Notes under the pieces: model-generated
Seen by the model: only the letters and a program-made list of their open reading frames with translations
What the model was told of the DNA's origin: nothing
Databases searched by the model: none
Part shown: one piece after another, positions 1-64,000 of the stretch
Layout: every line of letters begins with the position of its first letter
How positions within the stretch are numbered: position 1 is the stretch's first letter
Source: an uncultured Pseudomonadota bacterium
GTDB lineage: Bacteria; Bdellovibrionota_B; Oligoflexia; Oligoflexales; CAIYRB01
Length of the DNA: 64,000 nt
Reading direction: 5' to 3'
NCBI GenBank assembly: GCA_903928445.1
Contig: CAIYRB010000097.1
Span: 1 to 64,000 of the forward strand
Program-made: the position numbers and the translations under genes

Positions 1-91
1 CAAACCCAAACGCCCATTTTAACCGCGGAGGCGCGGAAGTAGGGAGACAGGGAATTTTTCGGACGGTCTCTTAACCCCTGAAGGACCTCAC

Positions 92-1348
92 TCAAAGCGC
101 CGCTTCGCACACCCGTTTGGCTTTTTTAACCGCACCTGCTCCGACCACGGTCTCGGTTGCATGTTGCGCACGCGCTAGACCGGCTAACAGATCCGAGGTC
201 AGGTCCGCCTCCGCTTCGATGCCAATCGACAAGCGTAGCAGACTATCGGTAATTCCGGCCGTCGCTCGCGCCTCAGGCGCCATCGAGGAGTGCGTCATCG
301 ATGCCGGATGAGCCACCAGACTTTCCACACCGCCTAAGGATTCAGCGAGTGAGAAGCAGCGCAAGCCCTCGAGAAAGGCGGTGACAGCTTCCGTCCCCCC
401 AGCCAGTTCGAAGCTGATCATGGCGCCAAATCCCTGCTGTTGCTTCACGGCAATCGCATGGCCAGGGTGTGACTTAAGTCCAGGATAATAGACCTGGGCG
501 ACCGCCGGATGATCGTTGAGTAAGCGCACCACCGCAGCCGCATTTTCGCCATGAACCCGCAGACGGGCATTGAGCGTGCGCAGTCCCCGCAATGTTAAGA
601 ATGAGTCAAAAGGTGCACCGCTGAGCCCTAAACAATTGGACCACCAGCTCAGCTGATCGCCGATCTCCTTAGTGGCCGCGACCACCGCTCCACCAACGAC
701 GTCGCTGTGGCCGTTCAGGTATTTGGTCGTTGAGTGCACAACGATATCAGCACCCAGGACTATAGGACGCTGAAGAGCGGGAGATAAGAAGGTGTTGTCA
801 ACGGCAAGTAAGGCACCATGCTTTTTGCATAGTGTCGCAACTGCAGCGATATCGACGACCCGCAGCAGTGGATTACTCGGCGTCTCGACCAGCACTAAAG
901 CAACCTTTTCCTTAAAGGCACCGGCCAATGCTGCTTGATCGGTTTGGTCGATGAAGGCGACGCGAATGCGGCCTTGCTTCGCCAAGGCGGTAAACAAGCG
1001 AAAGGTTCCACCGTAGCAATCATGTGGCGCCAAGATCAGCCCGTCGGCATCAAGTAGGTGCGTCAATAACGTCAAAGACGCCATTCCAGAAGCTGTAATG
1101 ACCGCGCTATGGCCCCCCTCAAGCGTCGACAGAGCCTCAGCCAAGACATCGCGGGTCGGATTACCCGAGCGGGTATAGTCATAATCTCGGCGCTCGCCAA
1201 AGGCCTTAAAGGTGAAGTTAGTCGACAGATACAAGGGAGGAATGACGGCACCGTGGGTTGGGTCTGCGGCGACGCCGGCGCGCACCGCTACGGTGGTCAA
1301 TGAATCAACTCGGACATCAGACCGGATATTGGCACGGGTATCAGACAC
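92..1348 (-). CDS. metB: Cystathionine gamma-synthase / O-acylhomoserine sulfhydrylase (Cys/Met metabolism PLP enzyme)
   Basis: This cytosolic PLP enzyme of transsulfuration joins an O-acylated homoserine to cysteine (cystathionine) or sulfide (homocysteine) in methionine synthesis. The 418-residue product has the family's usual fold signature: a YDYTRSGNPTR segment near residue 58, an SGMAS phosphate-binding turn, the AVDNTF cofactor-ring motif and the PLP lysine in HSTTKYLNGHSD near residue 209. The C-terminal SLGGVESL and RLSIGIE motifs are intact. It lies 9 bases downstream of metX on the same strand, so the two are almost certainly one transcript under the SAM-I riboswitch. Whether cysteine or sulfide is the preferred donor cannot be read from the sequence; MetB fits best because the partner acyltransferase looks like the MetXS type. 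Confidence 0.9.
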   Translation of the reverse strand: MSDTRANIRSDVRVDSLTTVAVRAGVAADPTHGAVIPPLYLSTNFTFKAFGERRDYDYTRSGNPTRDVLAEALSTLEGGHSAVITASGMASLTLLTHLLDADGLILAPHDCYGGTFRLFTALAKQGRIRVAFIDQTDQAALAGAFKEKVALVLVETPSNPLLRVVDIAAVATLCKKHGALLAVDNTFLSPALQRPIVLGADIVVHSTTKYLNGHSDVVGGAVVAATKEIGDQLSWWSNCLGLSGAPFDSFLTLRGLRTLNARLRVHGENAAAVVRLLNDHPAVAQVYYPGLKSHPGHAIAVKQQQGFGAMISFELAGGTEAVTAFLEGLRCFSLAESLGGVESLVAHPASMTHSSMAPEARATAGITDSLLRLSIGIEAEADLTSDLLAGLARAQHATETVVGAGAVKKAKRVCEAAL

Positions 1349-1357
1349 GGAGGCCTC

Positions 1358-2392
1358 CTATAATGCCGCGAAAAGTGCGTTAAAAAATCCAGTTTCTTTG
1401 AGAAAAGCGTCGTGACCATAGAGCGAATCTAGACGCTGGATCTGGCAAGGCGAAACGACCGCACTAGCCAGTTCCTCGATCAAAGCCGCAGGTACCAGCT
1501 GGTCTTGGTTCACAGCCACGAGCTGCAGCGGCACCGAAATCTTCTTTGGCTGCAGCTGGTGTAAATCGATAGACCTAGACAGGCAGAGAAAAGCGCGCGG
1601 ATGCATATGCTCGATATAGGCTGCTCCACGTGCGCTTAGATAAGCCCAGACCGATGATCGATCCGGGTCATTGGACGGGACTTCGGTGGCTTGACCAAAG
1701 CGCTGCGAAAACTCTTCTGGAGTTCGGTAGGTCGCCATGGCTAGCGTGCGGGCAAGAGCGAGGCCTGCTGACCCATCGCCGCTGACGAGGGATTGTTCCA
1801 CCAATTGACGTTGCAGCGTGCGCCAAGCAACAGCCATGGGGGCACTGCGATGGGCGGCGCTGATGACCACCAATCTCCCAACTAACTCCGGTAGGCACGC
1901 AGCAAACTGCAGGGCCACCATGCCGCCGTAGGAGGCGCCGATAAAAGCATGCAATTTGCCAATGCCCAGGTGGTCGAGCAGCGCGGCGAGCAGGTGCGCT
2001 TGGTCGACCGTTGTGATATCGGGAAAGGATCGTCCAGCAAAACCTAGGCTGCGCGCGCCAGTCGTCTGCCCATTACCGCCGAGAAAATCCCAGCACAGCA
2101 CGCGGTACTTGTCGGTATCCAAAGCCCGACCTGGGCCAATCTGGTCACCCCACCAACCGCGACTTCCAGCGGTCGTTGTGGCCGCAAAGCGACTAGCGGA
2201 GATACCGCCCAAAACAGCCACGGCAGGCGCGCCTTTTGGGCCAGTCAGTTGATAGCCGACCTCCACCTTGCCAAGGCGGACGCCAGACTCTAGGACAAAG
2301 TCTCCGATCAGGCAGACACCCTCTGAGACAACCTCATGGGGGACGAGGGCGACTCTGGGACCCGTACGATCAACTCTTAATGCTTCGACCAT
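1358..2392 (-). CDS. metX: Homoserine O-acyltransferase, MetX alpha/beta-hydrolase type
   Basis: It activates homoserine with an acyl group from acyl-CoA, the first committed step of methionine synthesis. The 344-residue product is an alpha/beta-hydrolase acyltransferase. The nucleophile serine is in GASYGGMVAL near residue 154, the acid in VNQDQLVP near residue 295 and the histidine in GHDAFLKE near residue 327. The early oxyanion segment reads LGGISASRFA rather than the HALTG of classical acetyltransferases. As I recall, this resembles the Xanthomonas-type MetXS, which uses succinyl-CoA, so the donor (acetyl or succinyl) is left open. The gene starts with ATG 12 bases after a GCGGGG stretch, follows a SAM-I riboswitch leader and is followed at once by metB. 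Confidence 0.88.
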   Translation of the reverse strand: MVEALRVDRTGPRVALVPHEVVSEGVCLIGDFVLESGVRLGKVEVGYQLTGPKGAPAVAVLGGISASRFAATTTAGSRGWWGDQIGPGRALDTDKYRVLCWDFLGGNGQTTGARSLGFAGRSFPDITTVDQAHLLAALLDHLGIGKLHAFIGASYGGMVALQFAACLPELVGRLVVISAAHRSAPMAVAWRTLQRQLVEQSLVSGDGSAGLALARTLAMATYRTPEEFSQRFGQATEVPSNDPDRSSVWAYLSARGAAYIEHMHPRAFLCLSRSIDLHQLQPKKISVPLQLVAVNQDQLVPAALIEELASAVVSPCQIQRLDSLYGHDAFLKETGFFNALFAAL

Positions 2393-2439
2393 CTATCTAA
2401 ACCCCGCGGGTGCAAGCCAGGCGGAGGACGAAAGACGGA

Positions 2440-2469
2440 CGTAAGCAGGGACTTCAGGACCCTATTACG
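2440..2469 (-). promoter_or_regulatory. Candidate expression-platform hairpin of the metX riboswitch
   Basis: The minus strand reads CGTAA-t-AGGG, a nine-base loop, CCCT-gc-TTACG, then a pyrimidine-rich stretch with short T runs. The left arm shares its first base with the 3' strand of the aptamer P1 stem. The geometry suits a structure whose stability depends on P1, but the weak T-tract makes a terminator call uncertain. Confidence 0.45.
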
Positions 2470-2598
2470 CTCATCTTCCGGTTGTAGACTAGCCTAAGAC
2501 TAGAATACTTCCGCAGGACTTGGCACCTATCTGAAGGTAAACCCTCAGGTGGTTGCCCCGGTGTCGTCGGGCCTATCCCTCGACCGGTCTTGATGAAC
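2469..2598 (-). ncRNA. SAM-I (S-box) riboswitch aptamer in the metX leader
   Basis: Read on the minus strand, the leader shows the S-box core in order: AUCAAGA, GAGGGA, GGCCC, a GA pair, CCGGGGCAACC, then GGUGCCAA and UCCUGC. These are the conserved kink-turn, P3 and J-strand elements of the SAM-I aptamer. P1 forms from GUUCAUC at the 5' end and GAUGAGC at the 3' end, with one G-U pair; a small P4 hairpin (CUAG/CUAG) lies before the closing strand. The aptamer ends about 76 bases before the metX start. A second hairpin (2440-2469) begins at the last base of P1 and could be the expression platform. It has no strong U-run, so termination and translational control are both possible. Confidence 0.9.
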
Positions 2599-2655
2599 TC
2601 CTTTTAGGAGACCACGAGAGCACGGCAGAAGTCAAGCTAGCTAGCCCCGACAGGA

Positions 2656-3585
2656 TCAGCCTTGTTTGGGCGCTTGCCGCGCCGCCCAGAGTGAGGCGAG
2701 CACAGCCGCGGACAAGAGCAGAGCGATCATCCCAAGCGCCCAGGTGGTGGGAATATGCCACACGTCGGCCGCCAACATCTTGACACCAACAAAGCCCAGG
2801 ATCGCCGCCAAGCCAAAGTGCAGATACGCAAAACTCTTCATAGCTCCAGCCACGGCAAAATACAGCGAACGCAAGCCGAGGATGGCAAAGACGTTCGACG
2901 TGTAAACGATGAACTGATCATCCGTGATGGCTAGCACCGCGGGAATCGAATCGACGGCAAATAAGACGTCGGAAAGTTCGATGACCAAAAGCGCAACAAA
3001 CAGCGGCGTCGCCACTAGGCGCCCGCGCTCAAGCAGGATAAAACGCCCGCCGTGAAGCTCATCTGTCACCGGTAGGACTTTGCGGATGAGCCGAATCAGC
3101 GGGTTTGCTGCGGGATCCACCGTCGCACCGTGGTGACGCACCATCTTGATCGCAGTGTAGATGAGAAAAGCGCCGAAGACATAGGTGACCCAGTGAAACC
3201 GTTGAATCAGCGCGACTCCAGCAAAGATAAATCCGGCCCGGGTCACCAGAGCACCGATAATGCCCCAAAATAAGACCTTATGCTGAAACTGCGGCGGGAT
3301 GCGAAAGTAGCCAAATAACGCTAGAAAAATAAATATATTGTCGACACTTAGCGACTTTTCAATCAAATACCCCGCAACGAAGGTTGCAGCCATCTCATGA
3401 CCACGCAGGATGCCAAGCCCGAGAGCAAAGAACAGCGCCATGCAGATCCATACGCAGCTCCAAATCACCGCCTCTTTGACCGTCACAACATGAGCTTTGC
3501 GGTGGAATAAGCCGAGGTCCACGGCCAGCATCAATAGGACAAAGAGATTAAAGCCGAGCCACCACGAGGATTGTGTTTGCAGCAT
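2656..3585 (-). CDS. TerC/Alx family integral membrane protein
   Basis: This polytopic inner-membrane protein of the TerC family has about 309 residues and some nine hydrophobic segments. The family hallmarks are present: FVAGYLIEKSLSVDNIF in the first half and the paired LLVIELSDVLFAVDSIPAV in the second, each with acidic residues inside membrane helices. Family members include Alx- and YceF-like manganese exporters and TerC proteins of tellurite resistance; metal export is the likely role but the substrate is not proven. The open frame extends 21 codons upstream, but the ATG at 3585 is preferred because GGGACGG lies just ahead of it and the first membrane helix follows directly. The gene is divergent from hrpB and upstream of the metX leader. 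No Mn-sensing yybP-ykoY element is visible in the short upstream gap. Confidence 0.82.
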   Translation of the reverse strand: MLQTQSSWWLGFNLFVLLMLAVDLGLFHRKAHVVTVKEAVIWSCVWICMALFFALGLGILRGHEMAATFVAGYLIEKSLSVDNIFIFLALFGYFRIPPQFQHKVLFWGIIGALVTRAGFIFAGVALIQRFHWVTYVFGAFLIYTAIKMVRHHGATVDPAANPLIRLIRKVLPVTDELHGGRFILLERGRLVATPLFVALLVIELSDVLFAVDSIPAVLAITDDQFIVYTSNVFAILGLRSLYFAVAGAMKSFAYLHFGLAAILGFVGVKMLAADVWHIPTTWALGMIALLLSAAVLASLWAARQAPKQG

Positions 3586-3708
3586 CTGCCGTCCCAGAGC
3601 CTCTGCAGCCCACGCGCTGCAACATGATAAAGTGGGACAATATAACACTAATCATTCGCAGTCCTGTGCTATTTTGCTCAGCTATCCTTGCCGCTAAAGG
3701 ACCACCTA

Positions 3709-6354
3709 TTGGCTAGCCACCCGACGCCGCAGATGCCGCTGCCGATCGATTCGAGTCTGACTGCAATCCAGTTGGCTCTTAATTCCTATCCGTCTTTGAT
3801 CATCAAGGCGGAGCCCGGAGCCGGCAAAACCACCCGCGTCCCTGCTGCATTGCTGGAATCACTCACTGGTCAGGTCTTGGTCCTAGAACCACGGCGTTTG
3901 GCCGCTCGCCTTTCCGCTGAGCGAATCGCTAGCGAACGCGGCGAAGTGTGCGGCGACCAGGTCGGCTACCAGATCCGCTTTGCTGCCAAGACTTCGGCAA
4001 AAACCCGCTTGATCTTTGTGACCGAGGGGGTGTTTTTGCGCCGCGTTTTAGACGACCCAAGCCTGAGCCAGGTGGCGGCCGTGGTGATCGATGAATTTCA
4101 TGAGCGTCACCTCCACACCGACATGGCCCTAGCCATCGTCCGCGCGCTGCAGCAGGGTTCGCGTCCAGATCTCAAGTTGATCGTGATGTCAGCGACCTTG
4201 GCGACCGACCAGCTCGCTCGCTACCTAGACGGTGCCAAGGTCTTCGATATTCCGGGCCGAACTTACCCGGTCGCCATCGAGTACCAGCCATTGCCTGAGG
4301 CTACTCCTGTCGAGGAGCAGGTCGTCGCTGCGACCAAACGGATCCTCGCTGACCCCAGGTGCGGCGGCGACATCCTCGTTTTTCTCTGCGGCATGCAGGA
4401 TATCCGGCGTTCCAGGGACCTGCTGCAGACCGTCGCGGACGCCTGGGACATCGAGGTTTTGGCGCTTGCAGCCGACCTGCCCGAGGCCGAGCAAGCCAAG
4501 GTCTTCCTGCCTAGCAAGCGGCGCAAAGTGATCCTCTCAACCAATGTGGCGGAGACCTCATTGACTCTTCCCGGAGTGACGGGAGTCATCGACCTTGGTA
4601 CGGCAAAGATCGCCGGGCATGCCAGCTGGAGCGGCATGCCGACTCTCGACGTGCGCAAGATCAGTCAGGCCTCGGCGATTCAGCGCAGCGGTCGCGCTGG
4701 TCGAGTCGCACCGGGAGTTGCCTACCGCATCTTCAGTGAAAGCGACTTTCTCGGCCGCCCTACCTATACCCTGCCAGATATTCAGCGCATGGACCTGGCG
4801 GAAGCCTTGCTTTCGGCCCTAGCCCTCATCGACCAAGGCGTGATGTCCCGTCAGACCAATGCAAGCTGGGACCTTGAGCACCTACTACCTTGGTTCGAAC
4901 CGCCCGAAGCGAAACCCGGGCAAGCGGCCGGGCAGCTGTTAAATTATTTGGGCGCCATCGATGACCATGGGCGACTAACCGCACGCGGCCGAGCCATGGC
5001 CAAACTCCCGCTGCATCCACGCCTCGCTGCTATGGTTCAGCGCGGCCTAGAGCTGGGCTGCGGCAGTCAAGCACTAGCGGCGGCTTGTCTCATCGGCGAG
5101 GGCATGCTGCTCCGGCGCGGCGTTGCCGCAATCACCCACGAATCCTCTGACATCCTCTTTCAAATGGAACTGATTGCCAGCCTAAGCCAGAGAAGGGCCA
5201 AGCGCTTCGGTGAAGCGGCTTTCGATGAACGCAAAGCAAGGCAGATCCTTAGTGGCTACGAACAAATGGCTCGCCGCATGCAACTGGGACGCTGGCCGAC
5301 GGTTTCTGAGGCGGAGCAAGACGGGCTGATCCTGTGTCTACTCGCTGGCTTTCCCGAGCGGGTGGCGAAGCGTCGCGTCTTGCCGCCTGGTCCTAGTGGT
5401 AGCCCACGCAAGGAACGTATTTTATATAATTTCTGTTTAGGTCGCGGCGGCACGCTGGCTGAGTCCTCGGTCGTCCAAACGGCCGATTTAATCCTCGCTC
5501 TAGATACCGCCGAGATCAGCGGCCAAGGCGACGGACGCGGCACCATGATCTATGTGGCCGCACAGCTACAACCCGATCACCTGTTGGATAGTCCGGCGCC
5601 CCTACTCAGCGACGTCGTCGTGACCACTTGGAGTGACGCCGCCGAGCGCGTCGATGTCATGCAGCGCTTACTTTACGGCCAATTGATCGTGAGCGAATCG
5701 CGGGCCAAGGTCACCTCGGCCCAGGCTGCCGAAGTCGAAGCTCTGCTCACCCAAAAGCTCGCCGAACGCTGGCCCAAACCATTCGCTGATGATAGCGACC
5801 TCAGCACCTATCATGCCCGCGTTGAGGCCCTGGCCGGCTGCAGCGAGCACGCTGAATTCCCGCACTTTTCCGGCGATATGCTGGCTTTGCTGCAGTCGAC
5901 CATCTGCGACGGCAAAAGGAGCTTCCGCGAGATCGCAGCGCAGCCCCTCCTTGCCTACATCCTGGAGCAGCTACCACAGCACCTCCAAACCTTGCTCAGC
6001 CGCGCGGCACCCGGCGAGCTTCGCCTCAGCAATGGTAAGACCTTAAAACTCAGCTACGAGGTCGGCAAGCCGCCATTCGTGACAGGCTTCATTCAAGACT
6101 TTTACGGCCTGAGCGAGACACCGAATATCGCCCGCGACAAGCCGCTAACCCTGCACCTTTTAGCACCAAACCGCAGGCCGGTTCAGGTCACCAACGACCT
6201 AGCTGGATTTTGGCAGCGTCACTACCCAGCGCTGCGCAGTGAATTCGCTCGCCGCTATCCGCGCCACCACTGGGCTGAAGACCCAAGTGCGGCGAAGCCG
6301 TTCCTGTACTACAATCAACTGAAGGCTCACCAACTTTCGAAACCATCGCCATGA
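3709..6354 (+). CDS. hrpB: ATP-dependent helicase HrpB
   Basis: HrpB is a DEAH-type superfamily 2 helicase of about 880 residues, matching the family's usual 800-850. Visible motifs are the Walker A in AEPGAGKTTRVP, motif II as DEFH within VIDEFHERH, motif III in VMSATLA, motif V in STNVAETSLTLPGV and motif VI in QRSGRAGRVAPG, followed by the long HrpB-specific C-terminal region. Its RNA or DNA substrate in bacteria is not well established. I chose the TTG at 3709 rather than the in-frame TTG at 3688 because AAAGGA ends eight bases before it. The gene runs into a stop 16 bases before the D,D-peptidase gene, so the two may be co-transcribed. Confidence 0.9.
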   Translation: MASHPTPQMPLPIDSSLTAIQLALNSYPSLIIKAEPGAGKTTRVPAALLESLTGQVLVLEPRRLAARLSAERIASERGEVCGDQVGYQIRFAAKTSAKTRLIFVTEGVFLRRVLDDPSLSQVAAVVIDEFHERHLHTDMALAIVRALQQGSRPDLKLIVMSATLATDQLARYLDGAKVFDIPGRTYPVAIEYQPLPEATPVEEQVVAATKRILADPRCGGDILVFLCGMQDIRRSRDLLQTVADAWDIEVLALAADLPEAEQAKVFLPSKRRKVILSTNVAETSLTLPGVTGVIDLGTAKIAGHASWSGMPTLDVRKISQASAIQRSGRAGRVAPGVAYRIFSESDFLGRPTYTLPDIQRMDLAEALLSALALIDQGVMSRQTNASWDLEHLLPWFEPPEAKPGQAAGQLLNYLGAIDDHGRLTARGRAMAKLPLHPRLAAMVQRGLELGCGSQALAAACLIGEGMLLRRGVAAITHESSDILFQMELIASLSQRRAKRFGEAAFDERKARQILSGYEQMARRMQLGRWPTVSEAEQDGLILCLLAGFPERVAKRRVLPPGPSGSPRKERILYNFCLGRGGTLAESSVVQTADLILALDTAEISGQGDGRGTMIYVAAQLQPDHLLDSPAPLLSDVVVTTWSDAAERVDVMQRLLYGQLIVSESRAKVTSAQAAEVEALLTQKLAERWPKPFADDSDLSTYHARVEALAGCSEHAEFPHFSGDMLALLQSTICDGKRSFREIAAQPLLAYILEQLPQHLQTLLSRAAPGELRLSNGKTLKLSYEVGKPPFVTGFIQDFYGLSETPNIARDKPLTLHLLAPNRRPVQVTNDLAGFWQRHYPALRSEFARRYPRHHWAEDPSAAKPFLYYNQLKAHQLSKPSP

Positions 6355-6370
6355 CTAAGAGGTAGCACCA

Positions 6371-7432
6371 ATGGCCCTTTGTCGATTTCCTATTGCAATA
6401 GCTACGGTCATAGCTACCGGGCTCACCTTAGGTGTCGCCCCCGCGGCCTTGGCTAAAAAGGCCGCTGCAAATCCAGACATCGGCAGCGACGGCAAGCCGC
6501 AGATCAAATCGCCGACAGCGCTGGTGGTCGACCTCAAAAATGATGCCGTTTTATATGAGAGAGACGCGGATATTGTCCGCCCAATCGCCAGCATCTCGAA
6601 AGTCTTCGCGGCGCTCGTCTTTGTCGAGGAATGCAAGCTCGATATGGATGCACTGCATGAAATGTCTCCCGCCAACCGCGACGCCGCCCGCGGCGGCGAC
6701 AAAACCAAGCTGACCACTGGCTGGAGCTATAGTCACCGCGATCTACTTCATGCCGCGCTGATGCGCTCAGACAACCGCGCCATGCCGGCGCTGAGCGAGG
6801 CCTGCGGCATGGACCCAACGATGATGGCGCAGAAGATGACCTTAAAAGCCCAAAAATTGGGGCTCAGCAAAACCTTCTTCAGAGAGCCCGACGGCCTGTC
6901 TTTAGAGAACGTCTCGACCGCGCGCGAAGTCATGGTGGCGCTGCGCGAAGCGATCAAGCTGCCGGCACTCACCGAGATCATGGGCAAACAAGAATATGAA
7001 ATCGTCGCGCATAAGGACGGCCGTTTGCGGCCTCTGAAGATCCGCAACACCGATCGCCTGTTGTCAAAAAACATCGCCCAGATCCTCGGCGGCAAGACCG
7101 GTTACACCGATATCGCGCGCTACTGCCTAGCGATTGCCGCCAAGACCTTTAGTAACCGCGAAGTCGGCATGGTCTTTCTTGGCGCCGAGGGACGCTTTAC
7201 CAGGTTCGCCGATTTTACCCGCGTCGTCCGTTGGTTAACTCCCGACACCAAGCCTGCGGCGATCGCCGATGTGCCGCCGTCTGGAGATAAAGCGGTAAAG
7301 GTTGACGAAAAATCGCTAAAGCCGGAGGATAGGCCGTCCAATGTGAAGGGCAAAGACCCGGTTACTGCGGCGCCCAAAGCCCAAACGGCGGAAACCAACG
7401 AGCAAAATGCCGACAAGGAGCAGGATGAATGA
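6371..7432 (+). CDS. D-alanyl-D-alanine carboxypeptidase/endopeptidase, peptidase S11 (PBP7-like)
   Basis: This periplasmic penicillin-binding protein trims or cleaves peptidoglycan stem peptides. An N-terminal signal peptide ends near ALA (residues 26-28). The three active-site motifs of family S11 are present: SxxK as SISK in PIASISKVFAA, SxN as SDN in LMRSDNRAM, and KTG in LGGKTGYTD. The catalytic domain fits PBP7/PbpG endopeptidases, followed by a charged Pro/Lys-rich tail of about 60 residues. The start is preceded by AGAGGT. The 3' end overlaps the next gene by eight bases, so translation of the YkgJ-like protein is probably coupled to it. Confidence 0.87.
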   Translation: MALCRFPIAIATVIATGLTLGVAPAALAKKAAANPDIGSDGKPQIKSPTALVVDLKNDAVLYERDADIVRPIASISKVFAALVFVEECKLDMDALHEMSPANRDAARGGDKTKLTTGWSYSHRDLLHAALMRSDNRAMPALSEACGMDPTMMAQKMTLKAQKLGLSKTFFREPDGLSLENVSTAREVMVALREAIKLPALTEIMGKQEYEIVAHKDGRLRPLKIRNTDRLLSKNIAQILGGKTGYTDIARYCLAIAAKTFSNREVGMVFLGAEGRFTRFADFTRVVRWLTPDTKPAAIADVPPSGDKAVKVDEKSLKPEDRPSNVKGKDPVTAAPKAQTAETNEQNADKEQDE

Positions 7433-8024
7433 GCCGACGTCGTTTTTGGCAGATGCCACGGTCCAGGTCGCCACACTCTTAAATGAGATCGAAGAGGTGA
7501 CGACGGCCTACGCCGCTGCAAGTGGCATTCGTTGCCGCGTTGGTTGCGGTCAGTGCTGTCTGAAACCTGGCATCGATGCCATGCCACTAGAGATGCTCCC
7601 CCTAGCGCAGGCGCTGCTCGAGAGCAAAACGTCGGACCAGTGGTATGACGCGGCTGCGGCTGACCTTGATGGCATCTGCGTTTTTTACGCGCGCGATCCA
7701 GGCGATCACACCCTCGGGCGGTGCACCCAGTACAGCCACAGGCCGAGTTTGTGCCGGATGTTTGGCTTTGCCGCTGTCAACACCAAGGCGGCGCGCCCCC
7801 CATCCCTTGCTGCGTGCCACTGGCACAAAAAGCTACAACCCGAGGTGGTGGCTGCAGCCCAGCTCGCGATCGATGCCGGCGGCGCCGTCCCCTTGTTCTC
7901 CGAATACTCGATGCGCCTTAGTATGATAGCGCCAACCCCGAGCTTGACCCAACGCGTGCCGATCAACCGCGCCCTCACCCAAGCGATCGAGCGACTGAGT
8001 ATGGACCATCGTACGGGCCCTTAG
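7425..8024 (+). CDS. YkgJ-family cysteine-cluster protein
   Basis: This protein of about 199 residues carries the YkgJ-type metal-binding pattern: CRVGCGQCCL near residue 37 and later cysteines in GICVFY, GRCTQYSHRPSLCRMFGF and AACHWH. Such CxxxCxxCC clusters are thought to bind zinc or an iron-sulfur centre; the biochemical role of the family is unsettled. The ATG at 7425 is preferred over an upstream in-frame start because AAGGAGCAGG lies directly before it. The gene overlaps the end of the D,D-peptidase gene. A short non-coding gap with a promoter then separates it from lon. Confidence 0.8.
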   Translation: MNEPTSFLADATVQVATLLNEIEEVTTAYAAASGIRCRVGCGQCCLKPGIDAMPLEMLPLAQALLESKTSDQWYDAAAADLDGICVFYARDPGDHTLGRCTQYSHRPSLCRMFGFAAVNTKAARPPSLAACHWHKKLQPEVVAAAQLAIDAGGAVPLFSEYSMRLSMIAPTPSLTQRVPINRALTQAIERLSMDHRTGP

Positions 8025-8045
8025 CGACCTGACCAAAGCGACGCA

Positions 8046-8072
8046 TTGACAGTTGCTTGATCGGCCCCATGT
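8046..8072 (+). promoter_or_regulatory. Heat-shock (sigma-32)-like promoter of lon
   Basis: TTGACA at 8046-8051 is followed after 13 bases by CCCCATGT at 8065-8072. The latter matches the sigma-32 -10 consensus CCCCATnT exactly, with the spacing seen in enterobacterial heat-shock promoters. The -35 half also suits sigma-70, and TGTTAT at 8070-8075 could serve as a sigma-70 -10. The lon start codon lies about 45 bases downstream. Confidence 0.55.
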
Positions 8073-8117
8073 TATCCCTTGTCCGGCGTCCAACCGACCA
8101 AGCACAAGGGACAACAC

Positions 8118-10493
8118 ATGGATTTATTTGAAAACCGCAGCATTCCTGTCCTCGCCACGCGCAACGTGGTGATTTTCCCTGGAACCACCCTTCCTTTGAA
8201 CGTTGGAAGGGCCAAGAGCCTGGCTGCCATCGATACGGCGCAACTCGGCGATGGTTTGATCGTAGCGATCACGCAGCGCAGCGACGACAACGCCGATCCG
8301 TCCGAAGGTGAGCTCTATAAAGTCGGCACCCTGTGCAAGATCGAAAAGCAGCGTGGCTCCGCCGAGCACGGCTATCAGATCCTGGTGCGCGGTGTCCGTC
8401 GGGTGCGCATCACAGCGCATCAGTCCGACAAGCCATACCTCGCGGTGACGGTCGAAGCGCTTGATGACGTTCGTGACGGTGATGAGAAGACCATCGTCGC
8501 CCTGGTCACCAACATTAAATCAATGGCCAAGGACATCTTGGGCCTGATACCCGGCGATACGCGCCAAGTCGCCGAGCTCATCGCCGGGCTAGACGACGCC
8601 CAGCTTCTCACTAATCTCTGTGCCGAGTATCTCGAAGTGCCGCTGGCGACCAAGCAGGAGCTGCTTGAGATGACGTCGCTTAAGCAGCGTTCATTGAAGC
8701 TGCTCGAGTTGATGCAGATGCAAAAAGAGGCTCTGCAGCTGCAAAGCGAGATTCGCGAAAAATTAGCCACCAAGATGGGCAAACATCAGCGCGAGGCGAT
8801 CTTGCGCGAGCAGATGCGAACGATCAAAGAGGAGCTCGGCGACGACGACGGTAAGGCCAGCGACGATTACGCCGATAAGGTGAAGAAGTCGCCGATGCCG
8901 GAGAGCGTGAAAAAGACCGCACTGGATGAGGCCAAGCGCCTCGCCGACCTTGGCAACTCCTCGCCGGAGACCCACGTCATCCGCAATTATCTCGATTTGC
9001 TACTGGCGATGCCGTGGGACACGTCGACAACCGACAACCTCGACCTGGTACAGGCACGACAATCACTCGACACCGACCACTACGGATTAGAAAAGATCAA
9101 AAAGCGGATCATTCAACATCTAGCGGTCTTAAAGCTAAAGCAAGATCGCAAGGGTTCGATCCTGTTGTTTGTCGGCCCACCGGGAGTCGGCAAAACCAGC
9201 CTTGGTCAGAGCATTGCCAAGGCCCTCGGCCGCAAATTTGCCCGGGTCAGCTTGGGCGGCGTGCGCGACGACGCCGAGATTCGCGGCCATCGCCGCACCT
9301 ACGTTGGCGCCATGCCTGGTCGCATCATCCAGGCCCTAAAGCGTACCGGGGTCAATAATCCGGTATTCATGCTCGACGAAATCGACAAATTGGGGCGCGG
9401 CTACGGCGGCGATCCGGCGGCGGCTTTGCTCGAGGTGCTTGACCCTGAGCAAAACAGTGCCTTTGGCGACCACTATCTGGATGTGCCCTTTGACCTCTCA
9501 AAGGTGTTCTTCATCGCCACGGCCAATAATTTAGAATCCATCCCCGGGCCTCTGCTCGATCGGATGGAGGTCATCGACCTAAGCGGCTACACCACCGCCG
9601 AAAAGTTGCACATCGCCAAGAATCACCTGATTCCCAAGCAGCTGACCGAACACGGGATGAAGCCCGAACAGCTGCGGTTAGCCGATGACGCTTTGATGCG
9701 CCTGATCACTCACCACACCAGAGAGGCGGGAGTGCGCGATTTGGAACGCAAGCTCTCCGAAGTCATGCGCTATATGACCGAGAAGGTCATCGATGCCGAC
9801 GGCTTGCCACTGACCGTCGAGCTCAGTGACCTGGAAGAGGCGGTTGGGCCGGAGCGCTACGTCCACGAGGTCGCGGAACGGGTCGTTCCTGCTGGTGTCG
9901 TCACGGGCCTGGCTTGGACTCCGGTCGGCGGTGAGATCTTGTTTATTGAAGCGAGCCTGATGCCGGGCAGCGGCAAGCTGACCCTAACCGGGCAGCTGGG
10001 CGACGTCATGAAGGAGTCAGCACAGATCGCTCTAAGCTTGGTCCGGTCCAATCTGCCGTTGTACGTTCCTGGGTTTGATTATGACAAAAAGGACATTCAC
10101 ATTCACGTTCCAGCTGGTGCGATCCCGAAGGACGGCCCATCGGCCGGAGTGGCGATGCTGACGACCTTAGCCTCTTTATTTACGGGTAGACGCGTCAGCC
10201 CAGTATTGGCTATGACCGGAGAAATCACCCTGCGCGGCTCAGTGATGCCGGTTGGCGGCATCAAAGAAAAGGTCATGGCGGCCCACCGCGCCGGCATCGA
10301 ACGCATCATCCTACCTAAGCGCAATCAAAAGGACCTGCGCGACGTCCCAGATGAGGTGAAGGACCAATTGAAATTCGAGTTCGCCGAAACCGCCGAAGAG
10401 GTGCTCAAGTTTGCCCTGGACCTGGACGTGGCGAGCCCGCTGATGCACCTCAGGGCCGCAGCTCCAGCCGCGGCACCCAACCCAGCTCAATAA
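8118..10493 (+). CDS. lon: ATP-dependent protease La
   Basis: Lon is the cytosolic AAA+ serine protease that degrades misfolded and short-lived regulatory proteins. The 791-residue product has the N-terminal LAN substrate domain (residues about 5-200), a coiled-coil linker, the AAA+ module with Walker A GPPGVGKTSLG, Walker B VFMLDEIDK and sensor ATANNL, and the C-terminal protease domain. The Ser-Lys dyad is in PKDGPSAGVAM and in VMPVGGIKEKVMAAHRAGI. I chose the ATG at 8118 rather than one 13 codons upstream because AAGGGA precedes it and the protein then begins like other Lon proteins. A heat-shock-type promoter lies just upstream and a stable hairpin follows the stop. Confidence 0.96.
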   Translation: MDLFENRSIPVLATRNVVIFPGTTLPLNVGRAKSLAAIDTAQLGDGLIVAITQRSDDNADPSEGELYKVGTLCKIEKQRGSAEHGYQILVRGVRRVRITAHQSDKPYLAVTVEALDDVRDGDEKTIVALVTNIKSMAKDILGLIPGDTRQVAELIAGLDDAQLLTNLCAEYLEVPLATKQELLEMTSLKQRSLKLLELMQMQKEALQLQSEIREKLATKMGKHQREAILREQMRTIKEELGDDDGKASDDYADKVKKSPMPESVKKTALDEAKRLADLGNSSPETHVIRNYLDLLLAMPWDTSTTDNLDLVQARQSLDTDHYGLEKIKKRIIQHLAVLKLKQDRKGSILLFVGPPGVGKTSLGQSIAKALGRKFARVSLGGVRDDAEIRGHRRTYVGAMPGRIIQALKRTGVNNPVFMLDEIDKLGRGYGGDPAAALLEVLDPEQNSAFGDHYLDVPFDLSKVFFIATANNLESIPGPLLDRMEVIDLSGYTTAEKLHIAKNHLIPKQLTEHGMKPEQLRLADDALMRLITHHTREAGVRDLERKLSEVMRYMTEKVIDADGLPLTVELSDLEEAVGPERYVHEVAERVVPAGVVTGLAWTPVGGEILFIEASLMPGSGKLTLTGQLGDVMKESAQIALSLVRSNLPLYVPGFDYDKKDIHIHVPAGAIPKDGPSAGVAMLTTLASLFTGRRVSPVLAMTGEITLRGSVMPVGGIKEKVMAAHRAGIERIILPKRNQKDLRDVPDEVKDQLKFEFAETAEEVLKFALDLDVASPLMHLRAAAPAAAPNPAQ

Positions 10494-10509
10494 TAAGATC
10501 AGGGACTTA

Positions 10510-10549
10510 AGGGCCGCCTCGACACTTGCAAAAGTGGTGGGACGGCCCT
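10510..10549 (+). terminator. Hairpin downstream of lon
   Basis: AGGGCCG at 10510-10516 pairs with CGGCCCT at 10543-10549, and an inner ACTT/AAGT stem sits in the loop. There is no T-run after it, so it may act as a Rho-assisted end or a 3' stabiliser rather than a classical intrinsic terminator. Confidence 0.5.
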
Positions 10550-10613
10550 GCCACTTTGCCTGTGCTTATGGTAGCCTGGTACTCCTTTTTGCGTTTAAGG
10601 AAGCCTGATCCCT

Positions 10614-12923
10614 ATGACCGCTACCGCCTCGCCCGCGCTCCAGCCAACTGACCAAGCCATCGTTGATGCCGAAATGGCGCTCCATAAGCTCGTGCAGGAG
10701 GCCGTGCGCGAGGCCGCTCTGGCCACGGCTCCAGACATGAACGCAATCAAAAGCCGCCTCATCGAATTGCGTGACGAGGCGATCACGGCGAACGAGCATG
10801 ATCTCCCAGCATTGTTTCAACAGCTCTACACGCACCATAGCTTGGCGGCGCGTTCCTTCGACACCAAGCTACCCGACATGCGAGCGCCGTATTTTGCCCA
10901 TGTCCGCCTCAGTGAACGCGGTAAAAAGCGCGACGTGCTGATCGGCTACCAAACATTTATCGATACCAAGGCTGGAATCACCATCATCGACTGGCGCCAT
11001 GCGGCGTTGGCCAAGGTTTTTTTCAACTACCGCGAAGGCGATGAGTACGAACTCGAATTGCCGGGACGCACGGCCGCTGGCATCCTGGAAATGCGCCGCG
11101 TCATCAGCTTCGACATCGGCGAACTAGTCGGAATCTCCAGCCCTAACCTCACGCTCAGCCGCGAGCGCGGCGGTCACTGGGTGAGCTTGGCCGGCCAAAC
11201 CCAGCCGGAGCTTAGCGGCGGCGCTGGCAAGGCGGTGAACGTCCAACAGTTTGGCATCGGTGCTACAAACCGGCGCCTACCCGACGTCTCGGCCCTGCTT
11301 GATCCCGAGCAATACGATATTTTAAACCGCGAGGACCAAGGCGCATTGTTGATCTTAGGCGGAGCCGGCAGTGGCAAGACCACGATCGCCCTGCACCGTA
11401 TGGCGCTGCTTTCCTACAAACGCCCGCGCTTTTATCAGCAGCGGGAAATGCAGGTCGTGGTGCCGGAACAGGGTCTGGTGCGACTCACCCAGCGCCTCCT
11501 TGCTGGACTTGGATTGGACAACGTCAACGTCGCGACCTTCGACCTCTGGGTGACCGATCAAGGGCGGCACATCCTCAAAGGGTTGCCAAGGCGACTCTAT
11601 GATTGGACGCCGTCCCAGGTGGTCCTAATCAAACGCCATGCGGCCATGAATGCGGTGCTAGACGCCTATGTCGACATCCATGTTGAGCGCATCGCCGCCG
11701 CCTTTGCCTTCCTGGTCAAGGGCTGGCACGAAGAGCTCGTTGCTGCCTTCAGAAAGGATCGCCACCCGCTCATGCAGCGGGTCGATCACCTCGAGCAGCG
11801 CTGCTTTCACATCCTAGGCGAAGAGTCCAAGGAAGGCTCGACCAAATGGCGCCGCGACAGCTTGAGCCGCTTTTTCAAGGAACGCCGGACGCTGCTTTGG
11901 GACTGCGATACGGCGCGCTCCGAGCTGTACTGCGAACCAGCACTCCACGCGGTCCTACAGCGTGAATCCGCCGGACAGATCACGGCCAAGATGACCACCG
12001 AACTCGCACGCCATACGCAGCGTCAGTTCGAAGATGCCCATGGCGGCATCACCGACGGGGTCGAACTAGAATTCACTAGAACGGTGGATGACCAGGAGTT
12101 AGAGGCGGACGACTACGCGGGAACCATGGACGTCGAGGACTTTACCGTCCTCCTCGGCTGGATGCTGCGCCTGCACGGACGCGTTCAACGCAAGGGCAAG
12201 TCGCTGCCGGAATACAAGCATTTGGTGATCGACGAAGCGCAGGATGTCGGCCCTCTAGAGCTTCGCCTCCTCGGCCACGCACAGGCTGCCGACGCAACCA
12301 TGACCGTAGCCGGAGACGCTGTCCAACAATCCGATCCAACTGTATCGTTTATGGGTTGGGACCAGGTCTTAAGCGAATTGCAGGTGGCAGAAAGCGAGGA
12401 GGCCAGACTCAACACCAACTACCGTTGCCCACGTCCGGTCGCTGAGTTCGGCAGGAAGGTGCTAGGTTCGATGGCGCCCAAAGAGCTGCCTAGGTCGATC
12501 AAAGAAGGACGCGAAGTCATTTTTTCGCTCGTACCGAACGAAGGCCTCGCCATTGTTGCCATCACCGAAGCGCTGAGCACCTTGCTCGACCAAGAGCGTC
12601 TGGCCTCGGTCGCCATCATCTGCGAGACCGAAGAGGGAGCGCGGCATTTCTTCGAAAGCTTGCGCAGCACCTGCGACGTCCGTCTCGTGATCGATGGCGA
12701 GTTTAGCTTCAAGCCAGGGATCGACATCACCGACGTCTCGCAGGTCAAGGGTCTTGAGTTCGACTATGTCATCCTACCCGATGTCAATATCGGAACCTAC
12801 CCGGACACTCCAGTCGCACGACGGTCATTGCATATTGCGGTGACTCGCGCCGTGCACCAACTGTGGGTGCTGTCGGTCGGACGGCCGTCCCCGATTTTAA
12901 GCAGTGCTGCTGCGGCTACCTAA
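10614..12923 (+). CDS. HelD-like superfamily 1 helicase (UvrD/Rep fold)
   Basis: This 769-residue ATPase has a helical N-terminal arm, then a segment with the HelD-type pattern PYFAHVRL ... IGYQTFID ... ITIIDWRHAALAKVFF at about residues 98-140. The helicase core shows Walker A GGAGSGKTTIALHR, Walker B VIDEAQDV, motif III VAGDAVQQ, motif IV NTNYRCPRP, motif V VKGLEFDYVILPD and motif VI HIAVTRAVHQLWV. HelD proteins of Gram-positive bacteria release stalled RNA polymerase from DNA, and that is the inferred role here; a UvrD-like DNA helicase is the alternative. AAGGAAG precedes the ATG. It stands alone between lon and convergent lipoprotein genes. Confidence 0.78.
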   Translation: MTATASPALQPTDQAIVDAEMALHKLVQEAVREAALATAPDMNAIKSRLIELRDEAITANEHDLPALFQQLYTHHSLAARSFDTKLPDMRAPYFAHVRLSERGKKRDVLIGYQTFIDTKAGITIIDWRHAALAKVFFNYREGDEYELELPGRTAAGILEMRRVISFDIGELVGISSPNLTLSRERGGHWVSLAGQTQPELSGGAGKAVNVQQFGIGATNRRLPDVSALLDPEQYDILNREDQGALLILGGAGSGKTTIALHRMALLSYKRPRFYQQREMQVVVPEQGLVRLTQRLLAGLGLDNVNVATFDLWVTDQGRHILKGLPRRLYDWTPSQVVLIKRHAAMNAVLDAYVDIHVERIAAAFAFLVKGWHEELVAAFRKDRHPLMQRVDHLEQRCFHILGEESKEGSTKWRRDSLSRFFKERRTLLWDCDTARSELYCEPALHAVLQRESAGQITAKMTTELARHTQRQFEDAHGGITDGVELEFTRTVDDQELEADDYAGTMDVEDFTVLLGWMLRLHGRVQRKGKSLPEYKHLVIDEAQDVGPLELRLLGHAQAADATMTVAGDAVQQSDPTVSFMGWDQVLSELQVAESEEARLNTNYRCPRPVAEFGRKVLGSMAPKELPRSIKEGREVIFSLVPNEGLAIVAITEALSTLLDQERLASVAIICETEEGARHFFESLRSTCDVRLVIDGEFSFKPGIDITDVSQVKGLEFDYVILPDVNIGTYPDTPVARRSLHIAVTRAVHQLWVLSVGRPSPILSSAAAAT

Positions 12924-13039
12924 GGCCATTCGTAAGCCAACTGGTTGATCTTTAAATGAGCAGGGCCGGTACCGGAAAGAAACAGTGCATCTCCCAATCA
13001 ATCAGCCGGCGCCGAGACAGTCTTTTTGACCCACCAGGA

Positions 13040-13080
13040 ATAAAGAAACCCCCGGAGTGGACGCATCCAAACCGGGGGCT
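13040..13080 (-). terminator. Intrinsic terminator of the large lipoprotein gene
   Basis: On the minus strand CCCCCGG, a 16-base loop and CCGGGGG are followed by TTTCTTTATT. The hairpin sits about 30 bases past the stop codon of the gene ending at 13110. The plus strand lacks a T-run on its side. Confidence 0.85.
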
Positions 13081-13109
13081 AGCGATCAGAGATTCGCTAC
13101 ACGTTCATG

Positions 13110-15596
13110 TTACTTGCCGACGTAGGAGCCACCCACCACCAGAGTCGCCAGTGTCGACTGGTCAGGAGCCGTATCGGTGTTAGACTTTGCCGGGTCGAAG
13201 TCCGATTGACTCGGGAGGTCTGGAGCTTTAGACGGATCCAAGCCCGCGCACTTGCTGGCTTCTACAGTCTTCATGTACCGGCTGCCGTCGAGCGGCTTGA
13301 TGACATATTTGCTGTCGTCGGATAACGCGCCAGCTTTGATCGAGAAGTCGGCAATGTAGAAGCCGCGGTCTTTGTCTTGGTGACCAGGGATCTGCAGGTT
13401 GTTGCCGTCGTATTGCAGACGGAAGCCGTGGCCAATCGCCTTCAGACTGGTATCGCCGCTGGCTTCGTTGGCTGCCGTATGAGTGTATGGGACGACGATC
13501 GGCGCATCGAAGCTGACCGCCTTGCCATTGCTGTCGACAAGACCCATGTACATGGTCCATGGCTGGCTTGGATTACCGACTGCCCAAGAGTAACTCGTGT
13601 CCTGCTGGCCGGCTTGAAAGGCGGGGGTTTTATTAGCGATCATCTTATCCAGCGTGGTTTTATCGACCAAGGACTGGATGTTGGGGCTCATTCCCGAGTT
13701 AGGAACCGTTTGGCCCGAGGCCATGGCGATAGGAGTCGAACCGTCAGCCGCATAGAGCTGCATTTTACTGAGATCAAATTTATAGGTGACCGGCGACGTC
13801 AGCGGGAAAGGTGCCCAGGGGTTAGGAGAATTGGAGCCGCCACCATTGTTGTTGTTTGTATCGGTGGAGGGAGGAGTCTGGAAATCCGTATTTGCGGTGA
13901 TCATGGCCGCAGTGATGTTGCCGACCAAGCAGCTTTGCACGCAATACAAGGTTATATCACCTTGGGTAGCGGTGACGTCCTGTTGGCTATAGACAGCAGC
14001 GCCAGTCGCTGTGCCGTTGCTATCGAGGATAATGTCCACCCGGCCACCAAGGGCCTGGGAATTGAAGCTACTGTTACCAGTCGTCGACAACGTGAAGTCT
14101 ATTGCTGGCGAGACGTCGGTCCAGCTCGGCGGGCCGCTCATGCCGCCACCACCATTGCTCTGGGTGCCGGTTTTTTTAAACTTCTTGCTCGCCTTGTCAT
14201 AGTTGACGCGGACTTGTTGGTTACTGGTCTGATCCCAGGCATTTAACTCGAGACCGTCGAGGGCATCCAGGGCAAGGGCGGTACGTGTGTACTTGGTGAG
14301 ACGACCTGCCGAGCTCGCGACCTTATAGCTCGCCGGCGTGACGCTCTTGTCGCCATAGGTGTCTTGGGTGAGAACGGTGCCTGCCGGTAGAGTTTGGTTA
14401 TTGTCTGCCCAAAGTCCGTAGTAGCTGGCGAAGGCATGGACCGGCTTGCCGTTGACGGTTCCTTGTAGAGGCATGCCGCCGTGCAGCTTAATGCGGTTCT
14501 TTGTGGTGTTGTCATAGAGACCATAGCTCCAAACGTTCATATTGAACTGAGTTTGGTCCTTACAGAAATCTCCCGGTGCCTTTTGGTTTGGATCGCTGCT
14601 GGTGGTCGTGCCGTGGCCCGAGAAGAATTGCTGATTCCAGTCGAGGGTGTAGTTTTCTTCCGAACTATAGTTGCCGCCGCCTCCGCCCGAGCCGCTCTGA
14701 CCGGTTGAAGAGCTGGACTGGTGCAACCGGGCGACGCCACCAATGACTTTGGGTGGTGTCGAGCTGTCGGTCTTTAAAAGTACCGAAACGGCCTCTTCGC
14801 TTTTTTCTTCGCCGCTGCCGTGTTGGCGCTCGTCTTTGCTGACTAAGCGCAGCAGCACCTGACCTTTGTCATTGCGCTTGCTTTCCAAAAGCCCCGTGCC
14901 CGATGGTACCGTGGAGCCATCGTCTTTGACCACCTTCTGTACGAAGGTCATGCGGAAGATACCAAGCGGATTGATGTCGCTGGGCCCTTGGGCAACCGCC
15001 AATCCAATGGCAAAGCGGCTAGTGTGGCCACCGTCGCCGCCACCACCACCACCTTCGATCTGATCAAACCAGATCTTTGCGGTCAAAGGCTTGTTTTCGG
15101 GACGCTTGCTGTCAACGGACACATTGACCATCTTGACTTGTTTGCCCCCGCTAGACGAGCTACTGCCGCCGCCCGAGCTACCACCGCTGCTCTTATCGCA
15201 GAGGTTCATGTCAAACGTCGCAACGTAAGGGCCTTTGTTGACCACCTTATCGTCGGCATAATCCAGCTGACCCAAGAAGCACATAATCGTTGAAATCGTG
15301 CTCAGCGACTCGAGTGATTGGTCATCAACGTTGAAATGACCTTGGTCGCTATCATAGTCGGCAAGTGACGCGCCGCTAGCCGATGTGAACAAATTAAGCG
15401 CGCCCGGTATAGTCAGTGACGAGGTCTTATCATTCACCGTCGCACTGTCGACATCCTTCACATCCTGCGGGCTTGTCGTGCTGTCCGGCGCAGCGGTCGA
15501 CGAGTTATTGGTGCTGCTGCCCTTCTTGCGACAGGCCGCAGTCGAGGCCGCAAGGGCCGCGCCGACAAGGACTGAGGTGACAATTTTACGCTTCAT
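13110..15596 (-). CDS. Large Ser/Gly/Thr-rich lipoprotein of unknown function
   Basis: I do not recognise the family. The 828-residue product begins with a lipoprotein signal peptide ending in a lipobox near ASTAAC (Cys22). A basic KKGSS patch and a Ser/Thr/Asp linker follow. Low-complexity Gly/Ser loops occur at about residues 138-150, 184-192 and 300-310, and Asn/Gly loops in the C-terminal half. The rest is rich in short beta-like segments. Only a handful of cysteines are present, including a paired CVQSC. AAGGGGAA precedes the ATG and an intrinsic terminator follows, so it is probably a single-gene transcript. Its N-terminal design recurs in the lipoproteins at 16824 and 18727, suggesting an outer-membrane or surface set under related control. 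Confidence 0.7.
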   Translation of the reverse strand: MKRKIVTSVLVGAALAASTAACRKKGSSTNNSSTAAPDSTTSPQDVKDVDSATVNDKTSSLTIPGALNLFTSASGASLADYDSDQGHFNVDDQSLESLSTISTIMCFLGQLDYADDKVVNKGPYVATFDMNLCDKSSGGSSGGGSSSSSGGKQVKMVNVSVDSKRPENKPLTAKIWFDQIEGGGGGGDGGHTSRFAIGLAVAQGPSDINPLGIFRMTFVQKVVKDDGSTVPSGTGLLESKRNDKGQVLLRLVSKDERQHGSGEEKSEEAVSVLLKTDSSTPPKVIGGVARLHQSSSSTGQSGSGGGGGNYSSEENYTLDWNQQFFSGHGTTTSSDPNQKAPGDFCKDQTQFNMNVWSYGLYDNTTKNRIKLHGGMPLQGTVNGKPVHAFASYYGLWADNNQTLPAGTVLTQDTYGDKSVTPASYKVASSAGRLTKYTRTALALDALDGLELNAWDQTSNQQVRVNYDKASKKFKKTGTQSNGGGGMSGPPSWTDVSPAIDFTLSTTGNSSFNSQALGGRVDIILDSNGTATGAAVYSQQDVTATQGDITLYCVQSCLVGNITAAMITANTDFQTPPSTDTNNNNGGGSNSPNPWAPFPLTSPVTYKFDLSKMQLYAADGSTPIAMASGQTVPNSGMSPNIQSLVDKTTLDKMIANKTPAFQAGQQDTSYSWAVGNPSQPWTMYMGLVDSNGKAVSFDAPIVVPYTHTAANEASGDTSLKAIGHGFRLQYDGNNLQIPGHQDKDRGFYIADFSIKAGALSDDSKYVIKPLDGSRYMKTVEASKCAGLDPSKAPDLPSQSDFDPAKSNTDTAPDQSTLATLVVGGSYVGK

Positions 15597-15800
15597 GAAT
15601 AGATTCCCCTTGGTTAAAGATATTGACTGCTTACGTACTGCCTACAATTGCATCCGAACCCCTAGTCCAGCACGCCCTGCGATGCGCTGGCTTAGGCCTA
15701 TTCGGTCGGCGCAAAACGCAAGAAACTTGAGCCCAAAGACTAGGTGTCCAAAGTTATCAGGTGGTTAAAGCTTGAAATGAGGACCCGGCAATTGGGCCTG

Positions 15801-16673
15801 CTATTTCGTGAAGGGAAATAGCTGCACGTTCAGCTGCATCACTTGCTCTCCAGACTGCTCGGGATCTTCCATTGCAGCTACAGCAGCGACCAGTTCTTCA
15901 ATCTTCCCCTTAAGGATGTGAATTGCTGTGCGCGGTAGAGACACCGTGACAGCGCGAATATCACGCTGCCCTTCATCGACTGAAGTGATCGCCTGTGCCC
16001 CGATTTGGATCATATTTTGATGGAAGGCAACGATCGCCAATGAATCCACTTCGGACTCGGTCGCAACGGCTTGCGCCGAGCGGACATAACGGCCCAGACC
16101 TTGATCGTAGCGTATAACACCAAGCTCGGCCAGAAGGGCTAAGCTCTTTTTAATCTGTTCAAGTCGTAAGGGAAATAGCAGCTTTTCCTTGATCCATTCG
16201 GGATCCCCAGAAAAATCGGTCAAGGCCGTCATCTCGCGAATCACCGGATGAAACCATTCACTAAAGTACTCGGCCAGCTCCGCTCCCAGCTCGCTTGGCT
16301 TGGCCTGCTGCTTATATCCCATGAGCAGCTCTAAAAAGCGGTCGCGGTCGGCTGGAACCCGCGCATTGGAATATTTAACCAGCGTCAACCAGTAGCGACG
16401 ATCAGGGCCGTGAAGATCGAGGGCTAGGGCGATTTTTTCGGCGGCCTTCGACGTCAAAGGGCGCTTACCAACGATCACCAGGCGGATGGTATTTGTCAGC
16501 GAGAAGCCCAAATCATCGGCGAATTTAAGATACGAATAGGTCTCATCATCCGCCTTGCGCATCAAGTAAAGAGCCTTTAGGTAATCACGGTGACTCAAAT
16601 AATGCGTAACCACCGCCGATGCGGCAAAGATACGCAGGATTTTACGTGAGTCGACGCCCAAAGAGACTTCCAA
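15801..16673 (-). CDS. TIGR02147/DUF4423 family probable regulator
   Basis: This protein of up to 290 residues resembles the TIGR02147 family expanded in Fibrobacter and Bdellovibrionota. It has a DYLKAL opening, a helix-turn-helix-like stretch (FADDLGFSLTNTIRLVIVGKRPLT) at about residues 52-74, the LALDL and YWLTLVKY signatures, and a C-terminal half matching the effector region (SLALLAELGVI, AIVAFHQNMI, VTVSLPRTA). Family members are thought to be transcriptional regulators, but their ligands and targets are unknown. The listed start is a TTG without a clear ribosome site, so the true start may lie some 20 codons further in. It sits between two lipoprotein genes transcribed in the same direction and is a natural candidate for their regulator. 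Confidence 0.75.
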   Translation of the reverse strand: MEVSLGVDSRKILRIFAASAVVTHYLSHRDYLKALYLMRKADDETYSYLKFADDLGFSLTNTIRLVIVGKRPLTSKAAEKIALALDLHGPDRRYWLTLVKYSNARVPADRDRFLELLMGYKQQAKPSELGAELAEYFSEWFHPVIREMTALTDFSGDPEWIKEKLLFPLRLEQIKKSLALLAELGVIRYDQGLGRYVRSAQAVATESEVDSLAIVAFHQNMIQIGAQAITSVDEGQRDIRAVTVSLPRTAIHILKGKIEELVAAVAAMEDPEQSGEQVMQLNVQLFPFTK

Positions 16674-16782
16674 ACTAAGGTGCAGGATTTAGGTACAGAC
16701 ATGAAACACATGAGCACGATCGGCAGCTACGAGTTGCGAGCGCATCCAGGTCGGTTCCGGATCAGGTGCAGCCAAGGAGTCA

Positions 16783-16809
16783 ACCGGGACGACCCATGGT
16801 CGTCCCGGT
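16783..16809 (-). terminator. Perfect 12-bp stem-loop after the 16824 lipoprotein gene
   Basis: ACCGGGACGACC (16783-16794), a CAT loop and GGTCGTCCCGGT (16798-16809) form a perfect 12-bp stem 15 bases past the stop codon. No T-run follows on either strand, so its terminating strength is uncertain. Confidence 0.6.
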
Positions 16810-16823
16810 GGCTCAGTCTACAT

Positions 16824-18266
16824 TTACTTGAAGTCGCAGCGGCGGTTGGTCATCAGCATCATCCACTTTGCTTGGGTGCCATCAGCATCATCGCCGGCCA
16901 CTGAGATCCGTGGGTCAACCATACCAGAAGTAGCGCTGTTGGCGACGCTTGAGTAGGTGATCACCGCCTGCTTCTTTTGCGTGCCGCCCTCCCTATCATA
17001 AATTGTCATGGTCACCGTGCCACTGTTTGGAATACATGGCTCCGTGCTATGCACCAAGTCAAACTGGACGTTTGCATAGGCCATCGTGCTGAACCACTTG
17101 GGGTTTCCGCTGGCATCGCTTGCAGTCTTGTAGATCGTTCCAGAAACGATGCTGTGAGCAAGCGGCTTGTCGCTGCTGTCAAAATAGGTCTGGATCACCA
17201 ATGGGTCATTGGCACGGACTTGATCGACGTGCGTCAGGTCGCTGGTGACAGTGGCCTTATCGTCGAGGACCTGGTCGAGACGGGTGAAATTATGGGTGAT
17301 TGTATGCTTGCGCACTTTAGTCGCATTCGCTACGTCTGAAGCGCTCGCCGTTGAGACGCCCCAAGTCACCAAGCGATAGCCAGTTGAGCCAAAGCTGCTG
17401 TTAATCGACACGGGCTCTGTCGCAAGAACGCCCTTCTTGCGGGGGAGATACTTGCGGTTAGCGGCGCCAGCGTTCTTAAAGCGGGCGAGGAGGCTCAGAC
17501 CGTCCACTTGGTTGTCGTCTGACCACTTAATGTGCGCATACTTGCCGCCAGTACCGCAGGCCATCGCCGCGCTGGACTGGCCAGTGATCGGCTTAGCCGC
17601 CACCCAGAAGCGATGCTCTTCGTTCGTCGCGGTTTGGGTGACATTGGTTTGCGCCTTGTCATTCAGGGTGATATTCAAGTCGCGGTTATCAGTCTGAATC
17701 ACTTCGACTAGGTTGGCAAAGCTAAACGGTGCCGGCAGCTTGAGAGTCGACGTCGGCGAGGTCTCTGGGTACTGCAGGAGTAGCGGCTCAACATACATAT
17801 TTGAAGCGCTGCCGGAGTCATTCTTTGAACTAGCAAAGACGCCGTCGGTCGCTTCTGGCCAGGTCAGCGTGCCCGTGCGTGATTGCAACGTCGATCCAAG
17901 GACACAGTTGGGTGTAACAGCTCCCTTGGTGCTCCTAGCCGAGGGCATGCCAAGTACAGGACTACTAGAATCAGCAAGCTCCAACGCCAGGGCCGCGCTG
18001 CTCGTCCCACCGTTGGAGCCGGCCGCCGCTGCGCTAGTGGCTGTATCGATGCCGCTCTGCGTCAGCTGGGCCTGAGTTTGACCGTTGCTGACAACATCGG
18101 CTGCTGCGGGCTGCTTCGCTAAGGTATTAACCGACGGATCTGGATCAGTCGTGGTCTGAGACGCATCGGTGGGGGTCGCAGTGGTGGTCCCACCGCCCTT
18201 GCTTCCACATGACGCTAATGACACCGTGAGAGCAAGGAACGCGGACTGTTTGCTGCTGCTTCGCAT
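16824..18266 (-). CDS. Lipoprotein of unknown function (480 residues)
   Basis: No known family is recognised. The protein starts with a lipoprotein signal peptide ending near SLASC (Cys20), then a Gly/Thr/Asp-rich linker of about 50 residues of the same kind as in the lipoproteins at 13110 and 18727. The body is polar and beta-rich, with a few scattered cysteines (NCVLGS near 117, MACGTGG near 236, EPCIPNSG near 415 and RRCDFK at the extreme C-terminus). AAGGAGG lies just ahead of the ATG, a strong ribosome site. The gene lies directly upstream of the TIGR02147 regulator on the same strand, separated by a strong hairpin. Outer-membrane anchoring is inferred from the lipobox only. Confidence 0.7.
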   Translation of the reverse strand: MRSSSKQSAFLALTVSLASCGSKGGGTTTATPTDASQTTTDPDPSVNTLAKQPAAADVVSNGQTQAQLTQSGIDTATSAAAAGSNGGTSSAALALELADSSSPVLGMPSARSTKGAVTPNCVLGSTLQSRTGTLTWPEATDGVFASSKNDSGSASNMYVEPLLLQYPETSPTSTLKLPAPFSFANLVEVIQTDNRDLNITLNDKAQTNVTQTATNEEHRFWVAAKPITGQSSAAMACGTGGKYAHIKWSDDNQVDGLSLLARFKNAGAANRKYLPRKKGVLATEPVSINSSFGSTGYRLVTWGVSTASASDVANATKVRKHTITHNFTRLDQVLDDKATVTSDLTHVDQVRANDPLVIQTYFDSSDKPLAHSIVSGTIYKTASDASGNPKWFSTMAYANVQFDLVHSTEPCIPNSGTVTMTIYDREGGTQKKQAVITYSSVANSATSGMVDPRISVAGDDADGTQAKWMMLMTNRRCDFK

Positions 18267-18726
18267 AAGAGCCTCCTTAAAGGGTACGCGGGGTGAACAT
18301 CACGTCCGCAACAGGGATAGAATCGGAATTTTCGCTGCAAAACTTTAGATTCAAATTATAAACAACATAAATTCATACATTTATGATCATTCAGCGGGTG
18401 CAGATTTATACCGGACGATGAGACCGTTCCTCCCGGGGCCTCACGGCAACTTCGCCGGGATGTGGGGACTGAGCTCGCTCGCAACGGGCATTCTTGCCTG
18501 GGCCGGGCGATTGGCGTCAACGCGACCGAGCTCGATACGATCATCCCTGGCGGCAAGGCCGTAGCGGCTGCGCTCAACGGCGTTTAGAGCCTCGGAGAAT
18601 GGCGCTAACCATCTGCTTTATCGCAATTAAAGTTATTTTCGTTAAGTTTCAGAATCCAGCTGCCGAAAGCATTGAGGTTGGTCAGCTGCTATTGCGGACC
18701 TAAACTCAACAGAATTAGGAGTTAGC
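18267..18726. other. 460-base divergent intergenic region with a coding-like remnant
   Basis: The region separates two divergent lipoprotein genes and should hold both promoters. AT-rich flanks, including a TATAAT on the minus strand near 18348, enclose a GC-rich core. In that core, from 18387 to the TAG at 18585-18587, the plus strand stays open for 66 codons and encodes a plausible protein-like stretch (for example GRAIGVNATELDTIIPGG) but has no start codon. It may be a decayed gene fragment or chance. Confidence 0.4.
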
Positions 18727-20250
18727 ATGAAAAACAAGATATTTATTACCACCGCAGCTTTGAGTTTAGTCATTGCCGCTTGTGGCAAAAAGAAGAGCTC
18801 TACGACAACACCTGAAACCTCCACGACGACGACGTCCACCACCGGATCAACACCTGCTGCAGGAAGCTCTACGCTCGCCGTTAGCAGCTTGACTGTGGTG
18901 CCAGATGCAAGTTCCTTCGTCGCCTCGCAGAGTTCCACGGCCGGGTCACTCTGGCTTGGAGAAAATAATGATTTCAATCTGGTCACCGGTACGGCTCCTT
19001 CATTTAAGGACGTCGGCGCCGACAGCACTAGCATTCAAAAATACTTGACCGGAGATTATGCGACCTTGTCGGCTACGATCGAAGCCGATCGCGCAGCAAA
19101 AAACTGGGACGGCATGAAAACCCTCTTAGCCACGTACTTTCAAGCTGATTCCAAGTGTGCTGTGATGGAGCAAACCGCTCGCATAGTCTCCAGACTGAAA
19201 GAGGATACCAACACCCTTTGTATGCTCAAAACCTTGGGAGCAGAAGGCGACAAGGCGTTTAAGGTGACTTCGGGCACTGCAATCGCCGACCTGACAACGA
19301 TCTTCTCGGCTAGCACCGACGATAAAGTCCTGCAAATCAACGACTCACCGACGACCAGCGTGATGTTTGATATCAAAGGAACGACAAGCGTTCCAAATGG
19401 CTTCCAGATGACAATGACGATGTGCGATGCCACACACGTACCGACGCAACAAAATGTTCTGACGATCGACAACAATGCAGGTACCATCACCTTCTCGGCA
19501 AAGCGTAACGAAATCAAAGAAAACAATGCCAATACATCCAATTTCACGCTCAGTGGAGCCATGGTGGCAGATGGCAAGGGTGGTTACACAGTAGACACGG
19601 CCAAGGGCCGCACGGTGAGCTTCGCCCAAAAAGGGACCTATGGCGGCTTTGCCAGTGCGAACCAAGGAAAATTGGCGATCAGCGGCAATGTATTAAACAC
19701 CACCTTCTTTGAAACCCACATCGGCTCGGATCAAAATGGCAAGTCGATGAATGGTAGTCAGCAAAATGCTCTAAGCGTCCAGTACACTGGCTCCAGCACC
19801 GACGATCTAGTCATCTACCAAGGAGCGGGCGCCAATAGCTCTAGCTTTACTGGTATCAACGGCGATGGTGCAAGTTTCACCCAGGCCCACGCTGGCAACA
19901 TTGCTTTTGCCTTCGACAACACCCAAGCGCCTGAGTACGCGACGCAAACAACCTCGACCTACCTTGATACCGTGGTTTCGGTCGACTTTACTAAGGACCC
20001 GATCTTAAGCCAAACGGCCCCTGCGGCGCCTGACGTCACAATGGATGCCACCAAGTGCACGGCCACACCGACGACCGTGTTGAAATTCGCCGATAAAGCC
20101 GATGCAGTGCTCGGCCCAGCTCAAGCAACTTGCAATGATTTCCGCCAAAAGAACAACGGCAGCATGTGCGACGGTCTCCGCCAGGTACAGCAAAAAATCA
20201 ATAATGCCATGTATTTCCGCCAAAAGGCGACTGGTAGCGCAGAACATTAA
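18727..20250 (+). CDS. Ser/Thr-rich lipoprotein of unknown function (507 residues)
   Basis: No known family is recognised. A signal peptide ends at VIAAC (Cys19), followed by GKKKSS and a Thr/Ser run, almost the same opening as the 13110 lipoprotein. The mature part is polar, with Thr-rich and Asn-rich beta-like repeats and about nine cysteines, several spaced as in FQADSKCAVM, NTLCMLK, TMCDATH, ATKCTAT, QATCNDF and GSMCDGL, suggesting disulfides outside the cytoplasm. TAGGAG precedes the ATG and a strong intrinsic terminator follows the stop, so it is a single-gene unit. It is divergent from the 16824 lipoprotein. A surface or outer-membrane role is inference. Confidence 0.7.
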   Translation: MKNKIFITTAALSLVIAACGKKKSSTTTPETSTTTTSTTGSTPAAGSSTLAVSSLTVVPDASSFVASQSSTAGSLWLGENNDFNLVTGTAPSFKDVGADSTSIQKYLTGDYATLSATIEADRAAKNWDGMKTLLATYFQADSKCAVMEQTARIVSRLKEDTNTLCMLKTLGAEGDKAFKVTSGTAIADLTTIFSASTDDKVLQINDSPTTSVMFDIKGTTSVPNGFQMTMTMCDATHVPTQQNVLTIDNNAGTITFSAKRNEIKENNANTSNFTLSGAMVADGKGGYTVDTAKGRTVSFAQKGTYGGFASANQGKLAISGNVLNTTFFETHIGSDQNGKSMNGSQQNALSVQYTGSSTDDLVIYQGAGANSSSFTGINGDGASFTQAHAGNIAFAFDNTQAPEYATQTTSTYLDTVVSVDFTKDPILSQTAPAAPDVTMDATKCTATPTTVLKFADKADAVLGPAQATCNDFRQKNNGSMCDGLRQVQQKINNAMYFRQKATGSAEH

Positions 20251-20290
20251 GATCTAGGTACTCTTTACTCTTTCTTTAACAATGCCAGGT

Positions 20291-20337
20291 AAGGCGCCTC
20301 GCTTGTAAACAAAAGTTTACCATCGAGGCGCCTTTTA
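20291..20337 (+). terminator. Intrinsic terminator after the 18727 lipoprotein gene
   Basis: AAGGCGCCTCG pairs with CGAGGCGCCTT and an inner GTAAAC/GTTTAC stem extends the hairpin; TTTT follows on the plus strand. It lies about 40 bases past the stop codon. Confidence 0.88.
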
Positions 20338-20430
20338 ACTTGCCCGGAGAACCGTGAAAGCGGTGCGACAAGATGCGCACCGCTATGGGGCGGGTAGGAC
20401 CTGGTGACAAAATGAGGTGATAAGTTGAGC

Positions 20431-20778
20431 TTAAGCGGATTTTTTGGTGCGAGGCGCGACGGCCTTTTTTGCCGGCTCGCTCATGTGCTTGCAGCACTGT
20501 TCGACCCAGCCTTTAGCCGATGCAGCCTTGTAGCTTGATGGTGCGTTACTCGCCCACTGCGCGCGCGTCTGGAAGCGCTTGGCGGCTTTCAGGCAGGTTT
20601 GCACCGTCCAGCGGCTCTTTTTTTTCTCGGCCTTGGCGGCATGCTGTGGGGTTTCGTTGTGTTCAGCAATCTTCGGTGCGCCGCTTGGAGCCGCGCCCTT
20701 CTTGGCTTTAGCTTCCTTGCCTTCAGCTTTGCTTTCGCCCTTGGCTTCGACTTTGGTTTCGACTTTGGTCTCGCTCAT
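20431..20778 (-). CDS. Small basic protein with an endonuclease-associated module
   Basis: This 115-residue protein has a Lys/Glu/Ala-rich N-terminal half and one compact module at residues 57-99. The module follows the pattern W-T-x4-C-x3-A-x3-(F/Y)-x-T-R-x2-(W/F)-x5-P-x2-Y-x2-A-x3-G-W-x3-C-x2-H-M. From memory this closely matches a short repeat found beside GIY-YIG and HNH homing endonuclease domains and in large phage and viral proteins, where it probably binds nucleic acid. No nuclease domain is present here. The ATG at 20778 is chosen over an upstream in-frame ATG because AGGAGAGG lies just before it. The Lys-rich tail also suggests DNA or RNA binding. Function is unknown. Confidence 0.7.
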   Translation of the reverse strand: MSETKVETKVEAKGESKAEGKEAKAKKGAAPSGAPKIAEHNETPQHAAKAEKKKSRWTVQTCLKAAKRFQTRAQWASNAPSSYKAASAKGWVEQCCKHMSEPAKKAVAPRTKKSA

Positions 20779-21155
20779 ACTGGTCCTCTCCTGGTTGCGG
20801 CTTTGACTGAGCCCATGTACTGGGTCCTTTTTGCCTATCGCCAGAATTGCCAAGGGACTTGAGTAGGTAGGAAAAAACTACTTTGGGCTTTTGCGTAAGC
20901 TTGGCGACGGAGGGGCCGGCAATTAGCACCTTGCAGGTCTTGGATGAACAGGCGAATGCTCCGTCCATCCGGAGCAACCGGATGGATGGGGTCACCGATA
21001 TCGACTAGCTGGAGCGGGATTTACTAAAGATTATTGCAGACCAAATTGGCATACCTAGACTCTATGCCTGCGACTACCGCACCGACTCCAAGGCATTTGC
21101 CTGTTCTGCACTTTAGAATGGCGCGAAGTACAGTCTGCACCTAACGCCATCCCGC
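20779..21155. other. Intergenic region between aroG and the small basic protein gene
   Basis: Both flanking genes read on the minus strand. The only structure seen is an inverted repeat, CCATCCGG-agcaa-CCGGATGG, around 20967-20987. It extends by a few further pairs and has no T-run. It may mark the 3' end of the aroG transcript. I see no gene. Confidence 0.4.
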
Positions 21156-22205
21156 CTAGCTCCTCTGTCCAAGATGACGGTACGCGTCGAGAAGGACCGT
21201 CTCAGTGCTTTCCCAGCCGATGCAGCCATCAGTGACCGACTGACCATAGGTCAGGGAGCCTTTACCCAAATCCTGCTTGCCGGCAACTAGATGGCTCTCC
21301 ACCATCAGGCCAAGTAGGCTCTTCTCGCCGGCGATAAACTGCTGCACAACTTCTTCAAAAACCCGTGGCTGCAGCATAAAATTCTTGTTGCTGTTGCCAT
21401 GACTGCAGTCGATCATGATCAGTCGCTCTGGGCCTTTGCCATCGAGCAAAGCCTTGGTATATGCGATATCCGCCTTGGAATAATTCGCCTTACCACCACC
21501 ACCCCGCAGCACCAAGTGGACGTCGGGATTACCGGTGGTTTTAACAATAGCCGTACGCCCCTCGCCGTCGATGCCAACAAAAGCATGCTTGGCACGGGCC
21601 GAAACCATGGCGTCAAGCGCCACCTGCAAGCCACCGTCGGTGGCATTCTTAAAGCCGACCGGCATCGACAGGCCGCTGGCCATCTGACGGTGGGTTTGAC
21701 TTTCGGTAGTGCGAGCGCCGATCGCTGCCCAGCTGACCAAGTCAGAGGTGTATTGCGGCACGATCGGGTCAAGAAACTCAGTCGCACATGGCATGCCTAG
21801 CGCGTTGATTTTAAGCAGAATATCGCGACCGAGCTGCAGGCCGTGCACGATATCATTGCTGCCGTCCATATGCGGGTCGTTGACTAAGCCCTTCCAGCCG
21901 ACCGTGGTGCGCGGCTTTTCAAAATACACCCGCATCAATAGCAGGATCCGATCCTTGACCCGTTCACGCAGGGCCTTGAGCCGCTGTGCGTAGTCTATGG
22001 CGGCGACCGGATCATGGATTGAACAAGGTCCGGCAATCACCACCAAGCGCTGGTCTTGACCGGATAATGCCAAACGCAGCTCGGCGCGCCCTGCCACCAC
22101 CGTGGCGGCAGCGGCCTGGCTCAGCGGTTGGGCTGCTACCAGTGCCGAAGGCGGCGCCAAAGGTTCAAAGGACAAGACCCGCAGGTTGGTGGTTGCTTCG
22201 CTCAC
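21156..22205 (-). CDS. aroG: 3-deoxy-7-phosphoheptulonate synthase, class I (AroG type)
   Basis: DAHP synthase condenses phosphoenolpyruvate with erythrose 4-phosphate, the first step of the shikimate pathway to aromatic amino acids. The 349-residue product has all the class I alpha/beta-barrel landmarks: VIAGPCSIHD near residue 56, MRVYFEKPRTTVGWKG, DPHMDGS, CATEFLDPI, WAAIGARTTESQTHR, GFKNATDG, LRGGGGKANY, MIDCSHGNSNK and the C-terminal GQSVTDGCIGWEST. The metal-binding Cys, His, Glu and Asp positions are all in place. Feedback specificity (Phe, Tyr or Trp) cannot be read safely. It is 52 bases downstream of an MFS transporter gene on the same strand and may share its transcript. Confidence 0.94.
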   Translation of the reverse strand: MSEATTNLRVLSFEPLAPPSALVAAQPLSQAAAATVVAGRAELRLALSGQDQRLVVIAGPCSIHDPVAAIDYAQRLKALRERVKDRILLLMRVYFEKPRTTVGWKGLVNDPHMDGSNDIVHGLQLGRDILLKINALGMPCATEFLDPIVPQYTSDLVSWAAIGARTTESQTHRQMASGLSMPVGFKNATDGGLQVALDAMVSARAKHAFVGIDGEGRTAIVKTTGNPDVHLVLRGGGGKANYSKADIAYTKALLDGKGPERLIMIDCSHGNSNKNFMLQPRVFEEVVQQFIAGEKSLLGLMVESHLVAGKQDLGKGSLTYGQSVTDGCIGWESTETVLLDAYRHLGQRS

Positions 22206-22257
22206 AGGGACCTCCAGTAAATCAGTTTGACCTCAGTAATATGCCATAGCCAGGCGA

Positions 22258-23433
22258 TCAATTCGACGCCTGGCGCCGTTGCTGCCGGAAACAAAGCGCC
22301 AGTAAAACCAATGCCAAAACGAACAATGCCGGTGGCAAGGCATAGGCAGCGGCAAGGCCAAAGGCGTCCGCCAAACGACCGAGGACCAGGTCAAAGGCAC
22401 CGATGCTGACGTTCATGACGACCATGATCCAAATCGTCAGACTGCGCCATTTGTCGGGAAATAAACGGCTCATATGGGCTAAACAGACGGGAAAGTAAGG
22501 ACCGCACAAGCCGGTGAGGGCAAAGCCCCAAAGCTCACCGTGCATGCCTAAGGCAAAACCACCTAAGGGTAATATCAGCGCTGCATAAAGCACCGGTCGT
22601 TCCCAAGCAGGCCGAAGAAACGCGGCGCAAGCTAGGCGCGACAAGGTCATCGTCAAAAAGAATCCGCTGACATAGATCGTCGCATCAGACGTCGATAGGT
22701 GGTGAATCTGCACGAGCACACTCGTCAGCCACATCGAGGTAGTCACCTCAGCCGCGACATAAATGGCGAAGACCACCACGACCAGCACCTGCATGCGGGA
22801 TAGTCCAGCCGATTGCACGGTGCGCTCATGAGCAGCTCTATGCTGCGGCCGCAGCTTGACCCAGGCAAAGATCATCAGTCCAAGATAGACTGGAGCGCCC
22901 AAGCCAAAGATCTTGGGCCAGCCAAGTCCCCGGGCTAAGCCAGCCCCAACGATGCTCGATCCGGCCATACAACCGATCCCATAAGTGGAGTGCAGCGCAG
23001 CTAGCAAACGTGCCTGCAGCGCTTGCGGCGACCCTTCGACCACCAGGATCGTCGCCAGAGTGCCTAGCGCCGTCACGGCGACCCCGATCAAAGCAGCCAG
23101 GACCAATAAACCAGCGAAACCGACCACCGCCTGCGCCCACAGCCCGGCAACCGCACCCACGCCGCCGATCGTCAGCAGCAAAATACGCTCCGACCAGCGA
23201 TTTAAAGCCCAAATCATCGCCAGCGTGGCCAATGCGGCCGCCGCATGGCCCACCGCGAAAAACGATGCGGACTCGGTAAACTCGAGGTGCAATGATTGCA
23301 TCACCGGGGGCAACAATGGGCCGCGAATGACGTCATAGTACGCCGAGGCTAGCTGGCTAGCGAAACCACCAAGGACAAAGCTCCATATCAGTCGCGACGG
23401 CGCAGCAGGCCCGGGCTTTGCATTGGTGCTCAT
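22258..23433 (-). CDS. Major facilitator superfamily transporter
   Basis: This inner-membrane permease of 391 residues has twelve hydrophobic segments in two six-helix halves separated by a basic loop (KLRPQHRAAHERT) near residue 200. The NRWSERILLL stretch between helices 2 and 3 fits the MFS motif-A position, though the motif is degenerate. The substrate cannot be told from sequence; the overall look is nearer to FucP/sugar or YfcJ-like permeases than to multidrug exporters, but this is only an impression. It lies just upstream of aroG on the same strand and is divergent from the ABC ATPase gene at 23568. Confidence 0.8.
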   Translation of the reverse strand: MSTNAKPGPAAPSRLIWSFVLGGFASQLASAYYDVIRGPLLPPVMQSLHLEFTESASFFAVGHAAAALATLAMIWALNRWSERILLLTIGGVGAVAGLWAQAVVGFAGLLVLAALIGVAVTALGTLATILVVEGSPQALQARLLAALHSTYGIGCMAGSSIVGAGLARGLGWPKIFGLGAPVYLGLMIFAWVKLRPQHRAAHERTVQSAGLSRMQVLVVVVFAIYVAAEVTTSMWLTSVLVQIHHLSTSDATIYVSGFFLTMTLSRLACAAFLRPAWERPVLYAALILPLGGFALGMHGELWGFALTGLCGPYFPVCLAHMSRLFPDKWRSLTIWIMVVMNVSIGAFDLVLGRLADAFGLAAAYALPPALFVLALVLLALCFRQQRRQASN

Positions 23434-23567
23434 GGTCTGGCATTCCGCCTTGGCGCAATTGAAAAGGGCAACCTATGCAGTATATGGTTAGCTTCGCCAA
23501 GGCGCCATGATAGAAGCGCCCAAGCCAGCCGGTCCGCAGGGACCCAGACCGCCACAGGAGCCCCCGG

Positions 23568-24356
23568 ATGACCCCCAAGCCTCCCCCATCGACGCCAAGC
23601 CTCGCCACGGCCGGCGGCAGCGCTGACGCGGTCATCCAAATCCGCGGCCTGCACAAGGCCTATGGCACCCAGGCGGTCTTAAAGGGCATCGACCTCGATG
23701 TCCGCAAGGGCGAGCGCATCATCATCTGCGGGCCATCAGGCTCGGGTAAATCGACCCTCATTCGCTGTATCAACGGCCTTGAGTGGGCCGACCAAGGCAG
23801 CGTCACGGTCGGTGGCAAGGCTTTGACGGCGACTTCTAAGCAGCTGGGCAGCATTCGTGCCGACGCTGGGATGGTCTTTCAGCAGTTCAATCTCTTCCCG
23901 CATCTGACCGTCCTAGAAAATCTTTGTTTGGCTCCGATCTGGGTCCGCCACCTGCCCAGAGGCGAAGCGGAGCAACGCGCTCGGCTCTATCTGCAGCGGG
24001 TGAATATCCCCGAGCAGGCGGACAAATATCCAACCCAACTATCCGGTGGCCAGCAACAGCGCGTGGCCATCGCCCGCGCACTGTGCATGCAGCCTAGCAT
24101 CATGCTTTTTGATGAACCGACGTCGGCGCTCGATCCGGAGATGATCAAGGAAGTTCTCGACGTCATCGTCGAACTTGCTAGCTCCGGCATGACCATGCTT
24201 TGCGTCACCCACGAAATGGGCTTTGCCCGCAAGATCGCCGACCGGGTCCTCTTTATGGACGGTGGTGAAATCGTCGAAAGTGCGCCTCCTGAAGCCTTTT
24301 TCACGGCGCCAGCGAGTGACCGAGCGCGGCGCTTCCTAAGTCAGATTTTGCCTTAG
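23568..24356 (+). CDS. Polar amino-acid-type ABC transporter ATP-binding protein
   Basis: This 262-residue cytoplasmic ATPase resembles GlnQ, HisP and ArtP. A 24-residue Pro/Ala-rich lead precedes the ABC core: A-loop Tyr in LHKAYGTQ, Walker A GPSGSGKSTLIRC, Q-loop MVFQQFNLF, signature LSGGQQQRVAIARAL, Walker B IMLFDEPTSALDPE and H-loop CVTHEMGFARK. The DRVLFMDGGEIVE ending is typical of polar amino acid importers. No permease or solute-binding gene is adjacent, so it is an orphan subunit here and its partners must lie elsewhere. AGGAG precedes the ATG. Confidence 0.88.
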   Translation: MTPKPPPSTPSLATAGGSADAVIQIRGLHKAYGTQAVLKGIDLDVRKGERIIICGPSGSGKSTLIRCINGLEWADQGSVTVGGKALTATSKQLGSIRADAGMVFQQFNLFPHLTVLENLCLAPIWVRHLPRGEAEQRARLYLQRVNIPEQADKYPTQLSGGQQQRVAIARALCMQPSIMLFDEPTSALDPEMIKEVLDVIVELASSGMTMLCVTHEMGFARKIADRVLFMDGGEIVESAPPEAFFTAPASDRARRFLSQILP

Positions 24357-24621
24357 GACCCTTAGGACCCTTCGCTGCTAAAAAGCACGAGCACCATCAC
24401 GCCTCGCTTGCAGTTCACCGGTGGATTTGCTTACACTCAATAGAGAACGCCTCGCTGCTGGAAGGCGGCCTGTGGTCACTCGGACTCGCGCTCAATCGAC
24501 GAAAGCTACTTGGGAAGTTACGCTCGAATGACGGAAGGTTCGTTGGCCAGATCTGTAACTGAAGCGGCGGGCGTTTTTAAAACACCAAAACCACGGATTT
24601 TCCGACTTAATGGAGACTCTC

Positions 24622-24993
24622 ATGCGTCCAATGATAAGCCGCGCCTTGCTCGTGGCCAGCCTCATCCAGGGCAGCTTTGTCCTAACAGGATCCCTAGCGA
24701 CCTCGGCCCTCGCGGCAACTGATAAGATCACCTTCACCAACAAGATCGAGAATGGCAAAAAGGTCTGGGAGCCAAACACCGCCAGCGTCAAAGCTGGCGA
24801 CAAAGTCGAGATTACCCTAATCAATACCTTGGCCGATCCCCACGGTTTCGAGATCAAGGACCTCGGCCAAAAGGTCGTGGTCGGCCCCAAGGAAACCAAG
24901 ACCCTGACCTTTGACGCCACCAAGGCTGGGACCTTCAAGTTCAACTGCCAGCTACACCCAGCGCATGTCGGCGGCGAGATCACCGTCAAGTGA
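24622..24993 (+). CDS. Exported cupredoxin-like protein
   Basis: This small periplasmic protein of 123 residues has a signal peptide ending near SALA and a single cupredoxin-like beta-barrel. Probable copper ligands are the His in DPHGFEI and the C-terminal cluster FNCQLHPAH (Cys-x2-His-x2-His). The usual axial Met after the second His is not at its normal place, so the site may be of an unusual type or have a His ligand. Such proteins carry electrons or bind copper. The ATG at 24622 is preferred because GGAG lies ten bases before it; an upstream in-frame ATG at 24610 lacks this. No redox partner gene is adjacent. Confidence 0.8.
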   Translation: MRPMISRALLVASLIQGSFVLTGSLATSALAATDKITFTNKIENGKKVWEPNTASVKAGDKVEITLINTLADPHGFEIKDLGQKVVVGPKETKTLTFDATKAGTFKFNCQLHPAHVGGEITVK

Positions 24994-25001
24994 GGCGCAG
25001 C

Positions 25002-26627
25002 CTATAGTGATCCTGGAGTCGGCTTGAACATCTGCGTTCCGGCCGACAGCGGCGCCCCTTGATGGGGTCTGCCCGGCCAAAACACCTCTAAACCATCGTC
25101 TTTGATTGTGCCGACGGCGATCCGCCCATCATCTAGACGCAGGGCGACTCTGCCCGCATAAAAATCGTAGGATCCATCTTTGATCGTACGGCGCCGTGCC
25201 TGATCACCCTTTTCCTTAGCCCACCCATTAATCTTCAGTGGATAAAAGTCGGTGACTTGCTCCGATAGATTCGCCGTAGCTGCTAAGTCGAAATCCCAAT
25301 CACCACCGGTGTAAGCATGGGATAATTTGTGCATGGATTTGAGACCTGCAGCTAGGGCCGGGACTAATTTAGCTTGTAGTTCCATAGTGCCGATACGGCC
25401 GTGGGTTTTCGAATACCACGTCCCGACGATGCGGGCATCGTCCCAGTCATCGATGACGACAAAGACTTCCCCGTCACCGTCTAGCAGGAGCGGCCCCGTT
25501 CCGCTCCACGCCAACGGGTTGAAGCGATAGGCGATCAGTTCACTGGAGTCGCCCTCGCCGAAGTAAGCGCTGGCCACACCCGATAACTGCAGCTTGGCCG
25601 CCACCGGATTTCCTGCCGCGGCTTGAAGGGCTCGCTCGACCTGCAGATTAAGCGCGACCAATTGATAGGTGTCGGTCAGTTCATGGTGCAAATAGCCATA
25701 AAAGGTGCCAGGAAGATGCGCAGGAGCTGTGGACGAAGGTGACTTGGCAAGATGCTCGGTGCGCGCATAGCTGACCACATCGCCGCTTGGGCCTGCAAAA
25801 ACGCCGTAGGATGAGATCGCGCCTGCGCTGAGGAGGCATTCGCCGCAGCGGAGTTGATCTTTGAGGACGGAGCAAACCAACTTATCCGCACCGAGCCCAA
25901 GGACGATGTTGCCGTTCAATGGGTCATAAGTGCCAGATGTGTAGGCCTTTTTCAAACAGGGTTGATCGTTGGAACAGACCTCGGCACCAGCCTGCAGTAG
26001 GCGCCCCGTGAGCACGACACCGCCAAAAAGGGCTCCCGTTTCGTTGCGCCAGCGACTCGACTCAACCTGCAAACCCGAAATATGACCTGGGCAGATGCCA
26101 CTATAGCTAGCCGTCGCAGCCGGCAGCAGCGGCAATGCGGGATCAGTGCTTTCGCCTGATCCAGAAGAACGGTCCAGGCGCACGGCAAAATCAACGCTGG
26201 CGTTATCGGGCGCCGACGTCAAGGTGCCACTGAATGCACCCGGCGTCGCCTGGATATTGGTCAAGACGATCCCAGCCGGCAACCCTGCCCAGTCAAATCT
26301 GGTGCTCGCCCGGTTGTAGCTGAGGTCGCTGACATAAACTGAGCCATAATCTGGCCCACCCAGGCTGCCCGCAGCGAAGCGTAGGATCGCGCGGTAATGA
26401 ACCACGCCGGAGACCTCGCCGAGACGGACGAGGTGCATGACCGCCGCTAGCTTGGCCGCAACCTGCGCCGGCTTGGCGCGGCCCACATAGCGCCCAGTGG
26501 GCGGGGCGGCATCCTGTACCTCTGCAAGAGCTTGCGCCGGCTCGGAGCCACGCGAAAAGGTCCGGCAGGCGGTGGTAAAAGAGCCAAATAGCGATAAAAA
26601 TAACGTCAAACCCAGTGCGTTACGCAT
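25002..26627 (-). CDS. Lipoprotein of unknown function (541 residues)
   Basis: No family is recognised. The lipobox lies near FTTAC (Cys21), followed by a short disordered linker. The mature part contains several beta-rich stretches and about eight cysteines in pairs (SGICPGH, AEVCSNDQPCLKK, DKLVCSVL, LRCGECLL), suggesting extracytoplasmic disulfides. Tyr- and Gly-rich motifs such as GTFYGYLHHELTDTYQLVALN resemble repeats of a beta-propeller or beta-solenoid, but this is only an impression. The 5' leader holds a long nested hairpin directly ahead of the ribosome site. It lies downstream of the M48 protease gene on the same strand, 83 bases away. Confidence 0.68.
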   Translation of the reverse strand: MRNALGLTLFLSLFGSFTTACRTFSRGSEPAQALAEVQDAAPPTGRYVGRAKPAQVAAKLAAVMHLVRLGEVSGVVHYRAILRFAAGSLGGPDYGSVYVSDLSYNRASTRFDWAGLPAGIVLTNIQATPGAFSGTLTSAPDNASVDFAVRLDRSSGSGESTDPALPLLPAATASYSGICPGHISGLQVESSRWRNETGALFGGVVLTGRLLQAGAEVCSNDQPCLKKAYTSGTYDPLNGNIVLGLGADKLVCSVLKDQLRCGECLLSAGAISSYGVFAGPSGDVVSYARTEHLAKSPSSTAPAHLPGTFYGYLHHELTDTYQLVALNLQVERALQAAAGNPVAAKLQLSGVASAYFGEGDSSELIAYRFNPLAWSGTGPLLLDGDGEVFVVIDDWDDARIVGTWYSKTHGRIGTMELQAKLVPALAAGLKSMHKLSHAYTGGDWDFDLAATANLSEQVTDFYPLKINGWAKEKGDQARRRTIKDGSYDFYAGRVALRLDDGRIAVGTIKDDGLEVFWPGRPHQGAPLSAGTQMFKPTPGSL

Positions 26628-26644
26628 GCAAAAACGCCTTCACG

Positions 26645-26694
26645 GTGGGCATAAAAAACAAGCAACAGGAGGCATCCTCCTATTTTATGCCCAC
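26645..26694 (-). promoter_or_regulatory. Nested hairpin between the M48 protease gene and the 25002 lipoprotein gene
   Basis: The outer arms GTGGGCATAAAA (26645-26656) and TTTTATGCCCAC (26683-26694) are perfect 12-base complements. Inside them AGGAGG and CCTCCT form a second stem with a three-base loop. On the minus strand a run of six T lies shortly after the inner stem, so the inner hairpin could terminate transcription from the M48 gene. The outer stem could control the lipoprotein mRNA, whose start codon is 18 bases further on. Confidence 0.6.
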
Positions 26695-26710
26695 AGCCGG
26701 CGTTCGTCGA

Positions 26711-27496
26711 TCATGTCAGTGGCACGGTCGCCATTTTTTGCGCCTGCTCGTACTCCTGCAGCGCCTTTGGCAGCTGCTCTTCGAGGGCGGCGGCTCGCTT
26801 TGAAGAGTCCGGATGCGTACTAAGAAACTCCGGCGGGGCTCCTCCAAGCTTGTCCATACGCAGCCAAAGGTCGATGGCTTCGCGTGGGTCATAGCCAGCT
26901 CGAGCCATATACATCAAGCCAAGGGTGTCGGCTTCTGACTCCTGCAAACGACTAAACGGCAGGGTCACGCCGACCTTAGCTCCGACTCCCAGGGCCGCCA
27001 AGGTCAGTTGCTTCTTCGCTGAGTCCGCCATGAGCGCATCGACGGACAGTAGGGCGCCCGACAGCAGCAGCTGCTGCGACATCCGTTCACCGGAATGGTG
27101 GGCAATGGCATGCCCCATCTCGTGGCCGAGCACCGCTGCCAAACCGGCATTGGTCTTTGCGACGGGTATCATCCCAGTGTAGACGCCGACTTTACCGCCC
27201 GGCAAACAAAAGGCATTGACCTGCTCGCTATTAAACAAGGTGAACTCCCAATCCAGAGACTTGCCAGTCGCAGCGGCAACCCGCTTTGCAATCACCAGCA
27301 TCTCTTGGGTCTGCGCTGAACTAGTCGAGACCGGATCTTTCTGCTTCATCTCCGCATAGGCGCTGGCGCCTAAAGAATCCATGTAGGCATCTGGCAGGGG
27401 CATCAATTGCTTGCGGTTAGTACCCTCAACCGTCGAGCAACTACTGATGATGCTCATTAGACCCAGGCCCAAAGTTGCAGGTAACTTACTGAACAT
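26711..27496 (-). CDS. M48-family metalloprotease lipoprotein
   Basis: This 261-residue zinc metalloprotease of the M48 family acts in the periplasm or at the outer membrane. It carries a lipoprotein signal with the lipobox at IISSC. The zinc motif HExxH is in LGHEMGHAIAHH near residue 126, and the third ligand Glu is in LQESEADTLGLMYMARAGYDP. GKVGVYTGMIP and FLSTHPDSSKRAAALEE are typical of the BepA/LoiP/YcaL group that polices outer-membrane protein assembly, which is the inferred role. The second of two close ATGs (27496) is chosen because AGGAGG lies eight bases before it. It is the first gene of a possible pair with the 25002 lipoprotein. Confidence 0.88.
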   Translation of the reverse strand: MFSKLPATLGLGLMSIISSCSTVEGTNRKQLMPLPDAYMDSLGASAYAEMKQKDPVSTSSAQTQEMLVIAKRVAAATGKSLDWEFTLFNSEQVNAFCLPGGKVGVYTGMIPVAKTNAGLAAVLGHEMGHAIAHHSGERMSQQLLLSGALLSVDALMADSAKKQLTLAALGVGAKVGVTLPFSRLQESEADTLGLMYMARAGYDPREAIDLWLRMDKLGGAPPEFLSTHPDSSKRAAALEEQLPKALQEYEQAQKMATVPLT

Positions 27497-27609
27497 CGCC
27501 ATGTCCTCCTGACGCCGACTCGACTGCAAGGCGTCAAAGTGTCAAGGCGTCAGGACATGACTATCTTAACCAAGACCTGAGCGTCAATGGGCGGACCATT
27601 TTCACCAAT

Positions 27610-29568
27610 CTAGCCGCCCACCTTCTTTGTTGGCGCATAGGCAACGATCTTTTGTAGCGTACCAATATTGGTCGCTCCGACCGGTGGAGCTTCGTGGACG
27701 ATATGACCCTGCAACTGACTCACCGTCACCTCATGTGCAGCCAGGCTCCTCTGAATAGCACTGAAATCATGCCGCCTAGCGCGGCGCGCCTCCTCGCCTT
27801 TAATCAATTTTGCCGGTCCCGTCTCTTGTCCAGCCTTAGCTTGTATCACCGGCAAACCGTCGGCGCCTTCATCCGGCGGGGCGACCTGAGCCTCGACCAG
27901 CTCCAGACTCTTGCCTGAGTGTTCAAGGCGCCGCCACCCACCGTTTGCCGTCTGGACGTACAGATTGGCTGCACGGGCCTCGCGGTAGCCTTTGGTGACT
28001 TGGTCTCCGGCCTGACGATGCTCAAGAAAGTGTTTGGTCACCAGGTCCTTATAATGGCTCGACACGTCACCGCTGACCTTGGCAAAGCTGGCACCGCGAA
28101 CTTTCACCGGCAGCAGCTGGTGATTTGCGCTAGTCGCAAAGACATGGGTTGCGCGCCACTGTTTGAAGGCGTCGATGATGCGATGTTTAGGCGTATCGAC
28201 AGCCAGTGCGGCAACGTGCTCGGGTGACTTTCCATGCCCCTTTAGAGGCGCAAACCCATGATTCGGCGTGGGTGCAGCAAGGTTGTTTTGACGCCATTCC
28301 CTATTTCCTTTGAGCGCCTTGTCTTGTTTTGGGCGGTTGACCTGTGCTGTCACCAACTCAGGACTCTCCCCGCGTGGGTGGCCGCGGTCTGAATGAACAA
28401 AGCCACCGTTGGGGACCATTAGCAATTGGCGTGATGCATCGTGCTCAAGTGCATCTTTCTGCCGTTCTTTGATGAGTGGCAGAAAGAGCGCCGCAGCCGC
28501 GGCCTCGGGCATCTGACCCATTCCTTCGGAATGGACCATCCCGCCATTTGGGGTGATGATCAAGCTCTTTTCTTCATGCCAAGTTCGCGCCAAACGGCGG
28601 CGACGATCCTCCCTAGGCCACTCAACTTTGGCGGTGATTCGCTCTAGCTGCTGACCTGGCACGTGATGGACCTGAGTAAAGCCGCCATTTGGCAGGGTGA
28701 TGTACAAATGATCTAAACGCCAAGTTGAATGGCGTTTAGTCTCCTCACTTCGCGCTTGCCTAGATAGTGCGCCGATTACTGCTTCAATCGGCTGGCCATT
28801 GTGTTTCACCCGGACAAAACCGTGGATGTCATTTGGCAAAAACAGATTGTCCAAGCGCCACTCGTGGTGATTGTGCGTCATCTTTGCCCGCAACTGCCAC
28901 ATGATATCGCCAATGACCGACTCAACATGGTGGCCGCCATGCTTCACTTTGACGAGGCTGTGCGTGTCGGTCTCCAGGTAGAGATTATCCAAACGCCAGG
29001 CCAGAGATTTTGCTCGCATCTCGAACCCGGCCTTAATGCGGCGCAAGGTATGATCGTGAAAGTCGATTCCGGATTTACGACTATGCTCGCGTATCTGCTT
29101 GAAGATGATCTGCTGCAGGTGGCGCGCCTTGGCCTGGCCACTTGTACGCCTTTGCAGTAGCTTAAAGACTTCGAGAAAGAAGTGCTGGCGGCGCAGGATC
29201 TCGTTGACTACCCAAGCCATTTCGAAGGCCGCACGGTCCTCGCGCACCTCGCGGTGCCAGGTTGCTATATAACCGACTTCGGCACGCTCCCTGGAATCTT
29301 GCAGCCAGATGCGCTGCATCGCTGCATCGGTCATCAACATGAGGGAACGATCTTTTGGTGGCGCAACTAGGCGCGCATCTCGCACCAGCGCCGCCGGATA
29401 GGCAGGCAAAGGAGGTTGAAACGGATGAGCACGCGAAGCCGGCTGGACTAGATCCACGGGATTCGGCAAATCGTAACTCTTATTACTGACGTGCTCATTG
29501 GGCTGCAAGATGAGGTCGTGCACGTTGCTGAAAATGTCGCGAGATCTCGGTGCGGAAATGCGGCTCAA
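27610..29568 (-). CDS. Tandem-repeat protein with eight ~47-residue WRLDNLY/PNGGF units
   Basis: The family is not recognised. The 652-residue product has no obvious signal peptide or membrane segment. A helical N-terminal part (residues 80-190, rich in Arg, Gln and His) is followed by about eight tandem units. They begin near residues 191, 237, 283, 330, 377, 425, 471 and 528, so the period is 46-48 except for a longer seventh unit. The consensus is roughly W-R-x2-N/H-L-Y-x4-PNGGF-x3-H-x-G-x4-E-x-V-x-A-x-V followed by a charged helix. Pro/Lys-rich and helical C-terminal segments close the protein. The gene is divergent from an S8 protease lipoprotein across a 204-base region with two matching inverted motifs. 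A scaffold or secreted toxin-like role is possible but unproven. Confidence 0.65.
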   Translation of the reverse strand: MSRISAPRSRDIFSNVHDLILQPNEHVSNKSYDLPNPVDLVQPASRAHPFQPPLPAYPAALVRDARLVAPPKDRSLMLMTDAAMQRIWLQDSRERAEVGYIATWHREVREDRAAFEMAWVVNEILRRQHFFLEVFKLLQRRTSGQAKARHLQQIIFKQIREHSRKSGIDFHDHTLRRIKAGFEMRAKSLAWRLDNLYLETDTHSLVKVKHGGHHVESVIGDIMWQLRAKMTHNHHEWRLDNLFLPNDIHGFVRVKHNGQPIEAVIGALSRQARSEETKRHSTWRLDHLYITLPNGGFTQVHHVPGQQLERITAKVEWPREDRRRRLARTWHEEKSLIITPNGGMVHSEGMGQMPEAAAAALFLPLIKERQKDALEHDASRQLLMVPNGGFVHSDRGHPRGESPELVTAQVNRPKQDKALKGNREWRQNNLAAPTPNHGFAPLKGHGKSPEHVAALAVDTPKHRIIDAFKQWRATHVFATSANHQLLPVKVRGASFAKVSGDVSSHYKDLVTKHFLEHRQAGDQVTKGYREARAANLYVQTANGGWRRLEHSGKSLELVEAQVAPPDEGADGLPVIQAKAGQETGPAKLIKGEEARRARRHDFSAIQRSLAAHEVTVSQLQGHIVHEAPPVGATNIGTLQKIVAYAPTKKVGG

Positions 29569-29597
29569 TCGAAACCCTCCGGCGCGTGATGCGCCAG

Positions 29598-29685
29598 GTA
29601 GGGATCGGCATTTTTGCTAAAAACTTAACTTCTATTATTTATAATTTGATTTCAATGGGTTAGGCGCCTGCCCACCGATCCCTAC
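29598..29685. promoter_or_regulatory. Paired inverted motif in the divergent control region
   Basis: GTAGGGATCGG at 29598-29608 and its exact reverse complement CCGATCCCTAC at 29675-29685 flank a very AT-rich core that holds TATAAT at 29640-29645. The arrangement suits two binding sites for one regulator, or a large stem-loop, shared by the repeat-protein gene and the S8 protease gene. Confidence 0.5.
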
Positions 29686-29772
29686 ACGCCTTTGCTGTGG
29701 GCCGTGTTTCCTCGGATGCTCCCGAGATATCTGCTATAAGATGGCCGTCGGGCACACAAGGGAACCAAACTT

Positions 29773-31272
29773 ATGAAATCAATGACGATCATTCAGCGCT
29801 CGCACTCCGGCTTCGGCGTGCCCATTGCGCTTCTTTTCATTGCCACACTCACCTTGGGAATTTGCTGCGGATGCGGCGGCGTGCGCAGCCGACAGTTTTC
29901 GCCTGCCACGGCTTCGTCCGATGCAGCCTATGTCGATGCCGCTGGTCCGACACTTCCGGGTGCCAATGACCTAAAGGTTTGGCAGGCTGCGCTATGGGAC
30001 TTGCGTCAATTGATCGGTATGCAAACCGATGATCATGCGCCCCAGGATCCAGATGATCTAGAAGTACTCCTAAACCGTTTTAAAGATGAACGACTCGCCG
30101 TCCTACATGCCGACGCCCTAGCGCATATCATACTGGATGGCCTAGAGCTGCAAAAGATCGGCGGGGCGATCACGGACTTTCTTGGTCTCGCTGAAATCCT
30201 CTGGCAAGATCGCGAATCATCTTTTCGCACCGCCCATGCCGCTCTTTATGAAGAGGACGTACGAATCCTTCAGGTGGCGCGTCAGACGGTCAATCAATTT
30301 GTGCAGGCGCTGCACCCGGGTCTAGCCATCCTGCGGGCCGATAAACTGCGTCAAGCAGCAAAGGGCACTGGGATTGTCGTCGGCGTATTTGATTTATTCG
30401 ACGACGATCTGCTCACCAAGCAGCGCCAGGATTATAGCTCGGCATTGATTGAACCGGTATCCCGCCTAGGCAACCCACCGAGACTCGACCACGGCAATGC
30501 GGTGATCGATACCATTCTAGCGCTAGCGCCGGCCGTCACCATTGTGCCAGTCAGCGCCGATGCTGCACATTATAACGATGGATTCGCAGCCCTATCGTCC
30601 CGCGACGACATCGCCATCATCAACATCAGCCGCGGCTTCGCCGCCGACAGCGATGGCGCACTAAACACCGTTTTTTCGCAACAACTCCAGAGCATCGTCA
30701 AGAGCAAGATCATCACAAAGGCCATCGGCAACACGGGCACTGATCTAAGCAATAACCTTACCGAAGTGCGCCGCGCTGCGCATCTTGGTCCGGTAGGATC
30801 GCTCGCCAGTTATGATCTGGCGCTCATCCGTCAGGTTTTGGCCGCTCTTTCCGCGCCCGATTCGCCGGGATCGTCCACCGATTTACTACTTCTTGCCGTC
30901 AATGTCGGCCCCTTTGCCGACCGCCTCGCTCTTAGTGCCACCATCCCTGGGGACAATGACCGCGCTCAAGACCGCACCTTTGCTTTGCCGGCCGATGGCG
31001 TGTACGCCGCGTCCACGGCAGAGTTTGTATCAGGCAGTTCATTTGCCGCACCGATGCTCGCCGGCCTAAGTGCTCTACTATTGGACGCCGCCCACCAGGA
31101 CCATCCAAATGCAGATTCCCGGTGCCAGCGGCATGCGGTCACCGAGGCACTCAAGGCCACGGCCGATCGGTCCGGACTGCTGCGCCGCGTCGTGGGGCAC
31201 GGCGTGCCCCGTGGTGACGCTGCCTGGCGTGCCATAACATCCTGCAGTCCTGCGCGTCTTGACGGCGCATGA
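29773..31272 (+). CDS. Subtilisin-like (S8) serine protease lipoprotein
   Basis: This 499-residue protein has a long signal segment with Cys-rich lipobox candidates (LGICC or CCGC near residues 29-34). A prodomain-like helical region of about 150 residues precedes the S8 domain. Catalytic residues read as Asp207 in VVGVFDLFDD, His240 in RLDHGNAVID, the oxyanion Asn320 in KAIGNTGTD and Ser423 in FVSGSSFAAPMLAG. The Asp and His motifs deviate from the textbook DTG and HGT forms, as in divergent bacterial S8 members. Translation ends at 31272. Just beyond, the +1 frame continues with coding-like codons to a TAG at 31343-31345, so a C-terminal frameshift is possible. It is divergent from the tandem-repeat gene. 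Confidence 0.78.
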   Translation: MKSMTIIQRSHSGFGVPIALLFIATLTLGICCGCGGVRSRQFSPATASSDAAYVDAAGPTLPGANDLKVWQAALWDLRQLIGMQTDDHAPQDPDDLEVLLNRFKDERLAVLHADALAHIILDGLELQKIGGAITDFLGLAEILWQDRESSFRTAHAALYEEDVRILQVARQTVNQFVQALHPGLAILRADKLRQAAKGTGIVVGVFDLFDDDLLTKQRQDYSSALIEPVSRLGNPPRLDHGNAVIDTILALAPAVTIVPVSADAAHYNDGFAALSSRDDIAIINISRGFAADSDGALNTVFSQQLQSIVKSKIITKAIGNTGTDLSNNLTEVRRAAHLGPVGSLASYDLALIRQVLAALSAPDSPGSSTDLLLLAVNVGPFADRLALSATIPGDNDRAQDRTFALPADGVYAASTAEFVSGSSFAAPMLAGLSALLLDAAHQDHPNADSRCQRHAVTEALKATADRSGLLRRVVGHGVPRGDAAWRAITSCSPARLDGA

Positions 31273-31631
31273 TGCAAAGTTTCTCAAGGCGCTGAAGGGC
31301 AACGAGCGCCGCGACATGGTGACCATAGCCAGCGGCCACGGCTAGGCGCCGCAGAATGCAGTTTTTGCAGGCTTTGTTTTCAAAACTTTAAGTCTCCCCG
31401 AGCACTGATAGGTGCCTGATAATTCGAGAGTTTTCGATTCACATCTAAAGAATGATACTTTATATGCCGACACTACCATGACCTCTTGATTTCGCATCAA
31501 GATTTACCATGCAGCGTATTTACTCCGTCATCATCACAGCCGTTGAGGGCCTGTGCCCGGAACACATCGAGCGATAGCCACATCGCGAAAAGGGGTGCAG
31601 CTAGCTTCCGTATGCAGAGAGGTAAAAGGAT
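31273..31631. other. Intergenic region ahead of the C1 protease gene
   Basis: The first 70 bases look coding in the +1 frame relative to the S8 protease gene (LKALKGNERRDM then TAG). The rest is AT-rich, with no clear terminator, and probably carries the promoter of the C1 protease gene. I see no RNA gene. Confidence 0.35.
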
Positions 31632-33392
31632 ATGAATTCATCAGCAATTCGCTCGACCCGATTATCTCGCCTACCCATTGTCCTTCTTTGCGGACTGACG
31701 ATCTTCACTCCGGCATGCAAGTTTCGCAGCAGCTCACGGGTAGAGGAGTCAACGGCCGATATCTCTTTTAAAAGTGACAATACCGTTCCGATTAGCAATG
31801 TACGCGCTCAAGGAGATGTCAGTTTTTGCTGGGCCTACAGCACCACCGCGATGCTCGAGACACTACATAAAACGCGGACCAATCAGCAGGTGATTCTCAG
31901 CCCCGAAGCCCTTGGCTTCTATCATTATTTAAATCTTCTCAAAGCTTACATTGCCAACTCGAGCAGTGACGATTCTATCCGCGCTATGGCCAAAGCCATT
32001 GAACTTGGCACGAATGAAGGAAATTGGTTTAACGATGACGTCGTGATGGGTGCATTGAGCCTGCTGAATCGTTACGGCGTGGTTCCGGAAAGCGCATTTG
32101 CCGTCAAATTTCGCGAAACAGATGGTAAAATTTCCTTTGCTCCAAGAGCACCGGCATCAGAGAGCGATGCGAAAACTATCGAACTGAGTACAACCGAACT
32201 CTTCCGCTACGAATTAGCGGACAACCTGCGCTACCTACTCAAGACCAAGGGGATAGGGTATCTAAAGGGCATGTCTGAGCCTGATTTGGTCCAGCAGATG
32301 ATGCTCTCGCGCTACAACGTTAATTTCGCTAGTGAGCCACCGCAATCGTTCACCTACGAAGGCAAAACCTATAGCCCCCAGAGCTTCTTAACAGACTTTT
32401 TACTGATCGACGTCAACGCTTTAGTGACCAAAAATATCAGCCCCAACCCAGCAATTAATAGCGCAAGTTATGCGATCAGCACCGATCTCAGCACCTTCTA
32501 TGCCGATGCTAACAGTAATCTGCACGCTGGTATCGCCATGCCCATCGCAGTCGGGATAAGCACCAATCGCCTGACGAACGGCACCTTCACCAGTGCTGCT
32601 AGCAACACGAAATACATCGAAATGTCGCAGCATCAGGTCGAGCTTGCGAAAAAACAAATAGCGGAATTCGGAGCCAAAAATGGCGCGCCAAAGAACACAT
32701 CCGACCCCTATTACTCCGAGTACATCAAGGCTAAAGATTTCCTGGACCACTTCGATGCAAAGGGATGGAATAACGATAGTGGTCACGCTATGCTGCTTGT
32801 CGGCCCTGTCAAATCTACGATTCAAACAGGCAGTGATACCGATCGTCTGATACTAAAAAATAGTTCGGGTATTTCGATCTATGGCGCCAACGATCCACTT
32901 GGCTTGACCTCCGATGGGCTATACCTCATTGAGCAGGGCTATCTGAAGCTGTCAGCTCAGAATTATCGTGTATCCTATATTTCGCCAAAAACACCTGGTG
33001 TCGCTCCTTTTCTAGCCACAGCGGGCGCTCAGCGGCCATATACCCCCGCCCAAGGCAGCAATCCGAAAGCAGGAGAAGTCGGCAGCAGGTATTGTGATAA
33101 GATCGGCGCCTGCTATCCTTACTGCACAAATGGCTCCTCGGTGGGAGGAGGCTTTGGTTGGCAACCCGAACTTGGCGGACCTAATGGAGGCTCATGCCGC
33201 GTACCGAGCGCCGATGGAGCATCGGGCCCGAGCATCACGACAGTGGCACCGCCATCAACTACCGGCAAGTGGTGTGAGAACGGAAACGGTACCTGCTACC
33301 CATACTGCACGAACGGTTCAAACACCGGAGGAGGCTTTGGTTGGCAACCCGATCTTGGCGGTCCGAACGGCGGGTCGTGTCGCTCGCGATAG
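31632..33392 (+). CDS. Papain-like (C1) cysteine protease lipoprotein with two C-terminal Cys-rich modules
   Basis: This 586-residue protein has a signal peptide with lipobox FTPAC (Cys29). The papain-fold catalytic Cys is in VRAQGDVSFCWAYS (Cys66), matching the QGxCGSCWAFS site with a shift; His385 is in DSGHAMLLVG and Asn410 in LILKNSSG. This is the order and spacing of family C1, possibly nearer the C1B/bleomycin hydrolase side. After a linker, two near-identical modules occupy residues 488-522 and 548-583 with the pattern C-x5-CYPYC-TNGS-x4-GGGFGWQP-x2-GGPNGGSC, spaced by a Ser/Thr/Pro linker. They recall CBM10-like carbohydrate-binding modules. AAAGGAT precedes the ATG. A secreted or surface protease that binds a polymer is the inferred role. 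Confidence 0.75.
   Translation: MNSSAIRSTRLSRLPIVLLCGLTIFTPACKFRSSSRVEESTADISFKSDNTVPISNVRAQGDVSFCWAYSTTAMLETLHKTRTNQQVILSPEALGFYHYLNLLKAYIANSSSDDSIRAMAKAIELGTNEGNWFNDDVVMGALSLLNRYGVVPESAFAVKFRETDGKISFAPRAPASESDAKTIELSTTELFRYELADNLRYLLKTKGIGYLKGMSEPDLVQQMMLSRYNVNFASEPPQSFTYEGKTYSPQSFLTDFLLIDVNALVTKNISPNPAINSASYAISTDLSTFYADANSNLHAGIAMPIAVGISTNRLTNGTFTSAASNTKYIEMSQHQVELAKKQIAEFGAKNGAPKNTSDPYYSEYIKAKDFLDHFDAKGWNNDSGHAMLLVGPVKSTIQTGSDTDRLILKNSSGISIYGANDPLGLTSDGLYLIEQGYLKLSAQNYRVSYISPKTPGVAPFLATAGAQRPYTPAQGSNPKAGEVGSRYCDKIGACYPYCTNGSSVGGGFGWQPELGGPNGGSCRVPSADGASGPSITTVAPPSTTGKWCENGNGTCYPYCTNGSNTGGGFGWQPDLGGPNGGSCRSR
33093..33380 (+). repeat. Duplicated Cys-rich module coding sequence
   Basis: Two copies of a module of about 105 bases (33093-33197 and 33273-33380) encode nearly identical Cys-rich units. 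The DNA is also closely similar, which points to a recent duplication. Confidence 0.8.
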
Positions 33393-33525
33393 GCGCGCTT
33401 GAAGTAATTTCGATCGGGTCCGGGCCAACGTGCGGGCCGAGGCGGCCCGGCGTGGCCTCATTTATTCCTAGAGTCTTAACAATAAATAAAGATCCGGCGG
33501 ATCGCTCCGATAAGTCCTCGTAAGG

Positions 33526-33543
33526 CGAGGGGGCTCCCCCTCG
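33526..33543. promoter_or_regulatory. Inverted repeat upstream of the sensor kinase
   Basis: CGAGGGGG, a two-base centre and CCCCCTCG form an 18-base dyad 32 bases before the kinase start codon. With so small a centre it is better suited to a protein-binding operator than to an RNA hairpin. Confidence 0.4.
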
Positions 33544-33575
33544 ACGTGACGACAACGAATAGCGGATAGGTTTTT

Positions 33576-36007
<2,432 letters not shown>

Positions 36008-36011
<4 letters not shown>

Positions 36012-36391
36012 TAAGCCTCAAGGGAAAAAGGATTCTGCTGGTTGACGACGAGGCAGCCATACGCGACATGCTTAAGGAAGAATTTTTGCTGCTTGAGGCG
36101 ACTATCGAGGAGGCCGACGGAGGCCATGCGGCGCTGGAAATGGTGAAAGCTGGCGATTACGACGCCGTCATCTCGGACGCCAAAATGCCGGAGGGAGACG
36201 GCCTTGAGCTAGTGGTGGAGATTAGACGATTGGGGCGTAGATTACCAAAAATCTTTCTATGCTCCGGGATGTCGGTTGGCGACTTAGGAAATGCCGCAGT
36301 TTCTTGTGTGGTCGCTGTTTTTGAGAAGCCTCTGGACTTCGAAAAAATCACCAACCTAGTTGCTGCCTCGCTGGTGGACCCTACACCCTGA
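36008..36391 (+). CDS. Single-domain response regulator
   Basis: This 127-residue receiver domain without an output domain has the acidic pair in LLVDDEAAIRD, the phospho-acceptor Asp in AVISDAKMPEGDG, a switch Ser in FLCSGMSV and the Lys in FEKPLDF. Its start overlaps the stop of the histidine kinase gene (ATGA), so it is almost surely that kinase's partner. With no DNA-binding part it probably acts through protein contacts or passes phosphate on. An inverted repeat follows about 45 bases after the stop, before a convergent gene. Confidence 0.9.
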
Positions 36392-36436
36392 ACCTGGAGC
36401 GGGTGCCGACGCCCCTATCCAGACGGGATTTAACTT

Positions 36437-36456
36437 GTCGCTGGCGCGCCAGCGAC
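36437..36456. terminator. 20-base perfect palindrome between convergent genes
   Basis: GTCGCTGGCGCGCCAGCGAC is a perfect dyad lying between the response regulator and the convergent fibrinogen-like gene. It could end transcription from both sides, though neither side has a T-run. Confidence 0.45.
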
Positions 36457-36503
36457 TAACTACCACATCAGGCGCAGTAGACATTGACCTGCCGGCCGAT
36501 GCC

Positions 36504-37451
36504 TTATTTCACCCAGAGGCTCAGTTGCGACGGACCGGCAACGGTCCATCCGGCAGTCGAAGTACTTGGGGTCCACTGAATTCCATTGCCATAGTTGCAA
36601 GCGTGGAAAATCGTAGTGCTCAACGCTGCGGAGTAGCCACCATTGGGCGTACAAGAAAATTTAACTTGGCTGGGAGACGCATTGGCCGACAGCGTCCAAT
36701 CGGTGGGCGCCGCGCCGTTGTTGAAAGCCTGGTTATTTAACAGTTTATAGGAGCGTAGCTGTGTAATCGGAAAGGTCGACGCGCTGATCACGTAGGTGCT
36801 TGCAGATGGCACCCCCGACGAAATGCGCACGGAGCTCGACGAGGTGGCCAACGCGACGACAATCGTGCTATTGAGCAGGCCCGCGGTGCTCAGCGCAGAC
36901 AGACTATCGACCACGGGCGTGTTGCCTGTCCCGTTATTGCTGGCAATCAGCGTCCAACCGCCGCCATTATAAGTCATGTCACAATAATAGGAACCTGACC
37001 CAATCGCGCTGCCGGCCCCACCGGGCGTCAGCGTATAGACACCGTCCGCTGATGACGGATTGGCAGCGAGAATCGCCGCACAAGTGCTATAGACCGGAGC
37101 AGGAGCAGGAGCAGGCGTTAACTCCGGAACCGGTGATGGAGCCGGGGCCTGAGTCGGACTAAGCGCGGGCGCGGGCGCAGGTGGCGTTCCAGTCAGAGCG
37201 GCGGGCGGCACCAAGGCTGGCGCCGCAGCAGCCGGCGCCACAGTGCTCGTGGGTGCCAAAGGTGCTGGCACGTTATTATTGGCAGAAGTCGTGCTAACGC
37301 CGGATGTGGGCTGCGACTCAGCAGATGACGCTGATTGCTGCGGCGGGCCCGCCGGCAGCGACGGGCCGCCGCAGCTTACGACGAGGGCGGCTGCGACGGC
37401 ACAGATTCCGCAGGCCGTAGTGGACAAATCCTTTGGAATGATTGTCTTCAT
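36504..37451 (-). CDS. Lipoprotein with a fibrinogen-C-terminal-like domain
   Basis: This 315-residue protein has a lipobox at ALVVSC, then a Pro/Ala/Ser/Thr-rich linker of about 110 residues with PAPAP runs. A C-terminal domain begins with CAAILAANPSSADGVYTL and continues YYCDMTYNGGGWTLIAS. These are the hallmarks of the fibrinogen-related (FReD) fold, in which C-x-(D/E) ... GVYxL ... YCDM ... GGGWT is conserved. In bacteria such domains are scattered and presumed to bind sugars or surfaces. The remaining Cys pair (KFSCTPNGG and FHACNYG) fits. The ATG at 37451 is used because TGGAGG precedes it; an upstream in-frame start would break the signal peptide. A surface-exposed adhesin-like role is inferred. 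Confidence 0.75.
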   Translation of the reverse strand: MKTIIPKDLSTTACGICAVAAALVVSCGGPSLPAGPPQQSASSAESQPTSGVSTTSANNNVPAPLAPTSTVAPAAAAPALVPPAALTGTPPAPAPALSPTQAPAPSPVPELTPAPAPAPVYSTCAAILAANPSSADGVYTLTPGGAGSAIGSGSYYCDMTYNGGGWTLIASNNGTGNTPVVDSLSALSTAGLLNSTIVVALATSSSSVRISSGVPSASTYVISASTFPITQLRSYKLLNNQAFNNGAAPTDWTLSANASPSQVKFSCTPNGGYSAALSTTIFHACNYGNGIQWTPSTSTAGWTVAGPSQLSLWVK

Positions 37452-37769
37452 CCGCCTTGACCTCCAGCGCCTGGGTTCGACTCGATACTTACACTCATCG
37501 GCCTTCATGACCCTGCGCTTTAGCGAAAACTTATTTACAAAGTAATAGCTATGACTTTTGGGTGGTTACGACCTTCTTTTTGCCTTAAACTGCCGCGAAT
37601 TGGTGCGTCTAAGCGGCCGCCCGCCCAAATAAAGACGTCAGCAAGCCGATCAAAAGTCAGTCGCTTGATCACCTCCTCGGGATCAGTGACCAAATTAGCT
37701 AGACCCTGGCGCGAAAGCGCCAGGGTCTAGCTAGTTCGTGGACCGTCTTACCGAGCTTTGTGTCTTGCC
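37452..37769. other. Intergenic region with a 17-bp hairpin
   Basis: The region lies between two minus-strand genes. Its main feature is the perfect hairpin at 37696-37733. Elsewhere there is an AT-rich stretch near 37520-37590 that may hold the promoter of the fibrinogen-like gene. I see no gene. Confidence 0.4.
37696..37733 (-). terminator. Perfect 17-bp stem with GAAA loop after the VDE-like gene
   Basis: TAGCTAGACCCTGGCGC and its exact complement enclose GAAA on the plus strand, read as TTTC on the minus strand. The stem lies about 40 bases past the stop codon of the minus-strand VDE-like gene. TAATTTGG follows on the minus strand, a weak T-run. Confidence 0.7.
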
Positions 37770-38570
37770 TCAATCCCCGCATCCTTCGACTCTAGACTGT
37801 TTAAAGTCGCCAATTCCGCCACCATATTGCTCCCGGGCGACATGGTCGATCTGCTGTAGAATACCTGGTGCAAGCTCACTCATAGCCGATTTAGTCAGGA
37901 GGACAGTGCCGTAGTCATAGCAGACCTGCCCGGCATCGATACAAACGTGGGCAAGCAGAGAGTCCGGCGTCAGATCTAGCAGGTACCAACGTTCGTGATA
38001 GCCGGAAAAATTTTCGTAGGCCACCTCCACGGCACCTGAATTGAGCCTGAGAAAGCTGCCATGGGCGCTGGTCAAGCGGCTGGCGCCGTTCAGCGTCAGT
38101 GGCACGGAAAAGTTTACTCGTATGAGCTGGCTCGCCTCTTTACCAGCGGCAAAATCAAAGCGCTGGCAATCATAGTCGAATATATGGGTGCCGCCGTAGG
38201 AGGCAGCAAACCAATAGCTACCAGTTAGTTCTGGTAACGGCAGCGTCGGTCGGTTGCCATGCTCGTAGTTTGGCAGGATCGCAAAGCCAAGATCGACGCA
38301 GCGACTGTCAAAGACGCACTGGCTGGTCTTGTTGATGCGATCTGACTGGTAAAAGAATCCGCAGGTCGAGGGACATTTAATCTTGTCGTCTCCGCAGCCG
38401 CGGACACAGCCAAGCCAGTTGCGGCATTCCTCTTCGATGCCACACTGGAGCAATGTGACGGCGCAGCTCTTTAGTAAACAGATCGGATCGTCTGCAGCAG
38501 GAGCGAAGGCAAAGGACCGGGTTGTGAGGAGTAGTCCGAGACTCATGACCATGGGTCGTAGGGTGTTCAT
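37770..38570 (-). CDS. Exported violaxanthin de-epoxidase-like (VDE lipocalin) protein
   Basis: This 266-residue protein has a signal peptide and strong resemblance to plant violaxanthin de-epoxidase. A Cys-rich N-terminal domain (CLLKSC, LLQC, EEEC, WLGC-x2-GC, KC, STCG, SQC and RC within about 70 residues) is followed by a lipocalin domain. That domain has the entry LTGSYWFAASYGG, the active-site-like stretch IFDYDCQRFDF, GYHERWYLL, and the ending TKSAMSELAPGILQQI. In plants the enzyme removes epoxide groups from xanthophylls using ascorbate. Here the substrate is unknown, since no carotenoid or photosynthesis gene is nearby. The ATG at 38570 is used because TGAGGC lies before it and the hydrophobic signal begins there. 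It is divergent from a SOUL lipoprotein gene. Confidence 0.8.
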   Translation of the reverse strand: MNTLRPMVMSLGLLLTTRSFAFAPAADDPICLLKSCAVTLLQCGIEEECRNWLGCVRGCGDDKIKCPSTCGFFYQSDRINKTSQCVFDSRCVDLGFAILPNYEHGNRPTLPLPELTGSYWFAASYGGTHIFDYDCQRFDFAAGKEASQLIRVNFSVPLTLNGASRLTSAHGSFLRLNSGAVEVAYENFSGYHERWYLLDLTPDSLLAHVCIDAGQVCYDYGTVLLTKSAMSELAPGILQQIDHVAREQYGGGIGDFKQSRVEGCGD

Positions 38571-38838
38571 GTTTTGCCTCAAAAAGTCGATTTGGTGACG
38601 GTGCGTGTGTCGCCGATCGATAGGATTTGCAACTGGCATCCTGCCTGTCTTCCTTTACAATTCCAACTGTCGTTGGCTTTTAATGGATATGTAAGCTAGT
38701 CCTTGATTCTGAGGCATGGGGATATCATGGGCGTCGGGAAAGCCGACTGGATAACATAGTTTGTTGGTGACAGTAGGGGATTCGAGGATACATTCAGAGC
38801 AGCATAGTCGATCATACTACGCAACAAAGTCACCGCTG

Positions 38839-39459
38839 ATGAGGTCAAAGCTGCTAAACTTGCTTTTGGGTGTGGTTGCCGTACTTATAGGGTTGGAGGG
38901 ATGTATGTCCGTTAAAACTCCCAAATACGATATCGCCACCAGCGACGACAGCATCGAAGTGCGCCGTTACGAGCCGCTGATCGTCGCCGAGACCAAAGTC
39001 AGAGGCGAATTTGGTGACGCTGCGAATATTGGCTTTCGTCGGCTCGCCAACTATATCTTTGGCGGCAACAAGGCGCAGACAAAGATCGCCATGACCGCCC
39101 CCGTAGCGCAGACCGCATTCAGCGAAAAAATTGCGATGACGGCACCGGTCGCACAATCCGAGGTTGATGGCGCCTTCGTCATCGCCTTTACGATGCCTGC
39201 AGATTACACGCTGGCTACCCTGCCAATACCGAACGATCCGTCCGTGACGCTACGGGCGGTACCAGCGCAAAAGGTCGCTGCCATACGCTTTTCGGGCTTT
39301 TGGAGCGAATCGCGATACAAGGAGCATCTGACCATACTCCAAGATTGGATGCAAGAACGCGGCTTCGCTGCGGCCGCTCCACCTACTTGGGCGCGCTATA
39401 ATCCGCCTTGGACTCCGTGGTTTCTACGGCGCAATGAGATCTTGATCGATATCAGGTGA
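38839..39459 (+). CDS. SOUL-family heme-binding-like lipoprotein
   Basis: This 206-residue protein has a signal peptide ending in lipobox LEGC, followed by a SOUL/HBP domain. Characteristic motifs are YDIATSDDSIEVRRYEP near the start, the tandem KIAMTAPVAQ repeats (residues about 83-106), FTMPADYTLATLPIP and VAAIRFSGFWSE. Proteins of this family bind heme or other tetrapyrroles in eukaryotes; in bacteria the ligand is usually unproven. The chosen ATG gives a good signal peptide, though it lacks a clear ribosome site; the frame is open further upstream. Two hairpins follow the stop. It is divergent from the VDE-like gene and may share its promoter region. Confidence 0.8.
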   Translation: MRSKLLNLLLGVVAVLIGLEGCMSVKTPKYDIATSDDSIEVRRYEPLIVAETKVRGEFGDAANIGFRRLANYIFGGNKAQTKIAMTAPVAQTAFSEKIAMTAPVAQSEVDGAFVIAFTMPADYTLATLPIPNDPSVTLRAVPAQKVAAIRFSGFWSESRYKEHLTILQDWMQERGFAAAAPPTWARYNPPWTPWFLRRNEILIDIR

Positions 39460-39488
39460 ATCACGTCCTGGGCGTCACTGACTAGGTC

Positions 39489-39579
39489 TCCTGGGAGCCA
39501 GGAAAGAGCGAGCTCCGAGCCGGTGTCTACACTCAATGCACTAGCTCGTATGAGCTTTACTAAGCCAGGATGACCTGGC
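39489..39579. terminator. Two small hairpins between convergent SOUL and sucA genes
   Basis: TCCTGG-gag-CCAGGA at 39489-39503 and GCCAGG-atga-CCTGGC at 39564-39579 lie in the 212-base gap between convergent genes. Neither has a T-run. Further right are three AAAGTTC copies and two GACTGACCCC copies, one of them close to the sucA stop. Confidence 0.4.
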
Positions 39580-39671
39580 GCTAGAAGCGGTCGGTTCGAA
39601 TGTTAGAGCAGGCGACTGACCCCAAAGTTCCCAAAGTTCAAAAGTTCAAAATCTGCTGGCTGAGAGATCAG

Positions 39672-42485
39672 CTAGTTACAGCTAGTGACTGACCCCTTAG
39701 ACAGCGCGTCTTGGATGATGCGCTTTTGCTCCAGCTCGTGCGCCTTGGCCGACCCTTCGGCAGGAGTGCCGCTGTTTTTGCGGCCGCTGTAGCTGAGCTT
39801 TTGGTTTGGTCTGAGGACCTCCAAGAGGCGCCCACGGACAAAATTCCAGCCGCCCATATTCTGCGGTTCCTCTTGGGCCCAAATGATCTCGTTGAGGCGT
39901 GGATAGGAGCCGAGTAGCGCCTCCATTTGGCCATAGGGAAAGGGATAGAGCTGTTCCAAGCGAATGATGGGTACGCCAGTGTATTCTTTTTGTTCGGTTC
40001 GAGCTTTGATCAGATCGTAGTAGATCTTGCCGCTGCAAAAGACCACGCGCTCGACCTGGTCCTTGCCGGCCGTGGCATCGTCCAGCACCTCTTGAAAGCG
40101 ACTGCTTTCAAAGTCGGCGAGCGGCGAAATACAAAGTGGATCGCGCAGTAAACTCTTTGGCGTCATCACCACCAGAGGCTTGCGGAATTCACGATGCAGC
40201 TGACGGCGCAGTGCATGGTAGTGCTGCGCCGGCGTCGACGGAATGACCACCTGGATATTGAGATTGCCGCACAGTTGCAGGAACCGCTCGGGGCGCACAC
40301 TCGAGTGTTCGGGGCCCTGACCTTCATGGCCATGAGGGAGCAGTAAAACCAATGAGCAGGTCTGTTTCCACTTGGCCTCGGAGGCCGATAGGAACTGATC
40401 GATGACGATTTGCGCGCCGTTGGCGAAGTCACCAAACTGCGCCTCCCAGGCGACAAAACCCTCTGGGTCAGCCACGGAGTAGCCAAATTCAAAGCCTAGA
40501 CAGCCCTGCTCTGACAGCGGGCTGTTGATCACATTGACGGCGCCTTGATTCGCGCTCAGGTGATTCAGCGGTTCGTAGCGTTGATTGGTTTCAAAGTCCG
40601 TATAGACGGCATGCCGGCTGGTAAAGGTGCCGCGTTGCGCGTCTTGACCGGTAAAGCGCACATGGTGGCCTTCCAGCGCCAAGGTGCTAAGTGCCAGTAG
40701 TTCGCCAAGCCCCCAGTCTACCGCACCCTTGCCTTCGACCATTTTCTGCCGGTTTTCGAGCAAGCGAGCGAGCTTGGGATGTGGGGTGAAACCCGTCGGG
40801 ACCCGGGTCACCTTTTGCACGATGTCACGGAGTTGGGCCGCTGCCACACCGGTTTCGACCGGGCGCGCGACATCTTCGCGGCTTGCCTTCTTGTAGGGTA
40901 GGCTCTTTTGCAGCGAGGCCGGAATGATCGGCGCTGGAATCTGCGGCGTTTTTTTACCGTGAACGGCATCGTAGGCGGCCTGCATTACATCGCGGAACTC
41001 ACTCGCCTCCTTTTCAACATCGGCAATCGTCAAGACGCCCTCGGCGACGAGTTGGTCACCGTAGCTTTTAAACACCGTCGGGTGAGAGGCGATATTGCGG
41101 TACATCAGCGGCTGAGTGAATGCGGGCTCATCGCCCTCATTGTGACCATGCCGACGGTAGCCGATGAGGTCGATGATGATATCGCGCTGGAACTTCTGAC
41201 GGAAAGCCATCGCCAAGCGGCCACACCAGTTCACCGCTTCCGGATCATCGGCATTGACGTGCAACACCGGGGCCCGGATCATCTTGGCGATATCAGAGCT
41301 GTAGTTGGTCGAGCGGCTTTCGGTAGGCTCAGTCGTAAAACCGATTTGGTTGTTGGTGATGATGTGTAGCGTACCGCCGGTGGTGTACCCGGTTAGCTGC
41401 GACAGGTTCAGAGTCTCAGCGACGGTCCCTTGGCCGACAAAAGAGGCATCGCCGTGCATCAAGATGGGCAACACGCGGCGGCGCTCACTATCGCCGAGCA
41501 GGCGCTGGCGAGCACGGGCGAAGCCCTCGACAACAGGGTTAACAACTTCGAGATGACTTGGATTTGGCGACAGGTACAGACGGACCCGGTCACCATTCAT
41601 CGTCCCCACTTCGCTGGCAAAGCCCATGTGGTACTTGACGTCGCCGTCGATGTCGTAGGGATTATATTCGGTGCCTTCGAACTGATTAAGCATCAGCTCG
41701 TAGCTCTTACCGAGGAAGTTCACCAGCACGTTTAAGCGACCGCGGTGGGCCATGCCTAAACAAATCTCTTCGACGCCCAACTTAACGCCGTCAGCAGCAA
41801 CGAGGTCTAGCAAGGGAATGAGGGTGTCGAGGCCTTCGAGAGAGAAGCGCTTGGTGCCGATGTAGCGACGACCGAGAAACTGCTCAAAGCCCTCAGCCTG
41901 AGCTAGCTTGCGCAGAATTTGCTTCTTCTCTTGCACGGTCAGGGTTGGCTTGTTGCGACAACTCTCCATCTGATCTTGCAACCAGGTCACGGTGGTGATG
42001 TCGTTGACTTCGCGGAAGTCAGCGCCAATGCGGCCGCAGTAGGTTGAGGACAGCAGGGCATTGATGTCGGGAAAGGTCATCGCCCGCTCGGGCAAGTTGG
42101 CCGGATGAAACAAACGCACCGGACTCACCGTCTGCAGACCATGAGCCGCAGGCAGCATGTCACTGGCAATCCCAGGCGCCGAGGCTAGCGGATTCAAATG
42201 CGCCGATAAATGCCCAAGGCGGCGGTAGGCGTTGATAAAGGCCTCGACCTTTGCCGTGTCGTGGTCTTCCGCGGGAGTGGCACCGCCGCCACTGGGAGCA
42301 CTCATGGCCCCGACCAATGGATCACCGGCGGCGGCGAAGTCATAACCGGCAAAGAACTGCTGCCAGGTTACGTCGACGCTGTTCGGATCCTGCTTATAAG
42401 CGGCATACATCCGCTCTAGGAAAGCCACGTTGGTGGCGGTGGCAAAGCTAAACTTTGATGATCCTGAGGCCTCTTGCTGAGACAT
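39672..42485 (-). CDS. sucA: 2-oxoglutarate dehydrogenase E1 component
   Basis: This thiamine-diphosphate E1 subunit of the 2-oxoglutarate dehydrogenase complex decarboxylates 2-oxoglutarate and succinylates the lipoyl domain of E2 in the TCA cycle. At 937 residues it matches the normal length. It has the N-terminal E2-interaction segment (ATNVAFLERMYAAYKQDP), HRGRLNVLVN, the cofactor motif GDASFVGQGTVAETL and GYRRHGHNEGDEPAFTQP, the C-terminal half with VNVINSPLSEQGCLGFEFGYS, and LPHGHEGQGPEHSS. It is the last gene of a sucB-lpd-sucA run, 52 bases after lpd, with AGGATC ahead of its ATG. The TCA branch is therefore complete for this complex. Confidence 0.95.
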   Translation of the reverse strand: MSQQEASGSSKFSFATATNVAFLERMYAAYKQDPNSVDVTWQQFFAGYDFAAAGDPLVGAMSAPSGGGATPAEDHDTAKVEAFINAYRRLGHLSAHLNPLASAPGIASDMLPAAHGLQTVSPVRLFHPANLPERAMTFPDINALLSSTYCGRIGADFREVNDITTVTWLQDQMESCRNKPTLTVQEKKQILRKLAQAEGFEQFLGRRYIGTKRFSLEGLDTLIPLLDLVAADGVKLGVEEICLGMAHRGRLNVLVNFLGKSYELMLNQFEGTEYNPYDIDGDVKYHMGFASEVGTMNGDRVRLYLSPNPSHLEVVNPVVEGFARARQRLLGDSERRRVLPILMHGDASFVGQGTVAETLNLSQLTGYTTGGTLHIITNNQIGFTTEPTESRSTNYSSDIAKMIRAPVLHVNADDPEAVNWCGRLAMAFRQKFQRDIIIDLIGYRRHGHNEGDEPAFTQPLMYRNIASHPTVFKSYGDQLVAEGVLTIADVEKEASEFRDVMQAAYDAVHGKKTPQIPAPIIPASLQKSLPYKKASREDVARPVETGVAAAQLRDIVQKVTRVPTGFTPHPKLARLLENRQKMVEGKGAVDWGLGELLALSTLALEGHHVRFTGQDAQRGTFTSRHAVYTDFETNQRYEPLNHLSANQGAVNVINSPLSEQGCLGFEFGYSVADPEGFVAWEAQFGDFANGAQIVIDQFLSASEAKWKQTCSLVLLLPHGHEGQGPEHSSVRPERFLQLCGNLNIQVVIPSTPAQHYHALRRQLHREFRKPLVVMTPKSLLRDPLCISPLADFESSRFQEVLDDATAGKDQVERVVFCSGKIYYDLIKARTEQKEYTGVPIIRLEQLYPFPYGQMEALLGSYPRLNEIIWAQEEPQNMGGWNFVRGRLLEVLRPNQKLSYSGRKNSGTPAEGSAKAHELEQKRIIQDALSKGSVTSCN

Positions 42486-42537
42486 GCTTTATGATCCTTT
42501 AGCGACTTCCCAGTCACTACTACCAATGGCTGGGCGT

Positions 42538-43941
42538 TCAGATATGGATACTTCGCTTGTCGACACCAAGGGCCGCTTCCTTAACACTCTCGGATAAAGT
42601 CGGGTGGGCATGGGTCGATCTGGCGATATCCTCCGCACTGGCTCCGAACTCGATCGCAACGACTAGTTCGGCAATTAGTTCAGAGGCATTCGGGCCTAAG
42701 ATATGCGCGCCGACGATGCGATCGGACTTGGCATCGGCGATGATTTTAACGAATCCTTCGGTGTTACCAAAGGCTTTTGCCCGGCCGTTGGCGAGGAAGG
42801 GAAACTTGCCGACCTTGACGGCCAGACCTTGTTGCTTGGCCGCCTCTTCGCTCAGGCCGACTGCGGCAACCTCCGGCCAAGTGTAAACAACCCCCGGAAT
42901 AGCCTCGTAGTTTACATGTCCGGCACGTCCAGCAATAAGCTCGGCGCAGGCCACGCCTTCGTCTTCACTTTTATGCGCCAGCATCGGTCCACGGATCACG
43001 TCGCCGATCGCCCAGACGCCAGCCACCGGGGTCCTATAGTGTTCATCCACTGGTACTTTGCCGCCGGCTTCTAGCTTTAAGCCAATGGCTTCAATGTTTA
43101 AACCTTCTGTATAGGCGCGGCGACCAACCGCTACGAGCATCCGGTCGCCTTTAATTTCAACCGTACTACCGTCGGCTTTTTGGCAAACGGCGGTGACTTC
43201 ACCATTGGCCTTGCGGGTTTCCACCAGTTTGGTCTCGAGGTGAAAGCTGACGCCTTCCTTTTGCATGATCTTCAGCAGGCCCTTGCTGAGCTCCAAGTCC
43301 ATCCCGGGAAGGATCGTCGTCAGTGCCTCGATCACCGTAACCTCGGCGCCGAGGCGACGCCAGACGCTACCCATTTCCAGACCGATCACGCCGCCACCGA
43401 CCACGATGAGGTGCTTAGGCACCGAGGCGAACTTGAGGGCTCCCGTCGAGCTGACGATCTGCTCGCGATCAAACTTGGCCGGCGGAATCTCAATCGGCTT
43501 ACTGCCAGTGGCGATGACGATATTTTTGGCTTTGTAGGTGACCTCACCCTCGGCACCGACGACTTTCACCGTCGTACTATCGACAAAGCTGCCGCGTCCT
43601 TTGAGCCAGGTCACTTTGTTCTTTTTAAACAAGCCCGCAACGCCGCCGGTCAAGCCCTTGACGATTTCGTCTTTGCGTTTGAGCATGGTCGGCAAGTCCA
43701 AGCTAGTCTTCTCGACTTTGACGCCGTGCTTCGCCAAGTCATGGAGCGTATGCGAGTAGTACTCGCTTGATTGCAGTAGCGCCTTACTTGGGATGCAGCC
43801 GACGTTCAAGCAGGTACCACCAAGCGACTGCTCGTACTCGACGCAGGCGGTGTTCAGTCCAAGCTGCGCCGCGCGTATCGCACAGACATAGCCACCGGGA
43901 CCGGAGCCGATCACGATCACGTCAAATTCTTGTGCCGCCAT
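42538..43941 (-). CDS. lpd: Dihydrolipoyl dehydrogenase (E3)
   Basis: This FAD-dependent E3 subunit reoxidises dihydrolipoyl groups of E2 and passes electrons to NAD. The 467-residue product shows the FAD site VIGSGPGGYVCAIRAAQLG, the redox disulfide GGTCLNVGCIPSKALL, the NAD fold VVGGGVIGLEMGSVWRR, the second FAD motif GDVIRGPMLAHKSEDEG and the catalytic His-Glu pair in HAHPTLSESVKEAALG. It lies between sucB and sucA, starting five bases after the sucB stop, so it is the dedicated E3 of this complex and may also serve pyruvate dehydrogenase or glycine cleavage. Confidence 0.96.
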   Translation of the reverse strand: MAAQEFDVIVIGSGPGGYVCAIRAAQLGLNTACVEYEQSLGGTCLNVGCIPSKALLQSSEYYSHTLHDLAKHGVKVEKTSLDLPTMLKRKDEIVKGLTGGVAGLFKKNKVTWLKGRGSFVDSTTVKVVGAEGEVTYKAKNIVIATGSKPIEIPPAKFDREQIVSSTGALKFASVPKHLIVVGGGVIGLEMGSVWRRLGAEVTVIEALTTILPGMDLELSKGLLKIMQKEGVSFHLETKLVETRKANGEVTAVCQKADGSTVEIKGDRMLVAVGRRAYTEGLNIEAIGLKLEAGGKVPVDEHYRTPVAGVWAIGDVIRGPMLAHKSEDEGVACAELIAGRAGHVNYEAIPGVVYTWPEVAAVGLSEEAAKQQGLAVKVGKFPFLANGRAKAFGNTEGFVKIIADAKSDRIVGAHILGPNASELIAELVVAIEFGASAEDIARSTHAHPTLSESVKEAALGVDKRSIHI

Positions 43942-43946
43942 GGACC

Positions 43947-45212
43947 TTAGACTCCCAGAAGTAATCTGGTCGGATCTTCGACCAGCTCTTTGATTTTGAC
44001 TAAAAACTGCACGGCCTCTTTACCATCAACAATGCGATGGTCATAGGACAAGGCCAGATACATCATCGGCCGAATCACCACCTGACCATTGAGCGCGATG
44101 GGGCGCTCCTCGATCTTGTGCATGCCGAGGATGGCACTTTGCGGTGGATTGAGGATCGGGGTGGAAAGTAGCGAGCCAAAGGTACCACCATTTGAAATGG
44201 TAAATGTGCCGCCATTTAGCTGCTCAACGGTGATTTTACCGTCACGGGCCTTGCCTGCATAAAAGGCAATGGCTTGCTCGATCTCGGCCATCGACAATTT
44301 GTCGGCGTCGCGAATCACCGGCACCACCAGACCACGGTCGCCTGAGACCGCCACACCAAGGTCGTAATAGTCGTGGTAGACGATCTCATTGCCTTCGATC
44401 CAACCATTGATTGCCGGAAACGCCTTCAGTGCTTCGATCGCGGCGCGCACAAAGAAGCTCATAAAGCCCAGACCGATGCCGTGCTTTTCCTTAAACCCAT
44501 CTTTGTATTGCTTACGCAGGTCCATCACCGCCTTCATATCCACTTCATTGAAGGTGGTGAGAATCGCGGCGGTATTTTGCGCATGAATCAAGCGCTCGGC
44601 GACCCGCCGGCGCAGCATCGACAAGGGCTCGCGGCGCTCGCCACGCGCTCCTGCGGCGGCCTGCGGCTGCGGTAATTTCAGCTCAGGACCTTTCGCTGCG
44701 GGCGCAGCAACCTTGGCCGGCGCGACTGCGGCCACTGCCACAGCGGCGCCACCTTCGAGATGATTCAACACATCGCCCTTGGTCAAACGTCCGCCTTTGC
44801 CGGTCGCCTCGATGGACTTGGGATCGATTTGATGCTCTTCAACTAAACGGCGCGCTGCTGGCATCAGCACTGGGCCACTGTCTGCGGCGGCTTTTGCAGC
44901 GGCAGGGGGCGGCGGTGGCGGTGTGACCTTCGCCGCTGCAGCCTTGTCGCTCTTGCCGGTTTTTGCCGCGCCAGCCCCAGACGTTTCCAGTCGACCGATG
45001 ACTTGGCCGATCGCCACTGTAGCGCCGTCCTTGGCTAGGATCTCGAGAACGCCGTCGCTTTCCGCCACGACCTCGACGGTGGCTTTATCCGTCTCTAATT
45101 CCAGTAGGACGTCGTCGCGTTTAACGCTATCCCCCGAGGCTTTGTGCCACTTGTGGATCATCGCTTCCTGTACCGACTCGCCAACCGCTGGAACCTTGAC
45201 GTCTACTGCCAT
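43947..45212 (-). CDS. sucB: Dihydrolipoyllysine-residue succinyltransferase (E2)
   Basis: This E2 core of 2-oxoglutarate dehydrogenase transfers succinyl from lipoyl-lysine to CoA. The 421-residue product has one lipoyl domain with the modified lysine in [12 protein letters not shown] (near residue 42), an Ala/Pro/Lys linker, the subunit-binding domain ([15 protein letters not shown] ... [12 protein letters not shown]) and the catalytic domain ending in [17 protein letters not shown]. The ATG at 45212 is chosen because GGAG precedes it and the lipoyl domain starts there; the open frame continues 46 codons upstream without function. It is the first gene of the run, divergent from an MscS channel gene. 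Confidence 0.95.
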
Positions 45213-45385
45213 GCCATTTGCTCCGGAGAAAAACTGGGCAACACCCAACAAGCGCAATCCCGACCGCCTCGCCCCCGAGTGTACCCAACTGGGTCGGACG
45301 TTGCAAAGCCTGCCGGGCGGTCTATACTCGAGGCGATGCCACTCGTCCACGACGACTCCTTACGGACCCAGGGGAAACACCGACG

Positions 45386-46510
45386 ATGTCTGAACAGCTA
45401 GCCGACGCCCCCTCCTTAGCCGAACGCCTTCTCCACCTTTCCCAGTATGATTTGGCCAAAGACATCCCCTTGCTCGAAGTGCATTTTTTGAGCAATTCAA
45501 TCTATGCCTACATCCTGACCGTCATGAGCTTTCTCTTGCTCTGGCCGGCCTTCAGCTGGCTGCGTCGCTACCTGGTGCGGCGCTCCGGGGCTTTGGCCGC
45601 AGCCTACCCAAGAAGTTTTTGGGTCTTCGCCCAGACCTTTCTTTGCCAGATCAAACCATCGACCCTGACGCTGCTGGCTTTCTATTGTTCGACCAAGCGC
45701 TTGGCGATGTCGCCACCGCTTGAGCGTGGCATCTATTTGATCACCACCGCGGTGGTGACCATCCAGGTCGTCCAGCTGCTCGGTGAGATCGTCCGCGCCT
45801 TGATTATGCGCACGCGGGGCGGCAAAAGCGATGACCCGGTGATGCGCAACACCACCAACAACCTCACCACAATCGCACTGGTGGCGCTGTGGATCGCAGG
45901 GGTCCTCTTCTTTATGGATAATGCGGGGTACAATGTATCGACTTTTGTCGGTGGCCTGGGCATCGGCGCCGTCGCCATCGCCCTGGCGGCACAGGCGATC
46001 CTTGGCGACACCTTCAGCTCCTTTGCCATCGCCTTGGACAAACCCTTCGAACCAGGCGATTTTATCAATGTCGATAACCTTCAGGGAACCGTCGAGCATA
46101 TCGGCCTAAAGACGACTCGCATCCGTAGCATCGGGGGCGAACTACTCGTCTTCTCTAACTCGGATCTAACCAAGTCGCGCATTCGCAACTTTAAGCGCAT
46201 GGAACAGCGACGGGCGAGTCTCAAGATCCTGGTTCACCCCGAGACCCCAAACCACAAGATCAAACTCGTGCCGGACTTGTTGAAGGCTGCGGTCGAAGGC
46301 CGCAGCCAGACCAAGTTAAGCCAGGCCGGCTTCACCTCGATCAGCGAGGTCGGACTGACTTTTGATGCTGTCTATTATGTATTAAGCGATGACTACCCAC
46401 TGTTTGTCAAAGCCCAGCAGGAGATCAACTATCAGCTGCTCGACAGCTTCGCCAAAGAAGGGATAAAACTGGCCTATAACCCGACCAATGCCATCGTTTT
46501 CAGCACCTAA
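45386..46510 (+). CDS. MscS-family mechanosensitive ion channel
   Basis: This 374-residue inner-membrane channel relieves osmotic pressure on hypo-osmotic shock. It has four or five hydrophobic segments; the pore-lining helix and MscS motif are in TFVGGLGIGAVAIALAAQ, followed by the beta domain QAILGDTFSSFAIALDKPFEPGDFI, GTVEHIGLKTTRIRS and ISNSDL-like FSNSDLTKSRIRNF. The C-terminal alpha/beta domain is complete. The ATG at 45386 is used because GGGGAAA precedes it; the frame is open much further upstream inside the divergent sucB promoter region. It may be co-transcribed with the hydrolase gene that starts 56 bases after it. Confidence 0.86.
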   Translation: MSEQLADAPSLAERLLHLSQYDLAKDIPLLEVHFLSNSIYAYILTVMSFLLLWPAFSWLRRYLVRRSGALAAAYPRSFWVFAQTFLCQIKPSTLTLLAFYCSTKRLAMSPPLERGIYLITTAVVTIQVVQLLGEIVRALIMRTRGGKSDDPVMRNTTNNLTTIALVALWIAGVLFFMDNAGYNVSTFVGGLGIGAVAIALAAQAILGDTFSSFAIALDKPFEPGDFINVDNLQGTVEHIGLKTTRIRSIGGELLVFSNSDLTKSRIRNFKRMEQRRASLKILVHPETPNHKIKLVPDLLKAAVEGRSQTKLSQAGFTSISEVGLTFDAVYYVLSDDYPLFVKAQQEINYQLLDSFAKEGIKLAYNPTNAIVFST

Positions 46511-46565
46511 AATCCCTAGGCTGGCAGCATCTGTCCCGCCTCGTCACTGCGCTAAAGAGGTCTTG

Positions 46566-47444
46566 ATGCGACTCCGTTTGCTGGCTATGCTACTCACCGC
46601 CGGTTCTGTCCATGCCTGCGCCAGCCTGCATGAAGAGCCGAGTCAAACCGAGCATATCTCGGTCGATTCTGCGGCAGACTTTAAGCCAACAGAATACGTC
46701 TCGGCCAGCGGCCTCGGCGATTACCAGGCTGGAGTCACTAAGGCCAAGGGCGAGTGGATCAGCTGCCGTCTAAAGAACGCGCGTGCCACCGTACTGCTGA
46801 TGCATGGCGATCACCAAGGCTATGACCCCGTCAAGTTTTGCCATGGCTGGCACGCCCAAGCCTTTCTGGCCACCGGTTACGACGTCGTGACGATCAACCG
46901 CCCCGGCTTTGGCGCTTCCAGTGGTGCTGCTGATTTCACCGGCACGCCGTCCATCGCCGCAGTACTAGCCGTCCTGCCCACGGCGATCAAAACGGCGAGT
47001 TTACCGCACCCGGTGACCGGAGTATGGGGCTACGGGAGCGCCGCCGCTGCCGCCGCCATCGTTTCTAAACATCTAAAAGGACTTAATTTTATGATTGTTG
47101 GTGGAGGCATCTACGACTACGAAGAGGCGCTTCGCACCAGCACCGACCCGGCCACCAAAGCCGATATTGAGAGCATTAAAAAGCTCGGCGGTGACAAGGC
47201 AATCGAAGAGCGATCGGTTGCCTATGAGACCACCGGATTACCACCCACCATCGCTATCTACCACGGCGCCAAAGATAGCGTAGCCCCTGTCGCTCAGGCC
47301 AAGGCATTTGTCGACGCTTTGGCAAGCAGCGGCCATTATAAAACGTCCTACCAACTGCTCGATGGGCAAAGCCACGACCTGCCCTGGGTCTATCATCGGC
47401 ATGTGCTCGAGGCGATCATTCAGGGTCTGAATCCCAAGGACTAA
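46566..47444 (+). CDS. Alpha/beta-hydrolase-like lipoprotein, nucleophile elbow degenerate
   Basis: This 292-residue protein has a lipoprotein signal (lipobox SVHAC) and an alpha/beta-hydrolase fold: VLLMHGDHQGYDP near residue 80, INRPGFGASSG and the late acid and His positions HGAKDSVAP and DGQSHDLPW. The expected nucleophile elbow Gly-x-Ser-x-Gly reads GVWGYGSAAAA, where the serine position appears to be Gly. Either the enzyme has lost activity, the adjacent Ser acts, or the alignment is shifted. AAAGAGGT precedes the ATG. It is downstream of the MscS gene on the same strand. An esterase or acyl-transfer role is only inferred from the fold. Confidence 0.7.
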   Translation: MRLRLLAMLLTAGSVHACASLHEEPSQTEHISVDSAADFKPTEYVSASGLGDYQAGVTKAKGEWISCRLKNARATVLLMHGDHQGYDPVKFCHGWHAQAFLATGYDVVTINRPGFGASSGAADFTGTPSIAAVLAVLPTAIKTASLPHPVTGVWGYGSAAAAAAIVSKHLKGLNFMIVGGGIYDYEEALRTSTDPATKADIESIKKLGGDKAIEERSVAYETTGLPPTIAIYHGAKDSVAPVAQAKAFVDALASSGHYKTSYQLLDGQSHDLPWVYHRHVLEAIIQGLNPKD

Positions 47445-47473
47445 ATCCGGTAACGCCCTCGGGCCGAGGTGCG

Positions 47474-47824
47474 TCACTCGTCGTAGGGATTTTCATAGAA
47501 GACGTACTGGGTTGAGTAGTCGCTGACCTCGAAGTACAGCTTCTTTTCGTCTTCATCCTGCTTGAAGTTGAAGTTCTTATCAAGGACGCCGTAGCCAAAG
47601 CGGTAAGCCCGGGACGTCGTCGGGTCGTTGGTCGCTGTCGCCGTCGTCATCTTATCGATTTTAACAAACCGATAGAGAACCTTGCCTTCACTAATAACGT
47701 CGAGCACACCGTTGGTTCCGGTCCAGTTCTGGAAACTGCGTGAGATCTTGTTTTGCGTTTCTTTGGTGCAGGCAAACGTTGCAACCGCCAACAAGGCAAC
47801 CAGCAGGGGCTTTCTAATGATCAA
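47474..47824 (-). CDS. Small lipoprotein of unknown function
   Basis: This protein of about 116 residues has a lipoprotein signal peptide and lipobox ATFAC, followed by a polar, Tyr/Phe-rich domain (VLYRFVKIDKM, YRFGYGVLDKNFNF, YSTQYVFYENPYDE). No family is recognised. The start is uncertain: TTG at 47824 is preferred because GAGGT lies seven bases before it, with GTG at 47827 as the alternative. The frame is open further upstream, but the signal peptide fixes the true start here. It follows the Nudix gene on the same strand at a gap of 76 bases and may be read with bactofilin and Nudix. Confidence 0.6.
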   Translation of the reverse strand: MIIRKPLLVALLAVATFACTKETQNKISRSFQNWTGTNGVLDVISEGKVLYRFVKIDKMTTATATNDPTTSRAYRFGYGVLDKNFNFKQDEDEKKLYFEVSDYSTQYVFYENPYDE

Positions 47825-47900
47825 CACGAGACCTCGCCAGATCTGAAGAGATAAATGAACATGCCACGACACCACCGAGCCCATAGAGTAATCGAGAAAT

Positions 47901-48533
47901 TCATTCCAGTGAAGCGCTATGGAGGATGTGCGCCGTAAGGCCCCAAATATTGCCACCGGGGACTGGGTAGCTGTGCGCCAAGCGCCAGTTGCCAAAGATA
48001 TTAAACGAAAATCCACGCCCCTGACCGCGTGCCACCGATGGCCACGGGACGGCGAAAACGGCTTCGACTTCGGCCATCGCCATGACCAGATCATCTGGCC
48101 GAACGGCTGCCATGGCTACCACCGGATAAACCGGCTGGCGGTCCAGAGCCGTCACCGGCGGCAGTGTCCCGACGATGGTCACAGCTTCGGGAGCCACGCC
48201 CAGCTCTTCTTGCAACTCCCTGATCGCGGTCGCTGCTGGCGACAGATCCTGCGGATCAGACCTGCCGCCGGCAAAGCTGATTTGTCCCCGGTGTGATCGC
48301 AGCTGCACTGAGCGCTTGGTGAACAGCAGTTCAGCCGGAGATCCTGGAGTCTGCGGCGGTACAAACAGCATCATCACGGCGCTCGGACGCTTGGCCCGAG
48401 CAGTATCTCCGGTATTGACCTGCGTCAACTTCGCCCACGGCACGACATCGCCCTTTAGCCCGACGACTTGGCGCGGCAAACTCTCCGGAGGAAAAGCCTC
48501 CAGACGAGGCCAAGGCTCAGCGGGTGGGCACAT
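47901..48533 (-). CDS. CoA-pyrophosphatase-type Nudix hydrolase
   Basis: This 210-residue Nudix hydrolase probably cleaves coenzyme A or its derivatives to phosphopantetheine and adenosine 3',5'-bisphosphate. The family-specific segment LLFTKRSVQLRSHRGQISFAGG is followed by the Nudix box GGRSDPQDLSPAATAIRELQEELGV, both with key residues in place. The substrate is inferred from the NudL/CoA-specific lead motif. Its start lies inside the end of the bactofilin gene (17-base overlap), so translation is probably coupled. No strong ribosome site is seen apart from GGAC. Confidence 0.85.
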   Translation of the reverse strand: MCPPAEPWPRLEAFPPESLPRQVVGLKGDVVPWAKLTQVNTGDTARAKRPSAVMMLFVPPQTPGSPAELLFTKRSVQLRSHRGQISFAGGRSDPQDLSPAATAIRELQEELGVAPEAVTIVGTLPPVTALDRQPVYPVVAMAAVRPDDLVMAMAEVEAVFAVPWPSVARGQGRGFSFNIFGNWRLAHSYPVPGGNIWGLTAHILHSASLE

Positions 48534-49062
48534 GGACGTCCGGCCCCTTGTTCGGGCTTAGGTCGATCCGAGCATCGCGTTCGATGAGCGGACCAACTCC
48601 CAATGCCGACTCGGCCTTTGGTCCTTTTTGGCCCAAGACCACCTTTGGCGCGGCGCGGCCGATTTCAGCAATGGCAGTACCCGTTGGCGCCATGCTTGCT
48701 CGACCATTGAATTGCGCACCCTCACGGATGATCAGAATCGGCGTCGAAATATCCCCCTCGACTCGGCTTGAGGCCGCTAATTCAACCCGGCCTGAGGCGA
48801 TCAGTTTGCCGCGCAGAGTTCCTTGGATCACCACCTCCTCGGCCTTCACTTCGGCGGTGATCACTGCGTCCTCCTCAATGATGAGCAGGCCCTCGGAGAT
48901 GAGTTGGCCTTCGATCTTGGCGCCAATTCGGCTGGATCCACGGCAGTGCAGTTTACCGGAGAAGTGACAACCACTCGTCAGAATCGTCACGGCGCCGTGA
49001 TCGCGCGGGACTCCAGGCTTCTTCATTTTACCGCCGGAAACGACCTTGGCAGATGTAAACAT
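48517..49062 (-). CDS. Bactofilin (polymer-forming cytoskeletal protein)
   Basis: This 181-residue bactofilin assembles without nucleotide into filaments at the membrane and often positions cell-wall enzymes. A short unstructured N-terminus is followed by a right-handed beta-helix core (residues about 25-120) built from short hydrophobic repeats such as ISEGLLIIEEDAVITAEVKAEEVVIQGTLRG, ending in an unstructured tail. AGGAG lies ahead of the ATG. The gene overlaps the start of the Nudix gene. Whether it acts with a nearby peptidase is unknown; no LytM-type hydrolase is adjacent. Confidence 0.88.
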   Translation of the reverse strand: MFTSAKVVSGGKMKKPGVPRDHGAVTILTSGCHFSGKLHCRGSSRIGAKIEGQLISEGLLIIEEDAVITAEVKAEEVVIQGTLRGKLIASGRVELAASSRVEGDISTPILIIREGAQFNGRASMAPTGTAIAEIGRAAPKVVLGQKGPKAESALGVGPLIERDARIDLSPNKGPDVHVPTR

Positions 49063-49193
49063 ACGCTACTCCTAAAGCATGAAGACCGAAAGGACGTGTC
49101 ACGAACCACCCAGCGAGGGGACTTGAGGCCAACGGTGCTATGATGTCGAACAGGGTGCAGCAGGCGAAGCTAAAGAGGAGTCTGAGGAGGACT

Positions 49194-49949
49194 ATGTTGT
49201 CGCACCGTCCATCGCGGAGTCGTACTCCCAGTGTACCACGAATTTATGCCACGTCGATCACCACGCCGGCATTCAGGTGGCTCCACGAAGAAGGCTGGGA
49301 CGGACGGCAGCTTCAGGCCTTTGCCCAGCTCCGCGAGGCTCCAGCCGCGCCGCTGTATGCACCGCCACCTTTGGTCCGAACACCAAGAAAGCCGACTCCC
49401 CTCACTGTTGGCCGGTGGTTGCTCACGCCGCCACTCCTCGGACAAGGCCCCGCTACCGACGGCGAGCCAGAATTGGTGCGTGGTATCGCCGAAGCACAGC
49501 TGACGCAGACCCAATTCACAACGCTCACGATCCTCGTGTCGCCGCCTCGGCAGCAATTTTTGAGTTGGGGCAACGACCAAGACAAAGCAGCCCTAACACT
49601 GCTGATCTCCGCCTTGATCCTCATCTCCCAAGCCGATCAGGTCCGCTTGCTGCCCCTGCACGCCGGCTGCCTGCCAGGCCTTGCGCAGCTTGGGCTAAGC
49701 CATCAAAGCCGGGACCTCTGGGTGCCGCTGCACAGCCTGTCACTCCTAAGCGGAGGACCCAGTCACACCCACCTACGCAGCATCGACATCGATCCAGGCG
49801 AATGGTGGACCTTAGCTGATGCTGCTGCCGCGCGCAGTACCCTGTCCTATCTAGAAAAGCGCCTAGTGACCTTAAACAAGGCCGCTGAGCGCGCCTTTAG
49901 CGATCGCAAACGACCAGGCCTGCTGCGACTTTTTTCCCGGCGGCCCTAA
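49194..49949 (+). CDS. Protein of unknown function (251 residues)
   Basis: I do not recognise this gene. The product is soluble and starts with a short basic region; a Pro-rich stretch follows (APAAPLYAPPPLVRTPRKPTP), then an alpha/beta-like half with TLTILVSPPRQQFL and a Leu-rich middle (DKAALTLLISALILISQADQVRLLPLHAG). The tail is basic (SDRKRPGLLRLFSRRP). The ATG at 49194 is preferred over the one at 49140 because GAGGAGG lies just before it. It is divergent from the bactofilin gene and convergent with the gene at 49961. No functional guess is justified. Confidence 0.55.
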   Translation: MLSHRPSRSRTPSVPRIYATSITTPAFRWLHEEGWDGRQLQAFAQLREAPAAPLYAPPPLVRTPRKPTPLTVGRWLLTPPLLGQGPATDGEPELVRGIAEAQLTQTQFTTLTILVSPPRQQFLSWGNDQDKAALTLLISALILISQADQVRLLPLHAGCLPGLAQLGLSHQSRDLWVPLHSLSLLSGGPSHTHLRSIDIDPGEWWTLADAAAARSTLSYLEKRLVTLNKAAERAFSDRKRPGLLRLFSRRP

Positions 49950-49960
49950 GCTTCAGCAGT

Positions 49961-50371
49961 CTAAATATCCGACTGCTGCGTCACTTCATCATCATCATCG
50001 TCGTCCCGGCTTGGATCCGGCGGCGGAGCGCCACCGCTACCACTGCCTTTTGCAGCTCGCGGCTTCTTCGGCTTGTCCTCGTCGGCCCCCTCGGGAAACC
50101 AATTGAGCAGGATGCTCGAGATCTCACGTCCTTGTTTGGCGCTTGAGATATTGAATTTGCTCTGCTGCTTGTAAATACCACCGCGCTTTTGGTAGCGACG
50201 AATCGACACCTTAGGCGCTTCATACTCATTGGTCTTCTTGTTGAGCTCTTGGAACAGATACATAATCGTCGTCCAGTTGCCGCGGGTCAAAATAACCTTT
50301 TGCAGCTCCTTGAGGACGTTGCGATCATCCTGGTAGAACGAGATCGTCAGGTCATCGATGGTCTCAGACAT
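49961..50371 (-). CDS. Conserved hypothetical protein with acidic tail
   Basis: The product has 136 residues. The N-terminal two thirds show a conserved-looking pattern (TRGNWTTIMYLFQELNKKT, APKVSIRRYQKRGGIYKQ, SKFNISSAKQGREISSILLNWFPEG) of a kind I recall in short deltaproteobacterial proteins without a function. The C-terminus is a Pro/Gly-rich then Asp-rich tail (RDDDDDDE). The gene lies just past the rpsI terminator on the same strand. It may be a nucleic-acid or ribosome-associated protein, but this is a guess. Its start is 32 bases from the terminator stem. Confidence 0.6.
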   Translation of the reverse strand: MSETIDDLTISFYQDDRNVLKELQKVILTRGNWTTIMYLFQELNKKTNEYEAPKVSIRRYQKRGGIYKQQSKFNISSAKQGREISSILLNWFPEGADEDKPKKPRAAKGSGSGGAPPPDPSRDDDDDDEVTQQSDI

Positions 50372-50407
50372 GGGCCGGGCATTCCTCTCAAGAAAAAGCC
50401 ACTTGCG

Positions 50408-50441
50408 AAAAGAGCCGCTCCGTTTTGCGGGGCGGCTCTTT
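50408..50441 (-). terminator. Intrinsic terminator after rpsI
   Basis: On the minus strand AAAGAGCCGC pairs with GCGGCTCTTT around a short loop, followed by TTTT. It lies less than 10 bases past the rpsI stop. The plus strand side is also usable. Confidence 0.88.
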
Positions 50442-50449
50442 CGTCTTGA

Positions 50450-50842
50450 TTAACGCTTGCTGTACTGGAAGCGTTTCCGAGCGCCAGGTTGACCCGGCAG
50501 CTTACGTTCTTTCTTGCGCGAGTCGCGCGTCAAAAGTCCGGCTTTCTTCAGCACCTTGCGGGCTTCAAGGTCGCCGTTGGCGAGAGCCCGGGAGATCGCG
50601 TGGCGAATCGCGCCGGCTTGGCCCGATAGACCGCCACCGATGACGTTGATCCGGATATCGTACTGGCCAACGCTGTTCGTCAGCTCGAGCGGCTGCATAA
50701 TCACCATCTTCGAGGTGGCTCGCAGGTAGTACTCATCCATCGTGCGTTTGTTGATCGTGATCTCACCCTTACCAGGCTTCATCCAGATCCGAGCAATCGC
50801 TGATTTGCGCTTGCCAACGGTGTGTAGGTATTTCGGCGCCAT
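50450..50842 (-). CDS. rpsI: 30S ribosomal protein S9
   Basis: The 130-residue product is a complete S9: [24 protein letters not shown] at the start, [16 protein letters not shown] in the middle and the conserved basic C-terminus [10 protein letters not shown] that reaches the P-site tRNA. It follows rplM by 40 bases on the same strand, the common L13-S9 unit. Confidence 0.98.
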
Positions 50843-50882
50843 GCTTTAGTATCCCTCTATCGTCCAGAGCAATGAATGCGGT

Positions 50883-51335
50883 TTAGGTCTTAACGGTCGC
50901 GGAACGGTCCAGACCAACAGCCACGGGCTTTTGGCCCTCTTGGCCATGCTGATCGTCGGGGTATACGCGCAGGTTGGTCAGCAGCTGACGACCAAGCTTG
51001 GTCTTCGGCAGCATACCTTTGACGGCGATCGACAACAGGCGGTCAGGGTGCTTGGCCAGCAAATCCTGGGCCGAAGTCTGCTTGATCCCGCCCATGAAGC
51101 CGGTGTGATGATGGTAAAACTTGTCAGCCCACTTGTTACCCGTCAATTTCACTTTCGCGCAATTGATGACGATGACGTTATCACCGGTATCGAGGTAAGG
51201 GACGAAAGTCGGCTTGTTCTTGCCGCGAAGGACATGGGCAATCTGCGAGGCCAAGCGACCAAGAGTCTGGTCCTTCGCATCGACGATGACCCATTTTTTA
51301 GTAAAATCAGAAGGCTTAATGCTGTGCGTCTTCAT
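50883..51335 (-). CDS. rplM: 50S ribosomal protein L13
   Basis: The 150-residue product is a complete L13, with KKWVIVDAKDQTLGRLASQIA, NVIVINCAKVKLTGNKWADKFYHHHTGF and AVKGMLPKTKLGRQLLTNLRVY. It is the first gene of the rplM-rpsI unit, driven by a promoter about 35 bases upstream. Confidence 0.98.
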   Translation of the reverse strand: MKTHSIKPSDFTKKWVIVDAKDQTLGRLASQIAHVLRGKNKPTFVPYLDTGDNVIVINCAKVKLTGNKWADKFYHHHTGFMGGIKQTSAQDLLAKHPDRLLSIAVKGMLPKTKLGRQLLTNLRVYPDDQHGQEGQKPVAVGLDRSATVKT

Positions 51336-51723
51336 TTCTCAACCACTCCAAGATTCAGAGAAGCGAGACTATATATGAAGGAATTCCGGACGGTCAACAG
51401 CTGATCGGAGAAGTCCTGATATTTACCCGGACTTTTCTCATAACTAGCCAAGAGTACTAGCTAAAGCATCCGCGACGCCGCCAGACCACAGGATTTGCCA
51501 CCGGCACAGCCCAATTGCTTCGACTCGGAGGCCCCTCAGGTCCTGCGAACCAGTGGGTGCGGGGCTCCCGCGCTCCAAGTATTGGTTGCAATAGGCTTGA
51601 CTCTGGCTCGGGTTCGGCGCTTACTTATTAATATAAATGTTGGAATTGACAGATCCTGCGCGGCCTGCGCCCCATCGTTGTGACATCAAGCTAAGCTGAG
51701 ATTGTTTGGAGGGCGGTTAGCGC
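51336..51723. other. Divergent intergenic region between rplM and the deiminase-like gene
   Basis: Besides the rplM promoter it contains an inverted repeat, GAGAAGTCC and GGACTTTTCTC at 51408-51439, which lies upstream of that promoter. No gene, tRNA or clear promoter for the deiminase-like gene is seen; TTGACA at 51646-51651 lacks a proper -10. Confidence 0.45.
51368..51397 (-). promoter_or_regulatory. Sigma-70-type promoter of rplM-rpsI
   Basis: On the minus strand TTGACC (51392-51397) and TATAGT (51368-51373) are separated by 18 bases; TATATA two bases earlier gives a spacer of 16. The -10 ends 32 bases before the rplM start codon. Confidence 0.75.
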
Positions 51724-52857
51724 TTGGACTGGTTCCCGCGCATAAATCGATGGTCGATTGCTGGGGTGCAGATAGCCGGCGCAATGCTGGCCTCCGCCCA
51801 AGCCGCGGCAGCTCCGCGTTTCCGTCCCGCACCTGAATACACACCCACCGCAACCGTCCTATTGTCGGCTGACCTGTTCGCGGCTGATTATCATGCCAAA
51901 GAACTAGTTGAGGCGATCGTGGCGGCCGGGGCTCGGGTGGCGGTCGCGACCAACGCCCCCCAGTCACCCGCCGAGCTCGCCCTGGCTCTTCGCGCTCAGG
52001 GCATCAGCAGTAGGTCGAGCGCTATGGTGAGCAGCCTCCATCTGCCGCACGGCAACATCTGGATGCGCGACTACGCGCCCTTGACGGCGATCAGCACGCA
52101 GCAGCAATTGCACTTTTTCGACCTGATTTATGATGATCCCGCGACCAAACTGAACGACCGAGTGCCGCAAGAGCTCGGCCGCCTGCTCAGCGTCCCAGTA
52201 ACCGCATTGGCGCTGGCGCTGGACGGGGGCAACTTCCTTACCAATGGAGATCTTTGTTTTTCGTCTTCGACCGATGTGCCAGCAAGCAAAGACGCGGCCT
52301 TGGGCAAGGGCTTGGCCAACATGGGCTGCCGCAAAACCATCGTGTTTACGGCGCCGCCGCACGTTCACCTCGATATGTGGGCCAAAATCGTCAATGATCA
52401 CCAGGTGCTCGTCAACGAGTTGGATGAGCGCACCATGGCGGTCGCGGGTAAAATCTATGGCCACATCCCCCCCGAACTCCAGGAGCTACGCGACTCATTG
52501 AACCAAAAGGCTGTTGCATGGTCGCACTATTTAGAAGTGACGCGACTACCGATGCCGCTGCCTTACCGTGGCGCCTTCAGAACCTACAGCAACGCCGTCC
52601 TAGTCAACGGCCATGCCATCGTGCCCAGCTACCAGCGGTTCGGCTGGAACTACGACAGCTATCCTGATGCCGAGCTCGCCTCTTACTACGCTGAAAAAGT
52701 TCGCAAGATCTATGAGTCATTAGGATTTAATGTCCAGACGGTGAACGCCGACGGACTTATCTATAACGGCGGTGCGTTTCACTGCGTCACAGCGCAACTA
52801 CCTAAAATACGCACCGCGCCGAGCATCCACACCAACCAAGGACGAAAGGGACACTAG
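51724..52857 (+). CDS. Exported guanidino-group-modifying enzyme, agmatine/peptidyl-arginine deiminase-like
   Basis: This 377-residue protein has a signal peptide (AMLASAQAAAAPR) and a guanidino-modifying-enzyme fold. Landmarks are the substrate-binding NIWMRDYAPL, LDGGNFLTNGDLCF, the HxD pair in HVHLDMWAKI and the catalytic Cys in YNGGAFHCVTAQLP near the C-terminus. These match the agmatine deiminase / bacterial peptidyl-arginine deiminase family (PF04371), which turns the guanidino group into ureido. An exported member is more like PPAD, which acts on protein arginine, than like cytoplasmic agmatine deiminase. GGAGG precedes the TTG start. The next gene starts two bases after its stop. Confidence 0.82.
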   Translation: MDWFPRINRWSIAGVQIAGAMLASAQAAAAPRFRPAPEYTPTATVLLSADLFAADYHAKELVEAIVAAGARVAVATNAPQSPAELALALRAQGISSRSSAMVSSLHLPHGNIWMRDYAPLTAISTQQQLHFFDLIYDDPATKLNDRVPQELGRLLSVPVTALALALDGGNFLTNGDLCFSSSTDVPASKDAALGKGLANMGCRKTIVFTAPPHVHLDMWAKIVNDHQVLVNELDERTMAVAGKIYGHIPPELQELRDSLNQKAVAWSHYLEVTRLPMPLPYRGAFRTYSNAVLVNGHAIVPSYQRFGWNYDSYPDAELASYYAEKVRKIYESLGFNVQTVNADGLIYNGGAFHCVTAQLPKIRTAPSIHTNQGRKGH

Positions 52858-52859
52858 AC

Positions 52860-53645
52860 GTGGCTGAGCATTGTAATCTTTATGACCGGGCGATGTACTA
52901 CGACGTGATTTTCAATCGCGATGTGAGCGCTGAGGTCAAATTTGTCCGCGATGTTTACAAAAAATACGCCAATGCCGAGGTTCACTCGGTACTGGATGTC
53001 GCCTGCGGCCCCGGCTACCATGCTCGCGCCATGGCGCGCACGGGGACCCAGGCTTATGGCCTGGACCTGCGGGCTGAAATGCTCCGCTTCGCCGACGACC
53101 AGGCGACCAAAGAGGGCACCCAGGTTACCTGGCTGGAAGCCGACATGCGTTCATTCAAACTGCCAAAGCCAGTGGACGTCGCGTTTTGCATGTTCGACGG
53201 CCTCGATTGCCTGCTCACGAACGACAATCTGATCAAGCACTTTCAGGCAGTGGCGGCGAATTTGCAACCAGGTGGGTTGTACCTAGTGGATTTGTCCCAT
53301 CCCGTCGAAGTCTCGTTTAGCCATTACAAGAAATTCCATTATTCCGCACAGCGCGACGGCGTCCAAGTCGATATTTATTGGGCCACCAATGACCCACACT
53401 ATGACCTTGCCACTGGTATCGCCCACGTTGCCCTAGAGCTGCATGTCGACGATCACGGCAAAAAACTCGTGGTGAAGGATGAGGCCGATGAACGCTTGAT
53501 GTTCCCTCAGGAGATTTCCTTGCTGGCCGACCTGTCAAAGTCGCTCAAGGTGGTTGGCTGGTACGGTGACTTCAACATCGATCAACCGCTCGACCACTCG
53601 CCGCAGTCCAAACGGATGATCGGCGTCTTACAGAAAGTTGGGTGA
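52860..53645 (+). CDS. Class I SAM-dependent methyltransferase
   Basis: This 261-residue protein has a Rossmann fold with SAM motif I VLDVACGPGYHARAMAR near residue 41, the ribose-binding acid in AYGLDLRAEML, VTWLEADMRSF and motif IV region VDVAFCMFDGLDCLL. A beta-rich insertion (WATNDPHYDLATGIAHVALELHV) follows, common in small-molecule methyltransferases of this group. The substrate is unknown. It starts with GTG after AAAGGGA and overlaps the SET-domain gene by four bases, so the three genes from 51724 form one unit. Confidence 0.82.
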   Translation: MAEHCNLYDRAMYYDVIFNRDVSAEVKFVRDVYKKYANAEVHSVLDVACGPGYHARAMARTGTQAYGLDLRAEMLRFADDQATKEGTQVTWLEADMRSFKLPKPVDVAFCMFDGLDCLLTNDNLIKHFQAVAANLQPGGLYLVDLSHPVEVSFSHYKKFHYSAQRDGVQVDIYWATNDPHYDLATGIAHVALELHVDDHGKKLVVKDEADERLMFPQEISLLADLSKSLKVVGWYGDFNIDQPLDHSPQSKRMIGVLQKVG

Positions 53646-54280
53646 TCCCGATGCCGCTGCACAAAGGCAAGAGCGTTCTGACCCAGGCACGGTCGACGGC
53701 CTTGAGCCGCCGCAAAACGCACTATGTGACCACTAAGGTCATGCGCAAAATCCGCCCCGAAAAGGGCGGTTACGGTGTCTTCGCCACCCGCCCAATCAGC
53801 GCCGGGGAACTGCTCGTCGTCTGGGGCGGGTATATCGTCATGGGCGACGAACTGGGTGAACTGCCACCACTTGTGCAGCGGCACAGCATTCAGGTTGAGG
53901 AAAACCTCTACCTGGTGCCTCACGAACTGCCGGAGGTTGGTGATTTCATCAACCACTCCTGCAACCCCAACGCTGGCCTCAGCGGCCAAATGTCTCTCGT
54001 AGCCATTGCGCCGATCGCCAAAGGCGAAGAAATTTGCTACGACTACGCCATGTCAGATGGCAGTGCTTACGACGAGTTCCACTGCTCCTGCCTGGCGCGG
54101 GAATGCCGGGGCTGGGTCACTGGCGGCGATTGGTCGCTACCCGAGCTGCAGGGACGCTACGCGGGATACTTCTCGCCCTACCTGCAGCGGCGCATTGATG
54201 ACATGCAAGGCCGCACCAAGCCTGGGCTGTCGATGGTGCCTGGGCTTCCAGCAGAGGTTGAAATCGAGGTCGAGGCGTAA
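53642..54280 (+). CDS. SET-domain protein (probable lysine methyltransferase)
   Basis: This 212-residue protein holds one SET domain: KIRPEKGGYGVFATRPISAGELLVVWGG at the N-terminal end, the NHSCNPNAG signature and GEEICYDYAM (the pseudoknot-forming part), followed by a post-SET-like FHCSCLARECRGWV cysteine cluster. SET enzymes use SAM to methylate lysine and occur in some bacteria. GTG at 53642 overlaps the methyltransferase stop; ATG at 53651 is a second possibility. It has no signal peptide. It follows an exported deiminase-like enzyme and a methyltransferase, so a protein-modifying unit is possible but unproven. Confidence 0.85.
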   Translation: MIPMPLHKGKSVLTQARSTALSRRKTHYVTTKVMRKIRPEKGGYGVFATRPISAGELLVVWGGYIVMGDELGELPPLVQRHSIQVEENLYLVPHELPEVGDFINHSCNPNAGLSGQMSLVAIAPIAKGEEICYDYAMSDGSAYDEFHCSCLARECRGWVTGGDWSLPELQGRYAGYFSPYLQRRIDDMQGRTKPGLSMVPGLPAEVEIEVEA

Positions 54281-54302
54281 AAACACCACATGACCGCAAA
54301 CG

Positions 54303-54331
54303 GCTGCGAGTTTAGTCAGTAAAACTCGCAG
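54303..54331. terminator. Hairpin between convergent genes after the SET gene
   Basis: GCTGCGAGTTT and AAACTCGCAGC form an 11-bp stem with a small loop in the gap between the SET gene and the convergent lipoprotein gene. No T-run is present on either side. Confidence 0.45.
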
Positions 54332-54399
54332 CGAGCGATCTATCGACGCGCGATTTAGCTGCTATACGGGCACAGTTAACAAAGTGGCAGCCGATCCAA

Positions 54400-54660
54400 T
54401 TAGGCTGGATCTTTAGCAGCGCCGTCCCCGCCGTCACCCTTGTCCTTCTTCTTGTCCTTCTTGTCCTTTTTCTTCTTACCCTTCTTCTTGTCCTTCTTTG
54501 GCGCATCGGATCCGCCTTCATCAGCCCCGACTTCTTCCTTGTCCTTTTTGTCACCACCACCAGCGCAACCGCTGAGGGTGACCGTAGCGAAACTCGTCAC
54601 CAATCCCAGCGACAGAGCCCAAAGGACTTTTTTAGCAGCCAAACCGTTGTTCATCTTCAT
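54400..54660 (-). CDS. Short lipoprotein with a Lys/Asp-rich tail
   Basis: This 86-residue protein has a signal peptide and lipobox TLSGC. Everything after it is unstructured and strongly charged, made of repeated K-K-D-K units (for example KKDKKKGKKKKDKKDKK). The ATG at 54660 is used because GGAGG precedes it. The tail may tether the protein to an acidic polymer or membrane surface. No family is recognised. Confidence 0.65.
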   Translation of the reverse strand: MKMNNGLAAKKVLWALSLGLVTSFATVTLSGCAGGGDKKDKEEVGADEGGSDAPKKDKKKGKKKKDKKDKKKDKGDGGDGAAKDPA

Positions 54661-55066
54661 ACTGATATCCTCCACACCGGTTAAAAAACGCGACGTACCA
54701 AGGACCATCGGTCATGCCGGGGACCAGCTTTACCCAACAACCTGCTTTCAGTCTGGCCATCCCAGTGATTTTAGTCAAAAAATCCAATTGAATTGGCCAG
54801 TAGCACCGCCTTGAAAAAACAATGAGCGGACGCCACCCAGGAGCCCAGCGCCTGGAGCCGAAGCAAAGGCAGAGGTCCGGCCGAGTTCCTACGCACGCGC
54901 CGGCATGGGTTTCATGCCCCCAAACGAGCTTGCTTTTTCTGCCGTTGTGAACTGATAATCAGCGCCACATAGCGCTTCCGTCGAGTCTTTTTTGCTTGAT
55001 TCCCGAAGGTGGCTTGGTGCCATTTTTTTAGAGTAAACGATTCTAGAGATCTAAGGAGACCCCAGT
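54661..55066. other. Divergent intergenic region upstream of glnN
   Basis: It holds the promoters of the lipoprotein gene and glnN. A possible glnN promoter is TTGCTT at 54930-54935 and GATAAT at 54954-54959 with an 18-base spacer. A TGG...CCA dyad lies near 55010-55022 but does not form a sigma-54 site. No gene is seen. Confidence 0.4.
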
Positions 55067-57241
55067 ATGTCGTCGCAAAGCCCCGGTCATTTTTCGTCTA
55101 AGGACATCCCCGTTCAACCTGTCTCTGAATACTTCGGGGAACTAACATTTGGTTTAGGTGAAATGCGCGAACGCCTGCCGCGCGACGCTTTCAACGACCT
55201 GACCAAAGCCTTGGAGCAAGGCCGCAAGCTATCAAAGGACACGGCTGACGCGATCGCCAAGGTGATCATGGACTGGGCCGTGCGCAAGGGCGCCACCCAC
55301 TTCTGCCACTGGTTCCAGCCGATGACCGGCCTGACCGCCGAGAAACACGATTCTTTTATCTCGATTCAGCACAGCCACCACTCTGAGCTAAAAGTCATCG
55401 AGCGCTTCACCGGCAGCATGCTGATCCAGGGCGAACCAGATGCCTCCAGCTTCCCATCGGGCGGTATGCGTTCGACCTTTGAAGCCCGCGGCTACACGGC
55501 TTGGGACCCGACCTCGCCAATTTTTATCGTCGAAAACGCCGTCGGCGCCAAGACCCTCTGTGTCCCAACGGTGTTCTTTGGTTACCATGGTCAAGCGCTG
55601 GACAATAAGACTCCGCTACTGCGCTCGGTCCAGGCCTTGTCGAAAGAGGCTTGCAACTTTCTCAAACTCCTCGGCGATGTCGACGTTAAGAACGTCACCG
55701 CAACCCTCGGTTCTGAGCAAGAGTACTTCCTGATCGATCGCGACGTAGCTGCCCGCCGCCCGGACCTAATGATGACAGGGCGCACCCTTCTTGGCGCGCC
55801 AACGGCTCGCGGCCAAAAGCTGGAAGACCACTACTTCGGCGCCATCCCGACCCGCGTTCTTGCCTTCATGGAAGACCTCGAGCGTGAACTCTACCGCCTC
55901 GGTGTACCAGTCAAAACGCGTCACAACGAGGTAGCGCCAAGCCAGTTCGAGTTGGCTCCTATCTTTGAAAGCATGACGATTGCCGCCGACCACAACACGC
56001 TGACCATGGAGACTATGAAGCGCGTTGCAGCTCGTCACAATCTGCTGTGTTTGCTGCATGAAAAGCCATTCGCCGCGATCAATGGCAGCGGCAAGCACTG
56101 CAACTGGTCGATGTCCAACGACAAAGGTGAAAACCTCCTTGAACCCGGTCACACGCCGCACCAAAACCTGCGCTTTCTCGCCGTCTCAGCCGTCGTCATC
56201 CGCGCCGTACACAAGCACGCCGGCATGCTAGCATCTGCCATCATGAGCCCCGGCAACGATCTACGTCTTGGTGGCAATGAAGCACCGCCGACGATCATCT
56301 CGATCTTTCTCGGCTCCATGCTCGAGAAGATTTTTGAAACCATCGCCAAAGGCGAAGCAACTCAGGGCTCTGAGCGCGGCATCATCAACCTTGGCGTCAG
56401 CCATATTCCGGACATCTCCAAGGACTACACGGACCGCAACCGTACCAGTCCATTTGCATTCACTGGCAACAAGTTCGAATTTCGCGCAGTCGGTGCCTCG
56501 GCCAACGTCGCCGTGCCGATGTCGGTCCTGAACGCCGCGGTGACTGACGCCTTGGCTGAAGCCTCGACCCGTCTGAAAGCGATCCAAGCGAAGGTCGCCA
56601 ACCGCGATGATGCGGTGCTGGCACTGGTTCGTGAGCTGATCAACGAGAACAAGGGCATCCTTTTTTCCGGTAACAACTACTCAAGTGAGTGGCGCGAAGA
56701 GGCCAAGCGCCGCGGCCTGCCTATCATCGACTCGGCCGCTGATGCCTTCGCCTATTGGAATAACGAAAAAGCCACCGAGTTTCTGGTCGCCACCAGCGTG
56801 CTCAGCCGCGAGGAAATCCAATCGCGCTATGTCGTCCAAATGGAACGCTACATCAAGACCCTCGAAATCGAACTCGACACGACCGTCACGCTGGTCAACG
56901 AATATGTCGTACCAGCCGTAGAGAACCAGCTGAAGCGCAGCCAAGACGTGGTCCGCGAGGTTCGTTCCGAAGCGCTCAAATCGCAGCTCAACAAACGCGT
57001 TGCAGGCCTTGAAGGAATCTTCGTCGACCTACTCGCTGGCGGCGAGCTGCTATCCAAGGCGCTCGACAAGTTGAATGAAACCCATGATGAGGTCGCCAAA
57101 GTGGCGCTTCTGGTCCGCGACTGCAAACCGCTAGCGGCAAAATTGCGTGCCGCAGCCGACCGCGCGGAGCAAGAGGTGGCTGATGAGCTATGGAATCTGC
57201 CGAAATACCGCGAGATGTTGTTTCACCCCTCGATGAAATAA
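55067..57241 (+). CDS. glnN: Type III glutamine synthetase
   Basis: Type III glutamine synthetase forms glutamine from glutamate, ammonia and ATP. The 724-residue product fits GSIII in length and landmarks: ATHFCHWFQPMTGLTAEKHDSF, the PSGGMRSTFEARGYTAWDP segment, GSEQEYFLID, HNEVAPSQFELAPIFE, LLHEKPFAAINGSGKHCNWSM and ISPFAFTGNKFEFRAVG-like FAFTGNKFEFRAVG. A cysteine stands where KHNNWS is usual. The C-terminal 130 residues are a helical regulatory extension. AAGGAGA precedes the ATG and an intrinsic terminator follows. No PII or other nitrogen gene is next to it. Confidence 0.95.
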   Translation: MSSQSPGHFSSKDIPVQPVSEYFGELTFGLGEMRERLPRDAFNDLTKALEQGRKLSKDTADAIAKVIMDWAVRKGATHFCHWFQPMTGLTAEKHDSFISIQHSHHSELKVIERFTGSMLIQGEPDASSFPSGGMRSTFEARGYTAWDPTSPIFIVENAVGAKTLCVPTVFFGYHGQALDNKTPLLRSVQALSKEACNFLKLLGDVDVKNVTATLGSEQEYFLIDRDVAARRPDLMMTGRTLLGAPTARGQKLEDHYFGAIPTRVLAFMEDLERELYRLGVPVKTRHNEVAPSQFELAPIFESMTIAADHNTLTMETMKRVAARHNLLCLLHEKPFAAINGSGKHCNWSMSNDKGENLLEPGHTPHQNLRFLAVSAVVIRAVHKHAGMLASAIMSPGNDLRLGGNEAPPTIISIFLGSMLEKIFETIAKGEATQGSERGIINLGVSHIPDISKDYTDRNRTSPFAFTGNKFEFRAVGASANVAVPMSVLNAAVTDALAEASTRLKAIQAKVANRDDAVLALVRELINENKGILFSGNNYSSEWREEAKRRGLPIIDSAADAFAYWNNEKATEFLVATSVLSREEIQSRYVVQMERYIKTLEIELDTTVTLVNEYVVPAVENQLKRSQDVVREVRSEALKSQLNKRVAGLEGIFVDLLAGGELLSKALDKLNETHDEVAKVALLVRDCKPLAAKLRAAADRAEQEVADELWNLPKYREMLFHPSMK

Positions 57242-57287
57242 TCATCTAGGGCCTTGGCGCGAAAGTAAGTCCGAAGCCACAGGAAGG

Positions 57288-57328
57288 ATCTCGTCTGTTT
57301 GCCCCTGAAACAGCGAGATTCTTTTTTG
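57288..57328 (+). terminator. Intrinsic terminator after glnN
   Basis: ATCTCG-t-CTGTTT pairs with AAACAG-c-GAGAT around a short loop, followed by CTTTTTT. It lies about 45 bases past the stop. Confidence 0.85.
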
Positions 57329-57332
57329 CTTT

Positions 57333-58073
57333 TTAAGTCTTTTTACCGCCGCTCATGGCCTTGACAGGCTCGTGTGCGTCGACTTTCTGGCCTTTTTCCT
57401 GAGGGTCTAAAGCGGGCTTGTCATAGCGCACAGCGATTTTGACATAGGTTCCCTGGTTGTCCTCAATCACCAAATCCTGGTTGCTGCGCAACCCTGTCTC
57501 GAATTTAGTCGCCGGGACTGGGGCATAGGATGCCTTCGCGACCTGTTCATCAGCATTCAGAACCAGCCATTTTTTCTTTTTAATAACCATACTGATATCA
57601 ACCTGCGCACGGACTTCGGCTTCCGGGACGTTAAAGGTCGTCATCATTTGCGCCACTAATTCGCGGATCGCCTGCCCATCGATCTTGATCTCCTTAAAAT
57701 TCTTTAGTTTAGCATCAGGCTTCCATACGGCCAGCGACTCGATGCTGGTGTCACCAAAAACACCTAGGTCAATGACCTTCTTCTTGCGTTTGTCGAAGTC
57801 TAGGTTGCGCTCTTCTGCGGAGTTGAGGAGGCCTACCAGGCTGAGAACAAAGGTGTAGGTGTTAGTCCCCTTGGCGGAATGCGCCCCGGCCCTAAGTAGA
57901 TCAATATTCAGAGAGTGTGTCAGCAGGGTATAATCCAGAGGCTCAACAACCGCTGGAGCGGCAAGACCTTGGACGCCCTGACCGAGGGCCAAAAGGACAC
58001 AACCGACGAGCCAGACTCCCCACCACCGCCTCGTCCAGGAATTGATCCATTCTAGGTCAATGGCTGATTGCAT
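57333..58073 (-). CDS. Secreted or envelope protein of unknown function
   Basis: This 246-residue protein has an N-terminal hydrophobic segment (WWGVWLVGCVLLALGQ) after a short basic stretch, a signal peptide or anchor. The mature part is alpha/beta with Lys-rich segments (VIKKKKWLVLNADEQ) and conserved-looking SLNIDLLRAGAHSAKG and YTFVLSLVGLLNSAEERN. No family is recognised. The ATG at 58073 is chosen because GGGAG precedes it; an alternative lies six codons upstream. It overlaps the end of the 58057 gene by 17 bases, so the two are translationally coupled and probably work together. Confidence 0.6.
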   Translation of the reverse strand: MQSAIDLEWINSWTRRWWGVWLVGCVLLALGQGVQGLAAPAVVEPLDYTLLTHSLNIDLLRAGAHSAKGTNTYTFVLSLVGLLNSAEERNLDFDKRKKKVIDLGVFGDTSIESLAVWKPDAKLKNFKEIKIDGQAIRELVAQMMTTFNVPEAEVRAQVDISMVIKKKKWLVLNADEQVAKASYAPVPATKFETGLRSNQDLVIEDNQGTYVKIAVRYDKPALDPQEKGQKVDAHEPVKAMSGGKKT

Positions 58074-58881
58074 CTTGCTCCCGCCGATCATTCCTAGCGA
58101 TTTCGACGACTGCGGCCAACATGGCGGTCAGCAGCATACGGGTCTTTTGATCACTGGTCCGTACGTTCACCTCGGCGCATTCCCTAGCGACCGTTTCATT
58201 CTGTAGGGCATTGGTGGCTAGGCTCATCAATGCTGCCTCGCCGATGCCGGCTTTCTGCCCATTTTCGTCACCGTACAGTGGTATAGCCCCGATCACTTTG
58301 CGAACATAATGCAGGTCGCCGGAAGCGCTAAACCCTGCCCAAAGTAGATTAATTTGCCGTTCACTCTGAACCGGGCCGGTCAACGGATCAAGTGCCGAGG
58401 GCGGCAGCTTCTGCATGCCGGCCAAGCGCAGCTGGTGGGCCTTGTCTACCTTTTGCAGATTGGCCACCATGAGACGCTTGGATTCAACGCTATCAGCCAT
58501 ATACAGTGAGACAAGCAGGACGTACCACTCCTGTGGGCCGAGACTCTGCCAGGAACCCGCCCATTGCCGCAGCTCAGATTTATGCTCTTTCATAAGATGT
58601 GACAAAAAGACGCTGGCAATCAGCGGCATATCACGGCTCTCTGGCTGCGTCTCGTCGAGGTAACCATTGGCCTGCATAAACCTGACGGCGGCGGTTAACT
58701 GTTCCGGATGCGGATCTTGATAGTAAAAGGTGAACCATTGCCGAAAGGCGTCGTCATTGGTGAAGGCAGGACCACTCTGCAGCGAATGGTCGGTCGTCAC
58801 GCACCCAGAGCAAAGCGCCACCGCAATGACCACAGGCACGATATGGGCGAGGAACCGAGCGAACAAGACGCGAGCTTGCAT
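58057..58881 (-). CDS. Helical lipoprotein of unknown function
   Basis: This 274-residue protein has a signal peptide and lipobox CSGC (Cys27). The remainder is almost wholly alpha-helical (DAFRQWFTFYYQDPHPEQLTAAVRFMQANGYL, WYVLLVSLYMADSVESKRLMVANLQKV), with tandem helix pairs resembling a TPR or HEAT-type scaffold. A later stretch lists Met/Leu-rich helices (TRMLLTAMLAAVVEIARND). No family is recognised. It is the first gene of a two-gene unit with the protein at 57333. Confidence 0.62.
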   Translation of the reverse strand: MQARVLFARFLAHIVPVVIAVALCSGCVTTDHSLQSGPAFTNDDAFRQWFTFYYQDPHPEQLTAAVRFMQANGYLDETQPESRDMPLIASVFLSHLMKEHKSELRQWAGSWQSLGPQEWYVLLVSLYMADSVESKRLMVANLQKVDKAHQLRLAGMQKLPPSALDPLTGPVQSERQINLLWAGFSASGDLHYVRKVIGAIPLYGDENGQKAGIGEAALMSLATNALQNETVARECAEVNVRTSDQKTRMLLTAMLAAVVEIARNDRREQDAISH

Positions 58882-59050
58882 GAAGACACCTAACCGCCGC
58901 GCGGCGAACGAGATAGCGACACCGGGCGGCCTGGCATGGCCCTACCACCTTCGCTACCTATCGACCATTCGCCCCACCGGGTTTAGCTTGGTGTTATGAT
59001 CTATCGAACACCCCCTTTCGTCACACCCCTCTGAAAGGCCCTGCGTTCTC

Positions 59051-60319
59051 ATGCAACCACCTAGTTCTCTTAGTGCTTTTCGAGTCGTCCCGCGCACCGG
59101 AGTGATCTATGTCACCACTGAAGCCGCGCGGCTCGGCTTCAGCACAGATCACCCCGACTGGTGCAACCTCGGCCAAGGGCAGCCGGAAACTGGATCCCTG
59201 CCGCATGCGCCTGCGCGCATCCATACCCTGCCGATCCAACCGGGCGACCAGGAGTATGCACCGACGGCTGGCCTATGGGAGCTACGGGAAGCCGTCGCAT
59301 CGCTCTACAATCAGCTCTTTCGGCGTGGCCTGCCGTCACAATACAGCGCCGAGAATGTTTGTATCGCAGGGGGCGGGCGCACCTTGCTGACGCGCGCCGC
59401 AGCCAGCCTTGGCCAGATCAACCTCGGGCATTTTCTACCGGACTACACGGCATACGAGGAGCTGCTCGATATATTCAAGGCCTTCACGGCCATCCCCATC
59501 CTGCTCGAGGCGAACAAAGGCTACGCTTTTTCCGTTGCCGACCTGCATCGAGAGATCATCGGCCGCGGACTGTCGGCTCTGCTCTTCTCCAATCCCTGCA
59601 ATCCCATGGGCAAGCTAATCGCGGGCGACGAAATGGCTGCCTGGGTGGACACGGCAAGGCGCACCGAATGCAGCCTGTTGATCGATGAATTCTATTCGCA
59701 CTATATCTATGGTTCAAATCCCGAAGATGCCCGCATCGCCAGCGCAGCAGCCTTTGTCGAGGACGTCAACCGCGACCCAGTCGTGCTCTTTGATGGCTTC
59801 ACAAAAAACTGGCGCTATCCCGGATGGCGCGTCACTTGGGCCATTGGACCAAAGACGGTGGTCGAAGCCCTGGCCAGCGCCGGCTCCTTTCTCGACGGAG
59901 GCGGGTCCAAACCGCTGCAGCGGGCTGCGATTCCGCTGGTCACAGAGAGCTACGTCAAGCGCGAAACCCAAGCAATCCAAACCTCTTTCCGCGCCAAACG
60001 CGATGCTCTACTCACCTGCCTGCAGAAGCTTGGAGTGCATTTTGACAGCGTCCCCGACGGCACATTCTACCTGTGGGGCTCCGTTGCCAACCTGCCAACG
60101 CCGCTTAGCGACGGCCTCGGGTTTTTTCGGGCAGCGCTCCAGCACAAAGTGATCACGGTGCCTGGCGAATTCTTCGACGTCAATCCGGGCAAGCGCCGCC
60201 GTGGCGGCACCTCACGCTTCAAAAGCCACGTCCGCTTTTCCTTCGGTCCGTCGCAAGACGTCCTAAACACCGCGATGCAGCGTTTGGAAGCGCTGATCCT
60301 CGGCCAGACTCAGGTCTAG
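59051..60319 (+). CDS. PLP-dependent aminotransferase, class I/II
   Basis: This 422-residue cytosolic enzyme has the fold type I aspartate aminotransferase signature: YAPTAGLWELREAVASLYN, SNPCNPMGKL, the Asp in LLIDEFYSHYIYG, the PLP lysine in FDGFTKNWRYPGWRVTWA and the carboxylate-binding Arg in SHVRFSFG. The substrate cannot be told. A 12-base A-rich stretch with AAAGG lies ahead of the ATG. It has no co-directional partner: upstream is a divergent lipoprotein gene, downstream a convergent operon. Confidence 0.85.
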   Translation: MQPPSSLSAFRVVPRTGVIYVTTEAARLGFSTDHPDWCNLGQGQPETGSLPHAPARIHTLPIQPGDQEYAPTAGLWELREAVASLYNQLFRRGLPSQYSAENVCIAGGGRTLLTRAAASLGQINLGHFLPDYTAYEELLDIFKAFTAIPILLEANKGYAFSVADLHREIIGRGLSALLFSNPCNPMGKLIAGDEMAAWVDTARRTECSLLIDEFYSHYIYGSNPEDARIASAAAFVEDVNRDPVVLFDGFTKNWRYPGWRVTWAIGPKTVVEALASAGSFLDGGGSKPLQRAAIPLVTESYVKRETQAIQTSFRAKRDALLTCLQKLGVHFDSVPDGTFYLWGSVANLPTPLSDGLGFFRAALQHKVITVPGEFFDVNPGKRRRGGTSRFKSHVRFSFGPSQDVLNTAMQRLEALILGQTQV

Positions 60320-60329
60320 GCGCACAATG

Positions 60330-60545
60330 CTACTCAGAAGAAGGATTAAGAACACTGCGCCGTTCGGTTATCAGCTGAATGACTTTTTCTAGAGCTTCAA
60401 AGCTACGGTCGATGCGACGCTTCAAATCTTCAAGGTCAAGCTTGCCCGGGTCGCCGTTCAAGGCTCCCCGGGCCATCCTGGTGTGCGCATGCGCCACGGA
60501 CAGCGGCGTCACGATATCGTGAATGAACCGGCTTTCATCACTCAT
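60330..60545 (-). CDS. Stand-alone phosphoacceptor-helix-like protein (71 residues)
   Basis: This very small protein begins FIHDIVTPLSVAHAHTRMA near residue 7, which resembles the H-box of a histidine kinase (HD-x2-TPL), and continues with a second amphipathic helix (LEDLKRRIDRSFEALEKVIQLITERR) like the second helix of a DHp dimer. There is no ATPase domain. It may be a phosphotransfer protein like Spo0B, a dominant decoy, or an adaptor of a kinase. Its start overlaps the stop of the SH3 lipoprotein gene (ATGA), so the two are translated together. Confidence 0.6.
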   Translation of the reverse strand: MSDESRFIHDIVTPLSVAHAHTRMARGALNGDPGKLDLEDLKRRIDRSFEALEKVIQLITERRSVLNPSSE

Positions 60546-61012
60546 TTAGCCGCCTTGGCTCCAGGAGCGACTGGTTGCTCCGACAAGAACTTGTTGGAGA
60601 TATAGCGGCCTGGCCCAAGCTTAGCCCAGTCACCGTTGACGACCACTTCAACAGCGTCGCCCTTCTTCACCCAACCCAGGACCGGGGACTGCTTGTCCGG
60701 AAGAGCATGGACCTTGATCGCCACAACCCGCACATAACGCGTCGCCTTGGCTCCGGCAAAACCTTCAGGCTCAACCGGTGCGGCAGCCGCCGGAGCAGCC
60801 TGTGCAGGAGCTGGTGCGGGAGCAGGTGCAGGTGCCGGCTCCGCGGCAGCTGGCAGCGAGGTCGAGGCCTCAGCGCTAGCTGCGTCCGCAAGTTCTTCAG
60901 ACTTCTCATCCTTTGTATCTGAAGTAACCGTCTCCTCAGCATCTTTATTACCTGAACAACCTGGCGCTAGCACCACGACACCTGCTAGCAAGAGGCCCTT
61001 AACCATGCGCAT
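60542..61012 (-). CDS. Lipoprotein with SH3-like domain
   Basis: This 156-residue protein has a lipobox APGC (Cys19), a disordered Glu/Ser/Ala then Pro/Ala linker (PAPAPAPAP) and a bacterial SH3-like domain (VRVVAIKVHALPDKQSPVLGWVKKGDAVEVVVNGDWAKLG), which commonly binds peptidoglycan or peptides. AGGAGC lies about 11 bases before the ATG. The next gene, encoding the phosphoacceptor-helix-like protein, overlaps its stop. Confidence 0.75.
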   Translation of the reverse strand: MRMVKGLLLAGVVVLAPGCSGNKDAEETVTSDTKDEKSEELADAASAEASTSLPAAAEPAPAPAPAPAPAQAAPAAAAPVEPEGFAGAKATRYVRVVAIKVHALPDKQSPVLGWVKKGDAVEVVVNGDWAKLGPGRYISNKFLSEQPVAPGAKAAK

Positions 61013-61090
61013 GCTCTTTGCTCCTATACCGTAGACTTAAACACAACCTACCGTGATAAATAGCTTCTTCTTATCAAGATGGTGCCATGG

Positions 61091-61561
61091 TCAAGCGATG
61101 AATGCCAGCCAATAGAACGTCCAGCCGGTGATGGCGGTGGTAAAGGTAAACAACGCGGTTAAACGACCAAACAAGCGATGGCGTTTTGTCAAGTCGTCGC
61201 CTCCGTCCAGCCGTGGTGGACGCCGCAGGGCTAGGGTCAAGGTGTAGGTCCACAGCAGTGCGGTGGAAACGGCGAAGAACAAATGCACATACAGTACCGG
61301 AAAGACCAAGGTGGCGAAATAAGGCGAAGCAGATGCCTGCGTCACCCAGCCATTGATGCGGATGTCTATTTCAAACAAAATCACCGTCACAAGCAACAGC
61401 ACACCAAGCAACTTCTGGATCCAGCCGTGAACAGCGACATTGCGCCGCACTTTGATCTGAAAAATGCTGAAGGCCAAAACCGGCAATACGACCGCCAAGG
61501 CGATGCTGACGCCATCGAGCATAAACGTACCGCGACTACCCGGGATAAATGGTCCAAGCAT
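61091..61561 (-). CDS. DUF420-like four-helix membrane protein
   Basis: This 156-residue integral membrane protein has four hydrophobic segments. The pattern of RRNVAVHGWIQ followed by LFEIDIRINGW, then VHLFFAVSTALLWTY, resembles DUF420 proteins, some of which sit near cytochrome c oxidase genes and contain conserved histidines. The ATG at 61561 is used because AAGGA precedes it; a TTG two codons upstream is an alternative. No oxidase gene is near. Function is unknown. Confidence 0.6.
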   Translation of the reverse strand: MLGPFIPGSRGTFMLDGVSIALAVVLPVLAFSIFQIKVRRNVAVHGWIQKLLGVLLLVTVILFEIDIRINGWVTQASASPYFATLVFPVLYVHLFFAVSTALLWTYTLTLALRRPPRLDGGDDLTKRHRLFGRLTALFTFTTAITGWTFYWLAFIA

Positions 61562-61772
61562 GGACAATCCTTAAAAAACACCACAACATTTTAAACACTT
61601 CAGAGTCTTAGGCTCACGCCCAAACAACCCTTTAGAGCCTACACCGCGCCAATCGCTTAATCAATCAAGCCATGCCTCCGATAACCCCAACAGGAACCTG
61701 AGGGTCGAAGCAAGCATCGACCATCGCTGCAAAGCGAGGGCTGCATCATTCACCGTTTGTAAGGGTTAAACC

Positions 61773-64000
61773 ATGGCGCCGTCCCCATATATCGTGCTCT
61801 GTGTCGATGACGAACCAGAATTTCTTTCCATCGTCGAAGAGCTGATCAAAGAAGCAGGCTATCTTTCGATGTCTGCAACCAATCCTATGGACGCACTGGC
61901 GCTGATCGACGAGCACAAAGACCAGCTCTTATGCATCATCTCCGACTATGAAATGCCGGGAGCGAACGGCTTCGAGTTCCGCAAGATGACGACAAAGGTC
62001 GCCCAAGACATCCCTTTTATCATCTTGAGCGGGTACATCACCAGAGAGATGGCCCTCAAAGGTTTGGATCTCGGCATCGCTGCCTTTTTGAATAAACCCC
62101 TTGAGGCAAAGCAACTCCACGACACGATCCGCGAAAAAACCAAGAACTATGCCGAGACCCTCACTGAAAAGGCCGCACTCGGAGCGATGTTTATCAGCGA
62201 ATCGCAAGAGCTGATCGAAGAGATTGAACCATTGCTGCTGGCACTGGAAGGCGACCCAGACAACCCCAGCCATCTCAACTCGGTGTTTCGCCTAGTCCAT
62301 ACCGTCAAGGGCGCTAGCGGCGTCCTGGAACGTCCAGAAATCACCGCATTTCTCCATGCCTTTGAGGACCTGCTGACGCGCATAAAGAATGGCTTCAAGG
62401 CGACGCCGCAGGCGGTAACGGCTTTGCTGCAGGCATTTGACGTGCTTAAAACAACGATAGCCTCGCTTAGCCAAGGCAAAAAGGCCGCGTTTGACTTCAC
62501 CGCGGTGCTGAAACTGCTCAAGAGCGCAGGCAACGAGACCAACCCTGCCAGCGATGCTGCGGGCGATAAAGCCGAGGCAGGCGGCGCGCCGAACTCGGGA
62601 CCTACCGTCGCCAAAGCCAGCGGTATTTTGGTCCCGACGCTGATGTTAGAAGAATTCATGCAGCTAGCGGGAGAAATCACCGTCATCCGCAACATGGTCA
62701 ATAAGCAAGTGCGAGCCATCGAACAACGGATGCCGGGCGACAGTGATGTCAATCAACTAGGCGTTCTACTCGATGAAATGCATAAAATCAACGGCACCAT
62801 GCAAGGTCGTATCGTCGAACTTAAAAAGGTCCAAGTCTCGACCGTGTTCAATAAGCTACCACGAACCGTGCGCGACCTATCCAGACAGCTGAACAAGCCG
62901 GTCAATCTGGAGATGAATGGAGGTGACGTAAGGGTGGATACGACCATTGCCCTAGCTCTAAACAATAGCCTCATCCATATGGTGCGTAATTGCGTTGATC
63001 ATGGCCTCGAAATCTCAGAGGTCCGCAAGTCGAGCGGCAAGGCCCAGACTGGGACCATTCGTCTGATCTGCCGCGAGGAAAAGGACTCCATTATCGTCAC
63101 TTTAAGCGACGATGGTGGGGGGATCGATCCTGAGCGCCTACGGCGCAAACTAAGCGAAAGCGGGCGGCTGCCGGCGGAGCAAATTGCCAGCATGAGTCGG
63201 CAGGAACTGCTGATGCAGATCTTCGAACCGGGATTTAGCACAGCTGCGGTGGTGACTGACGTCTCGGGACGAGGTGTCGGGATGGACATGGTACGAGACT
63301 CCATTACCAAGCTCAAAGGGCGGATCGATATCCAATCCGAGATCGGCAAAGGCACCAGCTTCACTCTAAGCTTGCCGGTGCCAAGGTCCGTGGTGATCAT
63401 CAGTTCACTCATCGTCGAATCCGCCGGCCGCCATTTCGCCGTGCCGCAAGATCATGTGCTGAGACTCGTGCGGCTCACACCAGAGCAACAGCGCACCCAC
63501 CTATCGATCCTTCCGGGCAACGCCTGCATGCTGCGCTACGAAGACACCCTGCTGCCACTACTCGATCTTGCCGCAATGCTCGGCTTAACCTCAGGAAATA
63601 CGCTACTTCAAGCCGCCAGCGGCGACGCTGCCACCCATCACGAAGACGTGAGTATCCTTGTGCTCCAGGCAGAGCACGGCATGTTCGGGTTGGTCGTCGG
63701 TAGCGTCCACGACACCGAAGACGCGGTGCTCAAGAGCTTACATAAATGCGTCGAAGTCACCGGTGTCTACCGCGGTGCAACCTTCATGGGCGATGGCACA
63801 GTTGGGTTGATCCTCGACATCGACGGTTTAGTCAAAGCCGGCGGCATTGCCGAGCATTTTGCCCAGCACGCCGCCACCAATGCCGCTGAAGCGCAGGCAA
63901 CACATGGGCCCGAAGGTCAATTCTTGACCTTTACCCTCACCACTCCAGGCACCTTTGCCGTACCTCTAGATGCTGTCTTTCGCTTTGAAGAGTTCCCAAG
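61773..64000 (+). CDS. REC-HPt-CheA hybrid histidine kinase (incomplete at window edge)
   Basis: The frame opens with ATG after AAGGG and stays open to the window edge (at least 742 residues). Domain order: N-terminal receiver (VDDE at residues 11-14, phospho-acceptor Asp58 in CIISDYEMPG, Lys108 in FLNKPLE), histidine phosphotransfer with His176 in RLVHTVKGASG, a P3 dimerisation helix pair (about 288-380), ATPase with N-box HMVRNCVDHGLE, G1 LSDDGGGIDP and GRGVGMDMV, and a CheW-type domain (about 470-620); a second CheW-like domain begins near residue 695. CheA enzymes phosphorylate CheY-like proteins in chemotaxis or related surface behaviour. Receptor, CheW and CheY partners must lie beyond the right edge. 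The unusual N-terminal receiver suggests phosphorelay or feedback. Confidence 0.87.
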   Translation, partial: MAPSPYIVLCVDDEPEFLSIVEELIKEAGYLSMSATNPMDALALIDEHKDQLLCIISDYEMPGANGFEFRKMTTKVAQDIPFIILSGYITREMALKGLDLGIAAFLNKPLEAKQLHDTIREKTKNYAETLTEKAALGAMFISESQELIEEIEPLLLALEGDPDNPSHLNSVFRLVHTVKGASGVLERPEITAFLHAFEDLLTRIKNGFKATPQAVTALLQAFDVLKTTIASLSQGKKAAFDFTAVLKLLKSAGNETNPASDAAGDKAEAGGAPNSGPTVAKASGILVPTLMLEEFMQLAGEITVIRNMVNKQVRAIEQRMPGDSDVNQLGVLLDEMHKINGTMQGRIVELKKVQVSTVFNKLPRTVRDLSRQLNKPVNLEMNGGDVRVDTTIALALNNSLIHMVRNCVDHGLEISEVRKSSGKAQTGTIRLICREEKDSIIVTLSDDGGGIDPERLRRKLSESGRLPAEQIASMSRQELLMQIFEPGFSTAAVVTDVSGRGVGMDMVRDSITKLKGRIDIQSEIGKGTSFTLSLPVPRSVVIISSLIVESAGRHFAVPQDHVLRLVRLTPEQQRTHLSILPGNACMLRYEDTLLPLLDLAAMLGLTSGNTLLQAASGDAATHHEDVSILVLQAEHGMFGLVVGSVHDTEDAVLKSLHKCVEVTGVYRGATFMGDGTVGLILDIDGLVKAGGIAEHFAQHAATNAAEAQATHGPEGQFLTFTLTTPGTFAVPLDAVFRFEEFP

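Follow-up and report, generated by a model that had tools for sequence, protein, structure and literature searches.

Results

The locus

The window, i.e., the whole 64,000-nucleotide stretch of DNA analysed here, carries on its minus strand an open reading frame, hereafter P0001, whose features are collected in Table 1. The sequence-only reading had placed at 37770-38570 a Cys-rich domain followed by a lipocalin core with the motif IFDYDCQ, reminiscent of violaxanthin de-epoxidase (VDE), and this layout is indeed found. The in-frame ATG at 38570 (Met24), from which the product would count 266 aa, is a likelier start than that at 38639, since Met24 opens a hydrophobic stretch resembling a signal peptide. 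With this N-terminus, read by eye, the protein is probably exported, as had been proposed.

The hairpin just 3′ of the stop codon is a possible terminator of P0001; it is missing from the output of the terminator scan, which requires a T-run. The next minus-strand ORF begins about 260 bases past the P0001 stop and a SOUL-family gene (PF04832, 1.2e-50; window 38761-39459, plus strand) lies divergently, an arrangement from which the P0001 gene probably stands alone. By eye, no carotenoid gene adjoins it. The SOUL heme-binding-type protein has a signal-like start (by eye), and a second match to this family occurs on contig C83. A SOUL neighbour is present in five of the six genomes of the genus, the window's own included, and the regions read in G002, G003 and G005 contain no further ORF with a match in the window. 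The minus-strand ORF at 36504-37508 encodes a proline-rich putative lipoprotein lacking a Pfam match at E ≤ 0.01; its GGGWTL motif is, we presume, reminiscent of fibrinogen-like domains.

Table 1. Window coordinates of the P0001 gene and its features
Feature	Position	Strand	Basis
P0001, VDE-family gene	37770..38639	-	ORF, 289 aa from ATG at 38639
Signal-peptide-like N-terminus MNTLRPMVMSLGLLLTTRSFAFA	38502..38570	-	Reading by eye
Cys-rich domain, residues 54-114	38298..38480	-	Alignment, split Pfam search
Lipocalin-type domain, residues about 135-268	37836..38237	-	Pfam, profile of bacterial homologues
Motif IFDYDCQ, residues 153-159	38163..38183	-	Alignment with Asp114, Asp117, Cys118, Gln119
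Glu216, position of catalytic Asp177	37992..37994	-	Alignment
Trp218, position of Trp179	37986..37988	-	Alignment
Val232, position of catalytic Tyr198	37944..37946	-	Alignment
17-bp hairpin without T-run, just 3′ of the stop	37696..37733	-	Folding-energy z = -8.8

Membership of the VDE superfamily

A Pfam-A search with P0001 returned a single family, VDE (PF07137), whose match spans residues 53-268 with E = 3.6e-16 and 59.8 bits, the cut-off being 25.7. The Cys-rich half by itself matches VDE at 4.9e-8 (33.2 bits), and the lipocalin half by itself still has VDE as its sole family match, at 4.4e-4 with 20.2 bits, i.e., under the 25.7 cut-off; the likeness is thus not limited to the cysteines. 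The lipocalin half of the homologue P0003 lies over this cut-off (2.5e-6, 27.6 bits) and that of P0002, a second copy in the same genome (see below), scores 72.5 bits. PF07137 was over its cut-off in the four proteins scanned whole (P0001, P0002, P0003 and P0005) and likewise in each of the six genome-search matches. In NCBIfam neither P0001 nor P0002 had a match at E ≤ 0.001.

In the PDB, P0001 alone found no chain at E ≤ 1, P0002 alone found 3cqn at 1.2e-10, and the profile of six bacterial homologues reached Arabidopsis VDE (3cqn) at 4.5e-12, the sole other match having E = 2. The structure predicted for P0001 from a three-row alignment has a mean pLDDT of 39.3 and a pTM of 0.40, too low to judge the fold; the protein of L009, predicted likewise, also has a mean pLDDT of 39.3. 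Foldseek on the low-confidence P0001 model gave no match at E ≤ 0.001, and 3cqn is absent among the 50 matches listed; of the top six, five are nitrophorin lipocalins, with E between 0.06 and 0.1 and TM-scores no higher than 0.25, and one is RhiE.

Judging from these searches, P0001 is almost certainly a member of the VDE superfamily, in agreement with the sequence-only reading, and is to be placed by its alignment in a divergent bacterial VDE subfamily. Membership appears sound for the bacterial family overall; for P0001 it rests on both halves, of which the lipocalin half is the weaker. A chance cysteine pattern was rejected, given that the six-protein profile reaches 3cqn and that the split Pfam search matches VDE. 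Algal contamination was discarded in view of the bacterial housekeeping genes on the contig (by eye) and of relatives in other assemblies. A decayed pseudogene was likewise discarded, since the frame is open and two close pairs of the family have low dN/dS values (0.12 and 0.21), P0001 itself having no close pair.

The cysteine scaffold

In the alignment, the Cys-rich domain of P0001 contains all ten plant VDE cysteines in the same order and at near-identical spacing, the plant row being taken, over this domain, to represent the enzyme. These ten cysteines and C118 are kept in all six bacterial proteins, while the dispensable C7 is missing from all six. In P0001 the equivalent of Cys118 is Cys158, and Cys287 aligns with plant C248 in one alignment and not in another. 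The strict ten-Cys spacing pattern is matched by the plant row and five of the six bacterial proteins, P0005 being off by one loop; across all six translated frames of the 64-kb window it turns up a single time, at P0001. According to the published account, spinach VDE needs 12 of its 13 cysteines, paired as C9-C27, C14-C21, C33-C50, C37-C46, C65-C72 and C118-C248 (the abstract gives C284 for the last), the C9-C27 pair being the authors' inference and not a mass-spectrometric result (PMC4412432).

The active site

As described in a 2026 review, D177 and Y198 of plant VDE are essential, since mutation of either abolishes activity; W179 stacks on the carotenoid, H121 is the trigger of the pH switch, and D114 and Q119 are thought to contact ascorbate (PMC13181403). 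At D177/Y198/W179/D114/Q119/H121, the window subfamily (P0001, P0003 and P0004) has E, V, W, D, Q and F, P0002 and P0006 have D, Y, W, D, Q and M, and P0005 has E, Y, W, D, R and S. Asp114 and Trp179 are therefore present in 6/6 and Gln119 in 5/6 of the aligned bacterial proteins. On the other hand, none of the six, P0002 included, keeps H121, R138, Q153 or F155, with the alignment being unsure around positions 135-155. Glu at 177 together with Val at 198 occurs in the three members of the window subfamily, and the assignment of Val for Tyr at 198 in P0001 rests on sequence alignment. Since the other two members are merely 50 and 52% identical to P0001, this combination would represent a stable state. 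The IFDYDCQ loop is one residue shorter than in plant VDE.

P0001 thus resembles plant VDE (Arabidopsis, PDB 3cqn/3cqr) in its Cys-rich plus lipocalin architecture, its ten cysteines and its equivalents of Cys118, Asp114, Gln119 and Trp179, but differs from it by Glu for Asp177, Val for Tyr198, Phe for His121, the missing Glu-rich tail, the failure of P0001 alone to match the PDB, and a bacterial host without a reaction-centre match. The earlier statement that it follows plant VDE closely was therefore too strong. The matching C-terminus claimed at the same time holds as far as the lipocalin domain extends and fails beyond it, the protein stopping two residues past Cys287. Loss of the active-site Asp, which had been named as a point that would tell against the assignment, is half seen: Glu216 replaces Asp177 as in the algal VDL and VDR proteins by their published description (PMC13181403), and Val232 takes the place of the other essential residue, Tyr198.

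By the same description, VDL and VDR of algae and plants share with P0001 the Glu at position 177, and VDL either lacks the Glu-rich tail or has it in a less conserved form, but both proteins keep Tyr198 (PMC13181403). The alignment accordingly separates a window subfamily broken at 198 from P0002 and P0006, in which the five catalytic and ligand residues are all retained, while P0005 is, by its aligned residues, VDL/VDR-like at 177 and 198. With Glu216 and Val232 in place of the two essential residues, P0001 is very probably not a canonical ascorbate-dependent VDE, and the VDE activity implied for it earlier is not upheld.

A second copy and the distribution of the family

The contig of the window carries both of the VDE matches that its genome contains. 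The second gene, P0002, lies outside the window, about 56 kb from P0001 (C97 95143-95991, plus strand; L003:5144-5992; 282 aa; match at C97:95242-95934, 126.6 bits), flanked by genes for a LysR-type regulator and an MFS-like transporter and near gltB/gltD-like genes (all by eye). The two proteins share the two domains and the ten cysteines and have a BLASTP E of 9e-9, but they are only 21% identical, and P0002 differs in keeping Asp177 and Tyr198 in addition to Asp114, Gln119 and Trp179. Because these five key residues are kept, P0002 would be a better candidate than P0001 for true de-epoxidase-like chemistry.

The search for more bacterial homologues, which had been suggested as a check, found VDE matches in five genomes out of the 58 examined from the phylum and in none of the 14 controls; they come from four of the six genomes of the genus and from G023, which belongs to the same order but to a different family. 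The alignment assigns the window type to G000, G002 and G005 and the P0002 type to G000 and G001. The protein of G001 is identical to that of L009 (a MAG from Lac Pavin sediment), where a relative 95% identical to P0002 is found, and that of G023 is identical to that of L010 (Oligoflexales bacterium DT_79), i.e., P0005. These identities suggest a place for the window within Oligoflexales or close to it. A scan of genome contigs with two narrow patterns matched 56 stretches, two of them relatives, namely these G001 and G023 proteins. No relative was found among plasmids (searched with P0001 and P0002), phages (searched with P0002) or viral contigs (searched with three alignments). Next to the window-type gene of G002 stand, by eye, two class III cyclase-like genes in tandem (L024:2766-7340).

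A seven-row tree separates P0001, P0003 and P0004 from P0002, P0006, P0005 and plant VDE with 100/100 support; its branches are very long, this split is the sole starred one among four inner branches, and it includes one plant sequence. On this tree plant VDE would be nearer the P0002 type than the window type, and the tree is silent on the direction of transfer. The close pairs P0003/P0004 and P0002/P0006 are under purifying selection (dN/dS 0.21 and 0.12, respectively); between P0001 and the others, synonymous sites are saturated or nearly so.

Carotenoid genes in a genome without a reaction-centre match

Contig C44 carries a cluster of consecutive crtY-crtE-crtI-crtB genes (L011:5508-10880). 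The crtY and crtI products are over the cut-offs of TIGR01789 and TIGR02734; that of crtE is over the cut-off for polyprenyl synthetase (PF00348) and far below that of the NCBIfam CrtE model, and that of crtB is over the cut-off for phytoene synthase (PF00494) and below those of the NCBIfam CrtB models. The cluster directly follows arginine-biosynthesis-like genes (by eye), and after it comes a 218-aa membrane-like protein without a Pfam or NCBIfam match. From the cluster, it is likely that the genome directs the synthesis of a β-ring carotenoid, of which hydroxylated and epoxidised forms would be hypothetical. Host or prey carotenoids, which the sequence-only reading had invoked, are thus unnecessary as the sole possible substrate. 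A CrtZ-type hydroxylase was not recognised in the genome, whose sole FA_hydroxylase match, judged by eye, resembles a sterol desaturase.

All six genomes of the genus yield a long lycopene-cyclase match (E = 3.8e-74 or better), among them G003 and G004, where VDE is missing; in G023, which does carry VDE, no lycopene-cyclase match exceeds the cut-off. The two families consequently show no tight co-occurrence (2/6 genus genomes with the cyclase and without VDE, and the reverse in G023); the family model is broad, being matched in 10 of the 14 controls. A second lycopene-cyclase-family type, covering about 280 profile positions within open frames of 563-711 aa, was seen in G002:C164, G005:C5, G013:C2, G020:C6, G026:C8 and G029:C24. 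No carotenoid gene was recognised by eye near the VDE loci read.

In keeping with the earlier remark that no photosynthesis genes were in sight, the genome, which is 94.66% complete, gave no Photo_RC match, while the Synechococcus control was matched. There was no Bac_rhodopsin match in the genome either, though no control was matched by this model.

Discussion

The explanation that we tentatively favour, while giving it somewhat less than an even chance as a whole, is that P0001 is an exported VDE-type lipocalin with an isoprenoid ligand and a Glu216-based, non-reductive chemistry. P0001 would be a disulphide-crosslinked lipocalin of the VDE superfamily, probably exported to the periplasm, where its barrel would bind a long lipophilic molecule, a carotenoid or another isoprenoid being the likeliest. 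Glu216, an acidic residue at the position of the VDE proton donor, could still protonate an epoxide or a similar group, while the lack of the Tyr thought to position ascorbate suggests that the reductive VDE reaction does not take place. The likeliest chemistry would then be a reductant-free rearrangement or opening, like that of VDL1, which belongs to the group with Glu at 177 and is described as converting violaxanthin to neoxanthin (PMC13181403). We put forward this specific chemistry with reserve, as a possibility; the parallel with VDL1 is imperfect, since VDL and VDR keep Tyr198. The PF07137 matches, the conserved cysteines and residues, the stability of the Glu/Val pair, the purifying selection and the carotenoid genes speak for the proposal. 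Against it stand the lack of a PDB match for P0001 alone, the loss of R138, Q153, F155 and H121, the lack of an adjoining carotenoid gene, of tight co-occurrence and of a recognisable CrtZ-type hydroxylase.

Alternatively, and quite conceivably, P0001 could be a non-catalytic, exported lipophile-binding lipocalin in which the VDE scaffold was kept to bind or carry a pigment or lipid and catalysis was lost. Indeed, the essential Tyr is gone in 3/3 window-subfamily members together with Gln153 and Phe155, which lie near the carotenoid in plant VDE, and most lipocalins are described as passive carriers (PMC13181403). However, P0002 also lacks Gln153 and Phe155, so that their loss is not specific to the window subfamily, and all three members keep Glu216, Trp218, Asp155 and Gln159, seemingly more than a pure carrier needs.

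It is unlikely that P0001 acts on, or binds, a prey compound or some unrelated small molecule that is not an isoprenoid: the VDE loci read without recognisable carotenoid genes nearby and the lack of a lycopene-cyclase match over the cut-off in G023 would suit such a role, but the neighbours point to no other substrate either. With still less confidence we consider xanthophyll-cycle-type epoxide chemistry in non-photosynthetic bacteria, in which P0002 would be a working VDE acting on the cell's own β-ring carotenoids with a non-ascorbate reductant and P0001 a copy turned to another reaction; the deep splits among the bacterial forms would then make the family older than, or independent of, the plastid cycle. 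Finally, that P0001 is a genuine ascorbate-dependent VDE, or a close equivalent, with carotenoid epoxides of cellular, prey or host origin as its substrates is very improbable in spite of its family membership and its equivalents of Asp114, Gln119 and Trp179, considering Val for Tyr198 and Glu for Asp177, the statement that ascorbate is neither made nor needed by prokaryotes (PMC6191929), and the better suitability of the paralogue P0002 for this role.

In 2008 VDE was argued to be a eukaryotic innovation for which no prokaryotic homologue had been found, and a search tied to its Cys-rich domain is described there as giving no match in 915 microbial genomes (PMC2483416); the 2026 review states that the light-regulated xanthophyll cycle is absent in all prokaryotes (PMC13181403). 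Among the matches listed, open-access titles and the beginnings of abstracts contain no report of a bacterial VDE homologue, and UniProt or InterPro may carry unremarked entries. The most interesting part of our finding is the pair of VDE copies together with a carotenoid cluster in one genome. These bacterial homologues are small relatives without the Glu-rich tail, useful for studying the reaction outside the chloroplast, and two-domain forms in bacteria, one of them with the five key catalytic and ligand residues, make the origin of the family testable.
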